This document shows positions 1 to 28,875 of a DNA stretch of 28,875 nucleotides, piece by piece. The number at the start of each line of letters is the position of its first letter. Within the stretch, counting starts at the first letter, position 1. The stretch is from a virus. The stretch lies in IMG/VR virus record IMGVR_UViG_3300035670_001007, positions 1 to 28,875 of that record. The stretch is one strand, 5' to 3'. The notes beneath the pieces are model-generated. The model was not told the DNA's origin and ran no database searches. It saw nothing but the letters and a program-made list of their open reading frames with translations. The position numbers and the translations under genes were made by a program.

Positions 1-9
1 TGCGTTCAC
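1..9 (-). CDS. possible start of a further leftward gene, cut by window edge
   Basis: On the minus strand the bases GGGAGCTACGCA lie directly before a GTG at positions 9-7, followed by codons for Asn and Ala before the window ends. The same box (GGAGCTATGCA) precedes the leftward genes starting at 679 and 441, so this looks like the ribosome site of the next operon member. Only three codons are visible, so nothing can be said about the product. Confidence 0.25.
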
Positions 10-52
10 TGCGTAGCTCCCTGCGCGTGTCGGATGCGCGCCCCCCGGTTGA

Positions 53-205
53 TTATCGCTGCTCGATCCGGCGAGCAGCTTCTTCGCTTGCTACGAATGT
101 CCCGGCAATCGGCGGCTGCGTGTCAGTCCACAACCGCCACTCCCAACCAAACCCTACACGGTGTGGAACGTACACACCCGGCCCTTCCCAGATTACTCGA
201 ATCAT
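53..205 (-). CDS. small hypothetical protein, 50 aa
   Basis: The ATG overlaps the stop of the 202-441 gene in an ATGA arrangement, so translation is probably coupled. The 50-residue product begins MIRVIWEGPG, is rich in Trp and aromatic residues in its first half (WEWRLW near residues 21-26) and ends in a charged stretch (EEAARRIEQR). There is no signal peptide or membrane segment. I do not recognise the family. The coupled start and its place in a run of leftward small genes support it as real. Small early genes near a phage control region often act on host functions, but that is inference. Confidence 0.6.
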   Translation of the reverse strand: MIRVIWEGPGVYVPHRVGFGWEWRLWTDTQPPIAGTFVASEEAARRIEQR

Positions 206-441
206 GCGTACCGCTCCCATTCGCTAGGATAGCTGACATCCTCGCCCATATCGTCATCGTCTGCCTCTTGCATCATCGCCAGCCACCAACTGTCGGCGGC
301 CTCGCTGTGCGCATCGTCCCAACCCTGTACCATATCAGCATCGGTACATGCCCACTTGCCGAGGCCTTGCATGTAGGCTTCCCAGCCCAGCGCGTACTGG
401 CGGGCTGTGTCGATTTGTGCTAGACTATCGGTGTTGCTCAT
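202..441 (-). CDS. small acidic hypothetical protein, 79 aa
   Basis: Leftward gene with an acidic, Trp- and Met-rich product. It begins MSNTDSLAQID and has an Asp-rich run (DDDD) near residue 63. I chose the ATG at 441 over the one at 450 because the GAGGAG ribosome site is only 2 nt from the 450 ATG. The corresponding leader at 679-748 starts its gene at the equivalent downstream ATG. It is preceded by the 443-512 stem-loop leader and its stop overlaps the next start. The family is not recognised. Strong acidity is shared by several DNA-mimic or host-inhibitor phage proteins, but nothing here proves such a role. Confidence 0.6.
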   Translation of the reverse strand: MSNTDSLAQIDTARQYALGWEAYMQGLGKWACTDADMVQGWDDAHSEAADSWWLAMMQEADDDDMGEDVSYPSEWERYA

Positions 442-442
442 G

Positions 443-512
443 TGTTGCATAGCTCCTCGTTGTGGGCCGCTCGGACTGATTGCTCCCAGTCCGAGCGGCT
501 ATTTTGTGTTGG
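443..512 (-). repeat. stem-loop leader, copy A (upstream of 202-441 gene)
   Basis: About 70 bp nearly identical to 679-748. It contains a perfect 13-bp inverted repeat (466-478 with 487-499, arms GCCGCTCGGACTG / CAGTCCGAGCGGC) around an 8-nt loop, then the GAGGAGCTATGCAAC ribosome site read leftward. In the leftward direction the stem is not followed by a T-run, so it is not an ordinary terminator for this operon. Read rightward it is followed by TATTTTGTGTT and could stop antisense transcription. A role as an RNA processing, stability or translation-control element is inferred. Confidence 0.8.
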
Positions 513-532
513 TGCGAATCAAATGCCTTCAA

Positions 533-679
533 CTACCACGGGACAAACAATATAATAAATATTGGTATCAAGACAAACGGAAGCAAAGCCGAAAAATCCT
601 GAGAAAACATAAAACCCGCAAAGAACGTTGCTATAATTGCCCATGCCAAAATAAACGCAATAATATGAATAGCTTTCAT
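533..679 (-). CDS. small membrane protein, 48 aa
   Basis: ATG at 679 with GAGGAG 9 nt upstream and a TAG stop at 533-535. The product starts MKAIHIIAFILAWAII and has two hydrophobic stretches (about residues 4-24 and 31-46) separated by a short polar turn (SQDFS), so it should be a two-helix inner-membrane peptide. It is distinctly AT-rich compared with the genes around it, which suggests separate acquisition. No family is recognised. A host-membrane effect (superinfection exclusion or similar) would fit its position but is only a guess. Confidence 0.65.
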   Translation of the reverse strand: MKAIHIIAFILAWAIIATFFAGFMFSQDFSALLPFVLIPIFIILFVPW

Positions 680-748
680 GTTGCATAGCTCCTCGTGTGT
701 TGGCCGCTCGGACTGATTGCTCCCAGTCCGAGCGGCTGTTTTGTTGGT
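679..748 (-). repeat. stem-loop leader, copy B (upstream of 533-679 gene)
   Basis: Second copy of the 443-512 leader. The 13-bp stem is at 703-715 and 724-736 with the identical 8-nt loop (ATTGCTCC), followed leftward by the same GAGGAGCTATGCAAC box. It fills the whole gap between the stop of the 748-1137 gene and the next start. Stem and loop are base-for-base identical between copies while the flanks have drifted, which suggests recent duplication or selection on the hairpin. Confidence 0.8.
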
Positions 749-1137
749 TAGATACGAAACCGCTTCAAGTCGCGAGGCAGAATTTCAACCCCGTAATCGC
801 CGATGGGGCTACCAAACACAACCAAAAAGTTGATGCCAGCCGCCTTGAGCTTGGCATGTAGCTCTAGCGGATCCATCTCTACTGGATAGTCGGCGGCGCG
901 CTCGCCAACCCGCCGCTCAAATTTCTTGTTCGTCAGCGTCTTGTGCTTGACGCTGATAATCCGCAGGGACGGCGCATCTACCGTCGTGAAATGCGCCACT
1001 GTCACGCGTGTGGTGCTGGGCTTCATTTTGACCTTCCACTCTCCAAACAACGCCCTCACCTCTGCCGGCGTAGGCAGCGGGCTGTGCAACGCCACCTTTG
1101 CCGCTTCGATTGCTTTGATGTGCTGTTCAGCGTTCAT
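748..1137 (-). CDS. hypothetical protein, 129 aa
   Basis: Leftward gene with an AGGAGCG ribosome site 8 nt before the ATG. The product begins MNAEQHIKAIEAAK, a predicted helical start, then has a probable beta-rich basic centre (KVKMKPSTTRVTVAHF, KHKTLTNKKFERR) and a C-terminal part with LVVFGSPIGDYG. No signal peptide or transmembrane segment is seen and I do not recognise the family. The basic middle could contact nucleic acid, which is inference. It sits between two duplicated leaders: the 61-bp type before it and the stem-loop type after it. Confidence 0.7.
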   Translation of the reverse strand: MNAEQHIKAIEAAKVALHSPLPTPAEVRALFGEWKVKMKPSTTRVTVAHFTTVDAPSLRIISVKHKTLTNKKFERRVGERAADYPVEMDPLELHAKLKAAGINFLVVFGSPIGDYGVEILPRDLKRFRI

Positions 1138-1193
1138 TGTGCGCTCCTGTGTGTGTGTGGGCTGCTCTGTGTTGCCCTGGTGAATACACTATA
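1133..1193 (-). repeat. 61-bp leader repeat, copy C (upstream of 748-1137 gene)
   Basis: Matches 1343-1403 at 57 of 61 positions without gaps. It runs from a TATAGT -10-like hexamer (1188-1193) through a conserved leader to the ribosome site and ATG. Unlike copy D there is no good -35 at the right distance. The TATAGT also contains the TAG stop of the 1189-1347 gene. It was probably copied from the promoter-proximal leader at 1343-1403. Confidence 0.8.
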
Positions 1194-1347
1194 ACCGCTC
1201 GCGCCGCTGCCAACGCTTATACGCCTTTTCGTAGCATCGGCGCAATTTGGCATTGTAAACGTCGCGCCGCAGCCGGGCCGTTAGAGCCCAAGCCAAATTA
1301 AATGCTTCCATCTCCAGCCGATCCGCTCGGCTTAAAATACTATTCAT
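1189..1347 (-). CDS. small basic hypothetical protein, 52 aa
   Basis: First gene of the leftward operon, with AGGAGCG 8 nt before the ATG. The 52-residue product starts MNSILSRADRLEMEAF, is predicted all-helical, and becomes strongly basic toward its end (RLRRDVYNAKLRRCY, KRWQRRERL). No family is recognised. A short basic helical protein expressed first from a strong promoter could bind nucleic acid, but this is inference. Its stop lies inside the -10-like hexamer of the next leader copy. Confidence 0.65.
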   Translation of the reverse strand: MNSILSRADRLEMEAFNLAWALTARLRRDVYNAKLRRCYEKAYKRWQRRERL

Positions 1348-1403
1348 TGTGCGCTCCTGTTTGTGTGTGGGCCGCTCTGTGCTGCCCTGGTGATTACACT
1401 ATA
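1343..1403 (-). repeat. 61-bp leader repeat, copy D (upstream of 1189-1347 gene)
   Basis: Original-looking copy of the leader at 1133-1193. It joins the -10 (1398-1403) of a near-consensus promoter to the start codon of the first leftward gene. Both copies keep GGGC and GCCC segments that could pair around an 11-13 nt loop. The 4 differences from copy C are scattered single bases. Confidence 0.8.
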
Positions 1404-1426
1404 TCAAAAAGCGGGAGCGGTGTCAA
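1398..1426 (-). promoter_or_regulatory. leftward sigma-70-type promoter
   Basis: Read on the minus strand, TTGACA (1426-1421) is followed by a 17-bp spacer and TATAGT (1403-1398), a full consensus -35 and five of six -10 bases. It points at the small-gene operon ending at the left edge. The predicted transcript has a leader of about 45 nt before the ATG at 1347. Confidence 0.8.
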
Positions 1427-1455
1427 TAGGCAATTTAGCGAATTTTGGAAATTCG

Positions 1456-1485
1456 TTGTAAATTCATGTAACAGTGTGCTATACT
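1456..1485 (+). promoter_or_regulatory. rightward promoter P1
   Basis: TTGTAA (1456-1461), an 18-bp spacer and TATACT (1480-1485), with TG one base before the -10, so it is an extended -10 promoter. It shares the string GTGCTAT with P2 and with the 8590 region. It would give a leader of about 70 nt before the HTH gene. Confidence 0.6.
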
Positions 1486-1517
1486 ATCCGTAGTGACATG
1501 CAACGTCAAATAGGTGA

Positions 1518-1546
1518 TTGACACACCTTGTCTATTGTGCTATTCT
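1518..1546 (+). promoter_or_regulatory. rightward promoter P2
   Basis: Consensus TTGACA (1518-1523), a 17-bp spacer and TATTCT (1541-1546) with an extended TG. Expected initiation near 1553 leaves only the AGGAGG ribosome site (1553-1558) ahead of the ATG at 1563, so the leader would be very short. Together with P1 and the leftward promoter this forms the divergent early control region. Confidence 0.7.
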
Positions 1547-1562
1547 GTAACTAGGAGGAAAT

Positions 1563-1835
1563 ATGGCGTACAAAATCTCGAAGGCTCGGCTAGACGCGCT
1601 TATGGCGCAACAGAATATCGGCAGCTACCAGGCGTTGGCAGAACAGGCCACCGCTCAGGGTTTGCGGTTGGCATTCAGCACTATCTATCAAGTGGTGGAT
1701 GCGGAGTCTGACACAGCGTGGCGTAGCAGCACGTTGGCGGCGTTGTGTCATGTGTTGAAGTGCAGTCCGGTGGATTTGATTCCAGAATTGGCCGCGCCAG
1801 TCGCGGCAAAGGAGGATGGTAATGAGCAACAGTGA
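1563..1835 (+). CDS. Cro/C1-type HTH transcriptional regulator
   Basis: 90-residue protein with a helix-turn-helix spanning about residues 3-70 (RLDALMAQQNIGSYQALAEQ, then STIYQVVDAES as recognition region, then TLAALCHVLKCSPVDLIPEL). This is the compact XRE/Cro layout whose last helix carries the typical SPVDLIPEL ending. It should bind operators in the divergent promoter region just upstream and set the balance between the two operons. AGGAGG lies 4 nt before the ATG. There is no peptidase or oligomerisation domain, so it resembles Cro more than a LexA-like CI. It is the first gene of the rightward transcript. Confidence 0.85.
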   Translation: MAYKISKARLDALMAQQNIGSYQALAEQATAQGLRLAFSTIYQVVDAESDTAWRSSTLAALCHVLKCSPVDLIPELAAPVAAKEDGNEQQ

Positions 1836-2007
1836 AATCCCTGACTACGTTGGGGCCATCGCCGGTGAGGATGAGGACGAGTACGTCGAAGATCGCGCAC
1901 GGCCAGAGAATGGCGGCGATTGCGGCGTGTGGGCTGCGGCGTTGCTGCTGTGTCTGGTTGTGATTCCGGCACTGGTGGCTAGCGTGTTCGTGTGGAGCGT
2001 GGGGTGA
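1822..2007 (+). CDS. small single-pass membrane protein, 61 aa
   Basis: Starts at ATG 1822, set by GGAGG (1811-1815) 6 nt upstream, and overlaps the end of the HTH gene by 14 nt. The ATG at 1816 lies too close to that site. The N-terminal half is acidic (GEDEDEYVEDRARPE). The C-terminal half is one hydrophobic helix (WAAALLLCLVVIPALVASVF) ending near the C-terminus, so the acidic part probably faces the cytoplasm. Family unknown. Confidence 0.6.
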   Translation: MSNSEIPDYVGAIAGEDEDEYVEDRARPENGGDCGVWAAALLLCLVVIPALVASVFVWSVG

Positions 2008-2015
2008 GGTGAATC

Positions 2016-4316
2016 ATGAATTATGAAGATTTCGTGCAAAGTAAACGGGCCTATGTTCCGGCCAGTGGGTTTGACGTAGATGTAAATGCTATTTCTCCGC
2101 AGATGTTTCTTTTTCAGCGTGACATTGTGCGATGGGCATTGCGACGCGGCAAAGCTGCCATCTTTGCCGATTGCGGAATGGGCAAGACTCCGATGCAGTT
2201 GGAATGGGCGCGGCATGTTGTTGACCATACGCGCAGGAAGGTGTTGATTTTGGCTCCGTTAGCCGTGTCACACCAGACCGCGCGTGAAGGCGTAAAATTT
2301 GGTATTCCCGTGCATGTTGCTCGGCACGGCTCTGATTTGCGTAGTGGCATCAATATCACCAACTATGACCGTTTGAGTCATTTTAATCCGGATGATTTTG
2401 GCGGTATTGTGTTGGATGAATCTTCTATCCTCAAGGCGCAATTCGGCTTGATGCGCCATGAGATTACGGATTTTGCTCGCAGCATCCCTTACAGGCTGGC
2501 GGCGTCGGCCACTCCTGCACCTAATGACCTGGTGGAGCTAATCAATCATGCTGAGTTTTTCGGCATTATGTCTGAGGCCGAAATCAAAGCTCTGTTTTTT
2601 ACGCAGGACGGGAACAGTAGTAATAAGTTTCGGCTCAAGCGGTATGCAGAAGAAGACTTTTGGAGATGGATGGCATCCTGGTCGGTTGCGTTGCGGCGTC
2701 CTAGCGATTTGGGATATGCCGATGATGGTTTAATCTTGCCGCCATGCACAGTGACGCAGCATGTAGTTGATGTGGATGCGGTGCAAGCGGGCATGCTATT
2801 TGCAGTTGAGGCGGTCGGTTTGGACGAACAACGTCGAGCGCGCAAGGCGAGTTTGCATGACCGAGTAAAAATGGCGGCGCAGTTGGTCAATAGTAATGAT
2901 GATCCGTGGCTGGTATGGTGTGACTTGAATGATGAGAGCGCAGCGTTAGCAAAGGCCATTCCAGACGCGATTGAGGTTGTTGGTAGCGACAGCCCTGAAC
3001 ACAAAGAAGATGCTATGCTTGGATTCGCAGAAGGTCGCTATCGCGTGCTAGTGACAAAGCCAAGTATAGCCGGATGGGGCATGAACTGGCAGCATTGCGC
3101 AAATGTTGTGTTTGTGGGACTGTCACATAGTTACGAGCAGTATTATCAAGCGGTGCGCCGCTCGTGGCGTTTTGGGCAAAAGCGAGCAGTATCTGTACAT
3201 GTTATCACGTCTACCGCCGATGGTTCAGTGGTAGCTAACATTGAGCGCAAGGAGCAACAAGCGATGGAAATGTTTGATCGTATTGTGCGGCATATGAGCA
3301 TTAACACCGATCTGGTGGGACAGGCGACGCGTGAAGAGATGAATTACCGAGAAGATGTAGCGAGTGGGCCAGATTGGACAATGTATTTAGGTGATTCAGT
3401 CAAGACGATGCGCCATATTCCTGACAACAGTGTAGGATTATCGGTTTTTAGCCCGCCGTTTCCGGGCATGTATGTATACACCAATAGCCCGCACGATATG
3501 GGCAATGTCAGTGACATTGATCAGATGATTGATCAGTTTCGTTTTCTTATGGGCAAGGATGCTATGTATCGGATTTTGATGCCGGGGCGGAATGTGTTTA
3601 TTCACATTACGCAGGGTGTCGCTCAGAAGGCGCGCGATGGGTACATCGGCATCAAGGATTTTCGCGGCAAGATTATCCAAATGATGCAAGATGAAGGATG
3701 GATTTATTACGGCGAAGTTGTCATTGATAAAGACCCACAACTCAAGGCAATGCGCACTAAAGACCACGGGCTGATGTTTAAGAGTTTGGTTACAGATGCT
3801 GCACGGATGCATGCGGCTTTGCCTGATTACCTATTGCAATTTCGCAAACCAGGCGAAAACCCTCAACCGATTGAGGCAGGGCGGCATCTTGGAGCCAAAG
3901 GATGGGTGTCTAATTACGAATGGATTTTGTGGGCGCGGCCAGTTTGGTATGCAGCGGATTACGAACCAGGCACATGGCGGCCTGATTATAATGGCGATGG
4001 ATGTGAGCATGGCATCCGGGAAACTGATGTGCTGAATGTGCGACAAGCGCGAGAAACAGACGATGAACGTCATTTATGTCCGTTGCAGCTGGGCGTGATT
4101 GAGCGTGTGGTTAAAGTGTGGAGCGCGCCGGGGGATGTGGTGTACAGTCCATTTGCGGGCATCGGTTCTGAGGGCTATGTTAGTCTGCGCGAGGGGCGTA
4201 AGTTTATCGGTGGCGAACTCAAGGAAGGCTACTGGCGCAATGCTATTCGCAATTTGGAGAATGCAATTGCTGAGCGCAATCAAACATCATTGTTTGATAT
4301 GGCGGCGGGAGATTAG
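2016..4316 (+). CDS. Snf2-type helicase fused to DNA methyltransferase
   Basis: 766 residues in two parts. Residues 1-445 form a Snf2/superfamily-2 ATPase: motif I CGMGKT (53-58), motif II LDESS (133-137), motif III SATP (164-167) and motif VI QAVRRSWRFGQ (378-388), the arrangement typical of Snf2 proteins. Residues 453-766 form an amino-methyltransferase with SPPF (479-482) as catalytic motif IV before FAGIGSEG (713-720), the SAM-binding motif I, so it is of the beta order (IV then I). SPPF fits N4-cytosine or N6-adenine transfer. No nuclease domain is seen, so it is not a complete restriction enzyme. Helicase-methyltransferase fusions occur in phages and may guard phage DNA from restriction. 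Codon use is AT-richer than downstream genes. GAGGTG precedes the ATG. Confidence 0.85.
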   Translation: MNYEDFVQSKRAYVPASGFDVDVNAISPQMFLFQRDIVRWALRRGKAAIFADCGMGKTPMQLEWARHVVDHTRRKVLILAPLAVSHQTAREGVKFGIPVHVARHGSDLRSGINITNYDRLSHFNPDDFGGIVLDESSILKAQFGLMRHEITDFARSIPYRLAASATPAPNDLVELINHAEFFGIMSEAEIKALFFTQDGNSSNKFRLKRYAEEDFWRWMASWSVALRRPSDLGYADDGLILPPCTVTQHVVDVDAVQAGMLFAVEAVGLDEQRRARKASLHDRVKMAAQLVNSNDDPWLVWCDLNDESAALAKAIPDAIEVVGSDSPEHKEDAMLGFAEGRYRVLVTKPSIAGWGMNWQHCANVVFVGLSHSYEQYYQAVRRSWRFGQKRAVSVHVITSTADGSVVANIERKEQQAMEMFDRIVRHMSINTDLVGQATREEMNYREDVASGPDWTMYLGDSVKTMRHIPDNSVGLSVFSPPFPGMYVYTNSPHDMGNVSDIDQMIDQFRFLMGKDAMYRILMPGRNVFIHITQGVAQKARDGYIGIKDFRGKIIQMMQDEGWIYYGEVVIDKDPQLKAMRTKDHGLMFKSLVTDAARMHAALPDYLLQFRKPGENPQPIEAGRHLGAKGWVSNYEWILWARPVWYAADYEPGTWRPDYNGDGCEHGIRETDVLNVRQARETDDERHLCPLQLGVIERVVKVWSAPGDVVYSPFAGIGSEGYVSLREGRKFIGGELKEGYWRNAIRNLENAIAERNQTSLFDMAAGD

Positions 4317-4319
4317 GCC

Positions 4320-4517
4320 ATGTACCGTCTCACTGCACATGCTCTTCAGCGAATGCGCCGCCGTCGGATTCACCCGGCGCACGTTGCCGCTGCGTTGGAG
4401 AATCCGACGTATCAGACAATGGACGGCGCGCAGGCTTACTATGACCCGGCAAGCCGTGTGCGCGTGATGGTGCGCAACAGCACTATTGTCACGATTGTGC
4501 GGGCGAAGTATGCTTGA
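4320..4517 (+). CDS. DUF4258-like small protein
   Basis: 65 residues starting 3 nt after the methyltransferase stop. The opening LTAHALQRMRRRRIHPAHVAAALENP matches the DUF4258 pattern (His, Arg-Met, basic run, helix), followed by short beta strands (RVRVMVRNSTIVTIVRAKY). DUF4258 proteins resemble small RelE-like folds of unknown function. No antitoxin partner is evident beside it, so a toxin role is not supported here. Confidence 0.65.
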   Translation: MYRLTAHALQRMRRRRIHPAHVAAALENPTYQTMDGAQAYYDPASRVRVMVRNSTIVTIVRAKYA

Positions 4518-4779
4518 GGCGCGCCGGTTGTGCCACCATCGCCACGCGACGATGGTGCAGGCAATCAATGCCGACTTCGGGCCAGCGGATGGCTGGTATG
4601 TGACGTGGCAATGCGATGACTGCGGTGCGAGCATCATGGATAAACCTGTAACGCCGGAAGATGTTGACGCCGGAGCCGACTTGCCGTGGTGGGACGAACA
4701 GCTATTCGAGGATGGTGTAGAGCGCGCCTGCCGTAGTTTCTGGGCCACAGCAAACCTACTCAGTCAGGCGGCGCGATGA
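4510..4779 (+). CDS. hypothetical protein, 89 aa, Cys/His containing
   Basis: ATG at 4510 overlaps the previous gene's end by 8 nt. A TTG at 4486 is in frame but less likely. The product begins MLEARRLCHHRHATMVQAIN and has a CDDC pair near residue 37, which together with the early Cys/His cluster could bind a metal. The centre is acidic (EDVDAGADLPWWDEQLFEDG) and it ends in a helix. The family is not recognised. It directly precedes and overlaps the replication initiator gene (ATGA), so it may be a replication accessory protein, which is inference. Confidence 0.6.
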   Translation: MLEARRLCHHRHATMVQAINADFGPADGWYVTWQCDDCGASIMDKPVTPEDVDAGADLPWWDEQLFEDGVERACRSFWATANLLSQAAR

Positions 4780-5534
4780 GCATTAAATGGAGTGGCATGG
4801 TTTGGCACAATAGTCAGCAGACTGGCAGCGGATTGTTAGTGCTGCTGGCTATTGCCGACCATGCTAATGACGATGGCATTTGTTGGCCGAGCGTGGCGCG
4901 TCTGGCGCGCATGGCGCGCGTGTCTGAGCGACAATGCCAACGTCTAATCTCGCAGCTGGTAAACGCCGGTGAATTGGCCGTAGAGCGTGGTGGGCATGGC
5001 CCAAAGAATACAACCGTCTATCGGATTTTGCCAGTTTTGGCCGAAAATAAGGGTGACATAGCTGTGTCACCCTTAACGGAAAATAAGGGTGACATCCAGG
5101 GCATTAAGGGTGACATCCAGCGCGCTAAGGGTGACATAGCTATGTCACCCGAACCGTCAATAGAACCGTCAATAGAAGCAGCAGAAGAGCGTGCATCTGA
5201 GCCAACGCCGGAACCGACGCCGGAACCAACAGCACCTGCCGCTGCTGCTAAATCTGAGACAACCCGCGACGCTTGGATAATCGAATATGAAAACGTGTGG
5301 GGCATGATGGTTGCCAGTCCGTACATAGCGGAGCAAATAACCGACTGGCAATCACGTGTGACATTCCCCGCATGGCAGCACGCGCTCCGAGAATCAGCGC
5401 GCGCCAACGCTCGTAACTGGCGTTATCTGTCACGCGTCCTGGAACGCTTAGAGCGCGACGGCTACCAGGAACCACAGGCCACACCAACCGCAACCACAAC
5501 CACGATTGACATTGATCTGGAGCTGCCACTATGA
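4776..5534 (+). CDS. phage replication initiator (HTH plus DnaD-like C-terminus)
   Basis: 252 residues. The N-terminal part (about 10-85) is a winged-helix/HTH_36-type DNA-binding domain (LLVLLAIADHANDDGICWPSV, then a helix with SERQCQRLISQLVNAGELAVER), the usual start of phage replisome organiser proteins. A low-complexity linker (about 92-160) carries four KGDI repeats and a TPEP run. The C-terminal part (about 165-235) is helical (WIIEYENVWGMM, WQHALRESARANARNWRYLSRVLERLE), like the DnaD-type domain that loads helicase. The next gene, overlapping by ATGA, is the DnaB-like helicase, its expected partner. The linker DNA holds iteron-like repeats, so the gene probably contains the origin it binds. 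Confidence 0.8.
   Translation: MSIKWSGMVWHNSQQTGSGLLVLLAIADHANDDGICWPSVARLARMARVSERQCQRLISQLVNAGELAVERGGHGPKNTTVYRILPVLAENKGDIAVSPLTENKGDIQGIKGDIQRAKGDIAMSPEPSIEPSIEAAEERASEPTPEPTPEPTAPAAAAKSETTRDAWIIEYENVWGMMVASPYIAEQITDWQSRVTFPAWQHALRESARANARNWRYLSRVLERLERDGYQEPQATPTATTTTIDIDLELPL
5049..5150 (+). repeat. iteron-like repeats: candidate replication origin
   Basis: AAGGGTGACA occurs in direct orientation at 5049, 5085, 5106 and 5127 (the last three at 21-bp spacing, two helical turns), and inverted as TGTCACCC(TT) at 5065 and 5143. Two of them make palindromes: 5049-5074 (arms AAGGGTGACA / TGTCACCCTT) and a perfect 22-bp one at 5129-5150. All lie within the initiator gene linker, as lambda iterons lie within gene O. 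The repeats encode KGDI, so coding and binding roles coincide. No strongly AT-rich unwinding segment is obvious beside them. Confidence 0.65.
5151..5174 (+). repeat. 12-bp tandem repeat next to iterons
   Basis: GAACCGTCAATA is repeated exactly twice in tandem (5151-5162 and 5163-5174), encoding the peptide repeat EPSI. It abuts the last iteron palindrome. It may be part of the origin or simple linker slippage. Confidence 0.6.
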
Positions 5535-6937
5535 CAACTGACACGATTTCACCGGCTAGTTTGCTTGGCTTAACCAACGCCAACCAGGAAATCACTGTCC
5601 TGGCCGCCATGCGCGCCGATATGCCGCTGGCTATTGAACTGGCGCAACTACTCACCGCAGCCGATTTTTATGACGTCCGGCGGCAGGTTGTGTTTCAGTC
5701 CATACAAAACCTGTTGCTTGGTGTTGACACTGTTGACACGCCAGCCATTGTCGCCGAGTGCCGCAGCGTTATCCGTGACCGCAAGCTCAAGGTGACGATT
5801 GACGCTGACTATATCGACAGCCTTGACGCCGGGGACATTCGCCGCGCGCGTTCCTATGCCAACAGCATCAAGCGTTTGGCATGGCTGCGAGGGGCGGGCG
5901 ATTTTGCCTACTGGTTAGTTGAAGAGCTACAGACGCGCCCCGACCCTGAAACACTGTTCGCAGCTGCGCAGGAACGCTGGCAGACGTTACAGCCCAAGAC
6001 CGCCGATAGCAAGTTTGTTTACGGTTGGGATACCATAGCACTACATGACGAAATCATGCGTCAGCGCGAGCAGGCGCGCGCCGACGGCATTGTCAGTCGG
6101 TTCGACTGGCCGTGGAATTCCTGGAATGAGTACATCCGGCCACTGCAACCAGGCTTTGTGGGCATCCTTGCCGCGCCGGACGGTATGGGCAAGACGACGT
6201 ACCTGGAACAGATAGCCGAACATTGGGCGCGTGTCGGGTTCAATGTGGTCTACGTCCACCTGGAAGATAGTCTCGAATACAAGCTAGACAGACGCCGCGC
6301 ACGCGTCAGCCGGGTAAGTATCAGCCGCATCCAGGACGCGACGCTCACCGACGAAGACCGCGCCAAGCTCAAGGCGGGTGACGAAAAGTTGGATTTGTGG
6401 GCAGGGACGCTGCATTACTACCACGCCGCCGGGGAGAGTATGACGGCCATCGTGCGCGAGTTGGAGACGCGCGTCAGTGAGGGTACATGCCAAGCGGTTG
6501 TGTTCGACTACCTGGACAAAGTACAGCCCAGCCGCGCGCAGGCCACGCTGTACGGTTCCAACCCGTGGGAGCGACAGGCCAACGATATGGAACAGCTCAA
6601 GACGTTTGCGGAGAAATCCCGCATTCCCGTGTTCACGGCCACACAGGGCAATAAATCTATGCAGTCGGGCGGGCAGCAGACGCGGCAGGCCATCCAGGGC
6701 AGCGGGCAGAAATCCCAAAAGGCGCAGCTTGTCATAATCGTGACGCGTGACATCGTGGGCGAACAGGGACTGCGCGACGGCAGCGGGCGCGAGTTGGCTA
6801 AGGCAGGCGAGTATTCGCCAGTGGTGAAACTGCGCATCGACAAGAGCAACATCGGGCGCACCGGCGATTTGCAACAGTACCTAATCGGCGAATATTTCAC
6901 GATTGCCGATATGCGCACAGAGCGCAAGGAGATATAG
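5531..6937 (+). CDS. dnaB: DnaB-type replicative helicase
   Basis: 468 residues, the normal length for DnaB. The N-terminal helical domain (about 15-155) has the DnaB opening with a conserved LTAADFYDVRRQVVFQSI segment, a linker follows, then a RecA-like core. Walker A is APDGMGKTT (215-223) and Walker B is VVFDYLD (323-329). The hexamer moves 5'-3' on the lagging strand and is loaded by the initiator encoded just upstream (ATGA overlap). The Walker A differs from the usual GxPxxGKS form by a GMGKT ending. No separate primase is visible in this window, so priming is likely done by the host or by a gene outside it. Confidence 0.85.
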   Translation: MTTDTISPASLLGLTNANQEITVLAAMRADMPLAIELAQLLTAADFYDVRRQVVFQSIQNLLLGVDTVDTPAIVAECRSVIRDRKLKVTIDADYIDSLDAGDIRRARSYANSIKRLAWLRGAGDFAYWLVEELQTRPDPETLFAAAQERWQTLQPKTADSKFVYGWDTIALHDEIMRQREQARADGIVSRFDWPWNSWNEYIRPLQPGFVGILAAPDGMGKTTYLEQIAEHWARVGFNVVYVHLEDSLEYKLDRRRARVSRVSISRIQDATLTDEDRAKLKAGDEKLDLWAGTLHYYHAAGESMTAIVRELETRVSEGTCQAVVFDYLDKVQPSRAQATLYGSNPWERQANDMEQLKTFAEKSRIPVFTATQGNKSMQSGGQQTRQAIQGSGQKSQKAQLVIIVTRDIVGEQGLRDGSGRELAKAGEYSPVVKLRIDKSNIGRTGDLQQYLIGEYFTIADMRTERKEI

Positions 6938-6938
6938 C

Positions 6939-7022
6939 ATGAGCTACAGTTGGGTAGAACTACTCACCGTCTGTGTGCTGAATTTCATCGCCGGCTATCT
7001 TTCCGGCAAATACCTGGATTGA
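6939..7022 (+). CDS. 27-aa single-helix membrane peptide
   Basis: AAGGAG lies 9 nt before the ATG and the frame closes after 27 codons. The peptide is MSYSWVELLTVCVLNFIAGY plus a short LSGKYLD tail, essentially one hydrophobic helix. It sits between the DnaB gene (start directly after its stop) and thyX, whose own SD follows. The strong ribosome site and helix support a real product. Family and role are unknown. Confidence 0.45.
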   Translation: MSYSWVELLTVCVLNFIAGYLSGKYLD

Positions 7023-7039
7023 AAAACAAGGAGCGCAAC

Positions 7040-7669
7040 ATGAACGTGAAACTAATCAGCGTGACACCGGACGCCGAGGCGACGATGGCATACATCGCGC
7101 GTGTATCCAACCCGGCCAACCAGGATAATCCCGACTATGCCAAGCTGCTGGGTTACTGCATCCGGCACGGACACTGGAGCGTGTTTGAGCATTCGCACAT
7201 GACGTTGGAGATTACCACGTCGCTGGCCGTAGCTGCGCAAATCCTACGCCATCGCTCATTCACGTTTCAGCAACTATCCCGACGCTATAACGGGGATTTG
7301 CCGTTATTCGAGTTGGTGCATCTGCGCAGACAGGCCGAGAAAAACAGGCAAAGCAGCGCAGAGCCGATTGTTGACGATTACCTCGCAGAGCTAATCGACG
7401 CGCACCTGGCGCATACCGTCTGGCTGTACGACAAGCTCACGCGCGCAGGCGTGGCGCGTGAGTGCGCGCGTATGGTATTGCCACAGGCCACCAGCACCAC
7501 GCTGTACATGACGGGCAATTGCCGCAGTTGGATTCATTATCTCCAACAGCGTACGCAGCCGGACACACAGCTAGAGCATCGCATGGTGGCGATAGCGGCT
7601 CGTGAGATATTTGACGTTCAATTCCCGACGGTAGCAGCGGCATTGGAGGCAACACATGCGAAGAGCTAA
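7040..7669 (+). CDS. thyX: flavin-dependent thymidylate synthase ThyX
   Basis: 209 residues, beginning at an ATG 6 nt after AAGGAG. The ThyX signature RHR-x7-S is present as R70-H71-R72 through S80 (RHRSFTFQQLSRRY). ThyX converts dUMP to dTMP using methylene-tetrahydrofolate, NADPH and FAD as a homotetramer, raising thymidine supply for phage replication. Upstream residues IRHGHWSVFEH (about 41-51) match the conserved substrate-site region. It lies among replication genes, consistent with early expression. Confidence 0.93.
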   Translation: MNVKLISVTPDAEATMAYIARVSNPANQDNPDYAKLLGYCIRHGHWSVFEHSHMTLEITTSLAVAAQILRHRSFTFQQLSRRYNGDLPLFELVHLRRQAEKNRQSSAEPIVDDYLAELIDAHLAHTVWLYDKLTRAGVARECARMVLPQATSTTLYMTGNCRSWIHYLQQRTQPDTQLEHRMVAIAAREIFDVQFPTVAAALEATHAKS

Positions 7670-7958
7670 GGTAGACGCGAACCAGGCGCGCATCGTGGGC
7701 GCGCTGCGACAAGCGGGCTGCCGTGTGCAGCACCTTCACACCATCGGGCGCGGCTGTCCCGACTTGTTGGTGTTGCACCGTGGTCTGCTGATTTTGGTAG
7801 AGGTGAAAGACGGCGACAAACCGCCAAGCGCGCAGCGTCTCACGCCGGACGAAATGCAGTGGCATACCGAGTGGCAGGAGGCTCCGCTGTACATTCTGCG
7901 ACGTGTTGAGGATATACCCGCCATGCTGGAACAGGTGCAAAAGGACTGGCAACTATGA
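7656..7958 (+). CDS. VRR-NUC-like PD-(D/E)XK nuclease
   Basis: 100 residues, overlapping the end of thyX by 14 nt with GGAGG 6 nt before its ATG. The compact nuclease core is visible: GCPDLLV (33-39, D36), then LVEVKDG (47-53, E49 and K51), then Q60 in PPSAQ, followed by a helix (PDEMQWHTEW) and a final beta-alpha unit. This is the VRR-NUC/Holliday-junction-resolvase-like arrangement common in phages, acting on branched or flap DNA during replication and recombination. Substrate specificity cannot be read from sequence. Confidence 0.85.
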   Translation: MRRAKVDANQARIVGALRQAGCRVQHLHTIGRGCPDLLVLHRGLLILVEVKDGDKPPSAQRLTPDEMQWHTEWQEAPLYILRRVEDIPAMLEQVQKDWQL

Positions 7959-8152
7959 AACAAGCAAGCGAGTGGTTCGTGTACGATAATCGCCTGTATG
8001 AAGGCGCAATGAGCTACGACGATAGCGCGCTGGCAGACGTGGCGCGCATTGTGGACATTCTGAGCCGCGGCAAATCGGCGCGCGTGGTGGAAGAGCGCGC
8101 CGTTCGTGAGGCTGTGCGCGCTGAGCTACGAAAGCACGGGGTGTTGGCATGA
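7955..8152 (+). CDS. hypothetical protein, 65 aa
   Basis: ATGA overlap with the nuclease gene. The product starts MKQASEWFVYDNRLYEGAMS, then has two predicted helices rich in Arg and Glu (LADVARIVDILSRGKSARVV, EERAVREAVRAELRKHG). It is soluble with no motif I recognise. Tight packing in the replication run and an overlapping next start support it as a real gene. Confidence 0.6.
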   Translation: MKQASEWFVYDNRLYEGAMSYDDSALADVARIVDILSRGKSARVVEERAVREAVRAELRKHGVLA

Positions 8153-8322
8153 TGTTCGAGATTCTGCTAATCCTGGCAACCGTCATTATTTTCATGCTGG
8201 CCTGGGCGTCGTACCGTTTGGGCCAGATGTACTACGACGAAGCCAACCGTGCCGACTTTTGGGAGCGGCAGTACCGTTGGGAACATGAGTGCAGAAAATT
8301 GACGGAGAATCGCCATGAGTGA
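8149..8322 (+). CDS. 57-aa N-terminally anchored membrane protein
   Basis: The start overlaps the preceding stop (ATGA), with GGGGTG 6 nt upstream. The first 20-odd residues (FEILLILATVIIFMLAWASY) are a transmembrane helix. The rest is a charged, aromatic helix (YYDEANRADFWERQYRWEHE). This resembles a small type II or III membrane protein with an amphipathic stalk. Short i-spanins share that layout, but it lies outside the lysis cassette, so I do not assign that role. Confidence 0.55.
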   Translation: MMFEILLILATVIIFMLAWASYRLGQMYYDEANRADFWERQYRWEHECRKLTENRHE

Positions 8323-8566
8323 GGAACGCGCACCGTACCTTGACGACGCGCCGGATACCGTCACGCTGCGAGTGGCGCGCATAGTCTGGCTAATGGCGCA
8401 GGGCCGTTGGTTGACTACCATCGAAATCGCACACCTGACGAACCTGCCGTACGGAGCCGCCCACGCCATGATGGAACGCCTTACAGCGTCTGAGCATGTG
8501 CCGGTGACATCTCGGCCCACCGGCATCGGGCGATTGTTGGAGTGGGGCATCTACCTGGATATCTAA
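8315..8566 (+). CDS. winged-helix-like small protein, 83 aa
   Basis: GGAG 7 nt before the ATG, overlapping the previous gene by 8 nt. After an acidic start, residues about 18-75 look like a winged helix: TLRVARIVWLMAQGRWLTTIE, then IAHLTNLPYGAAHAMMERLT, then a beta pair (VPVTSRPTG, LLEWGIYLDI). Such proteins often bind DNA as regulators. It directly precedes a palindrome and promoter-like site (8565-8599), which makes it a candidate for controlling the lysis and late genes. This link is inference. Confidence 0.55.
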   Translation: MSEERAPYLDDAPDTVTLRVARIVWLMAQGRWLTTIEIAHLTNLPYGAAHAMMERLTASEHVPVTSRPTGIGRLLEWGIYLDI

Positions 8567-8599
8567 ATCCATACGGTATGGATTTGATAGTGCTATGTT
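8565..8599 (+). promoter_or_regulatory. palindromic operator with extended -10
   Basis: 8565-8585 is a 21-bp perfect inverted repeat (AAATCCATAC-G-GTATGGATTT). Eight bases later comes GTGCTATGTT (8590-8599), which shares GTGCTAT with both rightward promoters at 1478 and 1538 and gives an extended -10 (TGC TATGTT). No -35 consensus is present. The palindrome lies where a -35 would be, as expected for an activator or repressor site. The near absence of a loop argues against an ordinary terminator. Confidence 0.5.
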
Positions 8600-8631
8600 T
8601 TTTATAGCGACAACGATTTCATGGAGGCAGA

Positions 8632-10023
8632 ATGAGTCAGCACGTTTTGGGCGTCTATTGGGCTCCGGGCCACATGCGGCAATCGGATATGGATTACATG
8701 GCGCATCTCCAGCCGCCCGCTATCCGCATCCTAGAGCCGGACGTGTCGCTCATGACACGGGCGCATCTTCTCGCGGGCCGTGCGCTGCTGTTGCCGCGCG
8801 ATTGGGCATTGTCTGAGCAACATGACGATGTGCGACGCGATCCAGTCGGTACGGGCATCCGCCATGCGCAGGACTGGCGCGGCAAAATCAACGCATGGCG
8901 CGCAGCTGGTATGAACGTGCCGGACAGTCAAATCGTGGTTGTCGGCATCAATGAGCCGAAGGTGTGGGAGATGCGCGACGAAGCCATCGCCTACAATGTC
9001 GCGTTTCTGGATGAATGCACCAAGCTACGGCTGCGGGCATGTGCGTTGAATCTGAGCGTGGGCTGGCCTGCGAACACCGGACACGACACGCCGCCGGACT
9101 GGAAGCCTTATGAGCCGGTGCGCGACGCCATCAAGCGGGGCGAGCATTTCCTATGCGTACATGAATACTGGTATCGCAGCGGGCCGCAGGACGGGGCATT
9201 GTGGTGGGCATGGCGTATCAACCGCTGCCCGTGGGACGTGCCGATTATCATCGGTGAGACGGGCATAGACAACTACGTTGATGATAACCGCTGGAACAAC
9301 GAAAACAAACCGCCGCGGGGCTGGCATGGCAACGTGACGCCGCGCGCCTATGCCGAGATGGTACTGCGCTATGCGCGCGGCCTCGACAAGCGCGTGGTTG
9401 CCATTCTGCCATTCCTCACCGACTATCGGGCGCGTGAGTGGCAGTCATTTGACACAGCCGACGCTCACGCCGATTTGCTATCACTGGCTAGCACGATGAT
9501 TCCACAGTTGCAGCCTCCGCAGCAACACACGGTGCATCTTCCAGTGATTACCGCACCGACTGAGCCACAGCCGCAACCGGATAGCGACTGGACACGAGCG
9601 CGCGCATTTGTGGCGCGTTGGGAAGGTGGATTTGTCAACAATCCCGCCGACCCAGGCGGGGCCACCAACATGGGCATCACGATTAGCACGCTCAAGGCAT
9701 GGCGCGCATCGAAGGGTATGCCCGCGCCGACTGTGGAGGATGTGCGCAACCTCACCACAGCCGAGGCCGACGCTATCTATCATGCGTGGTACTGGCAGGC
9801 CAGTGGCGCAGACAAGCTCCCGTGGCCATTGTCGCTCATTGTGTTTGATACGGCGGTATTGCATGGCACGGCCATTGCGCGCCAGTGGCATAGCGAGACA
9901 AGCGGCAACGCAACCGACTACCTCGCCAAACGGCTGGCTTCCTACACGCGCATGGGACATTGGAAGCATTTCGGAGCGGGCTGGGTGCGACGCGTAGCGG
10001 ATTTGCTTGATATGTTGGCATAA
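8632..10023 (+). CDS. two-enzyme endolysin: TIM-barrel glycosidase plus GH108
   Basis: 463 residues with GGAGG before the ATG. Residues 1-290 look like a clan-A type (beta/alpha)8 glycosidase: VVVGINEPK places a Glu (E108) at the strand-4 position and IIIGETG a second Glu (E209) at strand 7, the usual acid/base and nucleophile pair. A Pro/Gln-rich linker (291-317) leads to a GH108-type domain (320-463) with WEGGFVNNPADPGGATNMGI, where E331 of EGG is the catalytic Glu of the family, and a C-terminal part like PG_binding_3. The GH108 half cleaves peptidoglycan. The substrate of the first half is unknown. Holin-like genes follow. No signal peptide is seen, so export depends on the holin. Confidence 0.8.
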   Translation: MSQHVLGVYWAPGHMRQSDMDYMAHLQPPAIRILEPDVSLMTRAHLLAGRALLLPRDWALSEQHDDVRRDPVGTGIRHAQDWRGKINAWRAAGMNVPDSQIVVVGINEPKVWEMRDEAIAYNVAFLDECTKLRLRACALNLSVGWPANTGHDTPPDWKPYEPVRDAIKRGEHFLCVHEYWYRSGPQDGALWWAWRINRCPWDVPIIIGETGIDNYVDDNRWNNENKPPRGWHGNVTPRAYAEMVLRYARGLDKRVVAILPFLTDYRAREWQSFDTADAHADLLSLASTMIPQLQPPQQHTVHLPVITAPTEPQPQPDSDWTRARAFVARWEGGFVNNPADPGGATNMGITISTLKAWRASKGMPAPTVEDVRNLTTAEADAIYHAWYWQASGADKLPWPLSLIVFDTAVLHGTAIARQWHSETSGNATDYLAKRLASYTRMGHWKHFGAGWVRRVADLLDMLA

Positions 10024-10033
10024 CGGAGGCATC

Positions 10034-10879
10034 ATGCCGTACACGGTGGAGCGAACATCCGAGAACGCCATCGCGTTACGACATCCGACTGTATCAATGG
10101 ACTGGCAACAGCCGTATCTGCTAATCTCCGACGTGCATTGGGACAATCCGCACTGTGACCGTGCGCTGTTGAAGGAACACCTGGACGAAGCGGTACGACG
10201 CGAGGCGGGCATCCTGGTATTTGGCGACTTCTTTTGCGCCATGCAAGGCAAGTATGACAAGCGGGCCGACAAGAGCGCATTGCGGCCAGAACACCAGGCG
10301 ACGAATTACCTAGACGCGCTGGTTGACACGGCGGCGACGTGGTTGGAGCCGTACAGCAAGAACATCGTCATGTTGGCAGACGGCAATCATGAAACGGCCA
10401 TCCGCAAGCACCTGGAGACGGATTTACTAGAACGTCTGTGCCAAAAGCTGGGCGTGCTGCACATGGGATATAGCGGCTATGTACGGTTCCTGTTCGAGCA
10501 ATCCGGCGGCAGTAGGCGCATCTCGAAAACGCTGTACTGGCATCATGGCAGCGGCGGCGGTGGGCCGGTGACAAAAGGCGTTATCCAGCACGCGCGACGG
10601 GCAGCGTCTGTGGAAGCCGACATCTACGTTACAGGCCACATCCACGAGGCGTGGCAGTTGGAAAATCCAGTTATGCGGCTGTCGGCTAACGGTATTGAGC
10701 GCATCGATCAGCAACACCATGTGCAGTGTGCGACGTACAAGCAGGAATACACACCCGGCGGCGGCTTCCATGTAGAGCGAGGTAGGCCGCCCAAACCGCT
10801 GGGCGGTTGGTGGTTGACGTGGCAATTGCGAGCCGCGCGTGTTCGTGACATCCGGGCGCGCTTTCATCGTGCAGATTAG
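10034..10879 (+). CDS. calcineurin-like metallophosphoesterase
   Basis: 281 residues with GGAGG 6 nt before the ATG (an in-frame upstream start at 10007 has no ribosome site). All core motifs are present in order: SDVH (32-35), GDFF (64-67), GNHE (117-120), HH (170-171) and GHIHE (201-205), which bind the two metal ions. It should hydrolyse phosphoesters. The family includes phosphatases, cyclic-nucleotide enzymes and SbcD/Mre11-type nucleases, and the substrate is not clear here. Its place between endolysin and holin-like genes is unusual. Confidence 0.85.
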   Translation: MPYTVERTSENAIALRHPTVSMDWQQPYLLISDVHWDNPHCDRALLKEHLDEAVRREAGILVFGDFFCAMQGKYDKRADKSALRPEHQATNYLDALVDTAATWLEPYSKNIVMLADGNHETAIRKHLETDLLERLCQKLGVLHMGYSGYVRFLFEQSGGSRRISKTLYWHHGSGGGGPVTKGVIQHARRAASVEADIYVTGHIHEAWQLENPVMRLSANGIERIDQQHHVQCATYKQEYTPGGGFHVERGRPPKPLGGWWLTWQLRAARVRDIRARFHRAD

Positions 10880-10887
10880 TGGTGCAT

Positions 10888-11166
10888 ATGGACACTTACG
10901 GCAATTTACTGGCAGACATCGAAAAGCGGCTGGCATCTGTCGAGACCATCGTATTTGGCAGTGAGAAGCTGCGGCTGCCAAGCCTGTCAAGTCAGATTGA
11001 AGAGCTATCAGCGGAGATTGCGCGCCTAAACGAAACCATGCAAGCGTTGGAGCGGTGGCAATCAACCGTGGTGCTGTATCTGCGAATCGGCCTGGGGCTT
11101 ATGGGTGTGGTAGGTGTAAACGGACTGCGGGAAATCGGCACGGCGTTACTCTCTGCGCTATCATAG
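10888..11166 (+). CDS. coiled-coil membrane protein, XhlA/holin-like
   Basis: 92 residues from the ATG at 10888. GTG codons at 10879 and 10882 are in frame, and none of the starts has a good ribosome site. Residues about 5-57 form a heptad-like amphipathic helix (LSSQIEELSAEIARLNETMQ), followed by one transmembrane helix (about 59-79, VVLYLRIGLGLMGVVGVNGL). A coiled coil followed by a single C-terminal helix is the XhlA layout. XhlA proteins work beside a holin, and a holin-like gene follows at 11177. Confidence 0.6.
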   Translation: MDTYGNLLADIEKRLASVETIVFGSEKLRLPSLSSQIEELSAEIARLNETMQALERWQSTVVLYLRIGLGLMGVVGVNGLREIGTALLSALS

Positions 11167-11176
11167 GAGACAAGAC

Positions 11177-11407
11177 GTGGAAAAAATTCATTGGGTACTT
11201 CAATCTCGAAAATTCTGGGCAGCGGTGATTAGCTTGCTTGCTGCGCTGGGCGTGTTGAACTGGAGCGACGCGCAGCAGGCCGAAACCGTCGCCATGCTTG
11301 CGGCGGGCATTGGGGCGGCGTACTCGCTGGCCGTAGCAATCGAGGACGGGCTGACTGCGAACTCGGTGGCGCGTTGGTTCCGCGCCGATATGGATGAGGA
11401 AGAATAG
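11177..11407 (+). CDS. holin
   Basis: 76 residues from a GTG start with AGGAG 7 nt upstream. Two hydrophobic helices (about 13-28, FWAAVISLLAALGVL, and 36-55, TVAMLAAGIGAAYSLAVA) are separated by a short polar turn, with an acidic C-terminus (DMDEEE). This size and topology is typical of small phage holins, which form inner-membrane holes to release the lysin. It follows the lysin gene by about 1.15 kb. Confidence 0.7.
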   Translation: MEKIHWVLQSRKFWAAVISLLAALGVLNWSDAQQAETVAMLAAGIGAAYSLAVAIEDGLTANSVARWFRADMDEEE

Positions 11408-11409
11408 AC

Positions 11410-11751
11410 ATGAGCAGCTACATTGATGACAATGGAGTATCCTGGACAGTCGGGACGGATGATTTCAATTCTAGCGGTGATAACACCATCATTTCTGCTC
11501 CAGGCGAAGGTCGGCGGCTGCGCGTCAAATACCTGGTTGTGCAGAATGTCAGCACTACTGACACGACGGCACTAATCAAGTGGGGAGGTAGCACCGAACA
11601 CGATTTTTTGCTTGCGGGCAAACTAGGCGTGACCATCGTTGGTGATTTGGGCAATGAATGGCGATTGCCTGCCAACACCGCATTGATTGTCAATCTGAGC
11701 GGCGGCAATGCGCACAAGGCAAATTTTCAGTACACAATCGAAAAGGCCTAA
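11410..11751 (+). CDS. small beta-rich structural-type protein (paralogue of 15900-16256)
   Basis: 113 residues, predicted mostly beta strand. It aligns along its length with the 15900-16256 product: SGDNTIISAPGEGRR versus SGDNTIISAPGAGKR, and EWRLPANTALIVNLSGGN versus EWRLAPNAALIINLDGAN. Two versions in one genome, one after the holin and one beside the portal, suggest small virion proteins such as decoration or fibre-tip domains. No membrane segment or catalytic motif is seen, and the virion role is inferred from position and fold type. Confidence 0.6.
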   Translation: MSSYIDDNGVSWTVGTDDFNSSGDNTIISAPGEGRRLRVKYLVVQNVSTTDTTALIKWGGSTEHDFLLAGKLGVTIVGDLGNEWRLPANTALIVNLSGGNAHKANFQYTIEKA

Positions 11752-11754
11752 GAA

Positions 11755-12231
11755 ATGAACAAGCGCATAAACGTTCTGCGGCGGGCAATCAACCGGCAGA
11801 AATTGACGGGGACATATGAGGAAATCGCAGCGGCATTGAACGCGCGGCCGCTGATTGACAACCCCGTGCCGCAGGGCATGGTGACGAAGTGGCCCACGCT
11901 GCTTGACGCGCTGGGATTGCTCACCGAAGCAGAGCGCGCCAAGCTGGGCGACGTGCCGACGTGGTTTGTGACAATGGTTATCAACGCACTAGGCGCGCAG
12001 GATGCGGCGGCGTTGACTGCGCACGTTGGCCTGTTGGCCGACTGGCAAATCATCGGCAATCCGACGGCGCGCAAGCTACGCAACCTGTTGGCCGAGACGC
12101 AGCCGGACGTTACTTGGAGCGCGCAGGTTCCAGGCAAATCGTGGGCCGATGAAAACTGGCGCGGGCGCGTGACAGAACAGGACGTGCAGGCGGCGATGAA
12201 TCGGCGGCAGGAGAGTGACGATGCTGAGTAA
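11755..12231 (+). CDS. hypothetical protein, 158 aa
   Basis: Starts 3 nt after the preceding stop. The product is predicted mainly helical, with a basic start (MNKRINVLRRAINRQK), a segment that could be a small HTH (TGTYEEIAAALNARP), repeated Ala/Leu helices, and an acidic end (RRQESDDAE). No signal peptide, membrane helix or known motif is seen. It lies between two structural-looking genes, so a virion or assembly role is possible but unsupported. Confidence 0.6.
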   Translation: MNKRINVLRRAINRQKLTGTYEEIAAALNARPLIDNPVPQGMVTKWPTLLDALGLLTEAERAKLGDVPTWFVTMVINALGAQDAAALTAHVGLLADWQIIGNPTARKLRNLLAETQPDVTWSAQVPGKSWADENWRGRVTEQDVQAAMNRRQESDDAE

Positions 12232-12913
12232 CGGCATCCACATCGGGCGGCGCGGCGGCGTGCGGTTGACGGGCGGGGGTGGGGAAACGCCGTGGTGGTT
12301 GGCGGGCGGCATTAGCGCAGGAAATGTAGTGGCGGTGTACCAGCCCAAAGGCGCGGCGAGCTTGGCTGCGTCTTACGTCAACCTAGCGAATCCTGGAACA
12401 TACGACGCCGCGCCGGGGGTTGCGCCGACATTTGACGCAACGACGGGGTGGACGTTTGACGGCAGCACGCAGTATTTGACGACGGGGATTGTGCCGGTCA
12501 ACAACCAGACGTGGACGATAATGGTGCGCTTTTCGGACGCGCCGGCAGCCGGTACGTTTCAGAGCATCGCGGGGTTGGGCTGGGCTGGAGGCCAGGGTTT
12601 TATGTTGGCGATCACGACGGCTACGCCGCGCCGGTCGTATTATAGCGGCTCACTGGTGCATGTGGGCATACTTACCCAAAACGGCGTCATGGCAATCGCG
12701 GGCAACCAGGGGTATTACAACGGCGTAGCGGATGGCGCGACCATTTCTGCCGCCGCGTTTACCAACACGTTCGCGCTCGTCATTGGCGCGCTAAATCAAG
12801 TCAATTCAATCGTGTCATTTTTCAACGGCAAAATCCAGGCTGCGTTTGTCGCCTCCTCCACGCTCACCGCGGGCCAGGTGGCGGCGTTATCGACGGCGAT
12901 GGCGGCGTTGTGA
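12221..12913 (+). CDS. LamG/concanavalin-like carbohydrate-binding protein
   Basis: 230 residues. The ATG at 12221 is chosen because AGGAG ends 7 nt upstream, while the in-frame GTG at 12215 is too close. After a Gly-rich start (GRRGGVRLTGGGGE) comes a beta-sandwich with LamG-like signatures: GWTFDGSTQYLTTG, WTIMVRFSDAP, FALVIGALN, and the closing FNGKIQAAF plus LTAGQVAALST, which resembles the usual ending of LamG domains in phage fibres. It probably binds surface glycans or decorates the particle. Its location upstream of the packaging genes, away from the tail genes, is not the commonest place for a fibre. Confidence 0.65.
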   Translation: MLSNGIHIGRRGGVRLTGGGGETPWWLAGGISAGNVVAVYQPKGAASLAASYVNLANPGTYDAAPGVAPTFDATTGWTFDGSTQYLTTGIVPVNNQTWTIMVRFSDAPAAGTFQSIAGLGWAGGQGFMLAITTATPRRSYYSGSLVHVGILTQNGVMAIAGNQGYYNGVADGATISAAAFTNTFALVIGALNQVNSIVSFFNGKIQAAFVASSTLTAGQVAALSTAMAAL

Positions 12914-12980
12914 CATGCAATTATCGGCGGGACGTGAGGGCGTATGAGCGCAACACTGTTTGACGGCGTGATTAGCTGAA

Positions 12981-13805
12981 ATGCCAACACAGCCGCAACG
13001 TAATTGCACGAAGCCAAACTGCGCTGGTGTTGTTAGCCGTGGCGTATGTAGCGTGTGCGGTAGCAAGCGGCCATCTCGCTGGCGTGAGACCGTGGACAAT
13101 CGCAGCGCACATGAGCGAGGATATGGCAACACATGGCGCAAGCTGCGGCGCATGGTATTAGCCGAGAATCCATTGTGTGTGGAATGTCAACGCATCGGCA
13201 GAGTGACTGCGGCGCAAGAGGTTGACCACATCGTACCTAAACATTTAGGCGGGCCAGATGATTGGGATAACCTTCAACCATTATGCCGAGCGTGCCATCG
13301 TGCGAAAACTGCGAGAGATGCAAGCGTGACAGACAACGGATGGCGCACCAGCACCATACCATGCACCATTGTGGCAGGCGCACCAGGCTCAGGCAAATCG
13401 TATTATGTGAAACAACACATGATGCACGGTGACTTGGTGATTGATGTGGATGCGTTATATTCTGCGCTATCTGGTTTGGCATGGTACGACAAACCCGTGA
13501 ACCTGTTGCCATTTGTGATGGAAGCTCGCGATGCTATCATTCGACGATTAGCCAAGCGTAGCAAGGTGCGAGCGGCTTGGTTCGTTACATCTGAGGCAGA
13601 TTGTCAGACGCTGATTCACTGGCGTGATACGTTGCAGGCTCGCTTGGTCATTATGGATACATCTCCAAATGAATGTATGCGCCGCATTGCGAATGATGAG
13701 CGACGTGGCAAACATGCGGACGCGTGGCGACCGTTGGTCAGCGAGTGGTGGCAGACGTTTGAGCAGACACGGCAGCAGGGGGGGGAGGGGCGTGCAAATC
13801 CTTGA
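12981..13805 (+). CDS. HNH endonuclease fused to P-loop kinase-like domain
   Basis: 274 residues. Residues 9-26 carry four Cys (CTKPNC, CSVCG) likely to bind zinc. Residues 66-106 form an HNH nuclease with CVEC, VDHIVP (H83), a DNLQPLC asparagine (N97) and CRACH (H106). From about 128 comes a P-loop domain, AGAPGSGKS (132-140), similar to small AAA_33/polynucleotide-kinase-type ATPases, with DLVIDVDAL after it. Phages with HK97-like terminases often encode an HNH protein next to them that aids cos cutting, and this gene directly precedes both terminase genes. Codon use is AT-richer than in flanking genes. It ends just after a G8 tract, and a one-base change there would extend it 31 residues to overlap the next start. 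Confidence 0.8.
   Translation: MPTQPQRNCTKPNCAGVVSRGVCSVCGSKRPSRWRETVDNRSAHERGYGNTWRKLRRMVLAENPLCVECQRIGRVTAAQEVDHIVPKHLGGPDDWDNLQPLCRACHRAKTARDASVTDNGWRTSTIPCTIVAGAPGSGKSYYVKQHMMHGDLVIDVDALYSALSGLAWYDKPVNLLPFVMEARDAIIRRLAKRSKVRAAWFVTSEADCQTLIHWRDTLQARLVIMDTSPNECMRRIANDERRGKHADAWRPLVSEWWQTFEQTRQQGGEGRANP
13778..13785 (+). other. G8 homopolymer near end of HNH/P-loop gene
   Basis: Eight consecutive G lie 18 nt before the present stop, followed by AGGGG. Removing one G moves the reading into a frame open to a TGA at 13876-13878, which overlaps the small terminase ATG (ATGA), the arrangement used at many junctions here. It may be a slippage site or a sequencing/assembly length error. Confidence 0.5.
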
Positions 13806-13874
13806 AAATTTTTGGTCGGGGACTGCGCCGGGGTGGTCAGACGTACGTGTTCGCGGAATTGATAGGGGTACGGT

Positions 13875-14354
13875 ATGAGTAGTGCAGGACGCAAACCAAA
13901 GCCAACAGCAATGAAAGAGCTTGCGGGCAATCCTGGCAAGAGACCATTGAACCAGCGCGAACCTAAACCGCGCGTTGTCATTCCGCCATGCCCGAAATGG
14001 TTGCAGGGCGAGGCGCGCGCAGAGTACAAACGGACGGCGCACATGTTGGTGAATCTGCGCGTGATGACTGAGGCTGACCGTGTGGCTTTGGCGGCGTATG
14101 CTCACCAGTATGCCAAATGGTTGGAGGCCGAGCGCATGGTGCAAGAACAAGGCGCAGTCCTAATCAGTGACAAGGGCGGCGCATACATCAACCCGTGGCA
14201 GAACATTGCCAACGGCGCATTGAAGACCATGCGGTCATTGATGGCAGAATTCGGCATGACACCGGCCAGCCGCACGCGTATCAGCGCAGAGCCGGACGAT
14301 TCGCAGCCGAAATCTTTGGCCGAACAATTGTTCGAGTTGGCAAAGAATGACTGA
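13875..14354 (+). CDS. terS: terminase small subunit, P27 family
   Basis: 159 residues opening with GRKPKPTAMKELAGNPGKRP, the hallmark N-terminus of P27-type (Terminase_4) small subunits, followed by EP-K and a helical core (LVNLRVMTEADRVALAAYAH, YAKWLEAERMV) and NPW in the segment YINPWQNIANGALK. The protein recognises the packaging site and hands DNA to the large subunit, whose start overlaps this gene by 8 nt. AGGGG lies 6 nt before the ATG. Confidence 0.93.
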   Translation: MSSAGRKPKPTAMKELAGNPGKRPLNQREPKPRVVIPPCPKWLQGEARAEYKRTAHMLVNLRVMTEADRVALAAYAHQYAKWLEAERMVQEQGAVLISDKGGAYINPWQNIANGALKTMRSLMAEFGMTPASRTRISAEPDDSQPKSLAEQLFELAKND

Positions 14355-15891
14355 ACAATTCTGGTTCGACAAACGCGCCGCAGATTTGGCCGTCGCCTTT
14401 TTCGAGCGGTTACTGGTTCACAGCAAAGGCGAGTGGGCCGGTCAACCGTTTGCGCTTCAACCGTGGCAGCGTGATGACATCATCCGGCCATTGTTTGGAT
14501 GGAAGCGCGCCGATGGCACGCGCAAGTACCGACGCGCCTATATCGAGATTCCCCGCAAGAATGGCAAAAGCACTTTATCAGCCGGACTTGCGCTTTACCT
14601 GCTGTTTGCCGATAGCGAACCAGGAGCCGAGGTGTACAGCGCAGCGGCAGATACTGACCAGGCGCGCATCGTGTTTGAGGAAGCGCAGCGCATGGTAGAG
14701 AGTAGTCCTGCGCTATCCAAATTCGGACAGGTCTACAAACGCAGCATCATCGTACCAAGCGCAGGCGCAACATACCGAGTTATCAGCGCAGATGCTCACA
14801 CCAAGCACGGCTTCAACGCGCATGGCATCGTCTTCGACGAACTACACGCGCAGCCGAACCGAGACCTATACGACGTATTGAACACATCCACTGGCGCACG
14901 TCGGCAGCCGATGATGATTATGATTACCACGGCTGGCTATGACCGTGAGAGTATCTGTTACGAACAACATGAGTATGCGCGCCAGGTGTCAACCGGCATC
15001 ATAGATGACCCGACCTTTTTTGCATACATTGCCGGGGCCGAAGACGATGATGACTGGACATCGCCGGTCACATGGGCCAAAGCGAATCCAGGTCTAGGCG
15101 TTACCATCAAAACGGATTACCTGGAGACCGAGTGCAAACGAGCGCAGGCATCACCGGCATACCAGAACACATTCCGGCGTTTGCACCTTAACCAGTGGAC
15201 ATCGCAGGATGAGCGTTGGCTAGATATGGCGGCATGGAACGCATGTTCGCAACCGTTGCCAGACCTAACCGGTCGGGACTGTTACGCCGGACTTGACCTT
15301 GCCAGCACAACCGACATTGCGGCATTGTCGCTAGTGTTTCCGCCGGTGGAAGATGGCGAACCGTACTGGATTAAACCATTCCTGTGGGTTCCAGAAGCTG
15401 CGCTGATTGACCGTGCGCGCCGAGACCGTGTGCCATATGACGCATGGACGCGAGATGGATACATGATCCATACGCCAGGGAATGTAATCGATTATGATTA
15501 CATCGTGGACACGATTACTGAGCAGGGCAAGCAGTACAATATCCAGGAGATTGCCTTCGACCGCTGGGGTGCGACGTTGGTAAGCCAGCGTCTGACTGAC
15601 CTGGGATTTGAGATGGTGCAATTCGGTCAAGGATATGCCAGTATGTCATCTCCCATGAAAGAGTTTCACCGGCTTGTGCTTGAGCAGCGTTTGGCGCATG
15701 GTGGTCATCCTGTGCTGCGGTGGATGGCCGACAACGTAGTCGCGCGTCAGGATGCGGCGGGCAATGTCAAGCCGGACAAAGAACGTAGCCGCAGTAAGAT
15801 TGATGGCATTGTTGCGACTATCATGGGATTAGACCGTGCTGTGCGCCATGCGCCATCCGTATACGATGAGCGTGGTGTCCTAACACTATAG
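14347..15891 (+). CDS. terL: terminase large subunit (Terminase_1 type)
   Basis: 514 residues, standard length. The ATPase has Walker A PRKNGKST (69-76) and Walker B IVFDE (161-165). The RNase-H-like nuclease begins with YAGLDLAS (313-320, D317 a metal ligand), and further acidic residues follow (IDYDYIVDT, DRWG). It drives DNA into the prohead and cuts genome ends. The pairing with a P27 small subunit and an HNH protein upstream, and an HK97 portal downstream, points to cos-type packaging, although no cos site could be identified. Confidence 0.95.
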   Translation: MTEQFWFDKRAADLAVAFFERLLVHSKGEWAGQPFALQPWQRDDIIRPLFGWKRADGTRKYRRAYIEIPRKNGKSTLSAGLALYLLFADSEPGAEVYSAAADTDQARIVFEEAQRMVESSPALSKFGQVYKRSIIVPSAGATYRVISADAHTKHGFNAHGIVFDELHAQPNRDLYDVLNTSTGARRQPMMIMITTAGYDRESICYEQHEYARQVSTGIIDDPTFFAYIAGAEDDDDWTSPVTWAKANPGLGVTIKTDYLETECKRAQASPAYQNTFRRLHLNQWTSQDERWLDMAAWNACSQPLPDLTGRDCYAGLDLASTTDIAALSLVFPPVEDGEPYWIKPFLWVPEAALIDRARRDRVPYDAWTRDGYMIHTPGNVIDYDYIVDTITEQGKQYNIQEIAFDRWGATLVSQRLTDLGFEMVQFGQGYASMSSPMKEFHRLVLEQRLAHGGHPVLRWMADNVVARQDAAGNVKPDKERSRSKIDGIVATIMGLDRAVRHAPSVYDERGVLTL

Positions 15892-15899
15892 GTGACAAA

Positions 15900-16256
15900 A
15901 TGGCGCGAGTAATTGAAGACCTGTATCAGATGACGCAGGTGCAGAACTGGCTACACACCGTTGTAACGTTTGCGGCCAGTGGCGATAATACGATTATCAG
16001 CGCGCCAGGTGCGGGCAAGCGCATTGTCATCAAGACGTTGATTATTCAGGATGAGGTCAGTAATGGCACGATTGCTATCGTCAAATCTGGCAGCGTTGAC
16101 CACATCCGATTGCACACTGAAAAATCAGAGCGTTTTGTTTTGCCGTTTGCCTACGGCGATGAATGGCGGTTGGCTCCAAATGCGGCATTGATTATCAATC
16201 TAGACGGCGCAAATCAGCACGCTGCATCTGTGCGTTATTGTGTGGAGAACGTGTAA
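15900..16256 (+). CDS. small beta-rich structural-type protein (paralogue of 11410-11751)
   Basis: 118 residues with AGGTG before the ATG. The C-terminal 95 residues match the 11410-11751 product (SGDNTIISAPGAGKR, EWRLAPNAALIINLDGAN), while the first about 22 residues differ (RVIEDLYQMTQVQNW). It lies between terminase and portal genes, where small head proteins or decoration proteins occur, and its stop overlaps the portal start (TAATG). The function is inferred from position only. Confidence 0.6.
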   Translation: MARVIEDLYQMTQVQNWLHTVVTFAASGDNTIISAPGAGKRIVIKTLIIQDEVSNGTIAIVKSGSVDHIRLHTEKSERFVLPFAYGDEWRLAPNAALIINLDGANQHAASVRYCVENV

Positions 16257-18598
16257 TGACAAATCCAGTCGCGCGTTTACTGAATCGAATCACTGAGCGG
16301 CGCGGCGTGTCTCCGCATGTTTACGAGTTGCTCGGTGCGGGGCCGACGTACGCGGGGCCAGACGTATCCGAGATGGGCAGTCTGCGTTCTACGGCTGTTT
16401 ATGCTTGTGTGCGGATTATCAGCGAGAGCATTGCATCATTGCCACTGGCATTGTACCGGCAGCGTGATCGCGACAAAGAGCGCGCGCTAGACCATAACCT
16501 ATGGCCGGTGCTGCATGACCTGGCAAATCCAGAGATGACCAGCATGGAATGGCGCGAGTATGCGCTGTCGCATGTGCTATTGTGGGGCAATCACTGGTCA
16601 GAGATAGAGTACGACGGGCGCGGGCGCGTGGTGGGGCTATGGCCGCTGCGACCCGATAAAATGGAAGGCGCGCAACGGCGGGCCGACGGGTTGTGGTGGG
16701 CATATCGTATGCCGGACAACACGCTGCGTTGGATTCCAACGGCACGGTTGCATCACCTTCGAGGATTGACCACAGACGGCGTGTGGGGATTATCGCCGAT
16801 TCGCTTGGTTGCGCGTCAGGCCATCGGTCTGAGCTTAGCCACCGAGGAATTTGGCAGCCGTTTCTTTAGCAACGGCGCGCGTCCTGGGCTGCTGCTGAAA
16901 CATCCGGGCAAATTATCGCCGGGTGGATTTGAGCGACTGCGCGCATCATTTGCCGGTGAATACCAGGGATTGACCAACGCGCACAAGGTCAAAATTTTGG
17001 AAGAAGGCATGGATATTAGCACCATCGGCATTCCGCCGGACGAAGCGCAATTCCTAGAAACTCGGAAATTCCAGGTCACAGAAATTGCGCGTGTATTTCG
17101 TGTGCCACCGCATTTGCTCGCAGACCTAGACCGTGCGACGTTTTCCAACATCGAACACCAGTCATTAGAGTTTGTCATGCACACGCTCAGGCCGTGGTTG
17201 GTGCGACATGAACAGGCCATTGCGCGTGACCTGCTTACACCGGCAGAGCGTAGCAACCTGTATGCAAAATACATCGTTGAAGGTCTGCTGCGCGGGGATA
17301 CAGTCAGCCGTTATCAGGCATATGCCACCGGCATCGTCAACGGATTTTTGACCCGCAACGAAGCGCGCGAGTTGGAGGACTGGAACCCGATTGACGGCCT
17401 CGACGAACCGCTTGTGCCATTGAACATGGTAGAGGTCGGCATAGAGCCGCCGGTGGCAGAACGCGCCGAAATGCGGCAGCTCGAAGATAGCGAATTGAAG
17501 CCGACCGAGGCCATGCGTTCTGAGGCGCAGCGTGGTCTAGACTGGCGTGCGGAATTTGGTCGCGGCGGGACTGAGATTGGCGTAGCGCGCGCACGCGACA
17601 TCATCAACAATCGCACGTTATCGCCGGACACCTGGCGACGAATGCACAGCTATTTTTCACGTCATGAAGTTGACAAGCAGGGTGAGGGCTTCAGTCCTGG
17701 CGAGGATGGCTATCCAAGCGCAGGGCGAATCGCTTGGGCATTGTGGGGCGGCGATGCGGGGCAATCTCGCGCACGCGCAATTGTCGCTCGGCTAGATGCA
17801 GAACGTCATGAACATGACAACATGGAAATGCGCGCTGAGGTCAGCGACCCGCAAGGTTGGACGGTGCGCGAAGAGCGCGTGCGGCGCGACCGGCAGGCCA
17901 TGATGAATCGCACCATTCGCCTATGGCAGGATGCCTCTGAGCGGTTAGTGAAACGTGAGACAGCCGACATCCGGCGCGCCATTGGTCGCTATTTTGGCAA
18001 GCGTGATGCGGCTGGATTCGAGACCTGGCTAGAGCGTTTCTATGAAGAGATGCGCGAGTGGTTGCCAGATTATTTCCGCGCATTGATGCTCACCTATGCC
18101 GAAACCATTTTGGCCGCAGTTGCCGATGAGCTTGAAGGCGAGCCAATAGCGATTGATGATGGCGTGCGCGCATGGGTTGAGGCATATCTGACCAACCTAG
18201 CCGCAACCTACACCGTTGGCAGCGAGAAACAACTTCGCACACTGATTGCCGAGGCCGAGGGCGACGAAGCCGCAGCCGAGGTTATTGAGGAGCGCATGGC
18301 CGGTTGGACTGAGACCAAGCCTGGAAAGACGGCACTAGAACAAACATTCGAGGCCGGTAATGCGCTCGCAATTTTGGGATATGCGCGACTAGGCATTGAG
18401 TTCTTGCGCTGGTCTGCGCGTGGCGAATCGTGTCCGTTGTGCCGCAAACTAGACGGGCGGCGCATTCCGATTCAGGGTGCATTTGTAGATGAGGGTGATA
18501 CGGTCGAAGCCGATGGTGTTGACCCACTGCCGATTGTGCGCAAAATTAAACACGGGCCATTACACAGCGGTTGTGACTGTGTAATCATAAGGGGTTGA
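16256..18598 (+). CDS. HK97-type portal protein fused to MuF-like minor head protein
   Basis: 780 residues in three parts. Residues 1-410 are an HK97-family portal (STAVYACVRIISESIASLPL near 44-63, GLTTDGVWGLSPIRL, and VTEIARVFRVPPHLL). Residues about 421-520 carry a segment seen elsewhere in phage head proteins (LDWRAEFGRGG, ARARDIINN, IAWALWGGDAGQ). Residues about 535-780 end in a MuF-like domain with CPLC (about 725) and HSGCDC (near the end), which suggest a metal site. The portal ring is the DNA gate. MuF proteins act in early head assembly. These are usually separate genes. No stop or slippery site was seen between the parts. The start at 16256 is preferred over upstream in-frame codons because of the TAATG overlap. 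Confidence 0.88.
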   Translation: MTNPVARLLNRITERRGVSPHVYELLGAGPTYAGPDVSEMGSLRSTAVYACVRIISESIASLPLALYRQRDRDKERALDHNLWPVLHDLANPEMTSMEWREYALSHVLLWGNHWSEIEYDGRGRVVGLWPLRPDKMEGAQRRADGLWWAYRMPDNTLRWIPTARLHHLRGLTTDGVWGLSPIRLVARQAIGLSLATEEFGSRFFSNGARPGLLLKHPGKLSPGGFERLRASFAGEYQGLTNAHKVKILEEGMDISTIGIPPDEAQFLETRKFQVTEIARVFRVPPHLLADLDRATFSNIEHQSLEFVMHTLRPWLVRHEQAIARDLLTPAERSNLYAKYIVEGLLRGDTVSRYQAYATGIVNGFLTRNEARELEDWNPIDGLDEPLVPLNMVEVGIEPPVAERAEMRQLEDSELKPTEAMRSEAQRGLDWRAEFGRGGTEIGVARARDIINNRTLSPDTWRRMHSYFSRHEVDKQGEGFSPGEDGYPSAGRIAWALWGGDAGQSRARAIVARLDAERHEHDNMEMRAEVSDPQGWTVREERVRRDRQAMMNRTIRLWQDASERLVKRETADIRRAIGRYFGKRDAAGFETWLERFYEEMREWLPDYFRALMLTYAETILAAVADELEGEPIAIDDGVRAWVEAYLTNLAATYTVGSEKQLRTLIAEAEGDEAAAEVIEERMAGWTETKPGKTALEQTFEAGNALAILGYARLGIEFLRWSARGESCPLCRKLDGRRIPIQGAFVDEGDTVEADGVDPLPIVRKIKHGPLHSGCDCVIIRG

Positions 18599-18600
18599 TT

Positions 18601-19491
18601 ATGCCGTGGCATATTGAGAATGACAATCCGAAATGTAATGGTTGGGCAGTGGTCAAGGATGACGATGGCGAAATCGAGGGTTGTCATCTAACAGAGGCCG
18701 CAGCATTAGCGCAGATGGCGGCATTGTATGCGAGTAAGGAACGAGGCATGGAAAATCGAGCCGGACGGGTACTGAGCAACAAAAACGAAGGCAAACTGCG
18801 CGAGGCGTTGGCTGCGTTGACTGAGGTTCTCGCTCAGTTGGACAGTGGCGACGAAATCAACAATCTGCGCGGGCTGGCCGGGGGATTTGAGCAGCGCACC
18901 GTCGGCATCGGTGATGTGGAAGTGCGCGCAGATGCTGAAATCCCGACCATCCGTGGCTATGCGGCGGTCTTCAATCGCATGAGCCAACCGCTTGGCAATT
19001 TCATGGAGCGCATTGCACCTGGCGCATTTGCCGACAGTTTGGCCTCCGACGTGCGCGCGTTGTGGCAACATGATACCAGTCGCGTTCTAGGTCGCACCAA
19101 AAACGGCACGTTGAAAATCTGGGAAGATGAGCGCGGCCTCGGCTTCGAGGTTATGCCGCCGGATACCCAGGACGGGCGCGACGCGCTGGCATTGATTGCG
19201 CGCGGCGATGTTGACCAAATGTCATTCGGGTTTACGGTTCCAAGCGGCGGCGATTCCTGGCAACAGGATGGCGGAATGCCGGTGCGGACGCTAAACCGAG
19301 TTAACCTAATTGAGGTGTCGCCGGTGACATTTCCGGCCTATCTGGATACCTCGGCACAGGTATTGCGTACTGCGCCGGATTGGGTGCAACGGGCGTTGCA
19401 TCCTGGCGTTGACGATAAACGGGCGGATGAGTTAACGCGGGCGCGTGACTATCTGCAACAACTACGCATCAGACTGGAGAAATTGAAATGA
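18601..19491 (+). CDS. prohead protease, HK97 (U35) family, with N-terminal extension
   Basis: 296 residues with AAGGGG 6 nt before the ATG. Residues about 110-245 form the protease: IRGYAAVFN, FMERIAPGAF, the catalytic His in LWQHDTSRVLGRT (H157) and the catalytic Ser in QMSFGF (S208). It cleaves the capsid delta domain during maturation and then itself. The first about 50 residues are a separate small domain (CNGWAVVKDDDGEIEGCHLT) with two Cys, of a type found attached to several phage head proteins, followed by a helical linker. The stop overlaps the capsid gene start (ATGA). Confidence 0.9.
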   Translation: MPWHIENDNPKCNGWAVVKDDDGEIEGCHLTEAAALAQMAALYASKERGMENRAGRVLSNKNEGKLREALAALTEVLAQLDSGDEINNLRGLAGGFEQRTVGIGDVEVRADAEIPTIRGYAAVFNRMSQPLGNFMERIAPGAFADSLASDVRALWQHDTSRVLGRTKNGTLKIWEDERGLGFEVMPPDTQDGRDALALIARGDVDQMSFGFTVPSGGDSWQQDGGMPVRTLNRVNLIEVSPVTFPAYLDTSAQVLRTAPDWVQRALHPGVDDKRADELTRARDYLQQLRIRLEKLK

Positions 19492-20681
19492 ACGCAGTGG
19501 AATTGCGCCGTCAAAAGGCGCAAATTGTTGAAGAGGCTGGCGCGCTCGCCAAAACCGAAAACATTACGGACGAACAGCGCGCGCAGATTGACGGGTTGTT
19601 GAGCAAGGCGGAACAGTTGGAGGCCGATGCCGTGCGCGCCGAAAAGCTGGAAAATTATCGCGGCGTTGTCAAGCCTGCGCCGGAGGCTCCGGCGTATCAC
19701 CAGCGGCGCACCGGCGACGATGCGCAGAGCATCTTCCTGCGCTACATCCGCACCGGTGACGAAGGCGCGCAGCGCGAAATCAACCCGGCGGTTCAGGCTG
19801 AATATCGTGCCAGCAATGACACGACCATCAACATCACGACCGCAGCCGACGGTGGCGACCTGGTTCCGACTGGTCACTTCCAGGGCATTATCGAGCGGGC
19901 GCGTCCGTTGGCATTGTACAACCAGCTTGGCGTGCGCATGATTCCTGGTAGCGGTACGACTGTGAACGTGCCGACCGACAACGAGGCCGATGACGGCCAG
20001 TTTGTCAGCACGTCGGAATCTGGCGAGTTCGACCGCGACGCTCCGGCGGTCAATAAGGTCGCGATGACGTTGGTCAAATACACCAAACGGCTTGACCTGA
20101 CCTACGAAATCATGCAGGATGAGGATTCCCGTCTGATGGATTTCCTCAACAATTTCGTGGGTGCGGGCATGGCTGCGACCATGAACAACCTGCTGATTAC
20201 CGAAGCGTTGACCGACGGCACTGCCGGTCTGACCCTGGACAGCGCGACGGCTATCGGTTCGGCGGAAATCCCCGAACTGCTGTACAAGCTCTCGGCGGAA
20301 TATGCCGCGGGCAACAGCGTGGCGTGGATGATGCGGCGTGCCACCGAGGGCTATCTGCGCGGCCTTGCGAGCCAGAGCCAGTTCGTGTTCGGCAATGCGG
20401 TCGGCCCTGCCACCGGCAATGGCACGGCGGTCACGTCTTCGCTGTGGGGCATTCCGCTGCACACCAGCTCGTTTATGGGTGGGTTGCAGGCCAGTGGCAA
20501 GAGCCTGCTCATTGGCAATTTCAACTACATGGGTATGCGCCTTGACCCGACCATGACCTTCCTGCGCGACCCGTACAGCCGCGCGAGCTATGGTGAGGTG
20601 CGGCTGCACTACTACTTCCGCACCGACTTCGAGGTGTTGCAGGCGGCTGCGTTCCAGTACGCAACGCATCCGACAGCCTAA
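19488..20681 (+). CDS. major capsid protein, HK97 family
   Basis: 397 residues. The first about 100 are a charged helical delta/scaffold region (VELRRQKAQIVEEAGALAKT and LLSKAEQLEADAVRAEKLEN) expected to be removed by the upstream protease. The HK97 fold follows, with NITTAADGGDLVPTGHF, the P-domain strand QLGVRMIPGSGTTVNVP, and a C-terminal LHYYFRTDFEVLQAAAFQY. It builds the icosahedral shell. Codon use is higher in GC at third positions than the surrounding genes, as expected of a highly expressed gene. The start is coupled to the protease stop by ATGA. Confidence 0.93.
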   Translation: MNAVELRRQKAQIVEEAGALAKTENITDEQRAQIDGLLSKAEQLEADAVRAEKLENYRGVVKPAPEAPAYHQRRTGDDAQSIFLRYIRTGDEGAQREINPAVQAEYRASNDTTINITTAADGGDLVPTGHFQGIIERARPLALYNQLGVRMIPGSGTTVNVPTDNEADDGQFVSTSESGEFDRDAPAVNKVAMTLVKYTKRLDLTYEIMQDEDSRLMDFLNNFVGAGMAATMNNLLITEALTDGTAGLTLDSATAIGSAEIPELLYKLSAEYAAGNSVAWMMRRATEGYLRGLASQSQFVFGNAVGPATGNGTAVTSSLWGIPLHTSSFMGGLQASGKSLLIGNFNYMGMRLDPTMTFLRDPYSRASYGEVRLHYYFRTDFEVLQAAAFQYATHPTA

Positions 20682-20682
20682 T

Positions 20683-21540
20683 ATGAGTGTGCTGATATTC
20701 ACGCCAACATATGCGGACGCTATGCGGCCTGAGACAGCTGCCAGCATCCAGGCGCAAACAGGCGACATCGAATGGACGTGGGAGGTGTCTCGGCACAACC
20801 CATACCCAGGCGAGCGCAACATGCGCAATATCGTGGCGCAATATCAGCGAGCGTGGGAATTGGCGTTGGCGGGTGGGTATGATGCGCTACTCACTGTGGA
20901 GCATGATATGGTACTCCCCGCCAACGCCCTACAGACGCTGTATAATACAGATGCGGGCGTGGTGTATGGCGTCTACATGCTGCGGCATGGTACGAAGGCG
21001 TTGAACGCATGGCAGTATATCAACAACCGCAGCATGGGTATGAGTCTGAGCCTGTATCCGGCAGAGTTGAACCGTTATAGGCGGCGTGGTTGGGGCCGGG
21101 TGAGTGGCGTGGGCTGGGGTTGCACACTGATTCGACGTGAGATATTAAATCGAATCTCACCACGCTACACCGACAGCACAGACGCAGGCGACATTCGATT
21201 TTCAACTGATTGCCTACACGCCGGAATTGAAATGATTGCACGGTTTGACGTGCCGTGCTTGCACATAGAGCCGGATGGTACGGTGTTGCATCCGTACCGA
21301 AATGGAGGAATTGTGAGACGAGTATTAGCATTACAGGCAGTGACCGTCAACTCGGACGGCCAAACCATTGTGATGAAGCCAGGTAGCTATTACAGCGTGA
21401 CGCCGGATGTGGCGAGCGACCTGCAACGTGCCGGATATGCCACCGTCACTAACGACGAACCAGAGATGGCCGTGGCGCAACCAGTTATGGAAACGGCAAC
21501 CGCACCAACGCAGCGAGGCCGCAAACGTGCCGCTGCTTGA
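20683..21540 (+). CDS. GT-A glycosyltransferase with C-terminal connector-like domain
   Basis: 285 residues starting 1 nt after the capsid stop. Residues 1-205 form a GT2-like nucleotide-sugar transferase: LIFTPTYADAMRPET at the start, VEHDMVLP (72-79) as the DxD-type metal motif, and GVGWGCTLIRREIL followed by FSTDCLHAG, the acceptor and catalytic region. Residues about 211-285 look like a separate small domain (VKPG-type loop in VMKPGSYYSVTPDVASDLQRAG) of the kind encoded next to HK97 connectors, with a Lys/Arg tail. A GTG with its own GGAGG site lies at the domain boundary. A second transferase follows. Likely targets are virion proteins, but this is unproved. Confidence 0.75.
   Translation: MSVLIFTPTYADAMRPETAASIQAQTGDIEWTWEVSRHNPYPGERNMRNIVAQYQRAWELALAGGYDALLTVEHDMVLPANALQTLYNTDAGVVYGVYMLRHGTKALNAWQYINNRSMGMSLSLYPAELNRYRRRGWGRVSGVGWGCTLIRREILNRISPRYTDSTDAGDIRFSTDCLHAGIEMIARFDVPCLHIEPDGTVLHPYRNGGIVRRVLALQAVTVNSDGQTIVMKPGSYYSVTPDVASDLQRAGYATVTNDEPEMAVAQPVMETATAPTQRGRKRAAA
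21313..21540 (+). CDS. possible internal start: 75-aa connector-like product
   Basis: GGAGG (21304-21308) lies 4 nt before an in-frame GTG at 21313, exactly where the glycosyltransferase fold ends. Initiation here would give a 75-residue protein (VRRVLALQAVTVNSDGQTIV onward) resembling the small proteins between capsid and gp6-like connector genes in related phages. It may be an independent gene that a glycosyltransferase reading frame has joined. The spacing is slightly short, so certainty is limited. Confidence 0.4.
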   Translation: MRRVLALQAVTVNSDGQTIVMKPGSYYSVTPDVASDLQRAGYATVTNDEPEMAVAQPVMETATAPTQRGRKRAAA

Positions 21541-22063
21541 GGTATTGACGCGCTGCTACAAACGGCCTGCGATGTTGGCCGCAAACCAGGCCAGTCTGCA
21601 ACGGCAAACCGACCCGGACTGGATACAGACGTTATTGACAGATGACGAAGGTCGGGGCATCGGTTGGAGTTATCGCAATATGGCGGCATATGCGCCAAAA
21701 CTGACCGGCGATTACATCTGGATACTAGATGATGATGACGTGTGCATGTTGGACACGTTGGTTGAAGACGTGCGCAAGATGGCGCGCAAAAAGCCGGACG
21801 TGATTTTTGTACGCATGAATCATGGGCCGCGTGGTGTGTTGCCAGGTCGCAACTGGCGCAATGCGCCGATGCAAGGCGACATCGGCGTGAGCGCATACAT
21901 CGTGAGGCGGCAGGTCTGGCAGTTGCACTCCAACGCCTTCGGCAACCATTACGCTGGCGATTTTGATTTTATCAGTCAGGTATACGCGCGCACACAGGCG
22001 CATGTTTGGTACGATGTAGTGGCAAGCGCAGTACAGCGTATCAGTAATGGAGAGCCGGAATGA
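21527..22063 (+). CDS. second GT-A glycosyltransferase
   Basis: 178 residues from a GTG start with GAGG 8 nt upstream, overlapping the preceding gene by 14 nt. A GT2-like fold opens with LEVLTRCYKRPAMLAANQAS and has the metal-binding LDDDD run (67-71) in YIWILDDDDVCMLDT. A later AGDFDFIS (143-150) fits the catalytic-loop position. It is shorter than most GT2 enzymes. It shows no close similarity to the transferase before it beyond the shared fold. The pair may add sugars sequentially to a capsid or tail component, which is inference. Confidence 0.75.
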   Translation: MPLLEVLTRCYKRPAMLAANQASLQRQTDPDWIQTLLTDDEGRGIGWSYRNMAAYAPKLTGDYIWILDDDDVCMLDTLVEDVRKMARKKPDVIFVRMNHGPRGVLPGRNWRNAPMQGDIGVSAYIVRRQVWQLHSNAFGNHYAGDFDFISQVYARTQAHVWYDVVASAVQRISNGEPE

Positions 22064-22659
22064 GAATCAGCCCGACGCGCATCCGCATCACAACGCAGCC
22101 GACTATCGAGCCGGTCAGCCGTACTGAGGCCAAACTACATCTGCGCATTGACCATGCCACCGAAGATGATTTGATTGACCGGCTGATTACCACGGCGCGT
22201 ATCCAATGCGAAGACATCGCCGGACGGTCATTCATCACGCGCACCTATACGGCCAAATTCGACCTGTGGCCGCGCAATGACCGAATGCGTTTACCATTCC
22301 CGCCATTGATTAGCGTATCCAGCATCACCTACACCGATGAAGACGGCAACACTGAGACCTACGCTGCGAGCAACTACATCGTAGACAATTACAGCGAACC
22401 AGGCCAGTTGGTTATCAAAACAGACAGCACATGGCCGGACGTGACATTGCAAGAGGTCAACGGCATCACCGTGGTTTATACCGCAGGCTATGGCGCATTA
22501 GCTACCGATGTGCCTGCGCGTTATCGCCAAGCCGTTCTGCTCATGGTCGGCCATCTGTACGAGAATCGCGAGGCGGTGTTGGTCGGCAATGTCAACGCCA
22601 CCGAGCTACCGATGGCATTAAACGCGCTGCTGCTTACAGACCGTGGAGGTTGGTGGTAA
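22060..22659 (+). CDS. head-tail connector, HK97 gp6-like
   Basis: 199 residues, ATGA overlap with the glycosyltransferase. The helix pattern EAKLHLRIDHATEDDLIDRLITTARIQCEDIAGR (about residues 23-57, quoted in parts: EAKLHLRIDHATEDD, LITTARIQCEDIAG) is the classic gp6/phage_gp6-type start, and the centre has beta strands of the stem (RLPFPPLISVSSITYTDEDG). It forms a ring beneath the portal. The adjacent genes are the expected gp7 and gp10 equivalents. Confidence 0.85.
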   Translation: MRISPTRIRITTQPTIEPVSRTEAKLHLRIDHATEDDLIDRLITTARIQCEDIAGRSFITRTYTAKFDLWPRNDRMRLPFPPLISVSSITYTDEDGNTETYAASNYIVDNYSEPGQLVIKTDSTWPDVTLQEVNGITVVYTAGYGALATDVPARYRQAVLLMVGHLYENREAVLVGNVNATELPMALNALLLTDRGGWW

Positions 22660-22994
22660 TGCGAATCGGGCCACTGCGACACCGTGTGACAATCCAACAG
22701 ATGCCGGGTACGCAGGATGCGGCGGGTGAACCGACAAAGACCTGGGGCAACATTGCCAGCATTGCATCGGTTTGGGCCGATGTGCGACCGGCCAGCGCAA
22801 GTGAGCGATTTGTCGGCGGCGGTGAGCAGCAACAGGCCATTGTCACACACAATGTGACAATCCGTTATCGCAGCGACCTGAACAACCGAATGCGCGTTGT
22901 CTGGAATAGCATCAATCTGGATATTGAGGGCATTACAGACCCAAGCGGCAAACGGGAATATTTAACGCTGCAATGTCGAGAGGTGCAGTCATGA
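22659..22994 (+). CDS. head-tail joining (stopper) protein, HK97 gp7/SPP1 gp16-like
   Basis: 111 residues with a TAATG overlap. It starts MRIGPLRHRVTIQQMPGTQD, contains VWADVRPASASERF, and later HNVTIRYRSDLNNRMRVVWN, the pattern of Phage_H_T_join proteins. It closes the head after packaging and receives the tail. Confidence 0.88.
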   Translation: MRIGPLRHRVTIQQMPGTQDAAGEPTKTWGNIASIASVWADVRPASASERFVGGGEQQQAIVTHNVTIRYRSDLNNRMRVVWNSINLDIEGITDPSGKREYLTLQCREVQS

Positions 22995-23386
22995 GCGATT
23001 CTAAGCTAACATGGCGTGGCGACCAGATTTGGCAAACATTGCATGAGGCAATGCCAGGTGCATTGTTTGAGGATGGCGAGCGGTTGGTGGAACTAGCCGC
23101 ATCTAAAATTAACTCGAATACCGGCACACTGGCAGGCTCCGGCTATGTGGTCTCAAAAGGCCGCAGCACATACAGGCCGAACAAACGCCATCGGCGCGAG
23201 TTGAAGCCAGACGGTGATGCCGTCGCCGTAGCGTTTGCGGCTTATTACGCCAAGTTTGTCGAGCTTGGCACGCGCAAAATGACGGCCAAGCCATATCTCC
23301 GACCGGCCATTGATGAGATGCGCTCCAACATTTCATGGCGTGTGGCGCGTGCGTTGGAGAAGTCATTGAAACGGTATGAGCGATGA
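22991..23386 (+). CDS. HK97 gp10-like neck/tail protein
   Basis: 131 residues, ATGA overlap. The diagnostic segment YAKFVELGTRKMTAKPYLRP (about 90-109) is the HK97_gp10 family signature. A basic middle (YRPNKRHRRELKP) precedes it. It acts at the neck between stopper and tail terminator, whose gene follows with another 4-base overlap. Confidence 0.88.
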   Translation: MSDSKLTWRGDQIWQTLHEAMPGALFEDGERLVELAASKINSNTGTLAGSGYVVSKGRSTYRPNKRHRRELKPDGDAVAVAFAAYYAKFVELGTRKMTAKPYLRPAIDEMRSNISWRVARALEKSLKRYER

Positions 23387-23766
23387 GCCTGTACCTTCGA
23401 GTGCGCGGGCAATTGTTGGCAGATGGCGCAACGGCTGCGCTAGTTGGCACGCGTGTCTATCCGACATATCTGCCGCAGGCTCCGACATATCCGGCCATCA
23501 CATATCAACGTGTGAGCAATACCGGGCAGTCCGGCACTACTGCGCTGCGCCAGACGCGCTGGCAGATTAACTGTTGGGCTACAACATATGTCAGCGCGCA
23601 GTCATTAGCGGCAGCGGTTAAATCCGCAATGGAGGAGTGGACAAACGGCAGTCAAATGCCGTTGGTAAAAATGGCACGCGTCGTCAATGAACTAGACGAT
23701 TACGAGCCTGAGATAGATGTACATCGTGTGATTATTGACGTTTTGATTGATACGATTGGAGACTGA
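23383..23766 (+). CDS. tail terminator/completion protein, DUF3168-like
   Basis: 127 residues. The pattern VGTRVYPTYLPQAPTYPAIT, then QTRWQINCWATTYVSAQSLA, and the closing VHRVIIDVLIDT fits DUF3168-type tail completion proteins, which cap the tail tube and join it to the neck. It overlaps the gp10-like gene by ATGA and precedes the tail tube gene by 2 nt. Confidence 0.85.
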   Translation: MSLYLRVRGQLLADGATAALVGTRVYPTYLPQAPTYPAITYQRVSNTGQSGTTALRQTRWQINCWATTYVSAQSLAAAVKSAMEEWTNGSQMPLVKMARVVNELDDYEPEIDVHRVIIDVLIDTIGD

Positions 23767-23768
23767 CA

Positions 23769-24377
23769 ATGGCAGATCAAGACATCCTTATCGGGCCAGG
23801 TCGCTTGTACCGCGCGCCGCTGGGTACGGCAAATCCCGATGAATCCACCGTGGCATACGGCGCGTCGTGGGGCGGCAGTTGGACAGATGTCGGTGATATT
23901 CTAGAAGGCAGTCCTGTGGTGCTGTCTATGTCTGAGGAATTTACCGACGTTCACACCGAACAGTTTGTGGCCGCGCGTAACAGCGTGCGCACGCGTCGCG
24001 AGATTATGATTAAGGCGACGTTGGCCGAACACACCGTGGCAAACTTGGAGATGCTGTTGTCTAGCACGGCTGCCACCACTGCGGCGGCGGGCGGCGGGCA
24101 AAAGGGATTCTCCGAAATCAAATTCGGTTCTGAATCTGCGGTCGATATGTACAAGTGGGGCATTGAAGCTCTGCGGGTTGACAGCGCAGGCAACAATCAG
24201 CCGGTGCGTTGGTTCTTGCATCGGGGCTATATCAAGCTGGCTGGCGATGTCAGCTACGCCAAGCAGAATCCCACCGGATTGCCAGTGGAAATCAAAATCT
24301 TGGCCGACGCTACGCAGTCAAGCGGCGAGGAGCTTGGCACGCTGCACATTGTCACGGCTGCGGCGACTGCGACCTAA
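23769..24377 (+). CDS. major tail tube protein
   Basis: 202 residues. The N-terminus GPGRLYRAPLGTANPDE and early VLSMSEEFTDVHTEQ, followed by VRTRREIMIKATLAEHTVAN, are typical of siphovirus tail tube proteins, as are its length and its position between terminator and tail chaperones. It polymerises around the tape measure protein. The stop overlaps the next start (TAATG). Confidence 0.82.
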   Translation: MADQDILIGPGRLYRAPLGTANPDESTVAYGASWGGSWTDVGDILEGSPVVLSMSEEFTDVHTEQFVAARNSVRTRREIMIKATLAEHTVANLEMLLSSTAATTAAAGGGQKGFSEIKFGSESAVDMYKWGIEALRVDSAGNNQPVRWFLHRGYIKLAGDVSYAKQNPTGLPVEIKILADATQSSGEELGTLHIVTAAATAT

Positions 24378-24802
24378 TGGAGCGCATGATGGTTGAAGTG
24401 CAAACCGTTACAATCCAACTCGGTCAACGTGAGTATACTATTGCCGAGGCTCCGCGCCTGCGCGCTGCTCCGTGGCGCAAGCGATTGATGGCCGATGTCA
24501 AGCCGCTGTTTGACCAGGTGGCTGGCGCACAGGAAATGACGTTCAACACTCCCGCTGACCTGTTGCGCCTATGGCCGGTTATCGAAACGTTGATGATTGA
24601 CGGCCTCGACAACCTGTTCGAGTTGTTGTTGGCATACGACGCGCAGTTGGAGAATGACCGCGAGTACATCGAAGCTAACGCCACCGACAAGCAGATTCTC
24701 AGCGCGTTTGGGGAGGTGGCGCGCTTTGCCGACCCTTTCGGGGTGTTGAATCTGGCGAACAGGCAGATTGGCCGCAGGATGACTGGCACGTCATCGAATT
24801 AG
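24377..24802 (+). CDS. tail assembly chaperone, gpG-like
   Basis: 141 residues, largely helical (APWRKRLMADVKPLFDQVAG, YIEANATDKQILSAFGEVAR). The chaperone binds the tape measure protein during tail assembly. A slippery heptamer at 24733-24739 near its end allows a -1 shift that joins it to the 24805-25008 frame and makes a gpGT-like fusion of about 210 residues. Position directly before the tape measure gene is diagnostic. Confidence 0.8.
   Translation: MERMMVEVQTVTIQLGQREYTIAEAPRLRAAPWRKRLMADVKPLFDQVAGAQEMTFNTPADLLRLWPVIETLMIDGLDNLFELLLAYDAQLENDREYIEANATDKQILSAFGEVARFADPFGVLNLANRQIGRRMTGTSSN
24733..24739 (+). promoter_or_regulatory. -1 frameshift slippery site CCCTTTC
   Basis: In the chaperone frame the bases read C CCT TTC, which fits the X XXY YYZ pattern. 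Slipping back one base gives CCC TTT, readable by the same Pro and Phe tRNAs. The -1 frame is open from here through 24805 to the TGA at 25006-25008, adding RGVESGEQADWPQDDWHVIE and the downstream product. The site lies in codons 119-121 of the gpG-like gene. Confidence 0.7.
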
Positions 24803-24804
24803 CA

Positions 24805-25008
24805 ATGTCGGCATGGGGCATGACGCTAGAACAGGCTGCGGCATTGCCTGAGCGTCATGCTCTCATGTTGCTGCGGTCATATCTGGCGCGTCAACGGTTC
24901 GAGTCACGCGTATTGATTGCGCAGTTGGCCGAGGCAATGCAACCAAAGCGCGAGCAGGGCAGTTTGGCGGGACTGGCCGCGTTGGGATTTGGAATTAGAG
25001 GTGCATGA
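24805..25008 (+). CDS. tail assembly chaperone, gpT-like part
   Basis: 67 residues if started at ATG 24805, but the frame is open upstream to the slippery site at 24733, so it is probably made mainly as the C-terminal part of a gpGT-like fusion. The segment WHVIELAMSAWGMTLEQAAA across its start matches gpT-type tails (Trp followed by a helix ending in GMT). No clear ribosome site precedes 24805, which favours the fusion. The tape measure gene start overlaps its stop. Confidence 0.7.
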   Translation: MSAWGMTLEQAAALPERHALMLLRSYLARQRFESRVLIAQLAEAMQPKREQGSLAGLAALGFGIRGA

Positions 25009-26990
25009 TGGCAGTGTCAGTCGGTGATTTGGTTGTCTTTCTCCGTGGCGATGATTCGCAGCTAGACAGCACGCTCAATAACGCCAAGACCAAAACGCAG
25101 TCATTCGGCGGCATTGCCACATCCGTTCTAGGTGGGGCGGTCGTAGCTGGGGCTGCCGCTGCCGCCGGTGCGATTGCCGCCATCGGCGTTGCTGCGTTTG
25201 ACGTATCCAGAGATACCGAGGTCGCTACGGCCAACATTGCGGCGCAGTTGGGCATTCCGACTGAGGCGGCGCAAGCGTTTGGCGACGTAGCGCGAGATGT
25301 GTTTGCCAACAATTTCGCCAGTTCTGTGCAGGATGCGGGTGAGGCTGTTGCACTACTGGCGCAGCAGCTTGGTCTAACCGCCGAAGACCCTGCGTTGCAG
25401 ACCATGACCGAAAACGCATTCCGGCTGCGAGACACGTTTGGCGTAGATGTCAGTGAAAGCATCGACGCCGTTAAAACGTTAATGGATAATTTCGGCGTCA
25501 CTGGCGATGAGGCATTCGACCTGATTGCCGCCGGTTTTCAGCGTGGCCTAGACCGCAGCGGCGATTTCCTGGATACCATCGGAGAATACAGCACACAGTT
25601 TTCCAACGGCGGTGCAACGGCTGGTCAGTTCTTCTCACTGTTGGAATCCGGCTTGCAAGGCGGCGTGTTAGGTACAGACAGAGCCGCCGATGCGTTCAAG
25701 GAATTTCAAGTCCGTATTGCCGATGGTTCCAGCACTACCGCAGATGGTATGCGGCTGCTTGGCTTAAATATTGATGAAGTGACTGAGGGTTTAGCAAATG
25801 GCACACTGACCACTGCCGACGCGTTCAACATTGTGCAGAACGCATTACGCAACACCGATGATTCCGTAGTGCGTTTTCAAGCTGGCGTGGCATTGCTTGG
25901 CACACAGTATGAAGACCTGGGCGACAATATTGCCACTGCACTCGATATGAACAACGATTGGGCCGCAGGCACAGAGAATGCCATCGAATCGCTAGATGCT
26001 CAATATGAAACGTTTGGCTCTGCGGTCAGCGGCGTTTGGCGACGATTGACGGTGAGCATCTCGCCATTTACCGATAAACTGTTGGAGCTTGTCAACAATG
26101 CCATGCCGCAGGTGATGGCCGCATTCGATGCGTTTGACCGCAACGTCGGGCCGACAATGGAAGGCGCGCAACGTGTTATTGACAACGTTGTGAATTTTAT
26201 CACGAACCTGTTTTCCCGTGCGCGCGAGTCTACAAACGCTGACCTGTTGGGGCCGCTGCAATACTGGCAACAGTGGGTTGACACCAACATGCCGATGATA
26301 CAGACATTGTTCCAGAACATTCTCGGAGGAATCCAACAGTTCTGGGCTATGTTTGGCGATGACATCATGCGCATTGTCGGTAACACGTTCAGCATTATTT
26401 ATACCATTATTGATGGAGCCATGCGCAACATCGGCGATATTATCACGTTGGTTTTGCAGATACTGACTGGCGATTGGGAAGGCGCAGGTCAGACGCTTGA
26501 GAATATCGTGCGGCGCATTTGGGATACCATCATATTGATTTTCCGCACTCAACTAGATACCATCCGGACATTGTTCGGCATGATTGACTGGCAGGCGGCA
26601 GGGCGAGCAATTGTTGATGGTGTGAGGGATGGCATCTCTAACGCTTGGGGACGGTTGGAAGGTTGGTTCCGTGAGCGATTGCAACGGTTGCGCGATATGC
26701 TACCATTCTCTGAACCGCGTGACGGCGCATCGCCTTTGCGCAACTTGGGGCGCGCAGGCAAGGCGACCGTCGAAATGTACCAAGATGGTATGGAGCAAGC
26801 GTTGGCCGGATTGAATGCCACTATGAGCGGTGGTTTGGCTGGGATGGTCGGCACGCCAATGATGGCGGCGGCTGGTGGCAATAGCACAAACATCACGATT
26901 AACATTAGCGGCAATGGCGACCCGCAAGCGGTTGGTCGCGCAGCCGAGAATGGTGTACTGTCGGCATTGCGCCGAGCGGGGGTGCGATGA
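25005..26990 (+). CDS. tail tape measure protein
   Basis: 661 residues. The second ATG at 25008 has better SD spacing and may be the true start. It is helical with Gly/Ala-rich hydrophobic segments (VVAGAAAAAGAIAAIGVAAF near 46-65, and two more near 450-490, FSIIYTIIDGAMRNIGDIIT), a PhageMin_Tail-like N-terminal half (RDTEVATANIAAQLGIPTEA) and a C-terminal FSEPRDGASPLRNLGRAG. Tail length should follow its length; at about 0.15 nm per residue it suggests roughly 100 nm. Confidence 0.92.
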   Translation: MMAVSVGDLVVFLRGDDSQLDSTLNNAKTKTQSFGGIATSVLGGAVVAGAAAAAGAIAAIGVAAFDVSRDTEVATANIAAQLGIPTEAAQAFGDVARDVFANNFASSVQDAGEAVALLAQQLGLTAEDPALQTMTENAFRLRDTFGVDVSESIDAVKTLMDNFGVTGDEAFDLIAAGFQRGLDRSGDFLDTIGEYSTQFSNGGATAGQFFSLLESGLQGGVLGTDRAADAFKEFQVRIADGSSTTADGMRLLGLNIDEVTEGLANGTLTTADAFNIVQNALRNTDDSVVRFQAGVALLGTQYEDLGDNIATALDMNNDWAAGTENAIESLDAQYETFGSAVSGVWRRLTVSISPFTDKLLELVNNAMPQVMAAFDAFDRNVGPTMEGAQRVIDNVVNFITNLFSRARESTNADLLGPLQYWQQWVDTNMPMIQTLFQNILGGIQQFWAMFGDDIMRIVGNTFSIIYTIIDGAMRNIGDIITLVLQILTGDWEGAGQTLENIVRRIWDTIILIFRTQLDTIRTLFGMIDWQAAGRAIVDGVRDGISNAWGRLEGWFRERLQRLRDMLPFSEPRDGASPLRNLGRAGKATVEMYQDGMEQALAGLNATMSGGLAGMVGTPMMAAAGGNSTNITINISGNGDPQAVGRAAENGVLSALRRAGVR

Positions 26991-27847
26991 AATTAATCGA
27001 ATTTGATGGCATAACTCTTCCGCTATTTGACGCGACACAGGATATGAACGCAGCGCGTGCAGATTCCAGTCTGTTGGAGTCTGTTGGTAGCGTGTTCGAT
27101 TTTTACGACAACCGGCAGCGTTTACCACGTCTGTATAACATCTCGGCTGAGGGTACGCTAATCGGTGAAACAACCTACCTGGTTGATGAGGCGGGCAATC
27201 GTCTAGTGGATGATGCGGGCAATGCGTTGGTTGCTGGCACACCTGGAACGCATCTGCGCTCACAGATTCAGGCATTGCGTTCACGGGTTGGGGTGCGCGG
27301 CTCACTGTGGCGACAACGGCTAGACGATAGCGCAACGCGCGAATGGATTACGGCGCGCTGTGTGTCTGTGGACTGGAATCGCAACGTTGATGAGCGCACT
27401 AATCGCGCCGTGGTGCGCTGCCAGTTCGAGTCAGCTATGACCGCATGGCGAGCGGCAAGCGCAACCACAACCACGGTCAGCGCATCCGCAGGTGTGGAGA
27501 TACCGTTTGTTCTGAGCAATGGCGGTGATGTCACTATTGACGATGCCGTTATTGCAATCGCTCGCACCTCCGGCACAATTACCGCAGTCACTGTCAATTG
27601 CGCGCAGCTGGGCATTTCTTGGACTTGGGGAACTGGCAGCATCGGCGCCGGTCAGACACTCACAGTTGACGCCGGTGCGCGCACGGTCAGACGTGGAACC
27701 ACAAACGTTTACAGCGCGTTCAGTCTGAACAGTGGTCACACGGCGCGCGGATGGTTGCCGATTCCGCCGGGTACGTATTCATTCACGGTCTTATGCACAG
27801 GCGGCGCAGCCACAGTCACAGTCACACGATATACTCAGTCGAGGTAA
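26987..27847 (+). CDS. distal tail (Dit-like) protein
   Basis: 286 residues, ATGA overlap with the tape measure gene. Position and layout fit the distal tail protein that starts the baseplate: an N-terminal beta domain (LIEFDGITLPLFDATQDMN), a conserved RQRLDDSATREWITARCVSV region, then a C-terminal beta sandwich (VEIPFVLSNGGDVTIDDAVI). An 8-residue unit (VDEAGNRL / VDDAGNAL) is repeated near residues 66-81. The Dit assignment rests on position and fold type rather than an unmistakable motif. Confidence 0.7.
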   Translation: MKLIEFDGITLPLFDATQDMNAARADSSLLESVGSVFDFYDNRQRLPRLYNISAEGTLIGETTYLVDEAGNRLVDDAGNALVAGTPGTHLRSQIQALRSRVGVRGSLWRQRLDDSATREWITARCVSVDWNRNVDERTNRAVVRCQFESAMTAWRAASATTTTVSASAGVEIPFVLSNGGDVTIDDAVIAIARTSGTITAVTVNCAQLGISWTWGTGSIGAGQTLTVDAGARTVRRGTTNVYSAFSLNSGHTARGWLPIPPGTYSFTVLCTGGAATVTVTRYTQSR

Positions 27848-27850
27848 TAC

Positions 27851-28875
27851 ATGCTCGAATTTTATGTAGACGTTGAAAATAACTTAGGCGTCAAGCAGGG
27901 TGCGGGGCCGCTGACCAGCGTGCGGACTTGGACGTATACAGCGCGCATGGATGCCGCCGGTGATTTCTCCTGCACTTTTGCGGCTACTGACCCTGTAGCC
28001 GATGAGGTTGTGGTCAAGTGCGTACTGCGAGCCTGGGCGAATCTGAATGGTGTGTGGACTGAGGTAGGCGCGGGCATTGTAGACAATATCGAGCGTCGCG
28101 TGCGACCAGATGGCACGGTCATCATGACAGCCTCCGGTCAAGACCTAATCCGCGAATTGACATATCGCAGCGTCAAGAATTTGGCATTAGAAAATAGCGG
28201 CGCGCCGGTCGCGCACAGTGTAGCCGTGGCAGCCGTGGCAGCATATGCGCCGTCGGGTTGGACAATCACCGCAGATACCTCGCCAGCGTGGAATAGCATC
28301 TATGGCCGGTTTAATGGCGAATCGGTGTTGGCTGCGCTGCTCAGTGTAGCGGACAAATCCCGCAACCACTTTACGCGTGGCACGGGCCGCAGCGTTGAAT
28401 TTACCAGCAACTTCTCCGACTCAGGCATTCGAGCGATTCAGGCGGGGCCGGATGATTTGGTTGCGGAGACTTGCGCCATTGCAAATCTGTCGGTACGCCA
28501 TGAATCCTACGACCTACTCACGCGCATCTATCCGCGCGGGAGTGGCAATGGCGATGTGCAGTTGACGCTGCGCAACACGACGCGCGGCACAACAAACAGC
28601 GTGCCAAGTGGCTATACACTGAGTGAGGTCAATAACTACCTTCAGCATGACGCGGGTTTTGCGACATATGGCCTAATTGAATCCTGGTTGGATTATCGGG
28701 AAATCGGGCCGGTGTCTAACAATGATGCAGACCTGCAAGCTGCCGCTGATATGCTGTTTGACGTGACCCTGCGCGAGTTGCAACGGCGCAACGAAGAGGC
28801 AGCGGCGAGTTATTACGACATCCACCTGGCGCAATGCTCTACGCTGTTGCGACCGATGCAAACCATGCGTTTGGT
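27851..28875 (+). CDS. tail hub/minor tail protein, N-terminal part, cut by window edge
   Basis: Starts at ATG 27851 with GAGG upstream and stays open for 341 codons to the window end. It begins MLEFYVDVENNLGVKQGAGP, with beta-rich segments such as TWTYTARMDAAGDFSCTFAA, GIVDNIERRVRPDGT and RTWTYT-like strands. This resembles baseplate-hub proteins of the siphovirus Gp37-like (PF14594-type) or Tal class, which follow the distal tail gene. The C-terminus, which would show any receptor-binding or hydrolase domain, lies outside the window. Confidence 0.6.
   Translation, partial: MLEFYVDVENNLGVKQGAGPLTSVRTWTYTARMDAAGDFSCTFAATDPVADEVVVKCVLRAWANLNGVWTEVGAGIVDNIERRVRPDGTVIMTASGQDLIRELTYRSVKNLALENSGAPVAHSVAVAAVAAYAPSGWTITADTSPAWNSIYGRFNGESVLAALLSVADKSRNHFTRGTGRSVEFTSNFSDSGIRAIQAGPDDLVAETCAIANLSVRHESYDLLTRIYPRGSGNGDVQLTLRNTTRGTTNSVPSGYTLSEVNNYLQHDAGFATYGLIESWLDYREIGPVSNNDADLQAAADMLFDVTLRELQRRNEEAAASYYDIHLAQCSTLLRPMQTMRL

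Follow-up and report, generated by a model that had tools for sequence, protein, structure and literature searches.

A virus record of 28,875 bases, analysed as a whole and referred to here as the window, carries a predicted replication initiator gene whose middle part is crowded with direct and inverted DNA repeats. This raises the question of whether these repeats mark the replication origin of the phage, as a sequence-only reading of the same DNA had proposed, or have been retained for some other reason.

The initiator gene and its repeats

The features of the locus, with positions in the window, are as follows.
4776-5534, + strand: HTH_36 replication initiator gene (252 aa), containing the proposed origin (Pfam HTH_36, E 8e-11; phrog_391, E 3.5e-20)
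4776-5027, + strand: winged-helix DNA-binding domain (aa 1-84), from AlphaFold2 pLDDT and a solved-fold match
4923-4964, + strand: recognition helix (from S50), with R52 and R56 inside it
5031-5267, + strand: predicted disordered linker (aa 86-164), which holds all of the repeats
5048-5075, unstranded: first palindrome, imperfect, two facing half-sites, 28 bp with one mismatched pair
5085-5094, + strand: half-site AAGGGTGACA
5106-5115, + strand: half-site AAGGGTGACA, 21 bp after the 5085 copy
5127-5136, + strand: half-site AAGGGTGACA, 21 bp after the 5106 copy, overlapping the terminal palindrome
5129-5150, unstranded: terminal perfect 22-bp palindrome GGGTGACATAGCTATGTCACCC, the conserved master site
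5151-5174, + strand: 12-bp tandem, two copies of GAACCGTCAATA, comprising two AACC(A/G)TCA boxes (5152-5159 and 5164-5171)
5151-5190, unstranded: mildly AT-enriched stretch after the palindrome (52.5% AT, against 45.2% for the gene)
5268-5456, + strand: helical C-terminal domain (aa 165-227), with helices in the model and a weak DnaB_2/DnaD resemblance
5531-6937, + strand: DnaB-like replicative helicase (DnaB_C, E 1.8e-17; phrog_19, E 6e-39)

The match of the gene product to HTH_36 was significant (42 bits against a Pfam cut-off of 25), and phrog_391 is annotated as 'replication initiation O-like'. AlphaFold2 gave block-mean pLDDT values of 93-98 over residues 1-70 and 77-84 over residues 71-90, and a search of solved structures with the model returned the N-terminal domain of pSK41 RepA as the best match to the winged-helix domain. 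N-terminal domains from RepA_N plasmid initiators (4pql, 5kbj and 4pt7) figure among the top matches, one of them in complex with DNA, with generic winged-helix regulators ranking close behind; the whole-model TM-scores were low because the winged-helix domain alone aligns. The match of the C-terminal domain to DnaB_2 (E 0.0013) fell below the curated Pfam cut-off, and this domain is likely to be the helicase contact. The helicase gene directly follows the initiator gene and overlaps its stop codon. For the initiator protein as a whole, there were no close relatives among viral contigs, and named phages gave distant ones only. Elsewhere in the early region, an ORF at 2016-4316 is a notable fusion in which an N6_N4 DNA methylase is joined to a helicase portion (Helicase_C and a weak SNF2 match), and a ThyX-type thymidylate synthase gene lies downstream of the helicase at 6950-7669.

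The repeats proved to be largely as they had been described. The 10-mer AAGGGTGACA occurs on the plus strand at 5049, 5085, 5106 and 5127, the last three copies being spaced by exactly 21 bp as claimed, while of the two inverted copies that had been reported, the one at 5065 is exact and the one at 5143 is partial, matching at 8 of 10 bases. The reported palindromes and the 12-bp tandem are present (the terminal palindrome being the perfect one), and all of these elements lie within a linker whose predicted disorder (pLDDT of about 50) agrees with its having been called unstructured. A further 12-bp near-tandem at 5204-5230 encodes PTPEPTPEP. The exact 10-mer was found nowhere else in the 28.9-kb window. 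When the codons of the window gene were shuffled synonymously, six copies of GGTGACA were reached in 16 of 20,000 shuffles and five copies of the 10-mer in none of 20,000; the repeats are thus non-random.

Selection on the linker DNA and covariation with the recognition helix

Since the repeats lie in coding sequence, the linker peptide (KGDI...SP, EPSxEPS) might itself be selected for contact with a replication protein, with the likeness of the DNA being secondary, and KGDIAMSPEPS and EPS do recur among phages. We examined this by a degenerate-codon search for the peptide GDIAMSP, for which 1,536 codings are possible. All 18 initiator contigs encoding the peptide (some of them near-identical pairs) share one palindromic coding, compared to none of nine unrelated contigs, and in this set there was no case of KGDI being kept while synonymous changes destroyed the repeat. 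Furthermore, relatives retain the motif as DNA but read it in other frames, so that it is translated as different peptides (VTQLCHP, RVT, NHQ and TVI), and same-orientation half-sites, whose modal spacing across 57 relatives is 21-22 bp, hold 21 or 22 bp even though a step of 22 shifts the reading frame. Selection on the linker repeats therefore acts at the level of the DNA, and the repeated KGDI would be its by-product, as had been suggested from the sequence. Selection for the peptide, which also leaves the excess of repeats over synonymous shuffles to be explained, is contradicted by the frame use and the synonymous test, and we give it next to no credence.

If the DNA is the selected target, its repeats might be expected to follow the protein that reads them. 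We gathered initiators by the residues preceding the recognition helix, and added named phages by protein similarity, so that neither the helix nor the DNA repeats played a part in choosing the family; 88 representatives at less than 70% identity were kept. Repeats beyond those of synonymous shuffles were present in 72 of 87 initiator genes, compared to 4 of 68 neighbouring ORFs. The helix residue R52 is nearly invariant across the HTH_36 initiator family, and the GTGACA repeat covaries with R56. Three or more copies of GTGACA were restricted to initiators whose recognition helix bears Arg at position 7 (16/34 vs 0/52, p 2e-8), an association first noticed in early relatives and then counted on a wider set that retains a few of them; with Arg at both positions 3 and 7, the figures were 15/23 vs 1/63 (p 3e-10), although shared ancestry weakens these statistics, the three well-supported phylogenetically independent pairs being essentially all in the expected direction and not significant. 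GTGACA repeats are missing from roughly half of the initiators that have this Arg at position 7. Other recognition helices pair with other repeats, including ACCCCCGCA, CCCCGAAC and GGGTGCA. This covariation, together with the different repeats that accompany other helices, suggests that the initiator is the binder of the repeats.

The palindrome, the second element and the origin reading

The terminal palindrome was also traced at the level of DNA. A narrow scan of all viral contigs with GGGTGACAT-NNNN-ATGTCACCC, using DNA only and leaving the centre free, gave 14 contigs. In 13 of these the motif falls within an HTH_36 initiator's linker; the centre was AGCT in all 13 despite the free NNNN in the query. 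The wider palindrome GTGACA-N-AGCT-N-TGTCAC was present in 105 viral contigs, compared to eight for a scrambled palindrome of equal composition, whose surrounding fetched DNA contained no HTH_36 gene. GGTGACA-N-AGCT-N-TGTCACC was found in 27 contigs among species genomes, with titles naming Pseudomonadota, Actinomycetota, Acidobacteriota, Planctomycetota, an Anaerolineae bin and others, host assignments that are provisional because many of these contigs are metagenome bins. At 118 of 133 loci the palindrome lies in or beside an HTH_36-like ORF; among the remaining loci, several are truncated copies. The palindrome was confined to a single locus in each of 20 phage records. A blastn search with the 41-bp terminal region had a single hit in phages, over 17 bases (E 8), and no hit in E. 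coli genomes. The link between palindrome and initiator across phages is thus near-exclusive.

In five contigs (L057, L062, L079, L095 and L115) the palindrome occupies the gap between the large terminase and a small-terminase-like gene and, in the DNA examined, falls outside HTH_36 genes, the placement in L062 being taken from an identical flanking ORF; partial second copies are present in some of the five. The palindrome is therefore not strictly confined to initiator genes, and the terminase-side copy may be a further site for the initiator, or may belong to an element that has borrowed the palindrome. These copies are what one would expect if the palindrome were a site for recombination, resolution or packaging lying in the initiator gene by happenstance. 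However, such a site would not account for repeats that covary with the initiator's own recognition helix, or for the different repeats of initiators with other helices, and we regard this explanation as very improbable.

A further element, AACC(A/G)TCA, which is strand-specific, makes up, in two copies, the 12-bp tandem noted in the sequence-only reading. It was noticed while reading linkers, and in this first count, which was not pre-planned, 69 of 87 initiators had it on their coding strand irrespective of iteron class, with 126 sense and 8 antisense copies against 17.7 expected by synonymous shuffling. The copies are read in all three frames, follow each other mostly in steps of 10-12 bp, and reach a density about 47-fold that of neighbouring ORFs. 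An open ranking of 7-mers likewise placed the element near the top, with a strong strand bias. A scan for triple boxes gave at least 120 loci, and at no fewer than 90 of these the boxes are on the coding strand of an HTH_36-like ORF. Among the matches listed, the others included some eleven truncated copies, stretches of simple-sequence repeat, and a pair of replication-protein-like ORFs that did not match the HTH model. Four AACCATCA boxes at exact 11-bp steps were seen in L372 (a complement-strand ORF) and L441 (11506-12424), both replication-protein-like and outside the HTH_36 model; the L372 protein had no match in Pfam, so the box may extend beyond HTH_36 initiators. The element was absent from most of the enterobacterial and Vibrio HTH_36 genes examined. 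A blastn search of a plasmid collection with the AACCGTCA tandem returned the Neisseria gonorrhoeae records NZ_CP119140.1 and NZ_CP119142.1, which at 2.17 Mb are chromosome-sized though filed as plasmids. The constancy of the box across iteron classes argues against its being read by the variable part of the recognition helix, and we propose that the pair at 5151-5174 is a strand-opening or loading element.

Base composition and DnaA boxes were also considered. In both the palindrome-bearing and the protein-selected sets, the AT content just 3′ of the last repeat is 7 points above the synonymous expectation (se 0.6-0.7); the window's own enrichment is mild. The 49.7 kb of initiator genes bearing the palindrome contain 10 consensus DnaA boxes, all of them at -107 to +55 of the palindrome, compared to 4 in 174 kb of flanks. 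In the protein-selected set they were not clearly enriched (5 against 2.3 expected, three of them in one gene), so that the support from DnaA boxes comes from the palindrome-bearing set. The window's initiator gene contains no consensus DnaA box. One initiator gene of the collection (L159), which also bears GGGTGTCA repeats, has three in-gene TTATNCACA DnaA boxes. Cumulative GC skew showed no turning point at the site, in a fragment whose mostly co-directional genes make the skew uninformative.

A winged-helix protein with palindromic sites inside its own transcription unit could also be expected to limit its own expression, in which case the sites would mainly be an autoregulatory operator and replication would start elsewhere. 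Yet the sites lie about 270-400 bp into the gene rather than at a promoter, and an operator would not need the synonymous AT enrichment, the DnaA boxes and the phased AACC(A/G)TCA boxes seen in relatives; we consider this explanation improbable. The covariation with the helix, the AT enrichment after the repeats, the DnaA boxes and the single-locus occurrence all add support to the reading of the repeats as an origin, which is strongly supported on computational grounds. We infer that 5048-5174 is very probably the phage's own origin, at which the initiator would bind, the DNA would be melted and the helicase would be loaded.

By analogy with lambda O and pSK41/pPR9, the HTH_36 winged-helix domain would most likely bind the GGGTGACA half-sites, two helical turns apart, and would engage the terminal 22-bp palindrome too, probably in dimeric form. 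The resulting complex could melt the AT-enriched DNA immediately 3′ to the palindrome, where the strand-specific boxes recur once per helical turn, and the C-terminal domain would then place the DnaB-like helicase encoded by the next gene on the opened DNA.

The 20-22 bp palindrome and the AACC(A/G)TCA boxes recur in very diverse phages and prophages from several bacterial phyla. It seems somewhat more probable than the contrary that the HTH_36 initiators of diverse phages share one grammar of in-gene origins, in which lineage-specific iterons, matched to the recognition helix by a code, are followed by a class-independent AACC(A/G)TCA array for unwinding or loading, with a common reader. Such an array, strand-specific and in steps of one helical turn, would be an undescribed element whose reader is common to all hosts or to all initiators, and it raises the question of which protein this is, given that the adjacent iterons vary between lineages. 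To our knowledge, origins are unmapped in almost all phages, and a shared grammar would make them readable from sequence for very many uncultured ones. If the pattern holds, origin and initiator target would be predictable from one gene, recognition helix and DNA site would be physically linked and move as a module, and the dual-coding constraint of a linker and an origin in the same bases could be measured across many genes.

Comparison with known systems

The origin of lambda lies inside the O gene (PMC7466680), and a design shared with lambda had been put forward for the present locus. The anatomy agrees: in both, iterons lie in the middle of the initiator gene, with a spacing of 20-24 bp in lambda and 21 bp in the window, and in lambda they are directly followed by AT-rich DNA (78% AT in the next 40 bp of the lambda record), a feature shared by the family (+7 points) and mild in the window. 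Lambda O also leads to helicase delivery, a further likeness to the system proposed for the window. The two diverge, however, in their initiator domain and in the sequence of their repeats. The window protein matches HTH_36 instead of a lambda O domain, Pfam giving no match to the lambda O family at E ≤ 0.01; the lambda repeats are unrelated to those of the window, and AACC(A/G)TCA boxes are absent from lambda O. Lambda uses a P-type loader, whereas the window has a phage DnaB-like helicase as its next gene.

The HTH_36 proteins Eru5, 6, 8, 11 and 13 of Stx phages, encoded near cI in lambdoid phages, share the domain with the window protein, and the main text of their description makes no mention of iterons (PMC8951638).

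In pSK41, the origin lies centrally within rep and the linker is dispensable, and a pPR9 chimera with an HTH_36 (PF13730) N-terminus replicates autonomously (PMC5703833). The window protein's highest-ranking fold matches include N-terminal domains of this group. These are plasmids, however, and the window protein has no match to the RepA_N domain (PF06970) at E ≤ 0.01 in Pfam. The open-licence papers searched yielded no description of these repeats in HTH_36 initiators. Since in-gene origins are already known from lambda O and pSK41 RepA_N, the proposed HTH_36 case represents, as far as the papers searched go, a new variant on this arrangement.
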